This document shows positions 1 to 64,000 of a stretch of 64,000 bases of DNA, in pieces. The notes below the pieces were generated by a model that saw only the letters and a list, made by a program, of their open reading frames with translations, was not told the origin of the DNA and ran no database searches. Both the position numbers and the translations under genes were made by a program. The DNA is from Aureimonas sp. Leaf427. GTDB taxonomy: Bacteria; Pseudomonadota; Alphaproteobacteria; Rhizobiales; Rhizobiaceae. Position 1 is the stretch's first letter, and every line of letters begins with the position of its first letter. The stretch is taken from assembly GCF_001425485.1 (NCBI RefSeq), contig NZ_LMQW01000001.1, forward strand, positions 99,016 through 163,015, in the 5' to 3' direction.

Positions 1-1071
1 AGCCCCTCGGTCAGGATGTTCGCGTCGGCCCTGCGACAAGCGGGGTTGCGGGAGAGATGAGGCGCGGGACCTGGGGCGAAGTCGTGGCCCAATGCCGAGG
101 GTTGCGGGAGAGATGAGGCGCGGGACCTGGGGCGAAGTCGTGGCCCAATGCCGACCTCGCGACGCCGCACGAAGCGGGATTAACCATCCCGTCCACGACG
201 ATCGGACGGATCCGGCTTGGTCGCCGGATATCCCGACAGACGCCCGCGCGTGGACGCCGGAGGCGGACCAACCACACCACATACCCCCTACCGGAGGGTC
301 TTCCTCCGGCGTCCCGCCGCTCCCGACAAGGACGGCACCGAGCATCCCCGGCTTCAGGCTCCGCCCGCCGGCTCGACCATCACCCCGGCGCGAAGGCGTG
401 CGGGCGCTTCCATGCGTCGCAAGGCCCAACGAAGAGCAACCGTTCAGACCAAAAACCGCCCGTAACGCGCCTGATCTCCCTCTTTGCGGGGGAGATGGCC
501 GGCAGGCCAGAGGGGGGTGCCTCCCGCCGACCTCTCCACCGGCATCCTGCGAACCGTTCAGAGCACAGCGCCCCTGCGCACCCCCCTCTGCCTGCCGGCA
601 TCTCCCCCGCAAGGGGAGAGATCAGGCGGCGGGGCGGACAGCGGTCGTCCTGATCGGTAGCGGAGCATTTCGGTCAGACGCCGACTCGACCATCACCCCA
701 GCGCCCAAGGCGTGCAGGCGTTTCGGCACATCGGACGACCAGTTCAGACCACGCGCCGCCGGCGAAGCTGCCTGATCTCCCCACCTGAGGGGGAGATGTC
801 CGGCAGGACAGAGGGGGGCGCCGTCGAGCACGACCGTTAACGGGGTGCAAAGCCAAGACCCTCCGAGGCGAGCCGCGAGGCGCCCCCCCTCTGCCTTGCC
901 AGGCATCTCCCCCTCAAGGGGGGAGATCAAAAGCATCTCGACCGTCTCACACTTCGGCCAACTCACACCGAAGAGGCAGCCCCCGCCCCGCATGGTCCAC
1001 CATCACCCCGGCGCGATAACCCGCACACGCCTCGACGCATCGAAGAACCAGCCCCGACCCGCTCCCTCCCC
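1..1071. repeat. Gene-free region of mosaic palindromic repeats
   Basis: No credible gene lies in this first kilobase; the open frames here run through repeats on both strands. Two module types recur. Module A, with the core CCATCACCCCGGCGC, occurs near 371-480, 685-770 and 993-1068. Module B is about 50 bp, runs from GATCTCCC through GGGGGAGATG to CAGAGGGGGGCGCC, and contains its own small hairpin. It occurs as inverted pairs at about 466-521 with 577-629 and 770-823 with 877-933. A third B pair lies at 54903-55043. The organisation resembles rhizobial RIME-type intergenic mosaic elements; that family assignment is inference. Confidence 0.8.
43..154. repeat. Tandem duplication, 56 bp x 2
   Basis: Two back-to-back copies of a 56-bp unit (43-98 and 99-154) that read as identical. 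The unit starts with GGGTTGCGGG and ends with CCCAATGCCGA. The length is not a multiple of three and no convincing gene overlaps it, so it is a non-coding duplication. Identical copies suggest a recent event, or an assembly artefact. Confidence 0.85.
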
Positions 1072-1599
1072 TCATCCGCTCCGTGCCGCCACCCGGATCG
1101 CCGCGTTCAGGCGCGTCGTGGCGACGCCCTTCGCCATGGCCTCGATCGAAGCGGCGCTCTTGGAAAGCCCCACCGCCTGCGCCTTCGGAAGCAGCAGTCC
1201 TTCGGTCAGCGCGGTCCGCTTCTGGCGGAGGCGCGCGAGGAAGCTCGGCCGGTCCTGCGTGCTGCGGGAGAAGCGGGCGGCGTGGGGCGTGCGGGTGCCG
1301 CGCTCGACCTCCGAGAGATGCACCGTGACGTCCTCGATCCAATCCGAGGACAGCCGCGAGCCCGCCTCGATCAGAAGCAGCCAGTCGCCCTTGGCGGCGG
1401 CGACGACGGCGGAAAGGTCCGCGGCCGGCGCGACGCGGCAGCCGGCATGGTCGGCGACCTTGCGCGTGCCCGCATCCATCCCGACATCGAGCACGACGAC
1501 CTCGCGCACGAGGCCTTCCACGGCGCCGGACACGAGCGAGGCGAGGCTCGTGCCGAGGGCGGGGGCGTCGTCACCGGCTTCGATCAGGACAGTCAGCAT
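1072..1599 (-). CDS. Small glycosyltransferase-like protein
   Basis: A 175-residue protein whose N-terminal half looks like a GT-A (family 2) glycosyltransferase fold: a beta-strand start (LTVLIEAGDD), a variable middle, then GDWLLLIEAGSRLSSDWI where a metal-binding acidic motif would normally sit. The classical DXD is not obvious, so catalytic activity is uncertain. The C-terminal half is basic and helical. Rhizobial genomes carry short proteins of this kind annotated as glycosyl transferase; no substrate can be inferred. It is divergent from the radical SAM gene, and its 3' end abuts the repeat cluster. Confidence 0.6.
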   Translation of the reverse strand: MLTVLIEAGDDAPALGTSLASLVSGAVEGLVREVVVLDVGMDAGTRKVADHAGCRVAPAADLSAVVAAAKGDWLLLIEAGSRLSSDWIEDVTVHLSEVERGTRTPHAARFSRSTQDRPSFLARLRQKRTALTEGLLLPKAQAVGLSKSAASIEAMAKGVATTRLNAAIRVAARSG

Positions 1600-1657
1600 G
1601 CCTTTCGCTTAGCGGATCGGCCGAACCGGGAAAAGCCGAAATCCGTCTGTCCATTTT

Positions 1658-1672
1658 GTTCTTGTATTGTTC
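1658..1672 (+). promoter_or_regulatory. LexA (SOS) box, GTTC-N7-GTTC
   Basis: Perfect direct repeat GTTC (1658-1661), seven bases, GTTC (1669-1672), in a locally AT-rich stretch about 57 bp before the start of the radical SAM gene. GTTC-N7-GTTC is the established LexA operator of alphaproteobacteria. Position and composition fit a promoter-overlapping operator, so damage-inducible expression of the downstream gene is predicted. Confidence 0.7.
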
Positions 1673-1729
1673 TCATTTCACCGTTAGGACTTTGATCATA
1701 GATCGACGATTGGATCGGAAGTGCCTCCC

Positions 1730-2890
1730 ATGCAGAGCGTCCAGATCGCAGACCGCGCCGCCTTCGCCTCATCGAACGGCATCGACATCGCGGACCATAT
1801 CATCGCCGAATCGGGCCTTCGCCTCGCCTTCGACCGGCGACGCGGGCGGGGCGCGGCGACGAACGCCTCCGGCCGCTACGAGCCCTTCGCGCGCAGCGCC
1901 TACGACGACGGCTGGAACTCGCTCGACGAGCTTCCCGCGTTGAGGACCGACGTCCAGGTGGAGAAGCCGAAGACGATCATCACGAGAAACGCCTCTCCGG
2001 ACATTTCCTTCGACCGCTCGGTGAACCCCTATCGCGGCTGCGAGCATGGCTGCGTCTATTGCTTCGCCCGGCCGAGCCACGCCTATATGGGCCTCTCCTC
2101 CGGCCTCGACTTCGAGACCAAGCTCTTCGCCAAGCCGAACGCGGCGCAGCTCTTGGAGGCGGAGCTGTCCAAGCCCGGCTACGAGCCGCGCTCCATCGCC
2201 ATCGGCACGAACACCGATCCCTATCAGCCGATCGAGAAGAGCTGGCGCATCATGCGCGAAATCCTCGAAGTGCTGGAGGCCGCCGATCATCCGGTCGGCA
2301 TCGTCACGAAATCCGCGCTGGTGACGCGCGACATCGACATTCTCTCGCGCATGGCGGCCAAGGGGCTCGCCAAGGTCGCGCTCTCCGTCACGACGCTCGA
2401 CCGGACGCTCGCCCGCGCCATGGAGCCACGCGCCGCGACCCCGGCCAAGCGGATCGATGCCGTGCGCGCGCTCAGCGAAGCCGGCATCCCGACCATGGTC
2501 ATGACCGCGCCGATCATTCCCGGCCTCAACGACCACGAAATCGAAAAGCTGCTCGAAGCGGCGGAGGCCGCCGGCGCGAAGGAAGCGGGCTACGTTCTCC
2601 TGCGCCTGCCGCTCGAGGTCAGCCCGCTCTTCAAGGACTGGCTGCTGCGGCATTATCCCAACCGCTACCGCCACGTCCTGTCGCTGCTGCGCCAGATGCG
2701 CGACGGCAAGGACTACGATGCGGAATGGGGTAAGCGCATGAAGGGCACGGGCCCCTACGCCTTCCAGATCAAGCGCCGCTTCGAGCTGGCCGCGCGGCGC
2801 CTCGGCCTTAACGAGAGCCGTCTGAAGCTGCGCACCGACCTCTTCCGCGCCCCGAAGTCTCAAGCGGGGGTACAGCTGTCGCTGCTCTGA
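1730..2890 (+). CDS. PA0069-family radical SAM protein
   Basis: A 386-residue radical SAM enzyme. The cluster-binding motif CEHGCVYC (about C104, C108, C111) matches the CX3CX2C signature and sits in the RGCEHGCVYCFARPSH context typical of PA0069-family proteins, distant relatives of spore photoproduct lyase SplB. It should bind a [4Fe-4S] cluster and cleave S-adenosylmethionine; the substrate of the family is not established. I chose ATG 1730 because GGAAG lies eight bases upstream; GTG 1721 adds three residues. The LexA box just upstream suggests a role in DNA damage responses. rnhB follows about 250 bp downstream. Confidence 0.88.
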   Translation: MQSVQIADRAAFASSNGIDIADHIIAESGLRLAFDRRRGRGAATNASGRYEPFARSAYDDGWNSLDELPALRTDVQVEKPKTIITRNASPDISFDRSVNPYRGCEHGCVYCFARPSHAYMGLSSGLDFETKLFAKPNAAQLLEAELSKPGYEPRSIAIGTNTDPYQPIEKSWRIMREILEVLEAADHPVGIVTKSALVTRDIDILSRMAAKGLAKVALSVTTLDRTLARAMEPRAATPAKRIDAVRALSEAGIPTMVMTAPIIPGLNDHEIEKLLEAAEAAGAKEAGYVLLRLPLEVSPLFKDWLLRHYPNRYRHVLSLLRQMRDGKDYDAEWGKRMKGTGPYAFQIKRRFELAARRLGLNESRLKLRTDLFRAPKSQAGVQLSLL

Positions 2891-3139
2891 CTTCGGACTG
2901 ACGTTCTAGGCGCAATATGGTCCGTCCCGCTGACGCGCGCAGCACAATTGGTGAAGCACCGAGCGAAGACCGAAGCGACACGAAGCCCGACGCCTCCCGG
3001 AAACGGGATGCTTCGGACGATGCCCATCCACCGAGAGATCTCGGGATGTTCGAATGACGAATCGTCGGCCGCTCTCGTGGCCGGCGCTGCCTGTCGCGGG
3101 CCGACCCCGGTCGCGGCGGGCCTTGTGGAGAATCGGGGA

Positions 3140-4030
3140 ATGCGCGAGTTTCGCCGCACGATGGCTCGCCTTGACCCCGATTCTCCCGCCTCTTCTCCGA
3201 TGGTTTCGACGGCCAACGGCGATTCATCCGCGTTCTCTGCCGAGCCTATGGGGCTGCTGACGGAGGATGTTGCGACCAAGGTCGATCTGCCGGCGCTTTC
3301 AGCCACGGGCTTCAGCCTGAAACCCGCTTCGAAGCAACGTGGTCGGACCACCGGCACCACCGTCTCGCGCGGCGAGATACCCTCTGCAGCGGGGACCGAG
3401 CCCACCCCTGCCAAGGGCCCGGATTACGCGATCGAATCCGAACGGCTCGATCGCGGCGCCCGTCATGTCGCGGGCGTCGACGAGGCCGGGCGCGGGCCGC
3501 TGGCAGGTCCGGTCGTCGCCGCCGCGGTCATTCTCGATCTGGCTTCCCTGCCGAAGGGGCTCGACGATTCCAAGAAGCTCACCGCCGCCGAGCGCGAGCG
3601 CCTCTTCGACGAGATCGTAGCCGGCGCCGCCTTCTGCGTGGCGTCCGCGAGCGCCGCGGAGATCGATCGCCTCAACATACGGCAGGCCACGCTTCTCGCC
3701 ATGACGCGGGCGCTGGCCGGCCTGGAGCGCCAACCCTGCCACGCCATCGTCGATGGGCGCGACGTGCCCGCTCTCTGGGCTTCGCGCGGTACGGCAGTCA
3801 TTTCCGGCGATGCCCGGTCGCTCTCCATCGCCGCCGCGTCGATCGTCGCGAAGGTCACGCGGGACCGGATGATGCAGCGCCTCTGCCAGGCCTTCCCCGC
3901 CTACGGCTTCTCCCGTCACATGGGATACGGCACGGCGGAGCATCGCCTGGCCCTCGACCGCCACGGCCCCTGCCCCTTCCACCGCATGACCTTCAGCCCG
4001 ATCCGCCAAGGCGTCCTCGATCTCGGCTGA
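3140..4030 (+). CDS. rnhB: Ribonuclease HII
   Basis: Endonuclease that cleaves the RNA strand of RNA-DNA hybrids and removes single ribonucleotides from DNA. The catalytic core begins with [16 protein letters not shown] and carries the acidic set: Asp and Glu of DEAGRG, Asp of IVDGRD, and Asp of KVTRDRMM. The core of about 200 residues ends the protein. The start is uncertain: about 100 low-complexity residues precede the core from ATG 3140 (GGAG nine bases upstream). ATG 3248 would give a shorter form, and the frame is open back to 2948. Several GANTC sites lie in this 5' part, but no ccrM gene follows, although rnhB is beside ccrM in some alphaproteobacteria. Confidence 0.88.
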
Positions 4031-4078
4031 GACGGCGAAGGCCCCCTCGCTCGTGCGGACAGAGCGGCCCGGCCTAAA

Positions 4079-4175
4079 GTCTGTCAGGTTCATCCTGAAC
4101 CAGACAGACTGTGGATTCCTTCGTTGTCGTTTGTCTTTTCGAGATAACCGGTTCCCACTGATCCCCGACAAACTC
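4079..4175. repeat. Dispersed 97-bp MITE-like repeat, copy 1
   Basis: Aligns without gaps, at roughly three-quarters identity, with 39051-39147. The ends are inverted (GTCTGTCAGG at the left, CCCCGACAAACTC at the right). The left third also forms a hairpin: TCTGTC-n-GGTTCA, three bases, TGAACC-n-GACAGA. It contains no coding sequence. The structure is that of a small non-autonomous element or palindromic intergenic repeat. Confidence 0.75.
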
Positions 4176-4235
4176 CAGCGTCGCTCTCGACCCGATCCCC
4201 GAGCCGGCGCTCCCGACAAAACGCCCGCGCACAGC

Positions 4236-4266
4236 GAAAACGCCGCGGCCTCTCGGCCACGGCGTC
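4236..4266 (-). terminator. Rho-independent terminator of the F0 operon
   Basis: On the minus strand a GC-rich hairpin (ACGCCGTGGCC, GAGA, GGCCGCGGCGT) is followed by TTTTC. It lies about 25 bp past the atpF stop codon, where the F0 operon should end. Confidence 0.8.
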
Positions 4267-4291
4267 TCACATTCAGCGGGATCGAACCCGA

Positions 4292-4771
4292 TCAGTTCAG
4301 CTGCTTGCGCACATCCGCGATCGACTGGTCGATGAACTGGCCGCTCTGGCCGGAAGCGTTGCGGTCGGCGATGATCTTGGTCGCGGCGGCGACGGCGATG
4401 TCGACGGCCGAGGCGCGGACTTCGGCGATGGCGTCGCTCTCGGCCTGGCTGATCTTCAGCTCGGCCATCGAGGCGCGGCGGGCGACGTAGTCCTCGCTCT
4501 TGACCTTCGCCTCCTGGAGAATGGCGGCGGCTTCGCGGCGGGCGCCTTCGACGATCTCGCGCGCTTCGGTCTCGGCATCCTTGCGGCGGCGCTGATACTC
4601 GGCGAGTTGCGCCTTGGCCTCTTCCTTCAGCGCCCGGGCCTCGTCGAGATCGGAGCGGATGCGGGCGGCACGGGCGTCGAGCGCCTTCGTGATCATGCCC
4701 GGCACCTTGAAATAGGAGACGAGGATCAGGAAGAGGACGAGGGCGACGAAGGCCCAGAACGTGTTGTCCAT
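4292..4771 (-). CDS. atpF: ATP synthase F0 subunit b
   Basis: A 159-residue peripheral stalk subunit. One N-terminal membrane helix (FWAFVALVLFLILVSYF) is followed by a long charged helix, rich in Glu, Arg and Ala, that dimerises with b' and reaches F1 to act as stator. It is the last gene of the I-a-c-b'-b cluster, 12 bp after b'. Having both b and b' genes is normal in alphaproteobacteria and phototrophs. Confidence 0.95.
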   Translation of the reverse strand: MDNTFWAFVALVLFLILVSYFKVPGMITKALDARAARIRSDLDEARALKEEAKAQLAEYQRRRKDAETEAREIVEGARREAAAILQEAKVKSEDYVARRASMAELKISQAESDAIAEVRASAVDIAVAAATKIIADRNASGQSGQFIDQSIADVRKQLN

Positions 4772-4783
4772 CTCGGCTTCTCC

Positions 4784-5389
4784 TTAGGCGCGGACGGCGC
4801 GGACGGCGCCGGCGACTTCGTCCTGCGACACGTCGATCCCGGCAATCGCGTCGAGGATCGACTGGGCCGCCTCCTCGGCGATCGCGCCGACATCGGCGAG
4901 CGCGCTCTGCTTGATCTCTTCGATGCGAACGCGGGCGGCTTCGAGCTTGGCGTCGAGATCGCCCTCGACCCGGGCGCGCTCGGCGTCGGCCTCGACCTTG
5001 GCGGCCTCGCGGGCCTCGATGGCGATCTTGTGCGAGCGCTCGCGGGCGCTGGCGAGATCCTGCTCGTAGGCCGCGAGCGCCAGATCGGCGTCGGCCTTCA
5101 TGGTCTCGGCGGCGGAAATGTCGAGCGCGATCCGGTCGCGGCGGTTCTCGATGATCCCGCCGAGGCGCGGCAGGATCGCCTTCTGCAGAAGGATGTAGAA
5201 GAGGCCGAAGCTGATCGCGAGCCAGAGGAGCTGCGAGGGAAAATACTGTGCGTCCATCGGCGGAAACACGGTGCTGTGCCCAGCGCCCTGTTCGGTGAGT
5301 TCGCCATGGATTTCGGATTCCAGACCCGGCAGTTCGGCATGGCCATCAGCGGGAGCTTGTGTCTGCGCGTAGGCCGCGGTCACGAACAT
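4784..5389 (-). CDS. atpG: ATP synthase F0 subunit b'
   Basis: A 201-residue second stalk subunit. It has an N-terminal extension of about 50 residues, one membrane segment (LLWLAISFGLFYILL), then a long alanine- and charge-rich coiled coil. The family's PRLGGIIENRRDRI motif follows the membrane helix and is characteristic of b/b' subunits. It lies between the c and b genes, 85 bp after atpE and 12 bp before atpF. The symbols atpG and atpF2 are both used for this gene; atpG should not be confused with F1 gamma. Confidence 0.93.
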   Translation of the reverse strand: MFVTAAYAQTQAPADGHAELPGLESEIHGELTEQGAGHSTVFPPMDAQYFPSQLLWLAISFGLFYILLQKAILPRLGGIIENRRDRIALDISAAETMKADADLALAAYEQDLASARERSHKIAIEAREAAKVEADAERARVEGDLDAKLEAARVRIEEIKQSALADVGAIAEEAAQSILDAIAGIDVSQDEVAGAVRAVRA

Positions 5390-5474
5390 GGGGTCTCATC
5401 TCCGGGGGAAGAAAGGCCGGCCGGTGGCGATAGCGCCAACCCGGCCGGCGATCAGACTGTCGCTGCTTTGCGGA

Positions 5475-5702
5475 TCAGACCGCGAAGAGCAGCAGAAGCG
5501 CGACGAGCAGCGAGAAGATGCCGAGAGCTTCCGTCACCGCGAAGCCGAAGATCAGGCGGCCGAACTGGCCGTCGGCAGCGGAGGGGTTGCGCAGCGCGCC
5601 GGCGAGATACTGGGCGAACATGTTGCCGAGGCCGAGGGCCGTACCGGCCATGCCGAAGCAGGCGAGACCAGCGCCGATGTAACGTGCAGCTTCCGCGTCC
5701 AT
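5475..5702 (-). CDS. atpE: ATP synthase F0 subunit c
   Basis: A 75-residue hairpin of two membrane helices that forms the proton-driven rotor ring. Helix 1 carries the glycine-rich GLGNMFAQ region, the RNPSA polar loop sits near residues 38-42, and helix 2 carries the essential proton-binding carboxylate Glu58 in AVTEALGIF. The length and loop match the family. An 84-bp gap separates it from atpB upstream, leaving room for its strong ribosome binding site (AAGGAGA before the ATG). Confidence 0.96.
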   Translation of the reverse strand: MDAEAARYIGAGLACFGMAGTALGLGNMFAQYLAGALRNPSAADGQFGRLIFGFAVTEALGIFSLLVALLLLFAV

Positions 5703-5786
5703 GGGAATCTCCTTTGTGTGGAAGTCGTTGAGTGGCTGTTTGAGGAAACGAGGACCCGGACGGGCACCCGCGACGTAACGGAGCGA

Positions 5787-6536
5787 TCAGTGGTGCGGAT
5801 GCACCGCGTCGTTGAGGTACATGCAGGTCAGGACCGCGAAGACGTAGGCCTGGAGGAAAGCCACCAGGAATTCAAGTCCGGTCAGCGCGACGGTCATGAT
5901 CATCGGCAGGATGGCGCCGCCGACGCCGACGGCGCCGAGCGCCGAGAGCGAGACCACGAAGCCCGCGAAGACCTTCAGCGTGATGTGACCCGCCAGCATG
6001 TTGGCGAAGAGACGAACCGAGAGCGAGATCGGCCGCGACAGGAACGAGATCACCTCGATCAAGACGACGAAGGGCAGGATGACCCCCGGCACGCCGTGCG
6101 GGACGAAGAGCTTGAACCAGGAGAGCCCGTGCTTGGCGATGCCGTATCCCACCACGGTGAGGATGACGAGCAGCGCCAGCGCGAAGGTGACGATGATGTG
6201 GCTCGTCACCGTGAAGAAATACGGGAACATGCCGAGCAGGTTCGCCACCAGCACGAACATGAAGAGCGAGAAGACGAGCGGGAAGAACTGCATCCCGGAC
6301 TTGCCCGCCGCGTCGCGCAGCATGTTGGCGATGAACTCATAGCTCATCTCGGCGATCGACTGCGTGCGGTTCGGCACGAGCGCGCGATTGCCGGTCGACC
6401 ACCAGAGGAAGCCGGCGGCAACCGCCGTCGTGGCGACCATGAACAGCGACGAATTGGTGAAGGAGAAATCGAGCCCGCCGATCTCGATCGGCACCAGCTT
6501 CTGGATCACGAATTGATGGAGCGGGTCGTTAGCCAA
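5787..6536 (-). CDS. atpB: ATP synthase F0 subunit a
   Basis: A 249-residue integral membrane subunit with about five or six hydrophobic segments, forming the two proton half-channels beside the c-ring. The indispensable arginine is Arg175 in [15 protein letters not shown], the family's signature helix. Length and topology are as expected for alphaproteobacteria. It is transcribed after atpI and before atpE. Confidence 0.96.
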
Positions 6537-6656
6537 ACTTCACTGCCCTTTAGCTGCGGCAGGCTCCCGGCGGAGCCCTCCTGCCCCTCGTCGGAGCCGC
6601 CCTGCCATAGCCGCATGGTTTGGCGCGCGCAACCGTTTCTTCGCCTTGATCCCGAC

Positions 6657-7109
6657 CTAATCTGCGGGATCGGCATCCTTTTCCACGGGTGTGGCCTTCG
6701 CCGCGGGGACGGGCCCGGCCTGCGGCACCCGCCCGACCGATCGCAGCACGTTGAGAACGCCGGCGACGAAGCCCAGGAGCAGGAAGACGATGAGGCCGAA
6801 GGGCTGCGTGCCCGCGACCTTGTCGACGAGATAGCCGATGCCCGCTCCGGCGATGACGCCCGCGACGAATTCGCTGGCGAGCTTCATCCCGTCCGCCGCG
6901 CCCCGGATCGACGAGCCCGGCCCGTCCTTGGCGGGCTTCTCGGCAGCGCGCTTGGCCGAAAGCCGGGCCTCCAGCGCCTCCCGGCGCGCCACGAGCTCGG
7001 CATCGGGCACGGGCTCCGGGGGCAGATCGGGTTCGGCTTCTCCGGGACGGCGGCGATCGGACATGACGGAACGTTCCTTCCCGGCGACCGGCCGGCACCC
7101 GTCAGGCAT
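6657..7109 (-). CDS. atpI: ATP synthase accessory protein AtpI
   Basis: A 150-residue membrane protein that opens the F0 operon. The N-terminal 70 residues are polar (RRRPGEAEPDLPPEPVPDAE...). Two membrane helices follow (FVAGVIAGAGIGYLVDKVAG and GLIVFLLLGFVAGVLNVL). AtpI family proteins are thought to assist c-ring assembly or supply magnesium; they are not essential subunits. The 120-bp gap to atpB is longer than the other spacings. Confidence 0.88.
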   Translation of the reverse strand: MPDGCRPVAGKERSVMSDRRRPGEAEPDLPPEPVPDAELVARREALEARLSAKRAAEKPAKDGPGSSIRGAADGMKLASEFVAGVIAGAGIGYLVDKVAGTQPFGLIVFLLLGFVAGVLNVLRSVGRVPQAGPVPAAKATPVEKDADPAD

Positions 7110-7159
7110 GGAGGGCCGGACGCTCCGCCGTCAAGCGCCGGGGCGCCGCCCGGGAGCCC

Positions 7160-8416
7160 TTATCGCCAGCCGCCACCATAGGTGCGGTAGAAGATATGGC
7201 GACCGATCTTGTCGACCTCCTGCATGGCGTTGGCCCAGCGGGGATGGACGTAGGTCGCATGGTAGTGGGTGGAGGAGCCGACGTCGGCGAGCCAGATCTT
7301 GCCCTCCGAGACCTTTCCGGCGATCTCCTTGGCCAGCGCATAGGCGCGCTTGTTGAGGATGCGGTCCTTGATGGCGTCGCAGGCGAAGGAGAACTGGCAG
7401 CGATTGCGCCAGGTCTTGTTCTGGTAGACGACGCCGCAGATCGTCTTCGGATAGGTCGGGTTGCGCACCCGGTTCAGGATGACCTGCGCGACGGCGGCCT
7501 GGCCCTCCTCCGATTCGCCGCGCGCCTCGAAGTAGATGCCGGTGGCAAGGCAGGTCTGCTCCTTCGCCGAGAAGGCGGAGGCCGGAAGCGGCGTCGCGGC
7601 CCAGGCGTGGTCGTCGCGCCCGAGCGGGGGAACGAAGTCCCGGCCGGCGGGTCCTGTGTCCTTGAGGATGCGCCCGAAGAGGCTGGCGACCGGGTTGGCG
7701 GCAGGCTCCGTCGCGGCGTAGCCGAGCGCGGAGATCTCGCTCGCCGGCGCGCTGGCCGCGATCAAGGCCGGCGCGGCCTTGCCGCCGCTCTTCTTCGATT
7801 GGATGGCCGCGATCATCACGCGGTCCGGCGTGCCCTTGCGCAACGGGGAGTCGGCCTCGACCTTCGGCTCGAAGGTCATGGCGACCTCGATCGCGCGGTC
7901 GGCGGCGACGGGCTTGGCGGCGGCGGTCATGAAGCCGGCGGTCGACAGATCGACGCTCGGCCGCAGAAGGCTCTGGCGCTCCAAGATGGAGCCGGCGCTG
8001 AAGGCTTTCGGCAGCGAGCGCGGCGTCGCGGCGAGGACGCGCCGGCTCTTGTCGCGGCGGTTGACGCGCGCCTCGTCCGGCGTCTCGAAGCTCTCGCGGC
8101 CGGTCTCCATCGTGTAGACGCCGCCCGCCGCCTGGAAACCCGCCCCCTTCGGCGCGGATGTCGACCGGGCCCCGTCGGCGAAGGCGAAGGTGGCCTTCTC
8201 GATCGAACCTGCGGGCGAGGGAATGAAGGTCGCCTGCCAGCGCGCCTGGTTGCGAGGGCCTTCCAGAAGGCTCGTCATGTCCTGAAGCGCGATATCCGCG
8301 GTCGTCAGAGGAAGCATCGCGAGCCCCGCCCCGAGAATGAGAGCGAAGCGCTTCGGGACGGCCGGACGGCGCCCGATCAGGTCCCTCAGCGCGGGGCGCT
8401 TCGCCGTCTGTTCCAT
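7160..8416 (-). CDS. Cell wall hydrolase, SleB/Hydrolase_2 family
   Basis: A 418-residue protein with an N-terminal membrane anchor or signal (FALILGAGLAMLPLTTADIA) and a long low-complexity middle. The C-terminal Hydrolase_2 domain contains CLATGIYFEARGESEEGQ, with the probable catalytic Glu in ARGE, and VILNRVRNPTYPKTICGVVY. SleB-type domains act on peptidoglycan, as lytic transglycosylases in spore-formers; in non-sporing bacteria they are taken to remodel the cell wall. I chose ATG 8416 over 8443 because GAGG lies nine bases upstream. The inverted repeat at 8460-8484 sits in the promoter region. Confidence 0.85.
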   Translation of the reverse strand: MEQTAKRPALRDLIGRRPAVPKRFALILGAGLAMLPLTTADIALQDMTSLLEGPRNQARWQATFIPSPAGSIEKATFAFADGARSTSAPKGAGFQAAGGVYTMETGRESFETPDEARVNRRDKSRRVLAATPRSLPKAFSAGSILERQSLLRPSVDLSTAGFMTAAAKPVAADRAIEVAMTFEPKVEADSPLRKGTPDRVMIAAIQSKKSGGKAAPALIAASAPASEISALGYAATEPAANPVASLFGRILKDTGPAGRDFVPPLGRDDHAWAATPLPASAFSAKEQTCLATGIYFEARGESEEGQAAVAQVILNRVRNPTYPKTICGVVYQNKTWRNRCQFSFACDAIKDRILNKRAYALAKEIAGKVSEGKIWLADVGSSTHYHATYVHPRWANAMQEVDKIGRHIFYRTYGGGWR

Positions 8417-8459
8417 GCCCCGACACCTCGTCCCGTTCATCACAGGGGCGATTGTGTTT

Positions 8460-8484
8460 CGTTAACCTTGTTTCTTGGTTAACG
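8460..8484. promoter_or_regulatory. Perfect inverted repeat upstream of the cell wall hydrolase
   Basis: CGTTAACC and GGTTAACG flank a 9-base T-rich spacer (8468-8476), about 45 bp before the start of the hydrolase gene. The dyad suggests a regulator-binding site. The half-site TTAACC resembles the CtrA half-site of alphaproteobacteria, but spacing and orientation differ from the TTAA-N7-TTAA consensus, so the regulator is unknown. Confidence 0.45.
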
Positions 8485-8632
8485 AGGCCTGAAAGAACAC
8501 GAGAATTCCGATCGGTGGGCCAAAACCGGCGCCGGGAGGCATCGAGGCGGCGCCGGGCCGGCGTCCTGCCAAGCCATTGTCAGGGAACGATATTGTGGTG
8601 AGGAAGACCGGCCGGACCGATCTCGTCTCGCC

Positions 8633-10066
8633 TCAGGTGTATTTCTTGGCCCGGCCGGCGAAGGGATTGTCCGGTTTGCGCAGGCCGAGGCGGATGGGAA
8701 CGCCGGCGAGGCCGAAGGTCTCGCGCAGGCCGTTGACCAGATAGCGCGTGTAGGACGTGCCCAGCGCTTCCGGTCGGGTCGTCGAGATCATGAAGGTCGG
8801 CGGGCGGCTCTTCACCTGCGTGATGTACTTGATGTTGACGCGACGTCCGGCGACGGCCGGCGGCGGATGGTGCGCGACGACGCGCTCCAGCCACTTGTTG
8901 AGCTTGGCGGTCGAGACGCGCTTGTTCCAGGTCTCGTGCGTCGCCATGATCGCCTGCATCAGGCGGTCGAGCCCCTCCCCGGTCTCGCCGGACACGGTGA
9001 CGGCCTGGATGCCGCGCGCCTGCGGCAGGAGCCGCTCGGTCTTCTCGCGCAGATCGGCGAGCACGGCCTGCCGGTCCTCCACCAGATCCCACTTGTTGAA
9101 GGCGATCACGGGCGCGCGGCCCTCGCGCATGATGAGATCGGCGATCGAGAGGTCCTGCCGCTCGAAGGGAATGGTCGCGTCGAAGACGACGACCACGACC
9201 TCGGCGAAGCGGATGGCGCGCAGCGCGTCGGCGACGGAGAGCTTCTCCAGCTTTTCCTGCACCTTGGCGCGGCGACGCATGCCGGCCGTGTCGAACATCT
9301 TCACCCGCCGGCCGCGCCACTCCCACTCGACCGAGATCGAATCGCGGGTGATACCGGCCTCCGGGCCGGTCAGAAGCCGGTCCTCGCCGAGAAAGCGGTT
9401 GATCATGGTGGACTTGCCGGCGTTCGGCCGGCCGACGATCGCGATGCGCATCGGCTTCGTCGCGTCATAGGCCTCGATCGGCTCGTCGTCGTCGAACTCG
9501 ATATCGGTCTCGGCGATCGAGACGAGCGCCGTGTCCGCCTCGTCCTCGGCCTCCGGCTCCTCCTCGAAGGCGGCCTCGCCGAGCGCGCCGACGATGGCGT
9601 CACGCAGGTCGCCCATGCCCTCGCCGTGCTCGGCCGAGATCGGCACGGGTTCGCCGAGGCCGAGCGAATAGGAATCGTAGAAGCCGGAGTCCGAGCCCTT
9701 GGCCTCCGACTTGTTGGCGACGAGGAGAACGGGGCGGCCGCGCTTTCGCAGGAGTTCGCCGAAGGCCTGATCCTGCGGGGTGATGCCGCTCTTGGCATCC
9801 ACCATGAAGAGCGAGAGGTCGGCCATGTCGATGGCGCGCTCGGTCTGGGCGCGCATGCGCCCTTCGAGCGTGTCGTCCACCGCCTCTTCGAGACCGGCCG
9901 TGTCGACGATCTCGAATTCCAGATCGAGCAGCGAGGCCTCGCCGACGCGGCGGTCGCGCGTCACGCCGGGCCGGTCGTCCACGAGGGCGAGCTTCTTGCC
10001 GACCAGCCGGTTGAAGAGCGTGGACTTGCCGACATTGGGTCGGCCGATGATGGCGATGGTGACCAT
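8633..10066 (-). CDS. der: Ribosome-associated GTPase Der (EngA)
   Basis: A 477-residue tandem GTPase needed for 50S subunit maturation. The first G domain starts at residue 2 with GRPNVGKST near residues 8-16. The second repeats the motif as GRPNAGKST, and a KH-like RNA-binding domain ends the protein. An acidic linker ([14 protein letters not shown]) joins the two G domains. ATG 10066 is preferred (GGAG nine bases upstream); the open frame runs farther upstream without family support. The YfgM-like gene lies just upstream on the same strand, a conserved neighbourhood, although the bamB gene found between them in many proteobacteria is missing here. Confidence 0.95.
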
Positions 10067-10151
10067 GAGGTTCGGCTCCGGCGGATGAGGCATGATCGCA
10101 GGCCCTGGCGGAAAAGCCAGGACCCGGCCGATGCACGAAAGACGAAAACCG

Positions 10152-11174
10152 TCAGCTGGGCGGGACGGCCGGCGTGGCCGGCGCGACGGGAATGGTGGCC
10201 GGCGCGGGCGCAGGCGAAACGGGAGCATCGACCGGCGCGGCCGGCACCGGGGCCGGAGCCTGCGTCGCGGCGGGCGGCACGGCATCGGTCGCGGGAGCGG
10301 CGTCCGCCGGCGCGGCGGTCGGCGCCGGAGCGGGCGAGGTTTCGGCAGGCGCCTGCGTCACGGGTGCGGCGGCAGGGTTCTCGGCAGGCGCGGCATCGGC
10401 CGCCGGAGCCGAGGTCGCAGCCGGCGTCTCGGGCGCGGCGGCAGGTGCCGCCGGCTCGGGCGTGACGGAGGCCGGCGCCGGAGCGGTCTCGACCGCCGGA
10501 TCGGCGGCCGCGGGCGGTAGGCTGCCGGCCGCGATCATCTCCAGCATCAGGCCGGCCCGCAGCGCGATGCCCGAGGGGGCGCCGCCGCCGTCGCGAATTT
10601 CTTGGAAGAAGGTCTTGGCGCCGTCGAGGTCGCCGGTCTTCCAAGTGGAAAGACCGAGCGTCTCGCGGGCCGCGAAGCGAAGGGCGTTGTCGTCGCCTGT
10701 CAGCCGCTGGACGCGGGCGCGAACATCGTCCACCGAGCCGGTGTCGACGAGGATATAGGCGGCGCGGATGGCGGCCATGTCGCGCAGCGGCTGTGGCGTC
10801 TTGGAATCGTTGGCGATCCCGTCCAGAGCCTCGACCGCGGCGGCCGGGTTGCCCTCCGCGACGCGGACGGCCGCGATGCGCATGCGGGCGAGGTTCGGAT
10901 AGGCGCCGTAGCCGTCCGCGGCGAGCGCTTCCAGTTGCGTGACGGCCTCGGCGAAATTGCCGGCCGAAGCGAGGTCGAGCGCCGCCAGATAGCGGTCGCC
11001 GGAGGCGTTGGCCTGACGCTCGGCATAGGCCCGCCACGCGACGAAGCCGGCCGTCGCCAGGACCGCGATGACCGCGACGGCGATCAGCGCGCGCCCGAAG
11101 CGGGTCCAGAGCGCCCGCGTGCGGTCGTGGCGGATCTCTTCGTTGACCTCGCGAAAGAAGCTCTCGTCACTCAT
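10152..11174 (-). CDS. YfgM-like TPR membrane protein
   Basis: A 340-residue protein with a cytoplasmic N-terminus ([17 protein letters not shown]), one membrane helix ([19 protein letters not shown]) and a periplasmic TPR-type region to about residue 215. In other bacteria YfgM-like proteins associate with the SecYEG translocon and periplasmic chaperones. The last 125 residues are almost only Ala, Pro, Thr and Val, an extension not found in E. coli YfgM and probably disordered. It is probably cotranscribed with der, 85 bp downstream. Confidence 0.82.
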
Positions 11175-11465
11175 GCTGAACCGTTACCTCAGAACCCTGC
11201 GATGGCCGCCGGGGCGAAGGACGGCCGCTCGATCATCTCACCATCGAGCGCTTCAGCCGGGGCCCGTGCGAAGGCCCGCGTCGCATCCCGTGCCGTCCGG
11301 CACGGCGGCGGCCGATGCCGCCGAACCGCTCGCCCCGGCCCGCGACGATGCGCATGGCCGAGGACATAGAGAGGCGTTCTAACGATTTCTGCCGCAAACG
11401 AAAGGCCTCAAAGCCCGCCGGCATGGTGGGCCTCGCTCGGCAGGGAGGCCGGACCCGCCTTCCCC

Positions 11466-13715
11466 TCAGCTTCCCGAGGAGAGAGCGGGCAGGAAGGGCA
11501 GGCTGCGCAGCCGCTTGCCCGTCGCCGCGAAGATGGCGTTGCCGAGGGCCGGCGCGGCCGAGACCGTCGCCGTCTCGCCGATGCCGCCGGGCTCCTCGGT
11601 GCTCGCCACGATATGCACCTCGACCGGAATGCTGTCGCTCATCCGCAGCTGGCCGTAATCGTCGAAGCTCGTCTGCTGCACCTGGCCCCCATCGACGGTG
11701 ATGCCGTTGTGGAGCGCGGCGGAGAGGCCGAAGAGGAGACCGCCCTCGACCTGCGCCTCGACGATGTCGGGATTAACGACATGCCCGCAATCGACGGCCG
11801 CGACCGCGCGCTTCAGCGTGACCGCTCCGTCCCCGTCCATCGCGATGTCGAGGACGACGGCGATGTAGCTGCCGAAGGAGAGATGCAGCGCGACACCGCG
11901 CCCCTCGCCCTCGCCGGGCTGCGCGGCGCCCCAGCCCGCCTTCTCCGTGGCGAGCTTCAGAACGTTGGCCGCCCGCGGATTGTCGCCGAGCAGCGCCATG
12001 CGATAGGCGACGGGATCGGCGCCGACCGCATGGGCCAACTCGTCCATGAAGCTCTCGACGACGAAGATGTTGTGGGTCGGGCCGACGCCGCGCCACCAGC
12101 TGACCGGCACCGGCGGGTCCTTGCGCACCCAGTCGACGAGGAGGGCGGGAAAGCCGTAGGGCGGCTCCGCGGCGCCTTCGACCGCGTCCGAATCCAGCGT
12201 TCCGTCGGGCAGACCCGTCGGCAGGTAGCTGCCGAGCACCGAGCCGCCGGTGATGTGGTCGATCCAGGCGATGGGCTTGCCGTCCCCGTCCAATCCGGCC
12301 GAGATGCGGTCGTAATAGGCGGGCCGGTAGAGATCGTGCCGGAAATCCTCCTCACGCGACCAGACGACCTTGACCGGATAATCCACCTGCCGGGCGATCT
12401 CGACCGCCTGGCCCACATAGTCCGCCTCGAGCCGGCGGCCGAAGCCGCCGCCGATCAGCTGGTTGTGGAGGACGACCTTCTCGATCGGCACGTCGAGGAT
12501 CTTGGCGGCCAGCGCCTGCGCCGCGGTCGGCACCTGCGTGCCGCACCAGATCTCGCAGCCGCCGTCCCTGACATGGACGAGGCAGTTCACCGGCTCCATC
12601 GTCGCATGGGCGAGGAAGGGCAGCTGGTAGACCGCCTCCACCTTCCGCGCCGCGCCCGCGAAGGCGCCGACCGCATCGCCCTCCTGCTTGGCGAGAACCG
12701 GCGTGCCGGTCTCGGAGGCAGTCTTGAGGTCGGCGAAGATGAGCTCGGTCGTGAGACCGGCATTCTGCCCCGCTCCCCATTCGATCTTCAGGGCGTCCAC
12801 GCCCTGGCGCGCCGCCCAGTAGTGATCGCCGGTCACGGCGACGGCGTTCTTGATCTTCACGACGTCGCGCACGCCCTTCACGGCGCGCGTCTCGGTCTCG
12901 TCGACCGCGCCGAGCGTTCCGCCGAAGATCGGACAGGCGACGACGGTCGCGATCTTCATGCCCTCGACCTTGACGTCGATGCCGAAGACGGCGGTGCCGT
13001 CGGTCTTGGAGCGCCCCTCGACGCGGGGCGCGGGCGTGCCGATCAGCGTGAACTTGGCAGGGTCCTTCAGCGGCACGTCCGTCGGTAGCGGCAGCTTGGC
13101 CGCGTCCTCCACCAGTTCGCCGTAGGTCGCCGAACGGTTGCTCTGCGCATGCGAGACCGTGCCGCGAGAGACCGTGCAGCTGGCGGGATCGACGCCCCAG
13201 CGCTGCGCGGCGGCGCCGACGAGAAGCGTGCGCGCGACGGCGCCGGCCTCGCGGAGGGGTCCCCAAGTCGCGCGGATCGAGGTCGAGCCGCCCGTCGTCT
13301 GCGACTGGAGCAGCGGCTGCTTGTAGAGCTCCTCGTTCGGCGGGGCCGGGAGGACCGTCACCTGATCGAGCCCGACCTCCAGCTCCTCGGCGATCAGCAT
13401 GGCCTCGGCCGTGTGGATGCCCTGCCCCATCTCGATATTGGGAATCAGCAGCGAGATCTCGCCGGCGGGGTCGATGCGCACGAAGCCGCCGGGCGCGAAG
13501 CCCTGGAAGGCGGCGCCGGTCTCGCTGCCCTCGACCTGTTCCCCGATGGCGCGAAGGCTCGGCTGCTCGCCGCTCTCATGCGCCCAGACCTTGCGGCCGA
13601 GGGGCGACAGCGCGAACCCGATGAGAAGGCCGCCGCCGAGGATGGAGCGGCGCGTGACGATCGTCCGGTCGCGGGGCCGGGCCGCGTCGAACGCGGATGC
13701 AAGGGAATTGCCCAT
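11466..13715 (-). CDS. Molybdopterin-binding large subunit, isoquinoline 1-oxidoreductase (IorB) type
   Basis: A 749-residue xanthine-oxidase-family large subunit. A twin-arginine leader (VTRRSILGGGLLIGFALSP) predicts Tat export as a folded cofactor-loaded protein. Molybdenum-cofactor-binding stretches typical of the family are visible, such as IGGGFGRRLEADYVGQ, and the catalytic Glu region EPGGIGETATVSAAPALGNAI lies near the C-terminus. It pairs with the [2Fe-2S] subunit encoded 16 bp upstream. IorB-like enzymes hydroxylate N-heterocycles or oxidise aldehydes; the substrate here is unknown. No cytochrome c subunit lies beside them, so the electron acceptor is unclear. Confidence 0.88.
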   Translation of the reverse strand: MGNSLASAFDAARPRDRTIVTRRSILGGGLLIGFALSPLGRKVWAHESGEQPSLRAIGEQVEGSETGAAFQGFAPGGFVRIDPAGEISLLIPNIEMGQGIHTAEAMLIAEELEVGLDQVTVLPAPPNEELYKQPLLQSQTTGGSTSIRATWGPLREAGAVARTLLVGAAAQRWGVDPASCTVSRGTVSHAQSNRSATYGELVEDAAKLPLPTDVPLKDPAKFTLIGTPAPRVEGRSKTDGTAVFGIDVKVEGMKIATVVACPIFGGTLGAVDETETRAVKGVRDVVKIKNAVAVTGDHYWAARQGVDALKIEWGAGQNAGLTTELIFADLKTASETGTPVLAKQEGDAVGAFAGAARKVEAVYQLPFLAHATMEPVNCLVHVRDGGCEIWCGTQVPTAAQALAAKILDVPIEKVVLHNQLIGGGFGRRLEADYVGQAVEIARQVDYPVKVVWSREEDFRHDLYRPAYYDRISAGLDGDGKPIAWIDHITGGSVLGSYLPTGLPDGTLDSDAVEGAAEPPYGFPALLVDWVRKDPPVPVSWWRGVGPTHNIFVVESFMDELAHAVGADPVAYRMALLGDNPRAANVLKLATEKAGWGAAQPGEGEGRGVALHLSFGSYIAVVLDIAMDGDGAVTLKRAVAAVDCGHVVNPDIVEAQVEGGLLFGLSAALHNGITVDGGQVQQTSFDDYGQLRMSDSIPVEVHIVASTEEPGGIGETATVSAAPALGNAIFAATGKRLRSLPFLPALSSGS

Positions 13716-13731
13716 GGCGTCTTCCTTCCCG

Positions 13732-14184
13732 TCAGGCCTGAGCGGCCGTCTTGATGGCCTCGCGGATGCGCGGGTAGGTCCCGCAGCGGCAGATATTGCC
13801 CGACATCGCCTCGTCGATCGCGGCGTCGTCGGGCTTGGGGTTGGAGGCGAGCAGCGCGGTGGCGGACATGATCTGGCCGCTCTGGCAGTAGCCGCACTGG
13901 ACCACCTGATGCTCCAGCCAGGCCGCCTGGATCTTGGCGCCGGCTTCGGTGTCTCCCACCGCTTCGATCGTCGTCACCGCCGAGGTGCCGACGCTGGAGA
14001 CCGGTGTCACGCAGGAGCGCACCGCCTCGCCGTCGACATGCACGGTGCAGGCGCCGCACTGGGCGACGCCGCAGCCGAACTTGGTGCCGGTCATGCCAAC
14101 CACGTCTCGCAGGACCCAGAGGAGCGGCATGTCCTCCGGCACGTCGACGCTGTGACGTTCGCCATTGATGGAAAGCTCGAACAT
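13732..14184 (-). CDS. [2Fe-2S] small subunit of molybdenum hydroxylase (IorA type)
   Basis: A 150-residue electron-transfer subunit with two [2Fe-2S] clusters. The plant-type ferredoxin cluster is bound by C38, C43, C46 and C58 ([15 protein letters not shown]). The C-terminal four-helix cluster is bound by C97, C100, C132 and C134 (CGYCQSGQ and [11 protein letters not shown]). ATG 14184 has an ideal GGAGG three to seven bases upstream; the open frame extends beyond it without support. It is first in a two-gene operon with the molybdopterin subunit. The protein has no signal peptide and is presumably exported with its Tat-bearing partner. Confidence 0.92.
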
Positions 14185-14478
14185 GGGACCTCCAGGCTGC
14201 GGCCACGGCCGCGCAAGAGAATGGAAACGCTCCAAGGTAGATGCCCTCTCCAGCGGGAAGACAACCTAAAAACCGTTCCAGCCGGCGGCAAAGACCGGAA
14301 CACCCGATCCCGTGCCGAGCGGATCGTCGGCCGCATCGGAGGGACTTCGAGTCTTCGTGTATCGGCGGCATGACGATCGGGCCGAAACGACCCGGAATGA
14401 AGAAAATTGCATAGTCGCTTCAACCGGACCGTCACACTTCGCAATTAAACGTCACTGCATGTCGATGGGACCTGCCTG

Positions 14479-16431
14479 ATGTTTCGCAATCTGGTTATTT
14501 GGCTGACCCTGCGTCATGCGTCGCAAGACATGTTGCTCGCACAGTTCAAGGAACTGCGACGGCAGATCCCGATGCTCTACGCCCTCCTCAGCGTCAACGC
14601 GCTGGCGGTCGCCTACACCCATGTCGGCTACGCGCCGAACTGGATGACGATCTACGTCCCGGGTGCGCTGATCTCGGTCAGCCTCTACCGAATGTTCGCC
14701 TGGTGGTTTTCGGCGGAGTATCGGAACGCGGACGCCGAGCGCGCGAAGATCCTCCTGCAGCGCACGATCCTCCTCGCCGACGCCCTCGCGGCCGCCTTCG
14801 TCAGCTGGGCGCTGATGCTCAACTCCTATGGCGACGCCTACGAGCACGCCCATGTCGCCATCTTCATCGCGATCACCGTCATCGGCTGCATCTTCTGCCT
14901 GATGAAGTTGCCGCAGGCCGCGCTCAGCGTCACCGTCATCGTGACGGTTCCCTATCTCCTCTATTACGGCGTCGGGCAGAACACGGTCTTCGTGGCCATC
15001 GCCCTCAACATCCTGCTCGTGACGCTGGTCATGGTCCGGATCCTGATGAACAGCTTTCGCAGCTTCACGCAGCTGATCCTGTCGCGCTCCGAGACCGAGC
15101 GGCTCGGCCGCGAGAACCTACGGCTGGCCCATACGGATGCCCTGACGGGCCTGCCGAACCGGCGCTACTTCTTCCTGGAACTGTCCGAGCGGCTCGAGGC
15201 GGCGCGGCTGAAGGGCAGCCCTCTCGCCATCGGCATTCTCGATCTCGACCGCTTCAAACCGGTCAACGACACGTTCGGCCATGTCGTCGGCGACCGGCTG
15301 CTGGAACAGGTCGGCCAGCGTCTCGGCGCGCTCTCGGGGGCCGATGTCGTCCTGTCGCGTCTCGGCGGCGACGAGTTCGGGTTCTTCGTGGAACTGTCCG
15401 AAAAGGACGCGCGGGCGCTCGGCCAAAGCTTCTGCGACAGCCTGTCGGAGCCCTTCCAGATCAACGGGCTCACCATCGCGATCGGCGGCTCCTGCGGCGT
15501 CGCCGTCTTCCCGGATGGCGGATCAACGCCGCACGAACTCTTCGACCATGCCGACTACGCGCTCTACGATTCCAAGAGCGCCGGCCGGGGCACGACAACG
15601 CTCTACAGCGCGGCTCACGAGACCAGGATTCAGTCGGACCGCGCCATCGAGGCCGCGCTGCGCACCGCCCATTTCGAAACCGAGATGGAGGTCCATCTCC
15701 AGCCGATCGTCCGGGGCCCGGATGCGCGGGTCATCGGCGTCGAGGCGCTCGCCCGCTGGACGCATCCGGTGCTCGGCAACGTGCGGCCCGATCTCTTCAT
15801 CGTCATCGCCGAGCGCGCCGGCCTCATCCACGACCTGACGCTCGTCCTTCTGCGCAAGGCGCTGAGCGCGCTGGAAAAGCTGCCGGCAACGCTCGATCTG
15901 TCCTTCAATCTCTCCGCGCACAACGTCACCAGCCCGCGAACGGCGCTGGCCATCGTCGCGCTCGTGCGCAACGCACCGATCGATCCGGCCAGACTGACGC
16001 TCGAGCTGACGGAGACGGCGGTCATGCGCGACTTCGAGGTCGCGCGGCGCTCGATCCAGATGTTCCGCGCCATGGGCGCGCGCGTCGCGCTCGACGATTT
16101 CGGCACGGGCTATTCCAGCCTTAGCCATCTCCACCGGCTGCCGATCGACCGCATCAAGATCGACCGCAGCTTCGTTCGCGACTGCGCGAATCCGACGGGC
16201 TTCAGCATCCTCGCCTCGATCCTGGCGCTCTGCGCCTCGATGAATCTCGAATGCGTCGTGGAGGGGGTCGAGGATGCCGAGCAGCTGGCGGTTCTCAACA
16301 CGCTCGGCTGCGACTGCTTCCAGGGCTATCTCTTCGCAAAGCCGATGCCGCCTCAGGCGCTGACGGCCTGGCTCGCCGAGCGCCCGGCGCTGGATGCCGT
16401 GGCGACGCCACCGGCCCGTCGTCTCGGCTGA
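14479..16431 (+). CDS. Membrane GGDEF-EAL cyclic di-GMP protein
   Basis: A 650-residue signalling protein. Five or six membrane helices (about residues 35-200) form an uncharacterised sensor. The GGDEF domain has an intact active site (LGGDEF, G296-F300). The EAL domain has GVEALARW (E422-L424), the DDFGTGYSSL loop, KIDRSFV and VEGVE, so both cyclase and phosphodiesterase activities look possible; which one dominates cannot be read from sequence. No I-site RxxD is obvious just before GGDEF. The gene stands alone, divergent from the molybdenum hydroxylase operon and convergent with the sugar-binding protein gene. Confidence 0.92.
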   Translation: MFRNLVIWLTLRHASQDMLLAQFKELRRQIPMLYALLSVNALAVAYTHVGYAPNWMTIYVPGALISVSLYRMFAWWFSAEYRNADAERAKILLQRTILLADALAAAFVSWALMLNSYGDAYEHAHVAIFIAITVIGCIFCLMKLPQAALSVTVIVTVPYLLYYGVGQNTVFVAIALNILLVTLVMVRILMNSFRSFTQLILSRSETERLGRENLRLAHTDALTGLPNRRYFFLELSERLEAARLKGSPLAIGILDLDRFKPVNDTFGHVVGDRLLEQVGQRLGALSGADVVLSRLGGDEFGFFVELSEKDARALGQSFCDSLSEPFQINGLTIAIGGSCGVAVFPDGGSTPHELFDHADYALYDSKSAGRGTTTLYSAAHETRIQSDRAIEAALRTAHFETEMEVHLQPIVRGPDARVIGVEALARWTHPVLGNVRPDLFIVIAERAGLIHDLTLVLLRKALSALEKLPATLDLSFNLSAHNVTSPRTALAIVALVRNAPIDPARLTLELTETAVMRDFEVARRSIQMFRAMGARVALDDFGTGYSSLSHLHRLPIDRIKIDRSFVRDCANPTGFSILASILALCASMNLECVVEGVEDAEQLAVLNTLGCDCFQGYLFAKPMPPQALTAWLAERPALDAVATPPARRLG

Positions 16432-16485
16432 ACGAGGAAGCGGGACGGGACCTTCGCCCCGCCCCGCCCGCTCTTCGTGCTTCGA

Positions 16486-17589
16486 TCAGAAGTCGAAGTC
16501 GTTGATGTCGGCCTTGGTGAAGACCTTCGGCGCGCCGAGCAGGATCTGGCTCTGGTTGACGATCTGCAGCTCGCCGAGGCGGCCGGCCTTGAAGCTGGTA
16601 TCGCCGGGCTTCAGCGTGCCGTCCGCGACCGCGCGAAGGGCAAGACCCGCCGCATAGCCGAGATCCACCGTCGACCAGAGGATGGTCGACTTGATGCAGT
16701 CGCCGTTGACATAAGGCTTCATGGCGTTCGGCAGCGCGAGGCCGACGACGGAGACCTTGCCGCAGAGCTGGCCCTGCTGCACGGCCTCGGCCGCCGCAGG
16801 CGTCGCGACGGAGGTCATGCCGAGAATGCCCTTCAGCTCGTCGCCATACTTGTTGATCAGCGTCTGAGCCTGATTGAAGGAGAGGATGTTGTCCTCCTGG
16901 GCCTCGACCGTCTCCAGGAACTTCAGCTTGGGATGGCACTTCTCGGCATAGCCGGCCATCTCGGAGATCCAGCGCGCCTGGTTCGGCGTGGTGAAGGTCG
17001 AGGTGACGATGGCGAAGGAGCCCTCCTCGCCGATCTCGGAGGCGAGCTGGTCGATCATCGCCTTGGCGACGCCGTTCGGCTGCGCCTGGTTCACGAACCA
17101 CTGGCGCGCGTCCGGCTCGGCCTCGGCGTCGTAGCCGACGACGTTGATGCCCGCTTCCAGCGCCCGCTTCAGCACCGGCGCGATGGCGACGGGATCGTTG
17201 GCGGCGAAGAGAATGCCGTCGACGCCCGACGTGATGTAATTGTCGATGAAGGTGATCTGTTCGTCGATGTTCGCCTTGGTCGGGCCGTCCGTGGTGACGG
17301 TCATCGAGCCCGTCTCCTTGGCGGCTTCCTGGATGCCCTGCGCCGTCGAGTTGAAATAGCCGACGCCGACGAGCTTCGGCACGTCCACCACCTTCAGCGG
17401 CTTGCCCTTGCGGTCGGGCGCGCCCGTCGGCACGCCGCCATTGTACTCGCCGGGGGGAACGGGCGTGACGCTCGCGTCGCAGGCGAGCGGGTTGGCCGGC
17501 TGGTCGTCGCCGCCGGTCCAGGCGCTCTGCGCCATGGCGGGGGCCGAAAGTAGGCTCGTCGAGACGAGCAGGGCGAAGAGCTTGCGCAT
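16486..17589 (-). CDS. Sugar/polyol ABC transporter substrate-binding protein
   Basis: A 367-residue periplasmic binding protein with a signal peptide (MRKLFALLVSTSLLSAPAMA) and a type 1 (ribose/LsrB-RhaS-like) fold: repeated PKLVGVGYFNSTAQGIQEAA and VDGILFAANDPVAIAPVLKRA segments. ATG 17589 follows GGAGGAAA. It is the last gene of a six-gene minus-strand locus with its permeases and ATPase. The neighbouring SDR and xylitol-dehydrogenase-like genes suggest a pentitol or pentose ligand, but this is inference; LsrB/RhaS-like proteins also bind rhamnose or autoinducer-2. A GC-rich imperfect hairpin at about 16434-16480 separates it from the convergent GGDEF-EAL gene. Confidence 0.88.
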   Translation of the reverse strand: MRKLFALLVSTSLLSAPAMAQSAWTGGDDQPANPLACDASVTPVPPGEYNGGVPTGAPDRKGKPLKVVDVPKLVGVGYFNSTAQGIQEAAKETGSMTVTTDGPTKANIDEQITFIDNYITSGVDGILFAANDPVAIAPVLKRALEAGINVVGYDAEAEPDARQWFVNQAQPNGVAKAMIDQLASEIGEEGSFAIVTSTFTTPNQARWISEMAGYAEKCHPKLKFLETVEAQEDNILSFNQAQTLINKYGDELKGILGMTSVATPAAAEAVQQGQLCGKVSVVGLALPNAMKPYVNGDCIKSTILWSTVDLGYAAGLALRAVADGTLKPGDTSFKAGRLGELQIVNQSQILLGAPKVFTKADINDFDF

Positions 17590-17654
17590 CGGGGTGTTTC
17601 CTCCAGAGGTCCGTGTTTTCGTCGGCCGGCCTCCCGCCGGGACGCTTGCATCCC

Positions 17655-18599
17655 TCAGTCGTCGGTGAATCGGCTGAGGAAGTTCGAGATGAGGACGGCC
17701 GCGATCAGCACGACCCCGATGATGACGATCGTGCCGTCGCCCTTGACGCCGGACAACGCGAGCCCGCTCTTCAGGACCTGGACGAGGCAGAGCCCGACCA
17801 GCGTGCCGACGACGAGCCCCCGTCCGCCGAAGATCGAGGTGCCCCCCAGCACCACGGCGGTGATCACGTCGAGCTCGATGCCCGAGCCCATGTCCGAGCG
17901 CGTGGTCGAGACGCGCGACACGAAGACGACGGCGGCAAGACCCGAGACGAGACCGGAGGCGGCGTAGATGAGAAGCTTCACGCGCGTCACGTCGATGCCG
18001 GAAAAGGCCGCGCCCGCCTCGTTGTTGCCGATGGCGTAGACCGCGCGGCCGAAGGGCGTGTAGCGCAGGACGAAGAAGCCGATGGCCGCGACGCCCGCCA
18101 GCAGCCAGAGCTGCGTCGGCAGGCCGAGAACATTGCCCTGGCCGAGCGTGAAGAACCATTTGGGATAGCCGCGGATCGACTGCGCCTGGCTGATCCCTTC
18201 GGCCAAGCCGCGATAGAGCGCCAGCGTCGCCAGCGTCGCGATCAGCGGCGGCACGCGAAAGCGCGTGACGATGATCCCGTTGACCACGCCGCAGATCGTG
18301 CCGACGACGACCGAGAGGCCCATGGCGACCGGCAGGGGCAGGCCGAGCGTCTTCCAGAAGACGCCGACGAGGATCGCGCAGAGGCCGAGGATCGAGCCGA
18401 CCGAGAGATCGATGCCGCCGGTGATGATGACGAAGGTCATCGGCACGGCGATCAGCCCGACCTCCGTCATCAGGCGGCCCTGGTTGAGAAGGTTCGCCGA
18501 GGTGAAGAAGCGCTCGTTGTTCATCGCCAGGATGGCGAGAGCGACGACGAGGATGAGGGTCAGGATCGCCTCGTGGCGAAGAAGGATGCGAAGGCTCAT
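17655..18599 (-). CDS. Sugar ABC transporter permease (second)
   Basis: A 314-residue inner-membrane protein of the RbsC/BPD_transp_2 family with about nine to ten hydrophobic segments. The family's conserved loop GGIDLSVGSILGL is near residue 60, and the second conserved region is VLGGTSIFGGRGLVVGTLVG. ATG 18599 lies 14 bp after the stop of the first permease. Two different permease genes point to a heterodimeric channel, as in rhamnose and LsrCD-type transporters. Confidence 0.9.
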   Translation of the reverse strand: MSLRILLRHEAILTLILVVALAILAMNNERFFTSANLLNQGRLMTEVGLIAVPMTFVIITGGIDLSVGSILGLCAILVGVFWKTLGLPLPVAMGLSVVVGTICGVVNGIIVTRFRVPPLIATLATLALYRGLAEGISQAQSIRGYPKWFFTLGQGNVLGLPTQLWLLAGVAAIGFFVLRYTPFGRAVYAIGNNEAGAAFSGIDVTRVKLLIYAASGLVSGLAAVVFVSRVSTTRSDMGSGIELDVITAVVLGGTSIFGGRGLVVGTLVGLCLVQVLKSGLALSGVKGDGTIVIIGVVLIAAVLISNFLSRFTDD

Positions 18600-18613
18600 G
18601 GGTTCGCGCTCCT

Positions 18614-19567
18614 TCAGCCGGACCGGCCGCGCCGCGCCATGTCGGCGAGAACGGTTGCGAGGATGAGAATGCCCTGCACGGCCCGCAGCCAGTAGGCGGA
18701 GACGTTGAGGAAGATCAGCGAGGAGCCGATCGCGGCAAAGAGGATCGCGGCCAGCGTCGAGCCGGTGACGGTGCCGATGCCGCCGAGGATCGACACGCCG
18801 CCGACGACCGAGGCGGTGATGATGATGAGCTCCAGCCCGTTCGGCACGGTCGACTGGATCACCTGGAGCTGCGTGGCGAAGAGAATGGCCGCGACGCCGG
18901 CGATGAGGCCGTGGATCGCGAAGACCTTCACGATCGTCGTCTTGTAGGGAATGCCCGAGGCCTCCGCCGCCTCGCCGTTTCCGCCGACCGCGTAGATCGA
19001 GCGGCCGAAGGCGGTGGAGCGCAGGAAGAAGGCCGCCGCGATCGTCATGCCCACCATGAACCAGACCGGCGAGGGCACGCCGAGAAGCCGGAACTGCGCC
19101 AGCTGGAACTCCGGCGGCAGGCCGGATATCCAGGCGCCGCCGGTGAAGGTGATGAGCCCGCCCCGCAGGATCGAGAGCATGGCGAGCGTCGCGATGATCG
19201 AAGGCACCTTGAGATAGGCGATCAGCGCCCCGAGCCCGGCATTGACGAGGCCGCCGGCGAGAATCGGCAGGAGCCAGGCGAGCCAGACGGGATAGCCGTT
19301 GGTGACGAGCAGGCCGGACAGAGTGGCGAGAACGCCGATCAGCGCGCCGACCGAGACGTCGATATGGCCGGAGATGATGACCATCGACATGCCGATCGCG
19401 GCGACCGCGATATAGGCGTTGCCGACGAAGATCGTGGTGAGGTTGTTCGTCGAGACGAAGCGCGGATTGATCCAGCCGACGACGGCGAAGAGCGCCACCA
19501 GCGCCAGGACGAGGAGGATCTCCTGGCCGGACGCCGAAAAGCGGCGCGAGAGCGTCGGGCCCTTCAT
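18614..19567 (-). CDS. Sugar ABC transporter permease (first)
   Basis: A 317-residue RbsC-family membrane permease with SGHIDVSVGALIGVLATLSG near residue 65 and VVGGVSILGGIGTVTGSTLA near residue 250, both conserved in the family. The start ATG 19567 overlaps the ATPase stop in an ATGA arrangement, so translation is probably coupled. A longer open frame runs into the ATPase gene but is only its shadow. Confidence 0.9.
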   Translation of the reverse strand: MKGPTLSRRFSASGQEILLVLALVALFAVVGWINPRFVSTNNLTTIFVGNAYIAVAAIGMSMVIISGHIDVSVGALIGVLATLSGLLVTNGYPVWLAWLLPILAGGLVNAGLGALIAYLKVPSIIATLAMLSILRGGLITFTGGAWISGLPPEFQLAQFRLLGVPSPVWFMVGMTIAAAFFLRSTAFGRSIYAVGGNGEAAEASGIPYKTTIVKVFAIHGLIAGVAAILFATQLQVIQSTVPNGLELIIITASVVGGVSILGGIGTVTGSTLAAILFAAIGSSLIFLNVSAYWLRAVQGILILATVLADMARRGRSG

Positions 19568-21084
19568 GCCGCATGCCCCCGCATCATGGCCGCGCCGACC
19601 CGGTCGGACGTCGCCTCCGCACGGGTCAGGATGGCGGACATGCGCCCGCCGTTCATGACGAGCACGCGGTCGCTCATGCCGAGCACTTCGGGAAGTTCGG
19701 ACGAGATCATCACGATGGCGATTCCGCTCCGGGCGAGCTGGTTCATGAGCTTGTGGATTTCCGTCTTGGCGCCGACGTCGACGCCGCGCGTCGGCTCGTC
19801 GAGAATGAGGATGCGCGGGTCGGTCGCCAGCCATTTGGCGATCACGACCTTCTGCTGGTTGCCGCCGGAGAGCTGCGCCACGACCTGTCCCGGCCCCCGC
19901 GCGCGGATCTGGAAGCGCTTGATGGCGTCGGCGGCGAGCACCTCCTGCCGCTTGGTGTCGACGACGATGCCGCGCTTCACCCGGTCGAGGATCGCCATGG
20001 AGACGTTCTCGCGGATCGACTGCGCCCGCACGAGCCCGTGCTGCGCGCGGTCCTCCGGCACGTAGGCGATGCGCCTGGCGATGGCCTCGCGCACGGAGCG
20101 GATCGTCACCGCCTCTCCGTCGATGCGGATCTCGCCCGACGTCGCGGGCGTGATGCCGAAGATCGTCTGCGCCAGTTCCGTGCGGCCGGACCCGACGAGG
20201 CCGGCAATGCCGAGGATCTCGCCCGCCCGCACCGAAAAGGAGACGCCCTCCACCTTGCCGGCATGGGTGAGGTCCTTCACCTCCAGCACGGTCTCGCCGA
20301 GCGGAATGTCCTCCTTGGGGAAGAGCTGCTCGATGTCGCGCCCGACCATCATCGAGACGAGCGCGGCTTCCGTGACCTCGGGCGTCGGACGCGTTCCGAT
20401 CGTCTGCCCGTCGCGCAGGACCGTCACGCGGTCGGCAATCTCGAAGATCTCGTTCATGCGGTGGCTGACATAGACGATGCCCACCCCCTCCGCCCGCAGC
20501 GAGCGCACGACGTCGAGCAGCCGCTTCACGTCGGCCTCGGCGAGCGCGGCCGTCGGCTCGTCCATGATGAGGACGCGGGCGTTGCGCGACAGGGCGCGGG
20601 CGATCTCCACCCGCTGGCGGTTGGCGACGGACAGGCGCGAGACCGGCTCGTCCACGTCGAGATCGGGGCAGTCCAGCCGGTCGAGGATGGCGCGGGCGCG
20701 CGTGCGCATCGCGGCCCAGTCGAGGAGGCCGCTCGCCTTGCGCGGCTGGTGGCCGAGGAAGACGTTCTCGGCCACCGTCATGGCGGGGAAGAGCAGAAGC
20801 TCCTGATGCACGACCGCGATGCCGAGGCCTTGCGCCTCGCGGGGACCGGAGAAGCGGATCGCCTGCCCGTCCAGCTCGACGCTGCCCTCGTTCGGCTGGT
20901 GCGCGCCGGACATGACGCGGATCATGGTCGACTTGCCCGCGCCGTTCTCGCCCATCAGCGCATGGACCTCGCCGGCGCGGAGATCGAAATCGACCCCGCG
21001 AAGGACGTGAACCGGGCCGAAGGACTTGTTCAGGCCGCGAAGCGCCAGGATCGGGCCGCCCCCCGGCGAAGGCTCAGTTGACAA
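19564..21084 (-). CDS. Sugar ABC transporter ATP-binding protein (two domains)
   Basis: A 506-residue fused pair of ATPase domains of the RbsA/RhaT/MglA type. The first domain has Walker A GENGAGKST (residues 45-53), the signature-like LSVANRQRVEIARAL, and Walker B VLIMDEPTAAL. The second has the degenerate Walker A GLVGSGRTEL usual for this family, with signature LSGGNQQKV and Walker B ILILDEPTRG. It starts at TTG 21084, overlapping the SDR gene by 11 bp, with GAAGGAGG five bases upstream; no better start exists in frame. Confidence 0.92.
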   Translation of the reverse strand: MSTEPSPGGGPILALRGLNKSFGPVHVLRGVDFDLRAGEVHALMGENGAGKSTMIRVMSGAHQPNEGSVELDGQAIRFSGPREAQGLGIAVVHQELLLFPAMTVAENVFLGHQPRKASGLLDWAAMRTRARAILDRLDCPDLDVDEPVSRLSVANRQRVEIARALSRNARVLIMDEPTAALAEADVKRLLDVVRSLRAEGVGIVYVSHRMNEIFEIADRVTVLRDGQTIGTRPTPEVTEAALVSMMVGRDIEQLFPKEDIPLGETVLEVKDLTHAGKVEGVSFSVRAGEILGIAGLVGSGRTELAQTIFGITPATSGEIRIDGEAVTIRSVREAIARRIAYVPEDRAQHGLVRAQSIRENVSMAILDRVKRGIVVDTKRQEVLAADAIKRFQIRARGPGQVVAQLSGGNQQKVVIAKWLATDPRILILDEPTRGVDVGAKTEIHKLMNQLARSGIAIVMISSELPEVLGMSDRVLVMNGGRMSAILTRAEATSDRVGAAMMRGHAA

Positions 21085-21799
21085 GGAAGCCTCCTTCGAC
21101 CGGAAGCGCCAGACCGTGGAGCATGGCGCTCTTCTCCGACAGAAGGAAGCAGACGACCTCTGCGACGTCGCCGGTCTCGCAGAAGCGGCCGAGCGGCGTG
21201 CGCGCCAGCATGGGGCCGCCTTTCTCCGGCGCCTCCCAGGCGACGCGGGCGAGATCGGTCAGCGTGATGCCGGGATTGACCGCGTTGACGCGGATGCCGT
21301 GCGGCCCGAGCTCCGTCGCCATCACGCGGGTCAGCCCGTCCATGCCGCCCTTGGAGGCGCAATAGGCGGCGTGGTCGCGAAAGCCGAGGAAGGAGGAGAG
21401 CGAGGAGACGTTGACGATCGCGCCGGGGCGCCTGGCGGCGACCAGCGAGCGCGCGACGACCTGGGAGACGATCGCGGTGGCGCGCAGGTTCACGGCCTGG
21501 ATGAGATCGAAGGACTCGTCCTTCATCTCCAGAAAGGGCTCGAGGATGTTGATGCCCGCGCAGTTGACGAGAAGCTCCGCCGGCAGCGCCGCCTCGGCCG
21601 CCCGCCGCGTGGCGCCCGCATCGGACAGATCGACCGCGATGCCGCGGCTGCCGATCTCCGCGCCGAGAGAGGCGAGATCGTCGTCCGACCGCGACAGCGC
21701 GACGACGCTCGCGCCCCGCTCCGCCAGCATCCGCGCGACGTTCCGCCCGATGCCCTTGCCGGCGCCCGTCACGAGCGCCGTCTTCCCCGCAAATTCCAT
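21074..21799 (-). CDS. Short-chain dehydrogenase, L-xylulose/carbonyl reductase-like
   Basis: A 241-residue classical SDR. It has the NAD(P)-binding TGAGKGIGRNVA near the N-terminus, NCAGIN, the catalytic Ser in VSSLSSF, and the Tyr-Lys pair in AAYCASKGG. The short length and early FAGKTALVTGAGKGIGR resemble dicarbonyl/L-xylulose reductases (DCXR type). ATG 21799 follows GGGAGGGG; an upstream TTG adds only five residues. It lies between a xylitol-dehydrogenase-like gene and the ABC ATPase, which fits interconversion of L-xylulose and xylitol, though specificity cannot be fixed by reading. Confidence 0.85.
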   Translation of the reverse strand: MEFAGKTALVTGAGKGIGRNVARMLAERGASVVALSRSDDDLASLGAEIGSRGIAVDLSDAGATRRAAEAALPAELLVNCAGINILEPFLEMKDESFDLIQAVNLRATAIVSQVVARSLVAARRPGAIVNVSSLSSFLGFRDHAAYCASKGGMDGLTRVMATELGPHGIRVNAVNPGITLTDLARVAWEAPEKGGPMLARTPLGRFCETGDVAEVVCFLLSEKSAMLHGLALPVEGGFLVN

Positions 21800-21886
21800 C
21801 CCCGCCCCTCCCAAGGCATCATGGGTCCGATCGAAACGGCGACCCTCCCGGCCGCCTCCCTTCAGTCGCGCATCCTCGCGAAAGCG

Positions 21887-21928
21887 CGATCCGTCACGAC
21901 GGCATCTCGATCCGTCACGACGGCATCT
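21887..21928. repeat. 21-bp tandem duplication at the 3' end of the dehydrogenase gene
   Basis: Two identical adjacent copies of a 21-bp unit starting CGATCCGTCACGACGG (21887-21907 and 21908-21928). The second copy contains the stop codon and last codons of the xylitol-dehydrogenase-like gene; the first lies just beyond the stop. The duplication does not alter the protein. Confidence 0.8.
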
Positions 21929-22988
21929 CGATCTGCATCTTCACCTCGCCCTTCGGCGCGCTCGCGGCGAGTTCGAAGGCCCGGACGCTCTCCTCGAAGG
22001 CGAAGGTCTTGGTGATCAGCGGCGAGACGTCGATCGCCCCCGATGCGAGCATGGCGACGCAGCGCGGGAAGACGTGAGCGTAGCGGAAGACATGCTCGAC
22101 GCGGGCCTCCTTCAGCATGGCCGCCGAGACGTCGTAGGCCACCGGCTTCAGCGGCAGGCCGACGAGCACCACGACGCCGCCCGGGCAGAGCGCATCGAAA
22201 ATGCCCGCGATCGCCCGGTCCGAACCCGCGCATTCGTAGATCACGTCCGCGCCCCAGCCGGCGCTCATGCGCTTTACCGCCTCCGCGAGGTTCTCGCGGG
22301 CGACGTTGACGGTCGTCACCTTGCCGAGCCCGGCCGCGATGGCGAGCTTGGAATCGTCGACGTCGCTGACGACCACCTCCGACGCGCCGGCGGCGAAGGC
22401 GGAGAGCACGGTGACGAGGCCGATCGGCCCGGCGCCGATGACGACCGCCAGATGGCCCGGCGCGCCCCGCGCCTTGGTCGCGGCATGAACCCCGACCGCC
22501 AGCGGCTCGACCATCGCGCCCGCCGCGAAGGACACGGTGTCCGGCAGCTTGAAGGTGAAGGCTTCCGGATGGACGACGCTGGAGCGCAGCACGCCGTGGA
22601 CCGGCGGGGTCGCCCAGAAGCGCACGGCCGGATCGAGATTGTAGAGGCCGAGGCGGGTCGCTCGGCTCGCCGGGTCGGGCACGCCCGGCTCCATGCAGAC
22701 GCGGTCGCCGACGGAGAGCGTCTCCACCTCGGCGCCGATCTCCGTCACCGTGCCGGAGGCCTCGTGCCCGAGGATCATCGGCTCCTTCACGACGAAGGGA
22801 CCGATGGCGCCATGGGTGTAATAGTGCACGTCCGAGCCGCAGATGCCGACCGTATGGACCCTGATCCGCACGTCACGCGGCCCGAGCGGCTCCACGACGG
22901 GCAGTTCGCGCAGGCTCAGCCGATCCTTCGCCTCCAGGACCAGCGCCCTCGTCTCGTCACCTGCATCGCGCTTGGCTGCAACACTCAT
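21915..22988 (-). CDS. Zinc-dependent alcohol dehydrogenase, xylitol/sorbitol dehydrogenase-like
   Basis: A 357-residue medium-chain dehydrogenase. The catalytic zinc ligands are visible as the Cys in [11 protein letters not shown] and the His-Glu in ILGHEASG. The Rossmann motif is [20 protein letters not shown], followed by [11 protein letters not shown], whose Asp favours NAD. The structural-zinc lobe contains no cysteines, and the [17 protein letters not shown] context matches bacterial xylitol/sorbitol dehydrogenases. Probable reaction: polyol to ketose, such as xylitol to D-xylulose. It heads the ABC operon, 78 bp after the AraC gene. Confidence 0.88.
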
Positions 22989-23066
22989 CGCCGACGCCCC
23001 CCGACATTCTAGAAGCCCACTTTGGGCGGGAGACTAGTCCGGGAACGGCCCGATCGAAAACGCCTT

Positions 23067-24014
23067 TTAGGACGAGCTTGCAAACTTTCTTGGCAATGAC
23101 GCGTCTTCCGGAGCCCTCTCCGGCGATGGTGCGTTGCGGCGAATCTGGTGTGCGTCGCGGCGATAGGCGGAGGGCGTCTGGCGGCACACGGCGAAGAACT
23201 GACGATTGAAATTGGCCGTGTTGTTGAAGCCCGCGTCGTAACAGATCTTGGTGATCGGCAGGTCGCTGCCGGAGAGCAGCGTGCAGGCATGCTGGACCCG
23301 CAGCTGATTCACGTAGAACGAGAAGTTATGCCCCGTCTGGTGCTTGAAGAAGCGCGAGAAGGCGGTCGCCTCCATGTTGCAGACCTCGGCTGCCTCCGCG
23401 AGGCCGAGATCGCGCTGGTAGTTCTCGCCGAGAAAGGCGATCACCCGCTCCAGCCGCCGCGAGGTGACGCTGTGAAGGCCGAGACTCGGCGCCCCGCGCG
23501 AGAGCGTCCGGCGCCCCGCCGGATCGGCCGACAGCTCCGCCATCATGTCGAGGAAGAGGATCAGCCGGCGCGGCCCCGCAGCCGGCCCGATTTCGCAAAG
23601 TTTTCTGGCACCGCGCCGAGCGGTCTCGCCGATGAACTCGACCCCGAAGGCGCTCTCCGCGATCAGCGCGCCCACCTCCGCCAGCTCCGCAAAGCCTTGG
23701 GACAGCGTGTCCGCGAAACCCTGGCCGAACTGCACGAGCATGTCGCGGTCGCAGACCCGCTCCCCCGGCCCGATCGCGCTGACCCAATTGTGCGGCAGGT
23801 TCGGCCCGGTCAGGACGAGGCTCCCCGGCTCGAACGGGCCGACATGGTCGCCGATCATCATCTGCCCGCTCGTCGCCTGGATCAGATGCAGCTCATATTC
23901 GGGATGGCGGTGCCACTTGGCCAGATGGTGCGGATGGTCGTGGACGGCCCAGCGAAAGGACTCGCCGGGGCCGCAGATGACGACCTCGCCGGCCGGATGC
24001 GGCCCGCTAGCCAT
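23067..24014 (-). CDS. AraC-family transcriptional regulator with cupin sensor
   Basis: A 315-residue activator. The N-terminal domain has a cupin-like fold with HHLAKWHRHPEYELHLI, a ligand-binding beta barrel. The C-terminal 100 residues carry two helix-turn-helix motifs (LAEAAEVCNMEATAFSRFFK and ITKICYDAGFNNTANFNRQF). It lies immediately upstream of the polyol dehydrogenase-ABC operon on the same strand and is its probable regulator. It overlaps the thioesterase gene upstream by eight bases. Confidence 0.88.
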   Translation of the reverse strand: MASGPHPAGEVVICGPGESFRWAVHDHPHHLAKWHRHPEYELHLIQATSGQMMIGDHVGPFEPGSLVLTGPNLPHNWVSAIGPGERVCDRDMLVQFGQGFADTLSQGFAELAEVGALIAESAFGVEFIGETARRGARKLCEIGPAAGPRRLILFLDMMAELSADPAGRRTLSRGAPSLGLHSVTSRRLERVIAFLGENYQRDLGLAEAAEVCNMEATAFSRFFKHQTGHNFSFYVNQLRVQHACTLLSGSDLPITKICYDAGFNNTANFNRQFFAVCRQTPSAYRRDAHQIRRNAPSPERAPEDASLPRKFASSS

Positions 24015-24402
24015 CGATCACACGGGGTTTGCGAAGGGCATCGATGGCGACGAAGGTGAAGAGGCCCCGCGTCACCTGCTCGGTCTCCTCGCTCTCGCGC
24101 GAGCGGCGCCAGGCCTCGACCGAAATCTTCATCGAGGTCCGGCCGACCGAGACGACGTCGGCATAGAGGCTGACCTCGTCGCCGACGATCACCGGCTTCA
24201 GGAACTGCATCGCGTCGATCGCCACCGTCGCGCAGCGCCCCCGCGCACGCCGCGCCGCAGCGGCCCCCGCCGCGAAATCCATCTGCGCGAGCAGCCACCC
24301 GCCGAAGATATCGCCGGCCGGATTGGTGTCGGCGGGCATGGCGATGGTCCGAATCGTCGGCGCGGACAACTGCCGGTGCTCCATCGCGGACACATCTTCC
24401 AT
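24007..24402 (-). CDS. Acyl-CoA thioesterase, YciA/hotdog family
   Basis: A 131-residue hotdog-fold enzyme. The signature PADTNPAGDIFGGWLLAQMD contains the catalytic Asp/Gly region of YciA-type acyl-CoA hydrolases, and VTRGLFTFVAID ends the fold. It should hydrolyse acyl-CoA thioesters. ATG 24402 is preferred (AGAGG ten bases upstream); ATG 24384 is possible. Its stop overlaps the AraC gene, so the two may be cotranscribed, but a functional link is not evident. Confidence 0.88.
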   Translation of the reverse strand: MEDVSAMEHRQLSAPTIRTIAMPADTNPAGDIFGGWLLAQMDFAAGAAAARRARGRCATVAIDAMQFLKPVIVGDEVSLYADVVSVGRTSMKISVEAWRRSRESEETEQVTRGLFTFVAIDALRKPRVIDG

Positions 24403-24546
24403 GTTTAGAACGCCTCTCGTGTACCCCATCCGATAGGGCCGCAAACGCCCGCCGGCCGCAAGGGCGGAACACGAGGGAAAAACGAGAATCCGACGGGCCT
24501 CACGCCTTCGACGAAGCGAACGGCCCGAAACGCTTCTCCGTTGAAT

Positions 24547-24569
24547 AAGGTAGCACCAAGAGCTACCTT
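24547..24569. promoter_or_regulatory. Perfect palindrome, probable toxin-antitoxin operator
   Basis: AAGGTAGC, seven bases, GCTACCTT: eight-base perfect arms ending seven bases before the toxin start codon. XRE antitoxins typically bind such palindromes over their own promoters and repress the operon, alone or with the toxin. A TTGAAT at 24541-24546 just before it could be a -35 element. The match of position and symmetry supports autoregulation. Confidence 0.6.
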
Positions 24570-24575
24570 GCAAAG

Positions 24576-24968
24576 ATGATCGCTTCCGCGAAGCCGACGA
24601 GGGCTTTCAAGACCCGCTGGTTCTCCAAGGCCGCAGCGAAGGCGCGCATTGCGGACGAGGAGCTTTGCGAAGCGGTGGCCCAGGCGATGCTGGGGCAGAT
24701 CGACGATCTCGGCGGAGGAGTCTTCAAGAAGCGCCTCGACAAGAACCGGCACCGCAGCATCATCCTCGCCCGGGGCGGGCGAAACTGGTTCTACACCTAT
24801 CTTTTCGCCAAGAAGGACAGGGACAATATCGATGCGGACGAACTCGCCGCCTTTCGCGACCTTGCCGACATCTACGCCGCCAAGACGGAGGAGTCGCTGC
24901 TCAAGGAGCTGGCGGCAAACGAACTGACGGAGATCTGCCATGACGACGAAATCCAAGTTCAAGAGTGA
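24576..24968 (+). CDS. RelE/ParE-superfamily toxin (NadS-associated type)
   Basis: A 130-residue toxin of the RelE-like group that pairs with NadS antitoxins (COG4737 type). Family features seen are WFSKAAAKARIADEELCEA at the start, the GQIDDLGGGVFKKRL strand, RSIILARGGRNWFYTYLFAKKDRDNI, and the ADELAAFRDLADIY helix. Such toxins are ribosome-dependent mRNA nucleases or related translation blockers. Toxin precedes antitoxin, and the two genes overlap by 29 bp, so synthesis is coupled. The usual length is about 110 residues; about 20 extra lie at the C-terminus. Confidence 0.85.
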   Translation: MIASAKPTRAFKTRWFSKAAAKARIADEELCEAVAQAMLGQIDDLGGGVFKKRLDKNRHRSIILARGGRNWFYTYLFAKKDRDNIDADELAAFRDLADIYAAKTEESLLKELAANELTEICHDDEIQVQE

Positions 24969-25263
24969 CGCCTTCGAGGCGATCCACAGCAGCGCTGCCG
25001 GCATGTTCCGGGCCGGCACGATCGACAAGGCGACGATGCGGCATTTCGACGAGTCCTGCCTGTCCGTTCCACGAGCCATCGAGCCGGCCGAGATCAAACA
25101 GCTTCGCGAAGCGAACCATGTCAGCCAGCCCGTCTTCGCCCGCTATCTCAACACAAGCGAAAGCACGATCGAGAAGTGGGAGACCGGCGCCAAGAAGCCG
25201 AGCGCCATAGCGCTGAAACTCCTGTCCATCGTGCAGAAGCACGGGTTGCAGATCCTGACTTAG
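24940..25263 (+). CDS. XRE-family antitoxin (NadS-like)
   Basis: A 107-residue antitoxin. The C-terminal half is a Cro/CI-type helix-turn-helix (IKQLREANHVSQPVFARYLNTSESTIEKWETG), and the N-terminal half (KSDAFEAIHSSAAGMFRAGTIDKATMRHFDESCL) is typical of NadS proteins. It should neutralise the upstream toxin and repress the operon through the palindrome at 24547-24569. The start codon lies inside the toxin gene. Confidence 0.88.
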   Translation: MTTKSKFKSDAFEAIHSSAAGMFRAGTIDKATMRHFDESCLSVPRAIEPAEIKQLREANHVSQPVFARYLNTSESTIEKWETGAKKPSAIALKLLSIVQKHGLQILT

Positions 25264-25340
25264 AGCCTAGAGCCTCGGACGGTCGGCAGAGCATTCTGCG
25301 GGACCGAGCGGATCGACCGCCCCGGTCTCTTCGATGACTT

Positions 25341-26519
25341 TCAACGCCCTGCCAGCGCACCGCCGACGAGGGTGAAGGGGCTCGCGATGGCGGCGCCCGC
25401 CGCGTTGAAGACGTAGGCGCCCGCCTGGCGCAGGCCGTTCGGCTCGCCCGCGACATCGGCCGTGGAGGCATAGACGCTGGCGAAGGCGACGAAGCGGTCG
25501 TGGTTCAGCCGGTCGCTTGCGCTCAAGGTGGAAATGTCGACGATGCGCAGGTCGAAGCGCCGCGCGATTTCCAGCGATCGGGGGTCCTGCACGTCGATCG
25601 CGCCGATGCGCGGCCGCCCGCCGGCGACGCGGCTGGAGACGGCCAGCGCCCGGTCGTCCTGCGAGACGAGGATCATCAGGGGGCGCTTCATCGACCCGAG
25701 CGTCTCCATCTGCGTGCGGAAGACGTCGACGTCGATGTCGGGCGCGGCCAGGACCACGTCGAGCCCGGCAAGGACTGGGTCGTGCTTCAGGAGGCGAAGC
25801 TGGCGGAGGGACTCCACGACCAGCCAGCCGCCCATGCTGTGGCCGATGAGGGTCGTCTTGCGAACGCCCGGCACCTCGTGGACGGTTGAAAGCAGCTTGA
25901 CGAGATGGTCGCGCGAGAAGGTGACGGCGTCGCGGTCGGCGACGTAGCCGGTCACGGCCGCCTCCGAGGGCCAGGAGAAGAGGACCGGAACCGTGCCCCC
26001 GCCGGAATCGGAGGTCAGCTGCGCGAGCCGGAAGAGCCCTTCCTGCAGGCTGTAATTGTAGCCGTGCACGAAGACGGCGACCTCGCCCGGCTTGCCCTCG
26101 ACCGAAGCGGGCGAAGCCTTCGCCACGCGCGTCGCGAGCCCGTTGCGGAACTCGGCCTCGGTCAAAGGACGGCGCCGCACCGTGGCGAAGCTCTTGTCGG
26201 GACCGGGCTGTCGCTCGAACCATTCGACCCGGCCGGACTCGTGGCCCGGCGGGATGGAGATCGTGAACTCGGCATAGGCGAGATCCCGCGCTCGGCCGCT
26301 GCCGAAACCGGCATCCGGCTTTCCGTCGGACGGCCCGAGCCGCTCGCGGTCGGTCGCCACATAGACCGTCACGAGCTTGGCGCCGGGAACGCTCGCCTCG
26401 ACCGGCACGAGCGCGATCGAGCCCGGCCGCGTCCCGCAGCCGGCCAAGGAGAGCGCCAGGGCGAAGAGGAGGCTCGCCGTCAAGGCGAGGCGGCAGCCGC
26501 AGGCAGCGAAGGTCGTCAT
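25341..26519 (-). CDS. Lipoprotein alpha/beta hydrolase (DUF900 type)
   Basis: A 392-residue predicted lipoprotein: hydrophobic leader LALTASLLFALALSLAGC with the lipobox Cys near residue 25. The body is an alpha/beta hydrolase of the DUF900/COG4782 type. It has YVATDRERLGPSDG early, VFVHGYNYSLQEG (oxyanion region), LFSWPSEA, and the nucleophile elbow TLIGHSMGGWLV with its Ser. The substrate is unknown; family members are envelope esterases or lipases. ATG 26519 gives a standard signal peptide, whereas the longer frame does not. It is divergent from the Gfo/Idh/MocA gene. Confidence 0.85.
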   Translation of the reverse strand: MTTFAACGCRLALTASLLFALALSLAGCGTRPGSIALVPVEASVPGAKLVTVYVATDRERLGPSDGKPDAGFGSGRARDLAYAEFTISIPPGHESGRVEWFERQPGPDKSFATVRRRPLTEAEFRNGLATRVAKASPASVEGKPGEVAVFVHGYNYSLQEGLFRLAQLTSDSGGGTVPVLFSWPSEAAVTGYVADRDAVTFSRDHLVKLLSTVHEVPGVRKTTLIGHSMGGWLVVESLRQLRLLKHDPVLAGLDVVLAAPDIDVDVFRTQMETLGSMKRPLMILVSQDDRALAVSSRVAGGRPRIGAIDVQDPRSLEIARRFDLRIVDISTLSASDRLNHDRFVAFASVYASTADVAGEPNGLRQAGAYVFNAAGAAIASPFTLVGGALAGR

Positions 26520-26750
26520 CGGTCCGATCCCGTTCGGCTCCGCCCTGCGGAGAGGTCGCGCCGGAGCGATGCCCCCGAATTGGCACGCGCACAAGACGGC
26601 TCACGGCTTTTCCAAGTGGTCCGCCATCACGCTTTCGCGGGACCGTGCCTTGAAGACGGCATCGGCGTTCCGCGCCGGGCGCCCTCTGGAACGGGCGCGA
26701 AATCCGACTATGGTCCGCCTCGCAGACAGACCCCGGAGGAGGAAACGGGC

Positions 26751-27917
26751 ATGATCGAAGGAAAGACCACCGGCCGTAGCAGGCGCATCCGTCTCGGCAT
26801 GGTCGGCGGCGGGCAGGATGCCTTCATCGGCGCCGTCCACCGCATCGCCTCGCGCATCGACGACCGCTACGAGCTCGTCGCCGGCGCCCTGTCCTCCACG
26901 CCGGAGCGCGCCGCGCGCTCGGCCGCCGCGATCGGTCTCGATCCCGAACGCTCGTACCCGGACTTCCAGACCATGGCGACGGCCGAGGCGGCCCGCGCGG
27001 ACGGGATCGAGGCGGTTGCGATCGTCACCCCGAACCATGTCCACATCCCCGCCGCCAAGGCCTTTCTGGAGGCCGGCATCCACGTCATCTGCGACAAGCC
27101 GCTGGCGACCTCGCTGGAGGAGGGCCGCTCCCTGGAGGAGGTCCTCGCCCGTTCGGGCGGCGTCTTCGCGCTGACGCACAACTACACGGGCTATCCCCTG
27201 GTGCGGCAGGCGCGCGCCATGGTCGAGGCGGGAGAACTCGGCCGCATCCGCATCGTCCAGGTGGAATATCCTCAGGACTGGCTGGCCGAGAAGATCGAGG
27301 AGACCGGCCACAAGCAGGCCGAATGGCGCGCCGATCCCGCGCGCTCAGGCGCTGGCGGCTGCATCGGGGATATCGGAACCCACGCCTTCAACCTCGCCGA
27401 ATTCGTGACCGCCGGAACGGTCCGCGAGGTCTGCGCCGAGATGACGACCTTCGTGGAAGGGCGCCGGCTCGACGACGACATCCAGATCCTTCTGCGCTTC
27501 GACGGTGGCGCGAAGGGTTTTCTCTGGGCGAGCCAGGTCGCGCCGGGCCACGAGAACGGCCTGAAGATCCGCGTCTACGGCGAGAAGGCGGCGATCGAAT
27601 GGGTGCAGGCCGATCCGAACCGCATGATCTTCTCCCCCCTCGGCGGCAACCAGGAGATCGTCACGCGCAACGGCCCCGGCGCCAACGCGGCGAACAAGCG
27701 GGTCTCGCGCATCCCGGCCGGCCACCCCGAGGGCTATCTCGAAGGCTTCGCCAATCTCTACACCGAGATCGCCGATGCGATCGCGGCCGCGCAAGCCGGA
27801 ATGGCCCCACCTCCGGACGTGATCTACCCGACGCTCGCCGACGGCCTGCGCGGCCTGTCCTTCATCGAAGCCTCCATCCGTTCCTCCAAGGCCGGCGGCG
27901 TGTGGACGGCCATCTGA
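26751..27917 (+). CDS. Gfo/Idh/MocA-family oxidoreductase
   Basis: A 388-residue NAD(P)-dependent sugar or inositol dehydrogenase. The N-terminal Rossmann motif is LGMVGGGQDAFIGAVHR, the EKP-type catalytic motif appears as HVICDKPLATS, and the C-terminal substrate domain contains GAGGCIGDIGTHAFNLAEF. ATG 26751 is preceded by GGAGGAGG. Many family members act on inositol or 3-keto sugars; the substrate is not determinable. The gene is alone, with the TPP riboswitch starting about 120 bp downstream. Confidence 0.9.
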   Translation: MIEGKTTGRSRRIRLGMVGGGQDAFIGAVHRIASRIDDRYELVAGALSSTPERAARSAAAIGLDPERSYPDFQTMATAEAARADGIEAVAIVTPNHVHIPAAKAFLEAGIHVICDKPLATSLEEGRSLEEVLARSGGVFALTHNYTGYPLVRQARAMVEAGELGRIRIVQVEYPQDWLAEKIEETGHKQAEWRADPARSGAGGCIGDIGTHAFNLAEFVTAGTVREVCAEMTTFVEGRRLDDDIQILLRFDGGAKGFLWASQVAPGHENGLKIRVYGEKAAIEWVQADPNRMIFSPLGGNQEIVTRNGPGANAANKRVSRIPAGHPEGYLEGFANLYTEIADAIAAAQAGMAPPPDVIYPTLADGLRGLSFIEASIRSSKAGGVWTAI

Positions 27918-28040
27918 GAGGACCCAATACATCAGGGCCGGTCTCTTCCCCTTCGGCGGAGATCGGCCCCGTCGGTGGAGATCGGCTCGTCTCGGCCTCC
28001 CGTCCCGGTTGACACCCGAACGCCGCTCGTCCAGGGTCGC

Positions 28041-28138
28041 CGCATTCCGAGGGGCGCACTTCCTGCAGTGCTGAGATGGCGTCGAGCCAGCACCCTTGAA
28101 CCTGATCCGGGTCATGCCGGCGTAGGAACGGGAATGGG
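28041..28138 (+). promoter_or_regulatory. TPP riboswitch (THI element)
   Basis: All conserved blocks of the thiamine pyrophosphate aptamer are present in order: GGGGCGC, GTGCTGAGATG, CACCCTTGAACCTGAT, CGGGTCATGCCGG and CGTAGGAA. The closing helix pairs CATTCC (28043-28048) with GGAATG (28131-28136). It lies about 65 bases before the first gene of the thiamine salvage operon. No strong terminator is visible downstream, so control is probably at translation initiation. Abundant TPP should shut the operon off. Confidence 0.95.
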
Positions 28139-28201
28139 CTGAGGCCCCCTCACCTTCTTCGCACGCCGAACACCCGCGATCGTCATGGATGCGGCGGGCG
28201 G

Positions 28202-29032
28202 ATGATCGAGGCAGGAACGGCGGAATTGAACGGCGGACGCGAGCGGCGCCTCCGCGCGCCCTGGCGAATGCCGGCCGGGCGCGGCGTCTCCATTCTCGGC
28301 GCGACGCTGCGCGGCATCCTTGCCATTGTCCTGATCTGGCTTCTCGCGCTTCTCGCGCTCGACCCGCCCCCTTTCATGCTGCCCTCCCCGTGGAGCGTCG
28401 CCGAAACGCTGGTGGCGCGGTACGATTTCCTCCTGCGGCAAGCCGCCGTCACCACGCTCGAGATCGCGCTCGGCCTCGTGCTCGGCACCGCGACCGGCGT
28501 AGCGGTGGGGCTCGGCGTCGTCATGGTGCCGCGCTTCGGCCACCTCGCCTGGCCGCCGATCCTCGCCATCCAGGCCATGCCCGTCTTCGCCATCGCGCCG
28601 CTGCTCGTGCTCTGGTTCGGCTTCGGCCTTGCCTCCAAGGTCGTGATGGCGGCGCTGATCCTCTTCTTTCCCGTCGCCTCCGCCTTCGCCGACGGCCTGC
28701 GCCGCACCGATCCCGATCTTCTCGACGCGACGGCTCTGACCGAGGCCTCCCGCTGGCAGGCCTTTCGCCATGTGCGCATTCCGCTGGCGCTGCCCGCGCT
28801 CGTCACCGGCCTTCGCGTCGCCGCCCCGCTCGCTCCGCTCGGCGCGGTGATCGGCGAATGGGTCGGCGCGTCCGGCGGCCTCGGCTTCGTGATGATCCAG
28901 GCCAACGCCCGCATGCAGACCGATCTCCTCTTCGCCGCCCTCGCCATTCTCGCCGTCCTGACGCTGGCCCTGCGCGCCCTCGTCGATGCCCTTGCCGCCC
29001 GCCTGACCCCCTGGGCGCCCGAAACCCGCTAG
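28202..29032 (+). CDS. ABC transporter permease for thiamine precursor (ThiX-like)
   Basis: A 276-residue inner-membrane permease with six or so helices and the EAA loop EASRWQAFRHVRIPLALPAL. Pyrimidine or sulfonate-type (SsuC/ThiX) permeases look like this. Being first after the TPP riboswitch and followed by a ThiY-like binding protein makes a pyrimidine precursor of thiamine the likely cargo. ATG 28202 follows GGCGGGCGG; ATG 28268 is an alternative. No ATP-binding subunit gene lies in the operon. Confidence 0.88.
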   Translation: MIEAGTAELNGGRERRLRAPWRMPAGRGVSILGATLRGILAIVLIWLLALLALDPPPFMLPSPWSVAETLVARYDFLLRQAAVTTLEIALGLVLGTATGVAVGLGVVMVPRFGHLAWPPILAIQAMPVFAIAPLLVLWFGFGLASKVVMAALILFFPVASAFADGLRRTDPDLLDATALTEASRWQAFRHVRIPLALPALVTGLRVAAPLAPLGAVIGEWVGASGGLGFVMIQANARMQTDLLFAALAILAVLTLALRALVDALAARLTPWAPETR

Positions 29033-29049
29033 CCTTCGAAAGCTTTGTC

Positions 29050-30000
29050 ATGATCCGCAGATCCCTTCTCGCCGCCGGCTTCGCCCTCGCCGCCGCGATC
29101 CTTCCCGCCAAGGCCGAGGCGGCGGAGAAGCTGTCCGTCCTCCTCGAATGGTTCGTGAACCCCGATCACGCGCCGCTGGTCGTCGCCAAGCAGCTCGGCC
29201 TCTTCGAGAAGGCCGGGCTCGACGTCGAGCTGATCCCGCCGGCCGATCCGTCGGCACCGCCGCGCCTCGTCGCGGCCAAGCAGGCCGACATCGCGCTGCA
29301 CTACCAGCCGAATCTCTTCCTCGACGTCGAGAACGGCCTGCCGCTCGTGCGCTTCGGAACGCTGGTCGAGACGCCGCTGAGCACGGTGATGGTGCTGGCG
29401 GACGGCCCGATCAAGTCGCTGGCCGACCTCAAGGGCAAGCGGGTCGGCTACTCCGTCGCCGGCTTCGAGGACGTGATGGTCAAGCGCATGTTGGAGCACA
29501 ACGGCATCGACACGCCCGACGTCGAGCTGATCAACGTCAACTTCTCGCTCTCGCCCTCGCTGATCGCCGGTTCGGTCGATGCGGTTGTCGGAGCCTACCG
29601 CAATTTCGAGCTGACGCAGCTGGAGCTCCAGGGCCGCAAGGGTCTCGCCTTCTACCCCGAGGAAAACGGCGTGCCGGCCTATGACGAGCTCATCTACGTC
29701 ACCCATCGCGATCTCGTCGCCGACAAGCGCCTGCCGAAGTTCCTGGATGCGGTGGAAGCGGCCACGATCTACCTGACCAACCATCCGCAGGAGGGCTGGG
29801 AGCTCTTCGTCAAGGCCTATCCCGATCTCAACGACGAGCTGAACCGCCGCGCCTGGTTCGACACGCTGCCCCGCTTCGCCAAGCATCCGGCGGCGCTCGA
29901 TGTCGGCAGCTACGAACGCTTCGGCGCCTTCATGAAGGAAACCGGGCTCATCAAGTCCGTGCCGCCGCTGGCCGACATGGCCGTGGCGCTCACCCGATGA
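29050..30000 (+). CDS. thiY: ThiY-like pyrimidine-precursor binding protein
   Basis: A 316-residue periplasmic binding protein of the NMT1/THI5-like family, with signal peptide (LLAAGFALAAAILPAKAEA). Family features are LLEWFVNPDHAPLVVAKQLG at the start of the mature protein, then GYSVAGFEDVMVKRM and AVVGAYRNFE. ThiY proteins bind N-formyl aminopyrimidine or hydroxymethylpyrimidine for thiamine salvage. ATG 29050 lies 17 bp after the permease stop; the end overlaps thiM by four bases. Confidence 0.88.
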   Translation: MIRRSLLAAGFALAAAILPAKAEAAEKLSVLLEWFVNPDHAPLVVAKQLGLFEKAGLDVELIPPADPSAPPRLVAAKQADIALHYQPNLFLDVENGLPLVRFGTLVETPLSTVMVLADGPIKSLADLKGKRVGYSVAGFEDVMVKRMLEHNGIDTPDVELINVNFSLSPSLIAGSVDAVVGAYRNFELTQLELQGRKGLAFYPEENGVPAYDELIYVTHRDLVADKRLPKFLDAVEAATIYLTNHPQEGWELFVKAYPDLNDELNRRAWFDTLPRFAKHPAALDVGSYERFGAFMKETGLIKSVPPLADMAVALTR

Positions 30001-30734
30001 GCCACGACATCGAGACGGTCGCCGTCGCCGACGTTCTCGCCCGCCTTCGCGAGCGGCGCCCGCGCGTCCACTGCCTCCTCAACACCGTGGTGCAGAACCT
30101 CGTCGCGGATGGGCTGACCGCGCTCGGCGCCGTTCCCTCCATGACCGCGAGCCCGGAGGAGATCGTCTCCTTCGTCGGGCGAGCGGACGCGCTGCTCGTC
30201 AATCTCGGCACGCTCTCGGCCGAGCGCGCGAAGGTCAGCGAGATCGCGGCGGCGGAGGCGGTGCGGTCGGGCAAGCCCTGGGTGCTCGATCCCGTGAAAT
30301 GCGAGGATTCGCCGACGCGCCTCGCCCTTGCCCGGCGCCTCGTGGCGGCCGGCCCCTTCGCCGTGAAGGTCAATGCCAGCGAGGCGGCGGCTCTCGCCCC
30401 GGCGCCCGGCATCCTCGTCGTCGAGACGGGGCCGAGCGACCAGCTGCGCCTCGGCGATCGACGCGCCGCCGTGGCGAACGGCCATGCGCGCCTCGCCGGC
30501 GTAACGGGCACCGGCTGCCTTGCGGGCGCCATTCTCGCCGCCTGCGCCGCGGTGGAGCCGGACAAGCTTCTGGCGGGAGCGGCGGCCATGGCGATCATCG
30601 GCGTCGCCGCCGAGATCGCGGCGCCCCGGAGCCGCGGCCCCGGCAGCTTCGCCGTCGAGCTGCTCGACGCGCTCGGCAATCTCTCGGCCGGAGATCTCTT
30701 CGCCCATACGAGGATCCGCCATGCCGGCGCCTGA
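29997..30734 (+). CDS. thiM: Hydroxyethylthiazole kinase
   Basis: A 245-residue kinase that phosphorylates 4-methyl-5-(2-hydroxyethyl)thiazole, salvaging the thiazole half of thiamine. Motifs are VHCLLNTVVQNLVADGLTA, LLVNLGTL, PWVLDPVKCEDSP, and the C-terminal anion hole VTGTGCLAGA with the catalytic Cys. Length fits the family. The start overlaps the thiY stop by ATGA, and its 3' end overlaps thiE by 14 bp. Confidence 0.94.
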   Translation: MSHDIETVAVADVLARLRERRPRVHCLLNTVVQNLVADGLTALGAVPSMTASPEEIVSFVGRADALLVNLGTLSAERAKVSEIAAAEAVRSGKPWVLDPVKCEDSPTRLALARRLVAAGPFAVKVNASEAAALAPAPGILVVETGPSDQLRLGDRRAAVANGHARLAGVTGTGCLAGAILAACAAVEPDKLLAGAAAMAIIGVAAEIAAPRSRGPGSFAVELLDALGNLSAGDLFAHTRIRHAGA

Positions 30735-31380
30735 CATCCGCCTCTATGCCCTTGTCGACGCCTCGCTCGGCGCCGATCGCCTGCCCACCCTTGCCGGTCT
30801 CGCCGCCCGGAACGGCGCGACGCTGATCCAGTACCGCGACAAGACGGCCGGCACGCGCGCCATGGTGGAGCGCGCCCGCGCGATCCGCGCGGCGCTGGCC
30901 GGCACCGGCGTGCCGCTTCTCGTCAACGACCGCGTCGACGTCGCGCTCGCCGCCGGGGCCGAGGGCGTCCATCTCGGCCGCGAGGACATGCTGCCGGGCG
31001 AGGCGCGCGCGCTGCTCGGCCCGAACGCCATCATCGGCATCACCGTGAAGAACGAGGCGGATGCGCATGGCGCGGCCTCGCCTTGCGTGGACTATGCCTG
31101 CATCGGCGGCGTCTTCGAGACGCTGTCGAAGAAGAACCCGGATGCGCCCGTCGGCCTCGAAGGTCTGGCGCATCTGCGCGCGCTCGTGCGGACCGTCCGG
31201 CCGGAGATCCCCGTCGGCGCCATCGCCGGAATCGATCTCGCCCGCACCCCGCTCGTCCTCGCGGCGGGAGCGGACGGAGTGGCGCTGATCTCCGCCCTCT
31301 TCCGTGCGAAGGACGTGCCGGAGACCGCGCGCGCCTTCCGGGCCGCCGTCGATGCGGCGCTCATGGAGCGTGGCCGATGA
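30721..31380 (+). CDS. thiE: Thiamine phosphate synthase
   Basis: A 219-residue TIM-barrel enzyme that joins HMP pyrophosphate with thiazole phosphate to give thiamine phosphate. Conserved segments are [31 protein letters not shown], and [32 protein letters not shown] forms the phosphate and thiazole site. It starts inside the end of thiM and is followed by thiD in an ATGA overlap. Confidence 0.95.
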
Positions 31381-32186
31381 GCGTCCCCATCGCCCTCACC
31401 ATCGCGGGTTCCGACAGCGGCGGCGGCGCCGGCATCCAGGCGGACCTGAAGACCTTCTCCGCCCTCGGCGTCTTCGGCACGAGCGCGCTCACCGCCGTCA
31501 CCGCGCAGAACACGCGCGGCGTCACGGCCGTGGAGGATCTGTCGCCCGCGATGGTCGGCGCGCAGATCGACGCGGTCCTCTCCGACATGGCGGTCGGCGC
31601 GATCAAGGTGGGCATGGTCTCGCGCGCCGAGACCGCCAGAGCCGTGGCCGAAGGGCTCCGGCGCCACGATCGGCGCGTGGTGCTGGACCCCGTCATGGTC
31701 GCGACATCGGGCGACCGGCTGCTGCGGGCCGACGCGGTCGCCGCCCTCGTCTTCGAACTCCTGCCGCTCTCCGACATCGTGACGCCGAATCTGCCCGAAG
31801 CCTCGATCCTCTCCGAGATGCCGCTGGCGGAGGACGAGCGCGCCATGGCCGTCCAGGCCGAGCGCATCCTCGCGCTCGGCGCGCGCGCCGTCCTGATGAA
31901 GGGCGGCCACGGAACAGGGCCGGAAAGCACCGACATCCTCTTCGACGGCGACACGGCGCACCGCTTCGCCGCCCCGCGCATCGACACCGCCAACGACCAC
32001 GGCACGGGCTGCACGCTCTCCGCCGCGATCACGGCGGGCCTTGCGAAGGGACTGCCTCCGGTCGAGGCCGTCGAGGCCGCCAAAGCCTATCTCGGCGCGG
32101 CGCTCGCCGCCGGCCGGACGTTCGGCATCGGACGGGGCCGCGGCCCCGTCCACCATTTCCATGCCTGGTGGGGGGCGAACCGATGA
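31377..32186 (+). CDS. thiD: Hydroxymethylpyrimidine/phosphomethylpyrimidine kinase
   Basis: A 269-residue kinase that phosphorylates HMP twice. The ribokinase-fold signatures are [20 protein letters not shown] at the start, VKVGM-like [20 protein letters not shown], and the C-terminal anion hole [16 protein letters not shown] with the catalytic Cys region. Length matches the family. ATGA overlaps at both ends couple it to thiE and tenA. Confidence 0.95.
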
Positions 32187-32857
32187 GACTGATCGAGCAT
32201 CTGAAAGAGGCGGCCGGCGCCAGCTGGACCGCCTATATCCGGCACGACTACCTGCGCCGGCTGGCGGAGAACCGGCTGCCCGCCGAGGCGTTCCGCCACT
32301 ATCTCGTGCAGGACTATCTCTTCCTCATCCAGTTCGCCCGGGCGCAGGCGCTCGCCATCTACAAGAGCCGGACGATCGCCGAGATGCGCCATGCGCAGGG
32401 CTCGCTCGCCGCCATCCTCGACGTGGAGCTTGGCCTCCATGTGCGCATCTGTGCCGGCTGGGGCCTTTCGCCCGCCGATCTCGAACGGGCGCCGGAACAC
32501 GCCGCGACCGTCGCCTATACGCGCTTCGTGCTGGATGCGGGCATGTCCGGCGATCTCCTCGACCTTCGCGTGGCGCTCGCCCCGTGCGTCGTCGGCTATG
32601 CCGAGATCGCGAAGGAGCTTGAAGACGAGGTCCGCGCGATCGACGGCCATCCGCAGGGCCCCTGGGTCGAGGAATATGCCGGCGCCGCCTATCAGGATGT
32701 CGCGGAGACCGCCCGCCTCGAACTCGACCGCCTCGGCGAGGGCGTCGTCCCGCCCCGCCGCCTCGCCCATCTCGAACGTATCTTCACAACCGCCTGCGAT
32801 CTCGAATCCGCCTTCTGGCAGATGGCGCTCGACGTGGCGGGAAAGGACCGGCCATGA
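32183..32857 (+). CDS. tenA: Thiaminase II / aminopyrimidine aminohydrolase
   Basis: A 224-residue all-helical TenA protein that hydrolyses aminomethylpyrimidine (a thiamine breakdown product) to HMP. Asp44 (VQDYLFL) and Cys135 (LAPCVVGYAEI) fall at the same numbers as the catalytic pair of the Bacillus enzyme, and the conserved C-terminal Glu is in DLESAFWQMA. It is therefore of the Cys-containing TenA class. The start overlaps thiD and the end overlaps the TRAP binding protein gene, both by ATGA. Confidence 0.94.
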   Translation: MRLIEHLKEAAGASWTAYIRHDYLRRLAENRLPAEAFRHYLVQDYLFLIQFARAQALAIYKSRTIAEMRHAQGSLAAILDVELGLHVRICAGWGLSPADLERAPEHAATVAYTRFVLDAGMSGDLLDLRVALAPCVVGYAEIAKELEDEVRAIDGHPQGPWVEEYAGAAYQDVAETARLELDRLGEGVVPPRRLAHLERIFTTACDLESAFWQMALDVAGKDRP

Positions 32858-33840
32858 CGATCACCCGCCGCAGACTTCTGGGAACACTCGGCGCGAGCCT
32901 TCTCGCCGCGCCCGCCCTCACCGGCCGCGCCAGAGCCGCGACGCGCCTCACCGTCGCCTCGCTGCTCGGGCCGGACAAGCCGGAGACGCGCATCTGGAGC
33001 GTGATCGCCGAGGCGGTGGAGAAGCGCCTGCCCGGCGCCTTCGCCTTCCGCACCGTGGCGAACGCGGCGCTCGGCGGCGAGCGGGATGTCGGCGAGGGCC
33101 TTCGCCTCGGCTCCGTCCAGGCAAGCCTCCTCACCACGGCCTCGCTTTCGGCCTGGGCGCCGGAAACGCAGATCCTCGACCTGCCCTTCCTTTTTCGCGA
33201 CCATGCGCATCTCATGACGGTCGTGGGGGGCGAGACCGGTGCGCGCCTGAAGGCCCGGCTTGCCGCGGAGCGCTTCGCCGTTCCTGCCTTCATCGACTAC
33301 GGCGCGCGAAACCTCATCGCCAAGGCGCCGATGGAGACGCCGGCCAGCGTCGCGGGAAAGCGCATCCGGGTGCTGCAGAGCCCGCTCCATGCCGCGCTGT
33401 GGAAGGCCTACGGCGCCTATCCGACCGCGATCCCGATCCCGGAAACCTACAACGCCCTCCAGAACGGCGTCGTCGACTGCATGGACCTGACGCGCCCGGC
33501 CTATGCGAGCCTCAAGCTCTACGAGGTCGTGCCGGTGATGACCGAGACGCGCCACATCCGCGCCTCCGGCGTCGTCGCCTTCGCCGGCGCCTTCTGGGAC
33601 GGGCTCGACGCGGCGCAGCGCGAGGTCTTCACCGAAGCCTCCGTCCTCGGAGCCACGGCCTTCCAGACTCTGATGGACGAGGAGGACGCAAAGGCGACCG
33701 CCGTCATCGAGGCCGCCGGCGGCTCCCATGTCGAACCCGCCGACCGCGCCGACTGGGAGCGCATCGGCCGCAGCATCTGGCCCGACTTCGCGGAAACCGT
33801 CGGCGGGATGGCGCGGATCGAGGCGGCGGCAGCGGCGTAG
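32854..33840 (+). CDS. TRAP transporter substrate-binding protein (DctP family)
   Basis: A 328-residue periplasmic binding protein with a twin-arginine-like leader (TRRRLLGTLGASLLAAPAL). The DctP signature GKRIRVLQSPLHAALWKAYG contains the Arg that normally clamps a substrate carboxylate; NALQNGVVDCMDL follows. It is the last gene of the riboswitch-controlled thiamine operon, coupled to tenA by an ATGA overlap. Its partner permease is presumably the fused TRAP permease encoded tail-to-tail on the other strand. Predicted cargo: a carboxylated thiamine precursor or breakdown product (inference). Confidence 0.88.
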   Translation: MTITRRRLLGTLGASLLAAPALTGRARAATRLTVASLLGPDKPETRIWSVIAEAVEKRLPGAFAFRTVANAALGGERDVGEGLRLGSVQASLLTTASLSAWAPETQILDLPFLFRDHAHLMTVVGGETGARLKARLAAERFAVPAFIDYGARNLIAKAPMETPASVAGKRIRVLQSPLHAALWKAYGAYPTAIPIPETYNALQNGVVDCMDLTRPAYASLKLYEVVPVMTETRHIRASGVVAFAGAFWDGLDAAQREVFTEASVLGATAFQTLMDEEDAKATAVIEAAGGSHVEPADRADWERIGRSIWPDFAETVGGMARIEAAAAA

Positions 33841-33857
33841 CGGGCGGAACCCGCCCG
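33841..33857. terminator. Hairpin between convergent TRAP genes
   Basis: CGGGCGG, AAC, CCGCCCG directly after the dctP stop codon, in a 41-bp convergent gap. No U-tract follows on either strand, so it may end transcripts weakly or protect 3' ends from both sides. Confidence 0.4.
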
Positions 33858-33881
33858 CCGGCTCGTAACCCACCGTCTGCC

Positions 33882-35678
33882 CTACACCCGCAATCCGGCG
33901 GCGATGCAGAGCACGGCGAGCGCGCCGAGGAGAGCGGCGAGATAGGGCAGGACCGCACGGAACAGCGCGCTCGGCGGGATCTGCGTCACGGTCGCGACGA
34001 CATAGACGAGAATGCCGACCGGCGGCGTCAGGCCGTGGATCATCAGGTTGACCACCAGGATGACGCCGAAATCCGTTCCGTCGATGCCGCTCGCGACCGC
34101 CAGCGGCACGAGGATCGGCGCGAGGATGAGGATCGCCGCGCCGATGTCGAGCACGCATCCGGCGACGAGAAGCACGAGGTTGCAGGCGAGAAGCACGCCC
34201 CATGGCCCCTCGCCGAGAGCGCCCGCGATTCCGGCCACCTTGTCGGCGACGCCGTCCACCGCGAGGAGGAAGGCGAAGGGCGCGCAGGCCGCGATCAGGA
34301 GCCCGATCGCCGCCGTCTCCGCGCCGGCCGAAGCGAAGGCGGTCGCGATCCCGCGTCCGCGAAGGCCCGCGCGAAGCGCCAGGACCAGCGTATAGGCGGC
34401 AGCGAGAGCGGCCGCCTCCGTCGTCGTGACCACGCCGAAGCGGATGCCGGCGACGACGATGATGCCGAGCCCGAAGGCCGGCACCGCGCCGAAAAGCGCC
34501 GCCTGCCGCTCCGCGCCCGAGGCGCGCGGGAGCGCGGCGGCCTGCCCGGCGCGCAGGCGGATCGCGATGGCGAGCGCTAGCGCCATCACTCCGCCGGCGA
34601 AGAACCCGCCGACGAGCAGCTTGCCGATCGACAGATCCGTGGCGGAAGCCAGAATCAGGAAGGCGATGGAAGGCGGGATCACGTTGTCGAGCGTCGACGT
34701 CGCCGCGATGATCGCACCCGCCTCCGCCGGCCGCGTTCCGCGCCGGATCAGCTCGGGCGCGAAGGTGCGCGCGCCGAAGGCGGCATTGGCGATGGAGGAG
34801 CCGGAGGCGCCGGAGAAGAGGACGCTGGTCAGGAGCGTCGTCTGTGCGAGACCGCCCCGCAGATGCCCGGCGAGCGCCGCCGCCAGCCGAACCAGCGCGC
34901 CGGCCGCGCCCGAGGCGGAAAGCAGCCCGCCGACGAGGAGAAAGAAGGGCACGGCGAGCAGCAGGAACTTCGAGACGCCCGACACGGCGGAGGCAACGAG
35001 AGCCGGCGCCGGCAGCATTGCGCCAAAGGGCTCGGCCGCGACCGTGGCGGCGAGGAAGACATGCGGCATCGGCGCGCCGACGAGGAGACCCGCCGCAGCA
35101 AAGAGGCCGGCGACGAGGCTCGGCGAGAGATCGAGGAACCGCGCCGCGAAGACCAGGCCGAGACCGAGAAGACCCGCGATGCCGGCGCCGAGCGCGAGCA
35201 CGCCGAGCCGCCCCTCTCCGGCGCGGCGCAGCGAGAGGCTCGCGAGCGTTGCGACCCCCGCGAAGGCGAAGGCGGCTAAGCGCAGCCATTCGGGAAGACC
35301 GAGCGCCGGCGAGATGCCCCCGACATGGCCGGCCGCCGCAAAGCCCCCCAGCGCCAACGCCGCGCCCGCCGCAAGAACGGGAGCGTCCGCACCGGCATCC
35401 GCGACGAACCGGGCGCGGGGCCCGAGCCTTGCGACCGCGACGTCGAAGCGCATGGCGAGCGGACCGCCCAGCGCCAGCGGGGCGCCGAGAGCGATCAGCG
35501 CGACGAAGAGCCAGATCGCCGCCTCCTCCGCGCCGAAGAGACCCGCGCCCCATCCATAGCGCATCGCGACGGCGAGGAGGACGACGGCTAGAAGCAGCGC
35601 CAGAAGGAGGCCGCAGAGCGCTCGCAAAAGCCGCTCGAAGGCGCCGAGCAGCAACATTGCGGCGGGCGAGACGATCAC
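33882..35678 (-). CDS. TRAP transporter fused small-large permease (DctQM)
   Basis: A 598-residue membrane protein. The first 150 residues, with four helices (such as ALCGLLLALLLAVVLLAVAMRYGWG), form the small DctQ-type subunit. The rest is the DctM ion-transporter-like subunit with FSGASGSSIANAAFG, AAIIAATSTLDNVIPPSIAF-type motifs and NLMIHGLTPPVGI. GTG 35678 overlaps the stop codon of the phospholipase D-like gene as GTGA; ATG 35657 is the alternative. It should use an ion gradient together with the DctP-type protein encoded on the opposite strand. Confidence 0.88.
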   Translation of the reverse strand: MIVSPAAMLLLGAFERLLRALCGLLLALLLAVVLLAVAMRYGWGAGLFGAEEAAIWLFVALIALGAPLALGGPLAMRFDVAVARLGPRARFVADAGADAPVLAAGAALALGGFAAAGHVGGISPALGLPEWLRLAAFAFAGVATLASLSLRRAGEGRLGVLALGAGIAGLLGLGLVFAARFLDLSPSLVAGLFAAAGLLVGAPMPHVFLAATVAAEPFGAMLPAPALVASAVSGVSKFLLLAVPFFLLVGGLLSASGAAGALVRLAAALAGHLRGGLAQTTLLTSVLFSGASGSSIANAAFGARTFAPELIRRGTRPAEAGAIIAATSTLDNVIPPSIAFLILASATDLSIGKLLVGGFFAGGVMALALAIAIRLRAGQAAALPRASGAERQAALFGAVPAFGLGIIVVAGIRFGVVTTTEAAALAAAYTLVLALRAGLRGRGIATAFASAGAETAAIGLLIAACAPFAFLLAVDGVADKVAGIAGALGEGPWGVLLACNLVLLVAGCVLDIGAAILILAPILVPLAVASGIDGTDFGVILVVNLMIHGLTPPVGILVYVVATVTQIPPSALFRAVLPYLAALLGALAVLCIAAGLRV

Positions 35679-37231
35679 AGCTGCGATTCCAGCGGCAGCC
35701 AGGAGACGACGCGCGCCAGGATGCGGCGGGCGAGACTTGCCTCCGGTTCGCGCGTGTGGACGACGGAAACGCCGCCCTCCTCGCTCGTCCAGCGCAGATC
35801 GCCCGCGGCATCGAGGGTCACGCGATAGCTGTCGGTCGGCCGCGTCTCCTGGCGGAACAGGTCGCGGACGACGCCGACCAGCTCCGGCACCTCGAAGAGG
35901 ATGCCCATTTCCGTGTTCAGCGAGGCCGAGCGCGGATCGAAATTGAGCGAGCCGACGAAGCCCAGCCGATCGTCGACCGTGAAGGCCTTGGTGTGGAGGC
36001 TCGCCTGGCTGGAGCCGCGAAAGGACAGCGTCTGGGGCCCCTCGCCGAAGGGCCGGAGCTCGAAGAGATTGACCCCGCCGCCGAGGAGATCCTTGCGATA
36101 GGGCGCATAGCCGCCATGGACGGCCGCCACGTCCGTCGCCGCCAGCGAGTTCGTCAGCACCGAGACCTCGACGCCGCGCGCGGAAAGATCGACGAAGGCG
36201 GCCGTGCCCTCGGCGCCCGGCACGAAATAGGGCGAGATGATTTCCAGCCGCTCCTTGGCGGAAAGGAGCTTGGGCACGATGCGCTGCATCATCGTGTTGC
36301 CGTCGCTGTTTCCGGCCGCCTTTTCCGGCGGATCGGCGACGAGGCGCGCCGTCGTCGTCCAGTGCAGCTTGTCCTCGTCGAGCAGCGTGAATACCGAGAC
36401 GCGCTCGCGGATGCGCTCCGCATAGGGCCGCAGCGCCTCGTCGGCGAGGCGCGCGTCGAGAGCGACCTTCAGCTCCGCCAGCGGCAGCGCCTTGCGGCTG
36501 GAGAGCGCCGCGACGGGCAAAGCGAGGCCGCTGTTCCAATAGGCGTCGAACATCGCCTCGGTCTCGCCGAGCACGGGGCCGGTCACGATGAGGTCGAGAT
36601 CGCGGAAGTTGGAGCTTTCGGCGGCGTCGAAATACTCGTCGCCGATGTTGCGCCCGCCGACGACCGCGACGCGCCCGTCCGCGATCCAGGCCTTGTTGTG
36701 CATGCGCCGGTTCACGCTGAAGGCGCGCAGCGCCATCTCGATCCCGCGTCGGAGCGCGTTCTCGCGGGCCCGCGTCGGGTTGAACATGCGCACCTCGATC
36801 GAGGGATGCGCATCGAGCGTCACCAGCGCCTCGTCGTAGCCCTTCGCGCCGAGATCGTCGAGGAGAAGGCGCACGCGCACGCCGCGCCCTGCGGCGTCGA
36901 TCAGTTCGCGCAGGAGGAAGTGGCCGGTCAGGTCGTCCTGCCAGACGTAGTAGAGAATATCGAGGCTGCGCCCGGCCGCGCGGGCCGAGAGCGCGCGCGC
37001 GGCGAAGGCGTCGAGATTGGAGGAGACCGCGGCAAGGCCGCTCTCGGTCTCGTGATCGGCCGAGAGCGCGGCAATCTTGGCGTCGATCTCGGTCGTTCCG
37101 CCCGCATGGCTCTGCGCATGGGAGGGGGGGCCTGCCGCCCGCTCCGCGAACCGCCCGAACGCATAGGCGGCCAGGACCGCCGCGACGACGAAGGCGAGCG
37201 CGACGATCCCCGCGATCATGATCCAGCGCAT
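35675..37231 (-). CDS. Phospholipase D-like / cardiolipin synthase-type protein
   Basis: A 518-residue protein with one N-terminal membrane helix (MIAGIVALAFVVAAVLAAYAFG) and two HKD catalytic motifs: HNKAWIADGRVAVVGGRN and HTKAFTVDDRLGFVGSLN. The pair forms the phosphatidyl-transfer site of the PLD superfamily. Its layout resembles inner-membrane or periplasmic PLD-like proteins (YmdC/ClsC type) that remodel phospholipids. ATG 37231 follows GGAGGAG. The stop overlaps the TRAP permease start, an unusual coupling. Confidence 0.88.
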   Translation of the reverse strand: MRWIMIAGIVALAFVVAAVLAAYAFGRFAERAAGPPSHAQSHAGGTTEIDAKIAALSADHETESGLAAVSSNLDAFAARALSARAAGRSLDILYYVWQDDLTGHFLLRELIDAAGRGVRVRLLLDDLGAKGYDEALVTLDAHPSIEVRMFNPTRARENALRRGIEMALRAFSVNRRMHNKAWIADGRVAVVGGRNIGDEYFDAAESSNFRDLDLIVTGPVLGETEAMFDAYWNSGLALPVAALSSRKALPLAELKVALDARLADEALRPYAERIRERVSVFTLLDEDKLHWTTTARLVADPPEKAAGNSDGNTMMQRIVPKLLSAKERLEIISPYFVPGAEGTAAFVDLSARGVEVSVLTNSLAATDVAAVHGGYAPYRKDLLGGGVNLFELRPFGEGPQTLSFRGSSQASLHTKAFTVDDRLGFVGSLNFDPRSASLNTEMGILFEVPELVGVVRDLFRQETRPTDSYRVTLDAAGDLRWTSEEGGVSVVHTREPEASLARRILARVVSWLPLESQL

Positions 37232-37980
37232 GAAGGGCTCCTCCGAAAGACCGGCCGCTCCAGCGCCCATCGCAACGGAAGCGACGACCCCCTTGCGGCA
37301 GCGCGGGAACCTATAGGCGATCCTGCGGGACGCCGCATCCTGCCGCGCCCTGCGCTGCACGCGATCGGCGAAATCCGTTCGCTCGACGATCCGCGATCCG
37401 GGGACCTGCTTCATCACCGGAGAGCGACATCTTCGAAATCGACCGACCGGAAGGCCCCTGCCTATCGGCCGAGGGCTGCCGACGTCGTCGCGTCAGGGAT
37501 GCAATACGAATCACAACCGACCACTTTGTTTCAAATGTCCCAAAATATTTGATGTCTCCTTTGCGGGGCGATAGCAACTCAGCTGGAAATCAGGAATTTC
37601 AATCCCTTAAGACGTATAAAAAAGGCGCATTGACATTATACTTAATACGTAAATTTTGCGCTATATTTTTAACTTCACATTCGCCGGCCGCTCCGGCTGG
37701 GCGGATTTGTCTTACGAGTGGCATTTACGCTTGCCTTGACTATCAGTCAGCCAATATAGATGGGCTTAGACGACGCCGGAAACTTGGCAAAGCACACTCG
37801 AAGAATAGGGGGACGCCCTCGCCGACGACATTGGATATCGGGACTTCGCGGGCTGCCCGACAGAGAACATAGTAAGCTTCAAGAAGAGTTAGTCTTCTCG
37901 AGAACTGCTCTGCAAGCCAGCCGTACCTGAGGACTAGATGTGTTTCAATCTGCTGAATCACATGCGGAAGCTTGCATCTG
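37232..37980. other. Intergenic AT-rich island
   Basis: About 750 bp without a convincing gene. From about 37500 the composition falls well below the high-GC background, most strongly at 37600-37670, which contains TTGACA (37630-37635) and TATA-like runs that resemble promoter hexamers. The island precedes a lone AraC-family regulator and may hold its promoter, or be imported DNA. A weak reverse frame at 37743-37961 is listed separately. Confidence 0.6.
37743..37961 (-). CDS. Possible small protein in AT-rich island
   Basis: A 72-codon frame starting at GTG 37961 with balanced, non-high-GC codon use unlike its neighbours. The product (IETHLVLRYGWLAEQFSRRL at the start, then a mixed helical composition) is not recognised. 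There is no good ribosome binding site. It could be a remnant of a transferred gene. A competing 107-codon frame on the plus strand is no better supported. Confidence 0.2.
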   Translation of the reverse strand: MIQQIETHLVLRYGWLAEQFSRRLTLLEAYYVLCRAAREVPISNVVGEGVPLFFECALPSFRRRLSPSILAD

Positions 37981-39039
37981 ATGCATACTCGTCACGACCA
38001 CGACATGATCGAATTGCGAAACTTCGTCGATCTCGGCGATGATGACCGCAAGTTCGTGTACCGCCGGAACGGGCCTCCCGGCAATTCCGCTTTCGAAGTT
38101 CGAATCACGAACGCGGCGGAACTCGCCCTCTACAACCGGGCGCCGATCCTCTTCAACTTCGGCAGCCTGGAGGATGGCGACATCGACATCACGCTGTCCG
38201 GCATCTCCACCCGATGGTTCGGGGTCTGGCGCCTGACGACGCGGAGCGGGTTTCGCGCCACGGCGAGCGACAGCGCGCTGGAAGACGTCGCCTTGGTCCA
38301 GATGACGCTGAAAGGCCGCGCGTCCCATCGCGGACTGACGGGAGAGCATGTGGCGGAGGCGGGTTTCGGCTTCATCCGCTCCTTCCGCGACATCCACGAC
38401 TGCTCGATCTCGCCCGGCTACGAGTCGATCAACTGCGTGCTGCGCATGAAGCCGCTGCTTCAGCAGATGCACCAGATGAACGAGGAGAACGACACGCTCT
38501 CCCACGACTTCCACCCTCTGACCGAACTCAACACCCCGGCTTTGCGAAGCTTTCAGCAGAACCTCCAGACCATTTTCGATCGCGTGGTGATGTCGGGCGA
38601 AGGCGCCAGTTTCGCCGATCCGCTGGTCGAGGAAATCCTGATCGGCCAGTTGCTGGGCTCCTGGCCGCGCAAGGCGACCCAGACGACGCCCCCGCGCCCG
38701 GCCTCTTCACGGCATATCCAGCGCTCGCTCGACTTCATCGAGGCTCATCTGGCCGTGCCGATCTCGGTGGCCGAGGTCGCGACCGCCGCGGGCGTGGGCG
38801 TGCGCGCCCTTCAGTCGAGCTTCCGCAAGGATCTCGGCCGCACGCCGATCCAGTACATCATCGACCGGCGCCTGGAAAAGGTGCACGACGAGTTGCAGCG
38901 CGGCGGCTCGACATCCATATCGAGCGTCGCGTCGCGCTGGGGCTTCGTCCATATGAGCGACTTCTCGCGCCGCTACCGCCAGCGCTTCGGCTGCACGCCC
39001 TCGGAAACGCAGATCCGGGCCGGACACGGCAATCCCTGA
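37981..39039 (+). CDS. AraC-family regulator (AraC-binding-like N-domain)
   Basis: A 352-residue regulator. The N-terminal 220 residues resemble the AraC-binding-like domain of catabolic activators such as NdmR/XylS relatives. The C-terminal 100 residues form the double helix-turn-helix (VAEVATAAGVGVRALQSSFR and ISSVASRWGFVHMSDFSRRY), ending in the typical FGCTPSE. ATG 37981 has GGAAG ten bases upstream; a TTG adds three residues. No obvious target gene adjoins it: glnII lies on the opposite strand about 490 bp downstream and the AT-rich island lies upstream. Confidence 0.88.
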   Translation: MHTRHDHDMIELRNFVDLGDDDRKFVYRRNGPPGNSAFEVRITNAAELALYNRAPILFNFGSLEDGDIDITLSGISTRWFGVWRLTTRSGFRATASDSALEDVALVQMTLKGRASHRGLTGEHVAEAGFGFIRSFRDIHDCSISPGYESINCVLRMKPLLQQMHQMNEENDTLSHDFHPLTELNTPALRSFQQNLQTIFDRVVMSGEGASFADPLVEEILIGQLLGSWPRKATQTTPPRPASSRHIQRSLDFIEAHLAVPISVAEVATAAGVGVRALQSSFRKDLGRTPIQYIIDRRLEKVHDELQRGGSTSISSVASRWGFVHMSDFSRRYRQRFGCTPSETQIRAGHGNP

Positions 39040-39050
39040 TCCGACCGAGA

Positions 39051-39147
39051 GCCTGTCGGGTTCATGCCGAACCGGACAGACCCTCGATTGCCTTGTCGTC
39101 GTTTGCCTTTTCGGGACCGCCGGCTTCCACGGGTCCCCGACAGACTC
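39051..39147. repeat. Dispersed 97-bp MITE-like repeat, copy 2
   Basis: Ungapped partner of 4079-4175, about three-quarters identical. Its ends are inverted: GCCTGTCGGG at the left against CCCCGACAGACTC at the right. It begins 11 bp after the AraC gene stop codon, as copy 1 begins shortly after rnhB, so both sit just downstream of plus-strand genes. Confidence 0.75.
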
Positions 39148-39465
39148 TCGGCCGCCTCGAAGCGGAAAAAGCAGCGGCCGACGCGGCATCTGAACGAGCC
39201 CTCGCAACCCGGGATCGCCCCGATCCTGGAACGTCGAGCGATCGTGTCGATCGCCGCAGGAGGCCTATTTCGATCCGGCCCCGATCGAAATGCCACGCGC
39301 CGCGGCTGCGCGTGGCCGCGCTTGCGCGTGCCGCCCGATTGCACCGAACCTCCCGCTGCGAGACGGCGCTCGGCCGGCGACACTTTGCGTGACGCACCCT
39401 CCATCGCGCCCTACGACCCGACACGAGCCCCCGCCGCGCAACCGCTGAACCCATGCCTTTCAAAC

Positions 39466-39500
39466 GAAGAGCCCCGCCGGCAGGACCGGCGGGGCTCTTT
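39466..39500 (-). terminator. Terminator of glnII
   Basis: Thirteen-base perfect arms (AGAGCCCCGCCGG and CCGGCGGGGCTCT) around a five-base loop, about 30 bp after the glnII stop codon. A short T-rich tract follows on the minus strand, and TTT on the plus strand, so it could act in both directions. Confidence 0.8.
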
Positions 39501-39527
39501 GCAATCAAACGATGGTGCTTGCGTCGA

Positions 39528-40574
39528 TCAGGCGGCGGCGGACACGCCGGCCTCGACGCCCGTCGGGACCTCGGAGATCGTCTTCAGGATCTGCGAGGCG
39601 ATCTGGTAGGGGTCCCCTTGCGAGTTCGGACGGCGATCCTCGAGATAGCCCTTGTAGCCGTTGTTCACGAAGGAATGCGGCACGCGGACCGAGGCGCCGC
39701 GATCGGCCACGCCGTAGCTGAACTTGTTCCAGGGCGCCGTCTCGTGCTTACCGGTCAGACGCAGGTGGTTGTCCGGGCCGTAGACCGCGATATGGTCTTC
39801 GAGATTGGCCTCGAAGGCGGCCATCAGCGCCTCGAAATACTCCTTGCCGCCGACTTCGCGCAGATAGGTCGTGGAGAAGTTGGCATGCATGCCCGAGCCG
39901 TTCCAGTCGGTGTCGCCGAGCGGCTTGCAGTGGTACTCGATGTCGATCTTGTACTTCTCGGTCAGGCGCTCCAGCAGGTAGCGCGCCATCCAGACCTCGT
40001 CGGCGGCCCGCTTGGAGCCCTTGCCGAAGATCTGGAACTCCCACTGGCCCTTCGCGACTTCCGCGTTGATGCCTTCATGGTTGATGCCGGCAGCGAGGCA
40101 AAGGTCGAGATGCTCTTCCACGATCTGGCGCGCGATGTCGCCGACGGCGGAGTATCCAAGACCCGTGTAGTACGGACCCTGCGGCGCGGGATAGCCGGAC
40201 TCGGGGAAGCCGAGCGGACGGCCGTCCTTGTAGAAGAAGTATTCCTGCTCGAAGCCGAACCAGGCGCCTTCGTCGTCGAGGATCGTGGCGCGCTTGTTCG
40301 AGGGATGCGGGGTCTTGCCGTCCGGCATCATGACCTCGCACATGACGAGGACGCCGTTGGTGCGGGCGGGATCGGGATAGAGAGCGACGGGCTTCAGCAC
40401 GCAATCGGAGCTGCGACCCTCGGCCTGCATGGTCGACGAGCCGTCGAAGCCCCAGAGCGGCAGCTGCTCCAGCGTCGGGAATTCCGCGAATTCCTTGATC
40501 TGGGTCTTGCCGCGCATACCCGGCACCGGCGTGTAGCCGTCGAGCCAAATATACTCGAGCTTGTATTTGGTCAT
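39528..40574 (-). CDS. glnII: Glutamine synthetase II (eukaryotic type)
   Basis: A 348-residue enzyme that condenses glutamate and ammonia to glutamine at the cost of ATP. Its length (about 350 against about 470 for GSI) and motifs identify the GSII form found in rhizobia: YIWLDGY, LPLWGFDGSSTMQAEG, AWFGFEQEYFF, NHEGINAEVAKGQWEFQ and NGSGMHANFST. GSII is not adenylylated but controlled at transcription by NtrC and sigma-54. A matching sigma-54 promoter is seen at 40672-40686. ATG 40574 follows GAGAGAGA. Confidence 0.95.
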   Translation of the reverse strand: MTKYKLEYIWLDGYTPVPGMRGKTQIKEFAEFPTLEQLPLWGFDGSSTMQAEGRSSDCVLKPVALYPDPARTNGVLVMCEVMMPDGKTPHPSNKRATILDDEGAWFGFEQEYFFYKDGRPLGFPESGYPAPQGPYYTGLGYSAVGDIARQIVEEHLDLCLAAGINHEGINAEVAKGQWEFQIFGKGSKRAADEVWMARYLLERLTEKYKIDIEYHCKPLGDTDWNGSGMHANFSTTYLREVGGKEYFEALMAAFEANLEDHIAVYGPDNHLRLTGKHETAPWNKFSYGVADRGASVRVPHSFVNNGYKGYLEDRRPNSQGDPYQIASQILKTISEVPTGVEAGVSAAA

Positions 40575-41021
40575 CGCGTCTCTCTCATGAGTTGATCGTC
40601 GAAACGAAAGAAATCCGAGACCGCGCGCCTCGTCGAGCATGGTCCGACAAGCGGCGGCTGAACCATCCTATGCAGGGATCGTGCCAGTTCCGCCGACGAC
40701 GGGATCACGTCCACCGTGATTTGCTGCGGTGCACCCTCGACATCGCGGCGCGAGGCCCTATCGCGAAGCGGCTTCGACCTCTCGAGCGCCACTCGCCGGA
40801 TCGATCGCCGCCCTCGTAAATTCTTCCATGTGCCTCGTTTCTAGGCTGGAGAAACGAGGTGTCGCGGAAGATCGCACTCTGTCCGAGAGCAAACATTCCT
40901 CTGAAATGATCATAAAGTAGGCACTTGCTGATTTATTTTTGTGCGTTCGGCACAGAACGCCATCAGACGTGTTATAGAGATGTCACAGACGCATTTGCAG
41001 GTCAGCAAAAGGTCGATCACC
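40575..41021. other. Divergent regulatory region glnII / DUF2735 gene
   Basis: A 447-bp gap holding the sigma-54 promoter of glnII on the minus strand. From about 40900 an AT-rich patch leads toward the DUF2735 gene. A small dyad TGTGC-N5-GCACA lies at 40940-40954. No RNA gene was recognised. Confidence 0.5.
40672..40686 (-). promoter_or_regulatory. Sigma-54 promoter of glnII
   Basis: On the minus strand TGGCAC, five bases, CTGC: close to the -24/-12 consensus TGGCAC-N5-TTGC, with the essential GG and GC pairs correctly spaced. It lies about 98 bp upstream of the glnII start codon. Sigma-54/NtrC control is known for glnII in rhizobia. No clear NtrC dyad was found upstream. Confidence 0.65.
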
Positions 41022-41198
41022 ATGAACACCAGCATCGAACGCCCCAGCGCCGTCATCTACCAGTTCCCCGTCCGCCGCCGCGCGGAAACGGGTGCCCGCA
41101 CAGGCGTGGAGATGAAGCCGGTCTACGAGGTCGCGGTCATCGACGGCTGGTATCACGCGGACGCGATCCGCGAGAGCGACCCCGTCCGTCACTCTTAA
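41022..41198 (+). CDS. DUF2735 small protein
   Basis: A 58-residue protein with SAVIYQFPVRRRAE followed by VYEVAVIDGWYHADAIRES, the pattern of DUF2735 proteins. In Hyphomicrobiales these sit beside glnII, as here (divergent). The function is unknown; nitrogen-status regulation shared with glnII is likely from context. ATG 41022 has AAGG ten bases upstream; the longer frame to 40941 is unsupported. Confidence 0.8.
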   Translation: MNTSIERPSAVIYQFPVRRRAETGARTGVEMKPVYEVAVIDGWYHADAIRESDPVRHS

Positions 41199-41336
41199 GT
41201 CGACGAGTTCGCTTCGTTTCCCGTGCTCTCGACGCATCGGACATGACCGCCATCGTATAGGTGACAGCCTCCTTCGCCTCGCATCCGAACGGCTTCGACC
41301 TTTGTCGTCGCGGCGTTGGAAGCCAAGTCGCCGACA

Positions 41337-42308
41337 TCAGCTGCCGAAGATCGACCATCCCATGCGCTTGGTCAGCGCCTCCAGGGCGATCCGCCCGAGA
41401 TGGGAGTTTCCGGCGGCGTCGAGCCCCGGCGACCAGACGGCGACCGAGGCCTTGCCCGGTGCCACCGCCAGGATGCCGCCGCCGACCCCGCTCTTGCCGG
41501 GCAGGCCGACGCGGTAGGCGAAATCTCCCGAGCCGTCGTAATGGCCGCATGTCAGCATGATCGCGTTGATGCGGCGCGCCCGCTCGGGGCTCACCACCCG
41601 CATGCCCGTCGCCGGGTTGACGCCGAGATGGGCGAGGAACCGCCCGGCCATCGCGAGCTGGCGGCAAGACATGGCGATCGCGCAATGGTGGAAATAGACG
41701 CCGAGCGTGAAGTCGACGGGATTTTCCAGGACACCGAAGGACTTCATGTAATTGGCGAGCGCGGCGTTGCGGTAGCCCGTGCGCTGCTCGGAAGCCGCGA
41801 CGGCCGCATCGATGACGACCGACGTATCGTCGCAGAGAAACTGCATGAAGCGCAGGATCTCGCCGAGCGCCTCGCGCGGCTGACGGCCGGCAAGGATCAT
41901 GTCGGTCACGGCGATGGCGCCGGCATTGATGAAGGGATTGCGCGGAATGCCCTTCTCGTTCTCCAACTGCACGATCGAATTGAACGGGCTGCCCGAGGGC
42001 TCCCGCCCGACCCGGCTCCACAGCCGGTCGCCGGCCCTGCCGAGGGCCAGCGTGAGCGTGAAGACCTTCGAGATGCTCTGGATCGAAAAGGGCAGATCGC
42101 TGTCGCCGCCCGCCGCCACATGGCCGCTGCCGTCGATGACGACGAGGCCGAAGGCGGCGGGATCGACCCGCGCGAGCTCGGGAATATAGCTCGCAACCGT
42201 CCCGCGATCGGTGCGCTCGCGCATTTCCTCCGCGATCTCGCGCACGGCGCGGTCCAGCGCGTCGCGCTCATCGATGGCACGGGCTTCTGCGATATCGGTC
42301 TCGGTCAT
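41337..42308 (-). CDS. glsA: Glutaminase
   Basis: A 323-residue serine-dependent glutaminase that converts glutamine to glutamate and ammonia. The beta-lactamase-like catalytic motif is [16 protein letters not shown] (the Ser-x-x-Lys pair). [35 protein letters not shown] and [13 protein letters not shown] are also family hallmarks. ATG 42308 is preferred over an upstream start at 42335, but its ribosome site is weak. Its place next to glnII suggests a glutamine-balance cluster. Confidence 0.94.
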
Positions 42309-42544
42309 GAAAGCCCGGCTGCGGATGAACTGCACCGCAACATGACATCAAGGCCGGAGCCCTGTCCACGGCCGATGCGCCGGCTTCGACGGCGGAACGG
42401 GGCGGCCCGAACGTTCAGCGACATCCGGCCGTCGAATGTCAGGTCTCCCGAAGCATCCGGCTTGCCCCGCCGAAGGAGCTCCGCCTATTCAGGCGGCGGA
42501 GCACCCGGGAGACAGGACGGGACGCGCTGAAACGGGAGGACGGC

Positions 42545-43723
42545 ATGGAACAGACCTGGCGCTGGTTCGGGGACGACGATCCCGTCAGCCTCGACAACGT
42601 CAAGCAGGCGGGTGCGACGGGCATCGTCACGGCGCTCCACCACATCGCGCCCGGCCTTGCCTGGAGCGACGAGGAGATCGGCCGGCGCAAGGCGCGGATC
42701 GAGGCGGCGGGCCTTGTCTGGAGCGTTTGCGAATCCATCATGATGCCGAACGCGATCAAGCTGGCGGATGCGCAGGCACCGCGCGCGATCGCCGCCTGGA
42801 AGGACACGCTGGCCGGCCTCGGCCGGGCCGGCATCAAGACCGTCTGCTACAATTTCATGCCGGTCGTCGACTGGACGCGCACCGACCTTCACTTCCGCCT
42901 GCCGACGACCGGCCTGGCGCTGCGCTTCGACATGGTAAGCTTCGTCGGCTACGACGCCTTCGTCCTGAAGCGGCCGGGCGCGGAGGGTGACTATCCCGCC
43001 GAGATCGTGGCACAGGCGAAGACGCGCATCGAGACGATGGACGCGAGCGCGATCGACCGGCTGGAGGCCAATATCATCCGCGGCCTTCCCGGCGGCGAGG
43101 CGCGCTACGACCGCGCCTCGATCGCCCAGTTGATCGCGCGCTACGACGGCCTCACCGACGAGGGCATGCGGGACAACCTGAAGGCCTTCCTCGCCGAGGT
43201 CGCGCCGGTGGCCGAAGAGTTCGGCATCCGCCTCGCCATCCACCCGGACGATCCGCCCTTCTCGCTCTTCGGCCTGCCGCGCGTCGTCTCGACCGCGGAC
43301 GACATCCGCGCGATCCTTTCGGCTAGCGACAGCCCGGCCAACGGCATCACGCTCTGCACGGGGTCCTACGGATCGCGGGCCGACAACGATCCCGTCGCTA
43401 TCGCGCGCGAATTCGCCGAGCGCATCCATTTCGTGCACCTGCGCAACGTGACGGTCGAGCCCGACGGCTCCTTCTTCGAGGACGAGCATCTCGAAGGCGG
43501 AACCGACATGGTCGCGGTGATCGAGGTCCTGATGCGCGAGGAGCGCCGCCGCCGCGCGGCGGGCGACGCCAAGCCGATCCCGATGCGGCCCGACCACGGC
43601 CATCTCCTGGCCGACGACATCGGCAAGGCGACCAATCCCGGCTATTCGCTGATCGGCCGGCTGAAGGGTCTGGCCGAGCTGCGCGGCATCATGCGGGCGC
43701 TGGAGCGAAGCCTGCCGGCCTGA
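42545..43723 (+). CDS. uxuA: Mannonate dehydratase
   Basis: A 392-residue TIM-barrel enzyme converting D-mannonate to 2-keto-3-deoxygluconate in glucuronate breakdown. Conserved parts are [64 protein letters not shown], and [13 protein letters not shown] near the end. Length equals the family norm. The start is preceded by GGGAGGACGGC. The gene is alone here, without uxuB or a hexuronate transporter, and ends at a clear terminator. Confidence 0.95.
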
Positions 43724-43735
43724 GCCGCGATCCAG

Positions 43736-43768
43736 GAAGGCCCTTGCGTCGATCCGCGAGGGCCTTCA
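43736..43768 (+). terminator. Terminator after uxuA
   Basis: GAAGGCCCTTGCG and CGCGAGGGCCTTC pair around a short loop 12 bp after the uxuA stop. The T-tract is short (TTC). Confidence 0.65.
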
Positions 43769-43805
43769 TGCTGTCGAAGACGGCAAGTCGTTGCATTCGC
43801 TCATC

Positions 43806-43822
43806 TTTAGAAATGTTCTAGA
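43806..43822 (+). promoter_or_regulatory. Iron control element (Irr-type box)
   Basis: TTTAGAA, ATG, TTCTAGA: one base from the perfect rhizobial ICE palindrome TTTAGAA-N3-TTCTAAA recognised by Irr. It lies in the promoter region 172 bp before exbB, in an otherwise GC-rich context. Iron-responsive expression of the exbB-exbD-tonB operon is predicted. Irr can repress or activate, depending on position. Confidence 0.7.
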
Positions 43823-43993
43823 CAGAAAGCGAGCCCTGGACTCCGGTCGACATCTCCGACTATGAGAAAATATGACTATCGGTATCCGGTTATCGGACGC
43901 CGGAGGACCACCCATCCGCGACCGGAGGCCTGACGCTCGCACGAGCGATTCCAGGCCCGGCCGTGTCGATGGGGCCAGTCGAGGTTTTCATCG

Positions 43994-45214
<1,221 letters not shown>

Positions 45215-45218
45215 CGGT

Positions 45219-45731
45219 ATGGGGATCAGCATCAAGGAAGGCGACGAGGACGGCGGCGGCGAAGTCGCCGACATCAACGTCACGCCCTTCATCGACGTCG
45301 TCCTCGTTCTCCTCATCATCTTCATGGTGGCAGCGCCCCTGTCCACGGTGGACGTGCCGGTCGATCTTCCCGTCTCCAACGCGGCCCCCCGCGAGCGCCC
45401 GGACGAGCCGCTGTTCCTCACAGTGAAGGAGGATCTCGGCCTCGTCGTCGGCAACGAGCCGATCATGCGCGACGCGCTGCAGGCCGGACTCGACGCGCGC
45501 TCGGGCGCCGACCGCGAGGAGCGCATCTTCCTGCGCGCCGACGGGGCGGTGCCCTATGGCGAGCTGATGGAGGTGATGAACCTCCTGCGCAGCGCCGGCT
45601 ATCTGAAGGTCGGCCTCGTCGGCCTCGAAGGCGCGCCGGCCGCCGCGACGCCCGCGACCTCTGCCGGCGCGCCAGCACCCGCATCGGCCGCGCCCGGCGC
45701 GCCGGCAGGCGGCACCGTGCCGGGACCGTGA
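45219..45731 (+). CDS. exbD: Biopolymer transport protein ExbD
   Basis: A 170-residue partner of ExbB. It has a cytoplasmic tip ([17 protein letters not shown]) whose Asp sits in the single membrane helix and conducts protons, and a periplasmic domain ending in [20 protein letters not shown]. The C-terminal 25 residues are Ala/Pro-rich. It begins four bases after exbB and overlaps tonB. Confidence 0.94.
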
Positions 45732-46726
45732 CGATGCGGCAAGAGGATCTCCATCGGCTCGAATCGGTGCCGGCGGGCCGGGTCGCGGCGCATTGGGCCG
45801 GCGCCGCCGTCACGGTGGTCGTCACCTATGCGGCGCTGGTCTGGCTCGCCCTCGCCATGACGCCGGAAGGCGCCGCCGGCGAGTTGCAGGACATGGTGAT
45901 GATCGAGCTGGAGCCGATGACGGCGTTCGAAGAGGCTCCGCCGCCCGCCCCCGAACCCGAAGTCGCGGAGGCGCCGCCCGCCGAGCTCGAACCCGTCGCG
46001 CAGCCCGAGCCCGAGCCGGAGTCTCCGGTCGTCCCCGAGCCCGAGCCATTACCGCCGGAGCCGACACCGCCTGAACCGGTCGTGCCCGATCCCGTGGTCC
46101 CCGAGACGGTGGTCCCCGAGCCCGTGGTCGAAGAGCCGGTCGTGCCGCCCGAGCCCGCGCCCGAGCCCCTGCCGCCCGAGACGGTCGAACCCCCTCCGGA
46201 GCCGACGACGGAGGAACTCGTCCCCGACCTGATGGAGACGAACACCATTGCCGAGGCGGTCATCAATCCGCCGGTTCCCCGGCTCCGTCCGCCCCCGCCC
46301 AAGCCGGTCGAGAAGAAGCCTGCTCCACCCAAGAAGGCCGAGCGTCCCAAGCCGAAAGTCGAGAAGCCACGTCGCGTCGCCGAGACGAAGGCGCCGACGC
46401 AGCGCTCCTCGGCCGCCCGGTCCGACGCGCCCGCCTCTCGCGCGTCCGCACAGGCACCGCGCGTCTCCACCGCCAGTTGGGCGGGAAAGGTCAACAGCCA
46501 TATCAGGCGCTTCAAACGATCCGTCGGCTCCAAAACGAAGACGTCCGGCGTGACGCGACTCGGCATGACGATCGATGCGAGCGGTCGGGTCAGCGGTTTG
46601 CGCGTCGTCTCGTCCTCCGGCAACGATGCCTTCGATGCCGAGGCCATCGCGCTCGTTCGCCGGGCGAGTCCCCTGCCGCCACCGCCCCAGGGCGGACAGC
46701 AGCTGACCTTGCCGGTGAAGATGTGA
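45728..46726 (+). CDS. tonB: TonB energy-transducing protein
   Basis: A 332-residue protein with an N-terminal membrane anchor (AGAAVTVVVTYAALVWLALAM). A very long Pro/Glu/Val spacer (about residues 60-180) and a Lys/Pro segment span the periplasm. The C-terminal TonB domain has WAGKVNSHIRRFKRSV, GMTIDASGRVSGLRVVSSSG and AIALVRRASPLPPPP. It couples ExbBD motor activity to outer-membrane iron or cobalamin receptors; none is encoded in this window. GTG 45728 overlaps the exbD stop; ATG 45734 is possible. Confidence 0.93.
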   Translation: MTMRQEDLHRLESVPAGRVAAHWAGAAVTVVVTYAALVWLALAMTPEGAAGELQDMVMIELEPMTAFEEAPPPAPEPEVAEAPPAELEPVAQPEPEPESPVVPEPEPLPPEPTPPEPVVPDPVVPETVVPEPVVEEPVVPPEPAPEPLPPETVEPPPEPTTEELVPDLMETNTIAEAVINPPVPRLRPPPPKPVEKKPAPPKKAERPKPKVEKPRRVAETKAPTQRSSAARSDAPASRASAQAPRVSTASWAGKVNSHIRRFKRSVGSKTKTSGVTRLGMTIDASGRVSGLRVVSSSGNDAFDAEAIALVRRASPLPPPPQGGQQLTLPVKM

Positions 46727-46774
46727 AAAGCGAACGAAAACAGGTCTTTTCGGCCGGCTTTCACCACGAAACGC

Positions 46775-46805
46775 GGTCCCGGCGAAAAAACCCATAGCGC
46801 CGGGA
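46775..46805 (+). terminator. Stem-loop after tonB
   Basis: GTCCCGGCG and CGCCGGGAC form a perfect nine-base stem with a 13-base A-rich loop, about 50 bp after tonB. There is no U-tract, so it may be a 3'-end stabiliser rather than a terminator. Confidence 0.4.
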
Positions 46806-46953
46806 CGGCAAAATGTGCCACACACGGCACGAACACCGCATGGTCGTCGTGACGATCGTGCGGTCGCCCTATGGAAGAATGTCTGCCGTTTGGCATCGTC
46901 CGTATCGGACGAGCGGACGGACCTTTGCTCGAACCACCAGGTTAGGACAGAAT

Positions 46954-47220
46954 TTGCGAGTCGAAGTTCGGGATAACAACATCGATCAGGCCCTTCGGGT
47001 CCTGAAGAAGAAGATGCAGCGCGAAGGCGTGTTTCGCGAAATGAAGGCGCGCTCCTTCTACGAGAAGCCCTCGGAGAAGCGCGTCCGCGAGAAGCAGGCC
47101 GCCATCAGCCGCGCCCGCAAGGTCGCCCGCAAGCAGCAGCAGCGCGAAGGCCTGATCCCCGGCCCGAAGAAGAAGCCGCTGGACGCCCGCGGCGCGCCGG
47201 CCGCGCGCGCAGCCTCCTGA
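46954..47220 (+). CDS. rpsU: 30S ribosomal protein S21
   Basis: An 88-residue basic protein of the small ribosomal subunit. [20 protein letters not shown] at the start, [21 protein letters not shown] and the Arg/Lys-rich C-terminus identify S21. It appears to start at TTG 46954 (AGGA six bases upstream), since S21 proteins begin at this point; the frame remains open to 46813 with unrelated residues. The C-terminal tail after about residue 75 ([17 protein letters not shown]) is lineage-specific. Confidence 0.92.
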
Positions 47221-47265
47221 TATCACGCCAGCCGCCGGCCTGACCGGCGGCGTCGGCACCGATCG

Positions 47266-47306
47266 AAAAGCGCTCTTGCGGCCCGTCCGCCGGAGCGCTT
47301 TTGTTT
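47266..47306 (+). terminator. Terminator of rpsU
   Basis: AAAAGCGCTC and GAGCGCTTTT form a perfect ten-base stem followed by TTTGTTTG, 46 bp after rpsU. A second smaller hairpin (GCCGCCGG/CCGGCGGC) lies between them. Confidence 0.85.
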
Positions 47307-47388
47307 GGGCGGTCGATATCCCGTGGTGCCCGGGTGAAGCCGCCGTCCCAGGAATCAGCCCCCGAAACATCCAACGGAAAGGCCCGCC

Positions 47389-47865
47389 ATGCCCGGCAAG
47401 ACGCATTCCTATTCCGTTACCGTCACCTGGACCGGCAACGAGGGCACGGGGACGTCGAGCGCTCGTGCCTATAGCCGCTCCCATCTCATCGAAGCATCGG
47501 GCAAGCCGCCGATTCCCGGCTCCTCCGATCCCAGCTTTCGCGGCGATCCCGCGCGGTGGAACCCCGAGGAGCTGCTCCTCGCTTCGCTCTCGGCCTGTCA
47601 CAAGCTCTGGTATCTCGGCCTCTGCGCCGGAGCCGGCATCGTCGTCCTCTCCTATGAGGACAAAGCCGTCGGCGAGATGATCGAGGAGCCGAACGGCGCC
47701 GGCCAGTTCACCTCCGTGACCCTCCGTCCCCGCGTCACCATCTCGTCCGCCTCGGCCGTCGCCGATGCCGAGGCTCTGCATCACAAGGCGCACGAGATGT
47801 GCTTCATCGCGAGATCGGTGAACTTTCCGGTCGGCGTCGAACCCAAGACGATTCGGGAAGCGTAG
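47389..47865 (+). CDS. OsmC-family protein
   Basis: A 158-residue OsmC/Ohr-superfamily protein. The two redox cysteines are in LLASLSACHKLWYLGLC and HEMCFIARSVNFPV, the standard spacing for thiol-dependent peroxide reduction. GNEGTGTSSARAYSRSHLI is the characteristic N-terminal strand. It probably detoxifies organic hydroperoxides. It is monocistronic and convergent with aroQ, 16 bp apart. Confidence 0.9.
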   Translation: MPGKTHSYSVTVTWTGNEGTGTSSARAYSRSHLIEASGKPPIPGSSDPSFRGDPARWNPEELLLASLSACHKLWYLGLCAGAGIVVLSYEDKAVGEMIEEPNGAGQFTSVTLRPRVTISSASAVADAEALHHKAHEMCFIARSVNFPVGVEPKTIREA

Positions 47866-47881
47866 AAACGGCGAGCCTTCC

Positions 47882-48307
47882 TCAGCCCGCCAGCAGCGCC
47901 TCCAGCGCGAGCGTGTAGGAGAGCGGGCCGAAACCGGCGATGACGCCGCGGCAGACGGGCGCGATCATGGAATGGTGGCGGAAGCTCTCGCGGGCGTGGA
48001 CGTTCGAGAGATGCACCTCGATCACCTCCGCCTTTGCGCCCGAGATCGCATCGCGCATCGCGATGGACGTGTGCGTATAGGCGCCGGCATTGAGGATGAC
48101 CGCCACGCCCGCCTGCCCCGACTCCTGAATGGCGGTCACGAGGTCGCCCTCGTGGTTCGACTGGCGAAAGGCAATCTCGGCACGCCCGGCCGCCCGCTCG
48201 CGAAGGTCCGCCTCGATATCGGCCAGCGTCTTCGCCCCGTAGATGCCGGGCTCGCGCAGGCCGAGAAGGTTGAGGTTCGGGCCGTTGAGGACGAGGATCT
48301 TGCGCAT
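47882..48307 (-). CDS. aroQ: Type II 3-dehydroquinate dehydratase
   Basis: A 141-residue dodecameric enzyme of the shikimate pathway, converting 3-dehydroquinate to 3-dehydroshikimate. Motifs are VLNGPNLNLLGLREPGIYG (with the catalytic Tyr), RQSNHEGDLV, ILNAGAYTHTSIAMRDA, and EVHLSNVHARESFRHHS with the catalytic His. Length is exactly typical. No accB/accC genes follow, although these often accompany aroQ. Confidence 0.95.
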   Translation of the reverse strand: MRKILVLNGPNLNLLGLREPGIYGAKTLADIEADLRERAAGRAEIAFRQSNHEGDLVTAIQESGQAGVAVILNAGAYTHTSIAMRDAISGAKAEVIEVHLSNVHARESFRHHSMIAPVCRGVIAGFGPLSYTLALEALLAG

Positions 48308-48406
48308 GGCGGGCTTGGCTCCACAGGACCGCCGCCGGCGGCGGGATCGGGACGGGTGACGGATCGCGATCCATACCCTGCCGACGCCCCGCGTCCAATG
48401 CCGGCG

Positions 48407-49282
48407 CTATCGGCGGTCGAGCTGGCTTTGGCGCATCCTGAAGCCAGCCGCGCGCTCCAATGTCAGATCGGCGATGCAGTGCGGGCAGGAGACGCCGAGT
48501 TCGTAGGCGGGCGCTGCCAGATCCTCCGCCGAGAGGGGCGCGCCGCAGCCGTAGCAGCGGTCCCATTCGGCCTCGGCCAGTCCGTGCCCCAGCGCCACCC
48601 GCCCGTCGAAGACGAAGCACTCGCCCTGCCAGCGGCTCTCCTCGGGAGGAACCTCCTCCAGATATTTGAGGATGCCGCCCTTGAGGTGGTAGACCTCGGA
48701 AAAGCCGTGCGCCAGCATGTAGGACGAGGCCTTCTCGCAGCGGATGCCGCCGGTACAGAACATCGCGACCTTGCGTGTGCGCGCCGGATCGAGCGTTTCG
48801 GCGACGAAATCCTTGAATTCGGTAAACGTCTCGATCCCCGGATCGACCGCGCCCTCGAACGTGCCGACGCGCGTCTCGTAGGTGTTGCGCGTATCGAGGA
48901 CCAGCACGTCGGGATCGGCGATCAGCGCGTTCCAGTCCTTCGGCTCGACATAGGTGCCGACCTGCCTCGTCGGGTCCGCCTCCGGCGCGCGCATGGTGAT
49001 GATCTCGCGCTTCAGCCGCACCTTCAGCCGGTTGAAGGGCTTCTCCTCGGCGCCCGAGAATTTCAGCTCGCCCTGCCGCACGCCGAAGAGACCGTCGAGC
49101 CCGTCGATCAGGCCGGCCATCGCCGCGTCGGGCGCCGCCAGCGTGCCGTTCACGCCTTCCGGCGCGACGAGCAGCGTGCCGCAGGCGCCGGCCGCCTCCA
49201 GGACGGCGAGCGCCTCGACCTTAAGGCGCGCGGGATCGTCGAGCGCGACGAAACGGTAGAGGGCGGCGACCGACCAGTTCAA
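48407..49282 (-). CDS. trhO: tRNA uridine-34 hydroxylase TrhO (rhodanese-related)
   Basis: A 291-residue protein of the YceA/TrhO family, which makes 5-hydroxyuridine at the tRNA wobble position. The N-terminal acylphosphatase-like domain has GTLLVAPEGVNGTLA. The rhodanese domain has VLDTRNTYETRVGTFEGA and the active Cys loop FCTGGIRCEKAS. The C-terminus has two CxxC pairs (CYGCG and CPHC) that could bind zinc. It lies 10 bp after the desuccinylase-like gene on the same strand. Confidence 0.92.
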   Translation of the reverse strand: MNWSVAALYRFVALDDPARLKVEALAVLEAAGACGTLLVAPEGVNGTLAAPDAAMAGLIDGLDGLFGVRQGELKFSGAEEKPFNRLKVRLKREIITMRAPEADPTRQVGTYVEPKDWNALIADPDVLVLDTRNTYETRVGTFEGAVDPGIETFTEFKDFVAETLDPARTRKVAMFCTGGIRCEKASSYMLAHGFSEVYHLKGGILKYLEEVPPEESRWQGECFVFDGRVALGHGLAEAEWDRCYGCGAPLSAEDLAAPAYELGVSCPHCIADLTLERAAGFRMRQSQLDRR

Positions 49283-49292
49283 GGCGCGCCTC

Positions 49293-50351
49293 TCAGGATT
49301 CCAGCGAGCCCGGCCGCGCGGTCGCGGAGGGGCTTGTGCCGAGAAGCTTCAAGAGATCCTCGCCCGTGCGCGTCAGGCGCTGGCGGCGGCGCGTCAGCAC
49401 GAGGCCCGACTGCGGGGCCGTGACGACCGTCTCGCCGCCGGCCTCGCCCGGCGCGGTCACGATGGTGACGAGCGGCTGGCCGGCCTGCACCTCGTCGCCG
49501 GGGCCGGCATGGAAGAGCAGCGCGCCGCCGACGGGCGCGCGGATCATCTCCACATGATCCAGCGGCGTCACGGGGCCCGACCAGGGAGCGAGCGGCGCCA
49601 CGCTTTCGTCGCGGATCGTGCCGCGCGCGACGAGGAAGCGGTAGAGCCCGGCCGCGTCCGCCTCGGCGAAAGCCGGCGTCACGTCCATCATGCCGCGAAA
49701 CTCGACGGTCGTGACCGCGATGCGATTCCAGGTCTCGTCATCGGCCGGAAGCCCCTTGTAGGGCGACCAGGCCGCTTCCTCGAAGGCGCCGTCGGACGTC
49801 TCGTCCCAGATGAGGATGGCCTTGGCGCCGAGCGCGGAGGCGAGGTCCTGCAGATGCGGCCAGAGCTGGCGCGCGACGTAAAGATAAGAGGGGCTCTCGT
49901 CGTCGCTGTGCAGGTCGAGAACGATCTCGTGGCCGAGCGCGAGCTTGAGAAGCCGCGCCTTCAGGCGCTTCTCCGCCGGGATCGGCGCGTCGTCGCCGGG
50001 AAGGCCGCTCGTGTCGGTGGTGGCGAGAAGCGGGAAGTCGCGGTTGAAGTTCGTGCGGGTCTGAAGGCCGAAACGCCCGAGATGCTCGTGGAAGACATGC
50101 TGGCCCGTTGCGATCGGATTGGCCTGCGGAACGAGGGTGATGCGTCCGAGGAGCCGGCCTTCCCGCTCGGCGGCCTCCAGCATCGGCACCAGCCGATGCA
50201 GCGCGACGGTGCCGGCCAGTTCGTTGCCGTGCAGCGCGGCCTGGAGATAGGCGCCGGGGGCCCCCTCCTCGGTTCCCTCGAAGGAAAGGACGGGAAAGCG
50301 CCACTCGGTGCCCGGCGTGTCGCCCTTCAGGATTTCGACGGTCTTCTTCAT
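49293..50351 (-). CDS. Succinylglutamate desuccinylase/aspartoacylase family protein
   Basis: A 352-residue M14-like zinc deacylase. Zinc ligands are suggested by QAALHGNELAGT (H-x-x-E) and VLDLHSDDES (His). TNFNRDFP is the family's substrate loop. The C-terminal 100 residues form a beta-rich domain (AGPGDEVQAGQPLVTIV) like a biotinyl or lipoyl-type flap. It could remove acyl groups from an N-acyl amino acid; the AstE reaction is not proven. ATG 50351 follows AGGACCTG. It is divergent from the GntR regulator, which may control it. Confidence 0.85.
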   Translation of the reverse strand: MKKTVEILKGDTPGTEWRFPVLSFEGTEEGAPGAYLQAALHGNELAGTVALHRLVPMLEAAEREGRLLGRITLVPQANPIATGQHVFHEHLGRFGLQTRTNFNRDFPLLATTDTSGLPGDDAPIPAEKRLKARLLKLALGHEIVLDLHSDDESPSYLYVARQLWPHLQDLASALGAKAILIWDETSDGAFEEAAWSPYKGLPADDETWNRIAVTTVEFRGMMDVTPAFAEADAAGLYRFLVARGTIRDESVAPLAPWSGPVTPLDHVEMIRAPVGGALLFHAGPGDEVQAGQPLVTIVTAPGEAGGETVVTAPQSGLVLTRRRQRLTRTGEDLLKLLGTSPSATARPGSLES

Positions 50352-50517
50352 GGCGGCAGGTCCTTTGGCGAAAGGCAGTCGGCGGCGAAGGGCGTTTGCC
50401 GCGGTTTTCCGCCGGACGGCGCGGAAAGGCAAGGGCGCAGGTCCTTCACGCGCCCGGCCCGGCGTTGCGGGGGCCCGCGCCTTGGCTTATGCGACAGGTC
50501 TGACTGGAGGCGCGAAA

Positions 50518-51219
50518 ATGCCGCTCGATCTCATACCGCCGGATGCGCTGGTCTCCTCGCGGAGCACGATCGCGGAATCGATCTATGAGGAGCTTCGCCG
50601 CGCCATTCTCGAACTCCGGCTCCAGCCGGGCACCAAGATTTCCGAGGCCGAGATCGCCAAGCGGCTGGGCGTCTCGCGCCAGCCGGTGCGCGAGGCCTTC
50701 GCAAGGCTCGGCCGCTCCGGCTACCTGCGCATCCAGCCCCAGCGCGCGACCGAGATCGTGCGCATCTCGACGCGCGAGGTGATGAATGCGCACTTCATCC
50801 GCGAGGCGCTCGAGGTCGCGACCGCCCGCCGGGCCGCCGACCGCGCGACGCCGGCCATGCTGGACCGCCTGTCGGCGCTCCTCTCGCGGCAGGACGCCGC
50901 CCAGCGGGCGGACGATCGGACCGCCTTTCAGCGCGAGGACGACGCCTTCCACCTCGCCATCGCCGAGGAAGCCGGCTGCGGCTTCGCCTGGCGCCTGATC
51001 GACGAGCAGAAGGCGCAGATGGACCGCGTGCGCTTCCTCGCCCTCGCCTTCGGCCAGCCGGACGCGCTGGACGACCACCGACGGATCTTCGATGCGCTGA
51101 GCGCCGGCGATCCCGACGCCGCCGAGACCGCCATGCGCGCCCATCTCGCACGCATCGTGGAGATCGTGGAACGGCTTCGCGGCGAGTTCTCGCACTACTT
51201 CCAGGAAGAGAATTTCTAG
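50518..51219 (+). CDS. GntR-family regulator (FadR subfamily)
   Basis: A 233-residue repressor. The N-terminal winged helix is TIAESIYEELRRAILELRLQ followed by LGVSRQPVREAFARLGRSGY, and the C-terminal FCD domain has HFIREALEVATARRA, the FHLAIAEEAG metal site, and a late His-containing helix (MRAHLARIVEI). FCD domains bind small carboxylates with a metal. GGAGG lies eight bases before ATG. The divergent desuccinylase-like gene is the probable target. Its end overlaps mntR by four bases, convergently. Confidence 0.9.
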   Translation: MPLDLIPPDALVSSRSTIAESIYEELRRAILELRLQPGTKISEAEIAKRLGVSRQPVREAFARLGRSGYLRIQPQRATEIVRISTREVMNAHFIREALEVATARRAADRATPAMLDRLSALLSRQDAAQRADDRTAFQREDDAFHLAIAEEAGCGFAWRLIDEQKAQMDRVRFLALAFGQPDALDDHRRIFDALSAGDPDAAETAMRAHLARIVEIVERLRGEFSHYFQEENF

Positions 51220-51650
51220 CGCTTCAGGTGCTTTCGGAAGGCTTCCAGCGTTTCCGGCCCGACATGATGCTCGATCCCCTCCGCGTCCAGCTCCGCCGCC
51301 TCCGGCGAGACGCCGAGCGAGAGGAGAAAGTCCTCGACCAGCCGATGCCGCGCCCGGGCCGCGAGGGCGACCTCCCGGCCCCGTTCGGTCAGGAAGATCG
51401 CGCGATAGGGCTCGGAATTGACGAGCCCGTCCCGGATGAGGCGCTGGACGGTGCGAGCGACGGTGCCGGGCGAGACGCCGAAACAATCGGCGAGATCGGC
51501 CGAGCGCGCCTCGCCGCGCGTCGCGATCAGATCGTCGATCATCTCGACATAGTCTTCGGCGAGCTCGGACTGATGCGCCTCGCGCACCCGCGCGAAACGG
51601 GCCGCATGGCGCAGCGCCGACATCTCACCCCTGTCCCCACCGTCCGTCAT
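51216..51650 (-). CDS. mntR: Manganese-responsive regulator MntR (DtxR family)
   Basis: A 144-residue DtxR-type repressor. The winged helix is DYVEMIDDLIATRGEARSAD followed by FGVSPGTVARTVQRLIRDGL, and the metal-binding and dimer part includes RHRLVEDFLLSLGVSPEAAELDAEGIEHHVGPE, with the His and Glu ligands typical of MntR. It should repress manganese importers or activate exporters when manganese is high. ATG 51650 follows GGAAGGGGT. It is divergent from a TerC gene, a plausible manganese exporter. Confidence 0.88.
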   Translation of the reverse strand: MTDGGDRGEMSALRHAARFARVREAHQSELAEDYVEMIDDLIATRGEARSADLADCFGVSPGTVARTVQRLIRDGLVNSEPYRAIFLTERGREVALAARARHRLVEDFLLSLGVSPEAAELDAEGIEHHVGPETLEAFRKHLKR

Positions 51651-52069
51651 TCCACCCCTTCCGGTATCCGCATCCGCTCCATCCGTGGTGCCGGCGGCGA
51701 AGGCCGGCGCGATGCGCCGGTCTCCTCCGGGCCAGCGCCATGGAAAGACAGGCTCTAACCCGTCGCCGCCCGCCGTGCAAAGTTTGCCCTCGGACAAACC
51801 GACCCTTGCATCCACCGGTGGTCGAACGCATCGCCGTTGCCGACTTGCCGCGCCGCGAAGACTTCCGTCGATTTCGACCGATGCGCGAACCGTTTCGGGC
51901 GCCGCGCCTCTTGCAACACAAGGTCTCTTCAGCGAGGAGGATTGACCCTCCGGCCGGCACGGTCTCGACGCCGCCGGAGAACGGAGCGAAGCCGCCGGAT
52001 GGGCGGGCGGCAGGCACATCGCGAAGAGACCGGGCGGGCGCGCCGGGCGGACGATCGAAGGATCAAGGC
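51651..52069. other. mntR-terC divergent intergenic region
   Basis: A 419-bp gap with no gene. It contains a dyad at 51782-51799 (GTTTG-n-CC, two bases, GG-n-CAAAC) that could be an operator for MntR or another regulator. The conserved blocks of the manganese yybP-ykoY riboswitch, often found before terC genes, were looked for and not seen. Confidence 0.45.
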
Positions 52070-52783
52070 ATGGATTTCCTGACGACAGCATCGCTGACGG
52101 CACTTCTGCAGATCGTCATGATCGATCTCGTCCTGGCGGGCGACAATGCGATCGTCATCGGCCTTGCGGCGGCCGGCCTTCCCAAGGACCAGCGGGCGAA
52201 GGCCATCCTCGTCGGCATCATCTTCGCCACCGGCCTTCGCATTCTCTTCGCCGCCATCACGCAGCAGCTTCTGGAACTCGGCGGCGCGCTCCTCATCGGC
52301 GGCGGCCTGCTGCTTCTCTACGTCTGCTGGAAGATGTGGCGCGAGCTGCGCACGCCGCAGCACGATCTCGATGCCGCGGAAGGCGCGCTGAACGCGGACG
52401 GAACGTTGGCCGAGGGCGCCCCGCGCAAGACCTTCGCGCAGGCCGCCTGGCAGATCGTCATCGCCGACGTCTCCATGTCGCTCGACAACGTGCTGGCGGT
52501 GGCGGGTGCTGCGGGCGAGCATCTCTGGGTTCTCGTCGTCGGCCTCATTCTCTCCATCGCGCTGATGGGCCTTGCCGCGAACTACATCGCGCGCCTTCTC
52601 AACCGGCACCGCTGGATCGCCTATGTCGGCCTCGTCATCATCCTCTATGTCGCGCTGAAGATGCTGGTCGAAGGCGCGGAGGCCGTCTGGCCCGGCACGT
52701 TCGACTGGCTGCCCTTCTTCGGCGGCCACGGCGCGACGGTGCCTGCCGCGACGCCCGCCCCGGCCCTCGCGCCGGCCGGCTGA
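52070..52783 (+). CDS. TerC-family membrane protein (probable metal exporter)
   Basis: A 237-residue protein with seven or so membrane helices. The two TerC signatures are present, each with an acidic residue inside the membrane: MIDLVLAGDNAIVIGLAAAG and IVIADVSMSLDNVLAVAGAA. TerC/Alx/YceF relatives export manganese and help metalate exported proteins. Its position divergent from mntR supports a manganese role. The last 20 residues are Ala/Pro-rich. Confidence 0.9.
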   Translation: MDFLTTASLTALLQIVMIDLVLAGDNAIVIGLAAAGLPKDQRAKAILVGIIFATGLRILFAAITQQLLELGGALLIGGGLLLLYVCWKMWRELRTPQHDLDAAEGALNADGTLAEGAPRKTFAQAAWQIVIADVSMSLDNVLAVAGAAGEHLWVLVVGLILSIALMGLAANYIARLLNRHRWIAYVGLVIILYVALKMLVEGAEAVWPGTFDWLPFFGGHGATVPAATPAPALAPAG

Positions 52784-53202
52784 ACCAGAACAGCGATCGA
52801 AGGCCCGCTCCGGCGGGCGTTCGGCTCGCTCCTCCAGATCGTCTTATAAGATCATCGAGGAGGCGACAGCCGTCGCCCTCCTCCCATGGCACCGGAACCG
52901 GACCGAGAATGGCGACCTCTGCGCCGCATCGGTCTCGGGCCGGGAGACCCGAAGAGGTCACAGACGACGAGAGATGCCCCCGGCGCCGATCGAATCGGTC
53001 GGTTCCAGACGCAAAAAGACCCGCGGAGCCGAGCTCACGCGGGTCTTTTTCTATCGGTGTCGAAATTCGGTCCGAGGGAGACGCGCGCTGCGATCGAGAC
53101 GGCTCGAGAGCTGCGCGATCCATGCCTCGATCGAGAGGCGGACCGAGCCATCGGACCCCGCCGTCCCCGTTCGGGACGGCCGAGCCCTGACGATCCAGAT
53201 GC
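52784..53202. other. Intergenic region, possible small RNA
   Basis: No open frame is supported. It holds a palindromic TCTTATAAGA at about 52844-52853, a strong hairpin (GGCGAC/GTCGCC with flanking pairs) at about 52857-52884, and a very strong terminator at 53013-53050 that is 230 bp away from terC. Another perfect hairpin (GCCGTCCC/GGGACGGC) lies at 53160-53180, near the 3' end of the small minus-strand gene. Confidence 0.45.
53013..53050 (+). terminator. Strong rho-independent terminator
   Basis: AAAAAGACCCGCG and CGCGGGTCTTTTT pair perfectly over 13 bases with a U-tract. It is symmetric and could act in both directions. The nearest plus-strand gene (terC) ends 230 bp upstream. Confidence 0.88.
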
Positions 53203-53388
53203 TTAGTAGGCGGTGCCGATGCGGTCCCAACGGGCGGCGTCGATGCCGACGGCCTCGAGGGCGCGGTTGGACGGGCGACGACCGGCTTCCGCAGCGGCCG
53301 CGCAGGCCTGGGCTCCCGCGAAGACGTCCACGATCGACGAGAACGTCGAGCGGATCGAGCGGTGGGCGCGGCTGTTCGGGCGGGTCAT
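53203..53388 (-). CDS. Small conserved-looking protein
   Basis: A 61-residue protein beginning TRPNSRAHRSIRSTFSSIVDVF and ending ALEAVGIDAARWDRIGTAY. The C-terminal part resembles the short motif of DUF1127-like proteins of alphaproteobacteria (RxxxLExLGID), but assignment is tentative. A strong AGGAGAGA precedes ATG 53388. Function is unknown. Its codon use is normal for the genome. Confidence 0.7.
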   Translation of the reverse strand: MTRPNSRAHRSIRSTFSSIVDVFAGAQACAAAAEAGRRPSNRALEAVGIDAARWDRIGTAY

Positions 53389-53576
53389 TGGGTCTCTCCT
53401 GTTGTGTTGAGACCAATATGGCAGTGCACCATACTTTGCAGAAGTGCTGGGATCAGACCGCAGCCATGCGCTAGGCGCAGGGCATTTGCCCTTGAATCAC
53501 TCCGTAAAATTCAGCTTTGGGCAAGCTTTCGATGATAGGGGCGCCGTCCGGCGTCGCCTTCCAGATCGGCACAGCG

Positions 53577-54824
53577 TTAGACCTTCGCGGAAAGCTCCGC
53601 CAGATGGCGCTTCAGGTCGAAATCCTCCGCCGAGACGTCCTCGCGCAGGACCTTGAGATCGCCCTCCAGAATGCGGCGCCCCAGCATGTGCTCGCCCGGC
53701 CGGTTCACCGTCTCGATCCCGAGAAGCCTGTTGCCGCGGAAGCAATAGGCGACGAGCCGCCCATCCTCGCGCGATCCGGCCAGATGAACATGGTCCGCCC
53801 CGGTCGTGATGCCGACGATCTGCAGCTTGAAGCTGCCCTGATCGCTCCAGAACCAGGGCACGCTGCGATAGGGCGCGGTGCCGCCGAGAATGCGGGCGGC
53901 GACGCACTTGGCCTGATCGATGGCGTTCTGCACCGATTCCAGCCGCACCGGCCCTTCCGCGAAGGGGCTCTCGAAGACCGCGCAGTCGCCGATCGCGAAA
54001 ATGGCGGGATCGCTCGTCGTCATGAAGCGGTCGACATGAACGCCGCCTTCCGTGGCAAGCCCCGCCTCCGCCGCGATCTCGGCATTCGGCACCACGCCCG
54101 TCGCCAGAAGCACGAGATCGGCCGGCAGGACCTCGCCATTGGCAAGGCGCACGCCGGTGGCCGGGCCGGCTTCGCCCTCGCCCTCGATCCCGGCGACCGC
54201 CGCGCCGAGGCGAACGGTGGTGCCCATGGCCCCGTGCGCATCGAGGAAGAAATCGGAGAGGACGGGCGAGACGACGCGGCCCATCAGCCGCGCGGCACCT
54301 TCGAGCACGGTCACGTCGAGGCCGCGCGCGCGGGCGGAGGCCGCGACCTCCAGCCCGATGAACCCGCCGCCGACCACGACGAGCCGCGCCCCCGCGACCA
54401 GCGCCTCGCGCAGCCGCTCGGCCTCGCCGGCATCGCGCAGGGCATGGACATTCGGCCGGTGAACGCCGGAGAGCGGCGGCAGGCGGTTGCGTGCGCCCGT
54501 CGCGAGCACGAGATGGTCATAGGCGAGATGGCCCCCGTCCGAGAGCGCGACACGGCGCCCGGCGCGGTCGATCGCCTGGACGCGGGTGCCGAGGAGCGTC
54601 TCGATCCGGTTGGTCTCGTAGAAGGCGTCGGGTTTCAGAAGCAGCGAATCCGTCGCGGCGTCGGCCTTCAGATAGGCCTTCGACAGCGGCGGCCGCTGAT
54701 AAGGCAGACGTGTCTCCTCGCCGACGAGGACGATGCGTCCGCCGAAACCGCCCGCGCGAAGGCTGACGGCAACCTGCAGACCGGCTTGGCCCGCGCCGGC
54801 GATGACGACGGTGCCGGCGGTCAT
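53577..54824 (-). CDS. FAD-dependent ferredoxin/rubredoxin reductase-like protein
   Basis: A 415-residue pyridine nucleotide-disulphide oxidoreductase of the putidaredoxin/rhodocoxin reductase type. FAD-binding GAGQAGLQVAVSLRAGGF lies at the start, then YQRPPLSKAYL, the NAD-binding VVVGGGFIGLEVAASARARG, and the FAD ribityl motif IFAIGDCAVF. It should pass electrons from NAD(P)H to a small iron-sulfur protein for an oxygenase. No such partner gene adjoins it, so its partner is unknown. Confidence 0.9.
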   Translation of the reverse strand: MTAGTVVIAGAGQAGLQVAVSLRAGGFGGRIVLVGEETRLPYQRPPLSKAYLKADAATDSLLLKPDAFYETNRIETLLGTRVQAIDRAGRRVALSDGGHLAYDHLVLATGARNRLPPLSGVHRPNVHALRDAGEAERLREALVAGARLVVVGGGFIGLEVAASARARGLDVTVLEGAARLMGRVVSPVLSDFFLDAHGAMGTTVRLGAAVAGIEGEGEAGPATGVRLANGEVLPADLVLLATGVVPNAEIAAEAGLATEGGVHVDRFMTTSDPAIFAIGDCAVFESPFAEGPVRLESVQNAIDQAKCVAARILGGTAPYRSVPWFWSDQGSFKLQIVGITTGADHVHLAGSREDGRLVAYCFRGNRLLGIETVNRPGEHMLGRRILEGDLKVLREDVSAEDFDLKRHLAELSAKV

Positions 54825-54902
54825 GCGCTAAGCTTTCGGGCGAACGCGGAGAGGCAGGCGATCTCGGCCGAAACGCGAACCAAACGGAGGTAAGCGCTCG
54901 AC

Positions 54903-55043
54903 GGCGCCCCCCTCTGTCCTGCCGGACATCTCCCCCTCAAGGGGGGAGATCGGCGGCTTTGCCGTTTGAGATCAGCCTGATCTCTCCCCTTGAGGGGGAG
55001 ATGCCGCCCCTCGACCAAGGCTCGGGAGGCAGAGGGGGGCGCT
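54903..55043. repeat. Palindromic repeat pair of the 5' cluster type
   Basis: Two inverted copies of module B of the 1-1071 cluster (54903-54951 and 54979-55043), so the motif occurs at both ends of the window. Here the GATC ends face each other, opposite to the pairs at 466-629 and 770-933. It fills most of the 377-bp gap (54825-55201) between the reductase and permease genes, in which no gene is seen. Confidence 0.8.
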
Positions 55044-55201
55044 TCGCACAAGCCGCTCAAGCCCGCCGTCTGCCCCAACCCACTCGCCGCGCATATCGAA
55101 GGCATCATCGTCGGAAAACCTGAAACCGCTTCGTTCTCCGAATCTTCTAGAAGCCCCGTCGCCCGCCGTCCATGGAGGGCGGCAGCCGGTGCTTCAGGGG
55201 C

Positions 55202-56725
55202 TCACTCCGCCGGCTTCACCACTCCGCCCGGCACGCGGCCCTGCGCAGCATGCTCGATCGCGAATTCCTCCTCGGGAGAGAGGATCAGCTTGTGACGGCC
55301 AACCAGCGCGAAATAGGCGATGGCGACGGCGAACCAGGCCGCGACCCAGACGACGCCCTTGAAGAAGTTCGGGTCCTGAACCTGATAGAAGAGCGTGACG
55401 AGGGCGATGACGATCGTCAGCACGGCGCCGGGAATGCCGAGCGGCGAGCGGAAGGGCCGCTCGATATGGGGCATGTTCCGGCGCAGCAGGATGAAGGAGG
55501 CCGCCTGGAGGATGTAGGAGAACATGGCGCCGAAGACCGCCATGTTGAGGAGGATCGTCCCGATCGCCGTGCCGCCTTCGGTCGCGCCGAGCGCGAACCA
55601 GATGATGAGCATCACGGCGAGGCCGACCAGCGCGCCGCCGATCATCGCGACATGCGGCGTGCGGAACTTCGGATGCGTCACCGAGAGGAAGGTCGGGAAA
55701 TAGCCGGCGCGCGAGAGCGAATAGACCTGTCGTCCCTGCGCATAGAGGATCGTGTGGAAACTCGCGATGAGCCCGGTCAGCGCGACGAGGCCGAGCAGGA
55801 CGACGCCGCCGTCGCCATAGACCGCCTTGAACCCGTCGAGCAGCGGCTCCAGCGCGGTCGAGAGATGGAACGTGCCGACGCCGGGCAGCGACGGGTTGAG
55901 CAGCATGATCATGAAGGCCGAGAGCATCAGCGTCGCCATGCCGAGGATGATGCCCTTGGGCATGTCGCGCTTGGGATCGACCGATTCCTCCGCCGCCAGC
56001 GGCAGCTGCTCGATGGCGAGGAAGAGCCAGACCGCGAAGGGCAGCGTCGCCAGCACGCCGGACAGGCCGAAGGGGAACCAGGGGCCGTTGCCTTCCGGCA
56101 ATTCGACAGCCGCGCCGTCCGGCCCGACGCCGACATTGAGCGCCCAGCGTGAGAAGTCGATGTTCGGAATCGCCGAGATCCAGAAGAAGACGAGAACCGC
56201 TAGCGAGATCAACGTGATGACGAGCGTCACCTTGAAGGAGAGCTCCAGCCCGTAGATGTTGAGCGTCAGAAAGATCGCGTAGAAGGCGATCCAGACAAGC
56301 GGCGAATAGACGGGGTCGAGGCCGAGAATCGAGTTCACGTAGGCCGTGATGAAGGTGACGATGACGGCCGGCGTGATGACGTATTCGACGTTCTCGCAGA
56401 GCCCGGTGACGAAGCCGCCCCAGGGGCCCATGGCGGTGCGCGCGAAGGAATAGGCCGCGCCCGTGTGCGGCAGAGCCGGGCTCATCTCGGCGATCGAGAA
56501 GGTCAGCCCGAGATACATGACGGCGATGATCGAGGCGGCGACGAGCATGCCGCCCCAGCCGCCCGTGGCGAAGCCGAAGTTCCAGCCGGAAAAGTGCCCC
56601 GAGATGACCGCGCCGACGCCGAGCGCCCAGAGCGACCAGACGCCCGCATAGCGCGAGAGCCCCCGTTTCTCGAAATAGCCGGCATCCGCCGTCTTGTAGG
56701 AAACGCCCGTCGTGCCGTCCTGCAT
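55202..56725 (-). CDS. eat: Ethanolamine permease
   Basis: A 507-residue APC-superfamily transporter with about 12 helices. It lies downstream of eutC and eutB on the same strand, and its sequence (GYFEKRGLSRYAGVWSLWALG; ISGHFSGWNFGFATGGWGG; LPHTGAAYSFARTAMGPWGGF) matches ethanolamine permeases of the EutP/Eat type. It should import ethanolamine for EutBC. ATG 56725 follows GAGGGG nine bases upstream; the open frame extends to 56788. Confidence 0.9.
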   Translation of the reverse strand: MQDGTTGVSYKTADAGYFEKRGLSRYAGVWSLWALGVGAVISGHFSGWNFGFATGGWGGMLVAASIIAVMYLGLTFSIAEMSPALPHTGAAYSFARTAMGPWGGFVTGLCENVEYVITPAVIVTFITAYVNSILGLDPVYSPLVWIAFYAIFLTLNIYGLELSFKVTLVITLISLAVLVFFWISAIPNIDFSRWALNVGVGPDGAAVELPEGNGPWFPFGLSGVLATLPFAVWLFLAIEQLPLAAEESVDPKRDMPKGIILGMATLMLSAFMIMLLNPSLPGVGTFHLSTALEPLLDGFKAVYGDGGVVLLGLVALTGLIASFHTILYAQGRQVYSLSRAGYFPTFLSVTHPKFRTPHVAMIGGALVGLAVMLIIWFALGATEGGTAIGTILLNMAVFGAMFSYILQAASFILLRRNMPHIERPFRSPLGIPGAVLTIVIALVTLFYQVQDPNFFKGVVWVAAWFAVAIAYFALVGRHKLILSPEEEFAIEHAAQGRVPGGVVKPAE

Positions 56726-56828
56726 CGCCCGATCCCCTCGAAAGCCCCGAGGCAGATGTGACTCCGAGATGACGATGCTGTCAATCACGGCAGGATGCAG
56801 GCCTGCCTAGTTCGTCGGCATAATCAGG

Positions 56829-57611
56829 TTAGACCGGACGTTCCGAAAGGAGAACGGCTTCGGGCGCCGCCTCGATCAGGCCCTCGTCGTCCTTCAGCCG
56901 GACGCCGCTGAAGCCGAGCGCCCGCGATCTCGTGAGAAACCCCGCGAGCTTCACCGCCGCCAGCGGCGGCGCGAGACCGCCCGCGCGGATATTGGAGACG
57001 CAGTTGCGGTCGGCGTCGGTGCGCCCGATGCGCGGGCTGTGGGTGATGTAGGCGCCGAGGCTGTCGGCGGCGGAAAGGCCCGGCCGCTCGCCGATCAGCA
57101 TGAGAACGAGGCCCGCCCCCAGCGCCTCGCCGATGGGATCGGACAGCGCCACCCGTGCGCCAGTGGCGAGGAGAACAGGCGCGATTCGCCAGTCGCCGGG
57201 CAGAAGGGCCAGGATGGCGAGCGCCGTCTCGCTCGCATAGGTGTTCACCGCGTGGGCCGAAAGCCCGTCGCCGATGACGACGCAAAGGTCCGGCGCCGGC
57301 CCGCCGAGGCCCGTCAGGGCCTGCCGCGAGGGGCCGGACAGGCTGCGGCCGAGATCGGGACGCCTCAGATAGCTCGCCCGCCCGTCCGCCTGGCTGGAAA
57401 CGGCAAGGCTCGCGACCCCGCCTTCCGAAAGACGCCGGGCGATCGCGTCCTCGTCGAAACCGGCATGGACCGCGTCCCGCGCCTTGGCATGGGCTTCGGC
57501 GAAATCGAGATGGGCCGAGGTCGGCAGGCCCGCGCCGTGCCGCCCGAGAGCGATGCGCGCCGCCGTGTGCCGGCGCAGGATGGCGAGCGGGTGGTCGGGC
57601 GTATCGGCCAT
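56829..57611 (-). CDS. eutC: Ethanolamine ammonia-lyase small subunit
   Basis: A 260-residue light subunit of the adenosylcobalamin enzyme that splits ethanolamine into acetaldehyde and ammonia. Family features are RIALGRHGAGLPTSAHLDFA, VVIGDGLSAHAVNTYASE, LMLIGERPGLSAADSLGAYI, and NCVSNIRAGGL. It is slightly shorter than the enterobacterial form. Its start overlaps the eutB stop (TGATG). The permease gene lies 103 bp downstream. Confidence 0.94.
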   Translation of the reverse strand: MADTPDHPLAILRRHTAARIALGRHGAGLPTSAHLDFAEAHAKARDAVHAGFDEDAIARRLSEGGVASLAVSSQADGRASYLRRPDLGRSLSGPSRQALTGLGGPAPDLCVVIGDGLSAHAVNTYASETALAILALLPGDWRIAPVLLATGARVALSDPIGEALGAGLVLMLIGERPGLSAADSLGAYITHSPRIGRTDADRNCVSNIRAGGLAPPLAAVKLAGFLTRSRALGFSGVRLKDDEGLIEAAPEAVLLSERPV

Positions 57612-58981
57612 CACGAGGCCTCCAGAAGGCGCGAGCGCTGGAGAAGCTCGATCTCCAGCGCGCCCGCCGGAGCCGGCGGCGCCAGCCGGCCGTCCCCGTC
57701 CAGAATGCCGAACGCTTGCGCCCAGGCCTCGAACTCGGGCGCCGCCCGCAGGCCGAGCGCGCCGCGCACATAGGCCGCGTCGTGATAGGAGGTCGACTGG
57801 TAGTTCAGCATGATGTCGTCCGAGCCTGGAACGCCCATCACGAAATTGACGCCGGCGACGCCGAGCAGCGTCAGGAGCGTATCCATGTCGTTCTGGTCGG
57901 CCTCGGCATGGTTGGTGTAGCAGACGTCCACCCCCATCGGCAGGCCGAGCAGCTTGCCGCAGAAATGGTCCTCCAGCCCCGCCCGCACGATCTCCTTGCC
58001 GTCGTAGAGATATTCCGGGCCGATGAACCCGACGACCGTGTTGACGAGCAGCGGATCGAACTCGCGCGCGACCGCATAGGCCCGCGTCTCGATCGTCTGC
58101 TGGTCGATGCCGTGATGCGCGTTCGCCGAGAGCGCCGAGCCCTGCCCCGTCTCGAAATACATGGCGTTCCGACCGACCGTTCCCCGGTCCAGGCCGGCGG
58201 CGGCATCGTGCGCCTCCTTCAGAACGGCGAGATCGATGCCGAAGGAGGCGTTCGCCGCCTGGCTTCCCGCGACCGACTGGAACACGAGATCGACCGGCGC
58301 GCCGCGCTCCATCACCTGCAGCGCCGTCGTCACATGCGCCAGGATGCAGCTCTGCACGGGACAGCCGAGTTGAAGGCGCAACTCGTCGATCAGATGCAGC
58401 AGCCGGATCATCGCGTCCGGACTGTCCGTCGCGGGATTGATGCCGATCGTGGCGTCTCCGCAGCCGAACTGCAGCCCGTCGAGGATCGAGGCGGCGACGC
58501 CCTTCGGATCGTCGGTCGGGTGGTTGGGCTGGATGCGCACCGAGAGGTGCCCGGGCAGGCCGACCGTCGTGCGGAAGGCGGTCACGACCGGCCGCTTGCG
58601 CGCGATGGCGATGAGATCCTGGTTGCGGCAGACCTTGGAGACCGCCGCCACCATTTCCGGCGTCAGCGCCCAGGTCAGCGCCGAGATCGCCTCCGTCGTC
58701 GCCTCGTCCGAGAGAAGCCATTCGCGGAACGTGCCGACCGAATGATGGGAGATGGCCGAAAAGGCCTTCGCATCGTGCTGGGCGAGAATCAGCGCGGAAA
58801 CCTCGTCGATCTCGGGATCGATCAGCGGCACGTTAAGGAAGGTCGGGAGCGCGGTGTCGGCCAGCACCCGCTGCGCCCGAACGCGCTCGGCCTGCGAGGA
58901 GCAGGCGAGCCCCGCCAGGAAATCGCCGGAGCGGGCGGGCGTCGCATGCGCCAGAAGGGTCTTCAGTTCGTCGGGCGTCAT
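57611..58981 (-). CDS. eutB: Ethanolamine ammonia-lyase large subunit
   Basis: A 456-residue catalytic TIM-barrel subunit, close to the E. coli length. Family stretches are [54 protein letters not shown] and [24 protein letters not shown], with substrate and cobalamin contacts. No microcompartment genes or EutA reactivase lie nearby, so catabolism is probably cytosolic. It is the first gene of the eutB-eutC-permease operon and is divergent from the copper ATPase. Confidence 0.95.
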
Positions 58982-59151
58982 CTCGAATCCGCTCCTTCGT
59001 CCGCACGGGACGACACCGCCTCAATGGAAGGCATTTTCGCCTTCTGGTCAATTTCCAGCCAGACGACAAGAGGCGACGTCACCGCTTGACCTTCCAGCAA
59101 CGGGAAGCCCCATCTGAAGCGCATACGGCCTTCGCCCGCCAGGAGCCGCCC

Positions 59152-61662
59152 ATGTCGACAGCCCACTCCCACACGCATCCGTCATCCGGCCCGACGGGTC
59201 AGGCACCGGTCGTCCGCGATCCCGTCTGCGGCATGATCGTCGACGTAGAGGCCGGCAAGCCCAGCGCGGAGCACGCCGGCCGCCTCTTCCACTTCTGCTG
59301 CGCCGGCTGCCGCGCCAAGTTCGAGGCGGACCCCACGGCCTATCTCACGGCCGAGGACCCCGTCTGCGGCATGAGCGTCGATCGGGCGAGCGCCCGGCAC
59401 ATGGCCAGGCACGAGGGCCGTCGCCTCTATTTCTGCTCCGCCGGATGCGAGGCGAAGTTCACCGCCGACCCCGCCGCCTATCTCGGCGACCGGCCGGCGC
59501 CGCCCCCGGCACCAGCGGGAACGCGCTACACCTGCCCGATGCACCCGGAGGTCGTCAGCGACCATCCCGCCGACTGCCCGAAATGCGGCATGGCGCTGGA
59601 GCCGATGGGCCTGCCGACCGGCGAAGAGGGTCCGAACCCGGAACTGGTGGACTTCACCCGCCGCTTCTGGGTCTCGCTCGCCTGCGCCGTGCCGCTTCTC
59701 GTCCTGACGATGGGCCCGATGCTCGGCCTCCCCGTCCGCGCCTGGCTCGGCGAGCGGACGGCGGTGCTCGCCGAGTTCGCTCTGGCGACGCCGGTCGTCC
59801 TCTGGGCGGCGCTCCCCTTCTTTCGCCGGGGTTGGCAGTCCATCCTCAACCGCAGCCCCAATATGTGGACGCTGATCGCCATCGGCGTCGGGGCGGCCTA
59901 TGCCTACAGTGTCGTCGCGACCTTTTTCCCCGGTCTCTTCCCCGCTTCGTTCCGCGAGGGCGCGATGGGCATGCCCGGAATGGCCATGGACGCGGCGGAG
60001 GGAACGGTTCCCGTCTATTTCGAGGCCGCGACCGTCATCGTCGCCCTCATCTTCGTCGGACAGATCCTGGAGCTGAAGGCGCGCGAGCGCACCGGCTCGG
60101 CCATCCGCGCGCTGCTCGACCTCTCGCCGAAGACCGCGCGGCGCCTCGCGCCGGGTGGATCGGAGGAGGAGATCGAGCTCTCCGCCGTCGCGCCCGGCGA
60201 CCGCCTTCGCCTTCGCCCCGGCGCCGCCGTGCCGGTCGACGGCGTCGTGCTGGAAGGCCGATCCTCGGTGGACGAGAGCATGATCACCGGCGAGCCCCTG
60301 CCGGTGGAGAAGACGGCGGGCGACCCGTTGACCGGCGGCACGCTGAACGGTTCGGGTTCGCTGATCATGGAGGCGCGGAAGGTCGGCGCGGAGACGATGC
60401 TGGCGCGCATCGCCTTGATGGTGTCGAGCGCCCAGCGCTCGCGCGCGCCGATCCAGGGCCTCGCGGACCGGGTCGCGGCCTATTTCGTGCCGGCCGTCGT
60501 CGCGGTCGCGATTCTCGCCTTCGCCGCCTGGGCGCTGCTCGGCCCGGCGCCGTCTCTGGCGCATGCGCTGGTCGCCGCCGTCTCCGTCCTCATCATCGCC
60601 TGCCCCTGCGCGCTCGGCCTCGCCACGCCCATGTCGATCATGACCGCCACCGGGCGGGGCGCGCGCGCCGGCGTGCTGGTGCGCGAGGCCGAGGCGCTGG
60701 AGCGTCTGGCCGAGGTCGACACGCTGGTCGTCGACAAGACCGGCACGCTCACGGAAGGCAAGCCGAAGCTGACGGAGGTCGTCGCGCTCGACGGCGACGA
60801 GATCGCACTGCTCCAGGCCGCCGCGACGCTGGAACGCGGCTCGGAACATCCGCTCGCGGGCGCCATCGTGGCGGGCGCAGAAGCGCGCGGCGCGGTGCTC
60901 GGGGAGGCCGCCGACTTCCGCTCGGAGACCGGCAAGGGCGTTCGTGGCATGGTCGGCGGACGGGCAGTGATGCTCGGCAATGCCGCGATGATGGCCGGCC
61001 TCGATCTCGGCCCGCTCGAAGCCCGCGCGGCCGAGCTTCAGGCGGAGGGACGCACGGCCATGTTCGTCGCGATCGACGGGCGGCCGGCCGGCCTCGTCGC
61101 CGTCGCCGATCCGATCAAGGCGAACGCTGCGGCCTCGATCGCGGCGCTCCGCTCGGCGGGCCTTCGCATCGTCATGGCGACCGGCGACACCGAGCGCACC
61201 GCCAAGGCCGTGGCAAGAGCCCTCGGCATCGAGGAGGTGCGCGCGGGCCTCCTGCCGGAGGGCAAGCAGGCGCTGGTGGCCGAACTCCAGGCGAGCGGCG
61301 CCAAGGTCGCCGTGGCCGGCGACGGCGTCAACGACGCGCCGGCTCTGGCGGCGGCCGATGTCGGCATCGCCATGGGCACCGGCGCCGATGTCGCGCTGGA
61401 AAGCGCGGGGATCACGCTCCTGAAGGGCGATCTCGCCGGCATCCTGCGCGCCCGCCGCCTTGCGCACGCCACCATCGCCAACATCCGCCAGAACCTCGCC
61501 TTCGCCTTCGGCTACAACCTTCTCGGCGTGCCGATCGCGGCGGGCGTTCTCTATCCTCTGACGGGCTGGCTCCTGTCGCCGATGCTGGCTGCGGCGGCGA
61601 TGAGCCTGTCGTCCGTCTCCGTCATCGCGAATGCGTTGAGGCTGCGGACGCTGAAGCTGTAG
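59152..61662 (+). CDS. copA: Copper/silver-type P1B ATPase with two YHS domains
   Basis: An 836-residue efflux pump. The N-terminus has two YHS domains ([16 protein letters not shown] and [15 protein letters not shown], each with a later CAGC/SAGC pair), then a heavy-metal-binding domain (YTCPMHPEV...[10 protein letters not shown]) in place of the usual CxxC HMA domains. About eight helices follow, with the CPC motif (C484-P485-C486 in IACPCALG), the phosphorylation site DKTGT (Asp528), and [13 protein letters not shown] 59152 follows AGGAG. Copper(I) or silver is the expected cargo. No cueR-type regulator gene adjoins it. Confidence 0.93.
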
Positions 61663-61737
61663 ATCCTAAAATTAACTCGTGCGGAAACGCGGATCGCATG
61701 CTTCTTATACGCATCATCAGCAGCACGAGCGTTTAGT

Positions 61738-62085
61738 ATGTTCAATATACCAAAGTATATTTCGACAATCGTCGTCGCGTCGATGGCGCTATCGGGATGC
61801 GTGTCCTCGACCAATTACGCCTCTCTTCAAGAGGCGATGAAGGGAAGTCCGGAATTGGTCGAGAAAATGACGGACGATTGCGCTGGCAGCTATCACGGCT
61901 CGGCGACGGAACGAGAGTACCTCGCCAAGCTCGCGCGAGTGCCGAACAACGACAAGCTCCCGAAGGTCATTTGCTTGAGGGCCTATCGCGGCATCGCCAC
62001 TGGGCGCATCACCTACGAGGATTTCATGTCGATGTCCTCGGGGCAACTCCGACCGGTGGTCATCCGCGTTATCCAGAACCGGTAG
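61738..62085 (+). CDS. Small predicted lipoprotein
   Basis: A 115-residue protein with a lipoprotein signal (ISTIVVASMALSGC, the Cys being the acylation site) and a 90-residue mature part with no recognised domain (EAMKGSPELVEKMTDDCAGS; LAKLARVPNNDKLPKVICLR). Two further cysteines in the mature part could form a disulphide. Codon use is less GC-biased at the start than in neighbouring genes. The ribosome site is weak. It could be secretion- or stress-related; function unknown. Confidence 0.65.
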   Translation: MFNIPKYISTIVVASMALSGCVSSTNYASLQEAMKGSPELVEKMTDDCAGSYHGSATEREYLAKLARVPNNDKLPKVICLRAYRGIATGRITYEDFMSMSSGQLRPVVIRVIQNR

Positions 62086-62193
62086 CACGGAGGCCGGGCG
62101 CGACGTCTCACACCAGCGCCGCTCGGGCTTGAGCCCTTGCCGGAATTCCTTCGGCGTAAGGGTATAGCCGCGGTCCCGTCCCGGGGCGCCCTT

Positions 62194-64000
62194 TCACACC
62201 AGCATCGCGTAGCGCAGCCCGTCATAGACCGCGGCGTGGATGTTGCGCGAGGAGACGGCGTCGCCGAGGCGCACGAGGTGGAAGGCGCCCGCCGCGTTGC
62301 GATCCGGCAAGGGCCAGCGCTGGGCGAGGAGCGCGTCGTAGTCCACCGCGCCGAGATTCTTCGATTGCGGCTTCAGCTCGAAATAGAGCTCGTCCATCGC
62401 CATCGTGCCGTGCTCCACGACGACCTGGCGCACCTCGCGCTCCTCGACCGCGCCGGGCGCCCAGGCGGAGGCGAGCACGGCGACGAGCCCGTTGCCGCGG
62501 CGGCGGACGGCGGTGAGGCGCGTCGCGATCGTGATGCGCGTGCCAGCTTCCGCCAGCGCCTTCTGGTAGGGCACATGGTTCATGCCGCCGATCTCGGAGG
62601 CGAAGTTGCGCTCGGGCGAGACGACCTCCAGCGCGATGCCGGCCCGCGCGATCATCTCGGCGGCGGACAGGCCCTGGTGCCCGCCATTGTCGTCGTAGAG
62701 AAGCACCGGCCCTTCCGGCTTCACCGAGCCCGACAGGATGTCCCAGCTGGACACGACGAGATCGTCCCCCTCCGTGAGTTCGGGGTTCTGCGGCAGGCCG
62801 CCGGTCGCGACGAAGACCATGTCGGGCGCCTCTGCCAGAACGTCGGCGCCGTCGGCATAGGCGTTGTAGCGGATCTCGACGCCGAGCCGGTCGAGCTCCG
62901 AGAGGCGCCAGTCGACGATGCCCTGAAGCTCCCGGCGGCGCGGCAGGCGGGCGGCGAGGCCGATCTGCCCGCCCGCAAGGCCGCTCGCCTCGAAGACCGT
63001 GACGCGGTGGCCCCGCTCGGCCGAGACGCGCGCCGCCTCCAGCCCCGCCGGGCCGGCGCCGACGACGACGACGCGCTTCTCCACCGGCGCCCGGCCGAGA
63101 ATATGCGGCATGGTCGCCTCGCGGCCGGTCGCGCCGTTGTGGATGCAGATCGCGCCGCCGCCCTCGTAGATCCGGTCGAGGCAGTAGGTCGCGCCGACGC
63201 AGGGGCGGATCTCGTGCTCCCGGCCGGACATGATCTTGCGGACGATATGCGGGTCCGCGATATGGGCGCGCGTCATGCCGACCATGTCGAGCTTTCCTTC
63301 CGCGATCGCATGGCGCGCGGTGGCGACGTCGGCGATACGCGCGGCGTGGAACACCGGATAGCGCGTTGCCGCCCGGATCTCTCCCGCGAAGTCGAGATGC
63401 GGCGAGGCCGGCATGCCCTGGATCGGGATGACGTCCACCAGATCCTTGTCGTGGTCGAGATGGCCGCGAATGACGTTGATGAAGTCGATCTTTCCGGAGG
63501 CGACGAGCCGGCGGGCGATCTCGACGCCCTCCTGGCGGTTCAGGCCGATGTCCCAGGCCTCGTCCACGACCATGCGCGTGCCGACGATGAAGTCCGGCCC
63601 GACCGCCTTGCGCACGGCGTCGACGATCATCCAGGTGAAGCGCAGCCGGTTGTCGAGCGAGCCGCCGTGCTCGTCCGTGCGGTGGTTGGTCGCGGGAGAC
63701 CAGAAGCTGTCGAGGAGATGGCCGTAGGCCTCGATCTCCACGCCGTCGAGACCGGCCGCCTGCATGCGCGCGGCCGCTGTACCGTAGTCGGCCGCGATGC
63801 GCTCGAGATCCCAGTCCTCCGCCTCCTTGGGAAAGGAGCGATGGGCCGGCTCGCGGATCGCGGAAGCCGACAGGACGGGCAGCCAGTCGCCCTGGTTGGC
63901 GCCCGTGCGCCGGCCGAGATGGGTGATCTGGATCATCACCGCGCAGCCCTCGTCGTGGCACTCGTCGGCGAGGCGCTTCATGTGGGGGACGATCTCGTCC
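62194..64000 (-). CDS. NADH:flavin oxidoreductase, N-methylproline demethylase (StcD/DgcA)-like, 5' truncated
   Basis: At least 600 residues of a trimethylamine-dehydrogenase-family enzyme; the frame is open to the window end (DEIVPHMKRLADE), so the N-terminus is missing. The OYE-type barrel contains HLGRRTGANQGDWLPVLSAS and DGVEIEAYGHLLDSFWSP, the iron-sulfur region is RPCVGATYCLDRIYEGGGAI, and the C-terminal FAD-binding part has VVVGAGPAGLEAARVSAERG. Rhizobial homologues demethylate stachydrine-derived N-methylproline or dimethylglycine. The second of the four usual cluster cysteines is Ala here. Confidence 0.85.
   Translation of the reverse strand, partial: DEIVPHMKRLADECHDEGCAVMIQITHLGRRTGANQGDWLPVLSASAIREPAHRSFPKEAEDWDLERIAADYGTAAARMQAAGLDGVEIEAYGHLLDSFWSPATNHRTDEHGGSLDNRLRFTWMIVDAVRKAVGPDFIVGTRMVVDEAWDIGLNRQEGVEIARRLVASGKIDFINVIRGHLDHDKDLVDVIPIQGMPASPHLDFAGEIRAATRYPVFHAARIADVATARHAIAEGKLDMVGMTRAHIADPHIVRKIMSGREHEIRPCVGATYCLDRIYEGGGAICIHNGATGREATMPHILGRAPVEKRVVVVGAGPAGLEAARVSAERGHRVTVFEASGLAGGQIGLAARLPRRRELQGIVDWRLSELDRLGVEIRYNAYADGADVLAEAPDMVFVATGGLPQNPELTEGDDLVVSSWDILSGSVKPEGPVLLYDDNGGHQGLSAAEMIARAGIALEVVSPERNFASEIGGMNHVPYQKALAEAGTRITIATRLTAVRRRGNGLVAVLASAWAPGAVEEREVRQVVVEHGTMAMDELYFELKPQSKNLGAVDYDALLAQRWPLPDRNAAGAFHLVRLGDAVSSRNIHAAVYDGLRYAMLV

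Follow-up and report, generated by a model that had tools for sequence, protein, structure and literature searches.

Results

A TRAP binding protein at the end of a TPP-riboswitch operon

The window (the whole 64 kb stretch of DNA that was analysed) contains a single Rfam match above the gathering score, a TPP riboswitch aptamer, which is followed by a set of thiamin genes and by dctP, the gene for a TRAP substrate-binding protein. The features of the region are as follows.

28040–28145, + strand: TPP riboswitch aptamer (RF00059; cmscan 67.6 bits, gathering score 54.3)
28202–29032, + strand: thiX-like ABC permease (PF00528; named thiX from its position and tblastn kinship)
29050–30000, + strand: thiY-like NMT1/THI5 substrate-binding protein (PF09084, 237 bits)
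29997–30734, + strand: thiM, hydroxyethylthiazole kinase (PF02110 above cut-off, split in two stretches)
30721–31380, + strand: thiE, thiamine phosphate synthase (PF02581 and TIGR00693 above cut-off)
31377–32186, + strand: thiD, HMP/HMP-P kinase (PF08543 and TIGR00097 above cut-off)
32183–32857, + strand: tenA, salvage-type thiaminase II (PF03070; TIGR04306 134.7 bits, cut-off 130)
32854–33840, + strand: dctP, TRAP substrate-binding protein (PF03480, 169 bits; NF037995, 183.9 vs 50)
33840–33858, no strand: GC-rich hairpin in the gap where dctP and dctQM converge, a possible shared terminator (fold of 33836–33885, -20.5 kcal/mol, z -1.47; weak)
33882–35657, - strand: dctQM, 591 amino acids, a fusion of the small and the large TRAP membrane subunit (PF04290 and PF06808 above cut-off on 33885–35600; ATG at 35657)
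35675–37417, - strand: phospholipase-D/cardiolipin-synthase-like gene (PF13091; TIGR04265 below cut-off)

The originally predicted order, an aptamer and then thiX-thiY-thiM-thiE-thiD-tenA-dctP, was recovered with Rfam, Pfam and NCBIfam models, and the predicted chain of overlaps from thiY onward, including the ATGA shared by tenA and dctP, is also present. Read from the sequence, thiY/thiM, thiE/thiD, thiD/tenA and tenA/dctP each overlap by 4 nt and thiM/thiE by 14 nt; the gap between thiX and thiY is 17 nt. The operon contains no gene for a ThiZ ATPase, and its ThiM passed NF006830 (209 vs 180) and failed TIGR00694 (159.5 vs 256.4). We infer that the riboswitch acts on dctP.

The membrane subunits are encoded by an open frame on the opposite strand, convergent with dctP and just beyond the 28041–33840 interval, which rules out a DctP without a permease. 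No TPP aptamer serves dctQM itself in the window; here dctP but not dctQM can be controlled by the TPP riboswitch. The cardiolipin-synthase-like gene ends 17 nt upstream of dctQM and may supply its transcript; it has no tblastn match in the other dctP loci and lies outside the conserved system. A terminator scan of the intergenic hairpin called no terminator.

The DctP family

Searched against Pfam and NCBIfam at E 1e-3, the window DctP matched DctP/TRAP models alone and no known B1-transporter model (ThiB, ThiY or others), and it did not reach the cut-off of the TIGR00787 DctP subfamily (141.1 vs 175.05). In the PDB it matched 82 distinct sequences at E up to 1e-3, the best being 4p9k and 4n15 (E about 3e-39). 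Its reading frame is open and the invariant residues of the family are kept. The family alignment shows the motifs YGAR, IRVIQSPLHT and MDLTK, of which the last two appear in the window as IRVLQSPLHA and MDLTR, with R at position 214. R152 and R172, which we take to have the ligand-binding role of their counterparts in SiaP, are invariant in all 22 aligned members, as are H179, W183 and the triplet D211-L212-T213; the triplet reads ENP or ENG in three paralogues from the same genome, the pocket control, these being the ones that align by tblastn at 1e-5 out of five other DctPs. The pocket motif is common to TPP-linked and TPP-unlinked members.

The window DctP was expected to fall inside the TPP-linked clade. 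It does not do so in the DctP tree (built without three duplicates and L042, which matched in two frames, and predating loci L087–L094), where it sits on a long branch (1.13) outside the group of TPP-linked DctPs. DctQM alone groups there: in a tree without duplicates and matches below 450 aa (L043 among those dropped) it belongs to an 11-row set in which 10 of 11, itself included, are TPP-linked (SH-aLRT 98).

Recurrence of the TPP–TRAP linkage

A same-strand upstream TPP riboswitch, confirmed by Rfam, was found at 25 of the 63 distinct loci of the DctP family, the window included; at the other loci (24 of 62) it lies 1.9–6.1 kb upstream and scores 61.8–81.0 bits. The count is based on Rfam because the R1 search had been built from seven of the aptamers that it later found. 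The window genome (5.4 Mb) has three TPP sites in total, and we estimate that well under one chance linkage is to be expected among the loci. It is clear from the 24 other loci that the linkage is not a private oddity of one strain.

The layout TPP-thiXYMED-dctQM-dctP accounts for nine of the 25 linked loci. At 13 others, within the stretches fetched, the TRAP operon stands behind the riboswitch without other thi genes; these are L041, L062 and 11 carrier genomes of one genus (TPP-NIPSNAP-dctQM-dctP). Therefore, the TRAP genes are no mere hitch-hikers behind thi genes. The proposal that DctP is a TPP-linked component of thiamin salvage is supported, and the linkage recurs in many genera. The adjacency of tenA and dctP, for which a search for homologous cases had been proposed, was found only in the window strain, whose TenA has no tblastn match at any other dctP locus; what is conserved is the linkage of dctP to the riboswitch and thiXYMED, not to tenA.

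No TPP riboswitch was found at 38 of the 63 loci, among them L008, where thiE-thiD-dctQM-dctP is followed by a contig end. The Rfam scan covered 12 of these (L007–L010, L014 and seven more) and the remainder were searched by R1 alone, or by a core-motif pattern for L090; a 13.7-bit R1 match at L014, where Rfam gives no TPP, was left uncounted. An SsuA/NMT1-like protein and an SsuD-like monooxygenase are encoded upstream of dctQM at seven of the 38, and NIPSNAP is present at 12, one of which also has the SsuA/NMT1-like and SsuD-like genes. The window and the nine full operons gave no match to an SsuD-like or a NIPSNAP gene. A class-wide sample of 205 genomes added one further carrier (G587, 48% identical), with no TPP in the 17 kb retrieved, by the core-motif pattern alone.

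Co-occurrence with thiamin genes

Across 397 genomes of the order (26 with DctP and 371 without), thiM occurs in 25/26 carriers vs 152/371 non-carriers (p 1e-8; this and the following are Fisher p values, which ignore shared ancestry) and, counted by genus, in 9/10 vs 62/132 (p 0.017). The single carrier lacking thiM is G299; 152 thiM+ genomes have no TRAP. The association holds both within tenA+ genomes (20/20 vs 90/140, p 5e-4) and within tenA- genomes (5/6 vs 62/231, p 0.008). tenA itself is enriched overall (20/26 vs 140/371, p 1e-4), an association that weakens within thiM+ genomes (20/25 vs 90/152, p 0.07).

thiG is present in 5/26 carriers vs 187/371 non-carriers (p 0.002), and four carriers have thiM and thiG together. 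We had expected TRAP presence to track thiG loss; among thiM+ genomes it does not, thiG loss having no further tie to TRAP (21/25 vs 118/152, p 0.6). Such a link would be expected of an importer of carboxylated hydroxyethylthiazole (cHET), though not required.

The window genome carries thiC and thiM and no detectable thiG. Its two other TPP sites precede thiC and a ThiBPQ-type set (L069), in which thiB scores 370.6 bits (cut-off 317) and thiP and thiQ fall just below their cut-offs. With thiC, a ThiBPQ-type importer and no detectable thiG, the unmet need, judged on thiG, would be for thiazole.

Discussion

We propose, with a probability of about 0.7, that the locus encodes a TRAP system under TPP control that takes up an anionic precursor of thiamin; the likeliest single cargo would be cHET, 5-(2-hydroxyethyl)-4-methylthiazole-2-carboxylate. 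When TPP is low the importer would bring the acidic precursor into the cell: periplasmic DctP would bind the anion through the conserved arginines R152 and R172, and the fused DctQM would move it inward on a cation gradient. ThiM would then phosphorylate the imported compound and ThiE couple the phosphorylated thiazole to HMP-PP, giving TMP; since cHET phosphate is accepted by ThiE, no extra enzyme would be necessary. Transport by the DctP–DctQM pair is predicted from sequence. A thiazole acid is the probable class of cargo; cHET in particular is a tentative choice within it. The carboxylated thiazole suggested originally is the best-fitting candidate cargo, given the co-occurrence with thiM and the thiC+ thiG- genome.

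Several observations speak against a cHET importer: the use of cHET by E. coli, the 38 loci without a TPP match, the long branch of the window DctP, the missing tie to thiG loss among thiM+ genomes, the four carriers that have thiM and thiG together, the TRAP without thiM in G299, the 152 thiM+ genomes without the TRAP and the overall enrichment of tenA. We know of no such TRAP system in E. coli. The SsuD-like and NIPSNAP neighbours also count against cHET, since its importer requires neither.

Those neighbours would suit import of a pyrimidine-side acid (4-amino-2-methylpyrimidine carboxylate, or the methanesulfonate from sulfite cleavage of thiamin) that SsuD-like/NIPSNAP enzymes convert to an HMP precursor in some species. 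SsuD-like and SsuA/NMT1-like genes do lie upstream of TRAP at seven loci, the PDB holds a sulfonate-binding TRAP protein (isethionate DctP, 8t9t, judged from its title), tenA is enriched overall, and TPP control with thiD, thiE and thiXY as neighbours fits either half of thiamin equally. We nevertheless think this unlikely: the tenA link is unclear within thiM+ genomes while the thiM link persists within tenA+ genomes, the window genome should make pyrimidine internally with thiC, and neither the nine full operons nor the window has an SsuD-like or NIPSNAP match. Alternatively, the system could import an organosulfur compound or organic acid as a sulfur or carbon source, with TPP control having arisen in cases in which that compound is also formed when thiamin breaks down (thiazole-acetate, thiamin-acetate). 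The TPP-free SsuD-like and NIPSNAP contexts in many lineages and the pocket motif that linked and unlinked DctPs have in common agree with this, but 25 of the 26 carriers have thiM, TPP-linked or not, and TPP-only TRAP operons exist, which makes it improbable.

The window strain itself may differ from the family. Its congener G001 has TPP-thiXYMED-tenA without dctP (L070), and DctP was found in none of five sampled congeners at E 1e-60 (one of them just 65% complete); dctP could thus have been added after tenA to such an operon, with dctQM inverted so as to follow a gene that has no relation to it, leaving a displaced passenger of changed or lost function. The long branch, R at position 214 and the adjoining cardiolipin-synthase-like gene fit this; however, both frames are open, dctP retains the invariant residues and is coupled to tenA by ATGA, and DctQM groups with TPP-linked DctQMs, so we consider it quite unlikely. 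TPP control would also fit thiamin or its phosphates as cargo, and the operon might be of use for any of the B1 vitamers, but this cargo is very improbable given the TPP-linked ThiBPQ set, a thiM superfluous for thiamin uptake and the anions that are the typical ligands of TRAP binding proteins.

Thiazole precursors, foremost cHET, pass between B1 producers and auxotrophs. cHET is reported from river water well above HET and B1 (PMC10807462), E. coli is said in a paper on cHET to use it, and cHET transport systems are described as being "with unknown sequence identity" (PMC5899164). An uptake-system type without an earlier tie to vitamin B1, repeatedly under a TPP riboswitch and travelling with thiM, is a candidate thiazole-precursor importer, possibly for cHET, and a concrete one in culturable Pleomorphomonas, Rhizobium and Ensifer. 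At its boldest, and doubtful as yet, the cHET reading would make the DctP family the missing high-affinity cHET transporter and the first TRAP for a B1 precursor, in thiazole auxotrophs living on thiazole leaked by B1 producers; in the window strain the binding protein alone would still be riboswitch-controlled, the permease having escaped. If true, B1-exchange genotypes could be called from genomes, and vitamin-precursor uptake would join the known TRAP roles.

ThiW, ThiU and PnuT are among the transporters that have been connected with B1 or detected by way of TPP riboswitches. ThiV, ThiT, CytX, YkoF and omr1 are listed as such in PMC10881298 and PMC12236431. None of ThiV, ThiT, ThiW, ThiU, CytX, PnuT, YkoEDC and omr1 is a TRAP system, unlike the window DctP–DctQM. 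The original statement that known B1 transporters include no TRAP agrees with the published lists, as far as excerpted (PMC3766115, the PMC10881298 table and the PMC12236431 legend); the main-text passages searched name no TRAP thiamin transporter, and the B1-transporter literature among them no thiazole-acid transporter. "TRAP" in the excerpt of PMC3766115 is the RNA-binding attenuation protein. The ThiXYZ (ThiY) pyrimidine importer is represented in the operon by thiX and thiY without thiZ, but it is of the ABC type, and ABC models gave no match to DctP or DctQM; the ThiBPQ thiamin importer is likewise TPP-linked in this genome, but is also of the ABC type and lies at a different locus (L069). 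The window resembles the TRAP-T systems (DctPQM, with solved DctP, SiaP and isethionate-binding proteins) in its DctP family sequence, fused DctQ–DctM and conserved arginine, and this DctP family differs from them in the DLT at 211–213 (ENP/ENG in the three paralogues), the invariant H179 and W183 and the linkage to a TPP riboswitch.

Recurrence of the riboswitch linkage

The relatives of the window DctP belong to a real and recurrent family of TPP-linked TRAP systems serving thiamin salvage, of which no description was found in the literature, as far as our searches reach. A contig scan of genomes gave 25 relatives at 52-60% identity, 11 of 12 plasmid records bearing relatives were taken into the comparison and genome searches added further ones; with duplicates removed there were 63 distinct loci, the window counted. 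A same-strand TPP riboswitch lies upstream of dctP in 25 of the 63 (24 at 1.9-6.1 kb, and the window), passing the Rfam gathering score in all 25, and an opposite-sense one in none of the 63. Since the window strain has three TPP sites in 5.4 Mb, the chance expectation for such linkage among 62 loci is estimated at well under one. Among the named genera with a linked locus are Agrobacterium, Rhizobium, Ensifer, Allorhizobium, Neorhizobium, Pseudorhizobium, Martelella, Pleomorphomonas and Neomegalonema.

The 25 linked loci show four layouts. Nine have the complete order TPP-thiX-thiY-thiM-thiE-thiD-dctQM-dctP (L011, L012, L018, L037, L043, L044, L049, L060, L087), dctQM being the fused membrane subunits; two are shorter (L028 with thiXY, L017 with thiE); thirteen TRAP operons gave no match to any further thi gene (L041, L062 and 11 carrier genomes, all of a single genus, Pleomorphomonas according to L027); the window is the fourth. 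At the end of its contig, L008 holds thiE-thiD-dctQM-dctP. Linkage to the riboswitch and thi genes extends beyond this strain; the adjacency of tenA and dctP was found in the window alone among the dctP loci examined. In the window (28202-30000) and the nine complete loci thiX and thiY directly follow the riboswitch, and the stretch from thiXY to thiM showed no gene for a ThiZ ATPase, so that the ATPase would need to come from another place.

In all 11 Pleomorphomonas carriers a NIPSNAP gene comes first in the TRAP operon, before dctQM:
L027 7861-8193, NIPSNAP-family gene between TPP riboswitch and dctQM; matching genes in ten further genomes of the genus

The window operon and its origin

28040-28145, +, TPP aptamer (RF00059, 67.6 bits)
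28202-29032, +, thiX (Pfam/NCBIfam, as for the next six)
29050-30000, +, thiY
29997-30734, +, thiM
30721-31380, +, thiE
31377-32186, +, thiD
32183-32857, +, tenA
32854-33840, +, dctP
35657-33882, -, fused DctQ-DctM, 591 aa (Pfam domains), convergent with dctP
35675-37417, -, cardiolipin-synthase-like phospholipase D gene, 17 nt before dctQM

The aptamer is the sole Rfam match above gathering score in the 64 kb, and the scan found no second TPP aptamer. The overlap chain noted from thiY onward was borne out, every junction to dctP being an overlap of 4 or 14 nt in the sequence; the run from thiX to dctP contains no ThiXY ATPase gene. TPP control had also been proposed for the TRAP binding protein: dctP can be under the window riboswitch, and dctQM, on the opposite strand just outside 28041-33840, cannot. 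Given this convergent dctQM and the single aptamer, the binding protein alone can be riboswitch-controlled in this strain. We infer that dctQM is probably transcribed together with the cardiolipin-synthase-like gene upstream of it; this gene has no match in other dctP loci, and its position suggests rearrangement in the window strain.

ThiM was of two kinds in the sampled genomes compared (G001, G008, G013, G033, G165, G256, G335, G357, G399), matching PF02110 either end to end or in two stretches with profile positions missing mid-way. The window ThiM (29997-30734) is of the two-stretch kind and falls below the TIGR00694 cut-off.

The congener G001 (locus L070) has TPP-thiXYMED-tenA and lacks dctP, so the window operon looks like that operon with dctP gained behind tenA. 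DctP was found at E 1e-60 in none of five sampled congeners, one of them 65% complete. A tree of 56 DctP rows gives the window a long branch (1.13) and groups it weakly (86/74) with Kaistia-type proteins; on this tree the TPP label requires 8 changes, versus 17.5 in shuffles. A tree of 53 DctQM rows, built by a quick method and carrying a warning that long branches may be meeting, places the window in a group (SH-aLRT 98) with 11 members, 10 of them, the window included, being TPP-linked.

Thiamin supply and co-occurrence

In the window strain one TPP site precedes thiC and a second precedes a thiB-thiP-thiQ set, in which thiB scores above its cut-off and thiP and thiQ slightly below theirs; no thiG was found at E 1e-10. 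The genome thus provides for pyrimidine and whole thiamin, and thiazole is the uncovered part, as far as a thiG-type synthase goes.

Among 397 genomes of the order, taken as one fixed sample, 26 were DctP carriers (E <=1e-85).

Thiamin genes in carriers and non-carriers (p values ignore shared ancestry)
Gene; genomes; carriers; non-carriers; p
thiM; 177; 25/26; 152/371; 1e-8
thiG; 192; 5/26; 187/371; 0.002
tenA; 160; 20/26; 140/371; 1e-4

The link to thiM was kept among genomes with tenA (20/20 vs 90/140) and without it (5/6 vs 62/231), and in genus-level counts (9/10 vs 62/132, p 0.017); G299 has the TRAP genes and no thiM. Among thiM-bearing genomes the link to tenA was weaker (20/25 vs 90/152, p 0.07) and there was no extra link to thiG loss (21/25 vs 118/152, p 0.6). 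In the Pleomorphomonas-type genus g131 thiG is absent from 10 of 11 TRAP carriers, and G237 and G415 have thiG and no TRAP; this comparison covers listed members, among which genomes with neither would not appear.

The candidate cargo

TRAP binding proteins typically take acids as ligands. The leading candidate cargo here is the carboxythiazole cHET (5-(2-hydroxyethyl)-4-methylthiazole-2-carboxylate). Once imported, cHET would pass to ThiM and then ThiE, both encoded in the operon, and no further enzyme would be required. Passages of PMC5899164 give phosphorylated cHET as the bacterial thiazole synthase product and ThiE substrate; they report that sub-picomolar cHET suffices for growth of an E. 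coli thiG mutant, whereas >100 nM HET is needed, and describe the transport systems as "with unknown sequence identity". River water medians in HZ and SW, as excerpted from PMC10807462, are 222 and 80 pM for cHET, 4.6 and 3.1 pM for HET and 0.21 and 0.23 pM for thiamin.

The 38 loci lacking TPP linkage fit less well. Upstream of dctQM, seven (L030, L038, L039, L042, L051, L052, L059) carry an SsuD-like FMNH2 monooxygenase and an SsuA/NMT1-like protein, the latter with no obvious signal peptide in the three inspected; the pair is a possible organosulfur module. In twelve (L042 and loci of Bosea, Kaistia and Lampropedia type) NIPSNAP stands before dctQM. Such contexts point to organosulfur chemistry, which fits a thiazole and also a sulfonate. 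Four Bosea-type loci (L009, L013, L015, L031) have a family dctP without recognisable adjoining dctQM by tblastn, and at L016 a MocR-type protein (GntR and aminotransferase domains; 6480-8024) lies immediately upstream of the TRAP genes.

All 22 aligned family members share H179, W183, D211, L212 and T213; at position 214 most have K, the window R, L026 Q and L028 I. Three DctP paralogues of the window strain have ENP or ENG in place of D211-L212-T213, and the predicted pocket region of this family would accordingly differ from that of ordinary DctPs.
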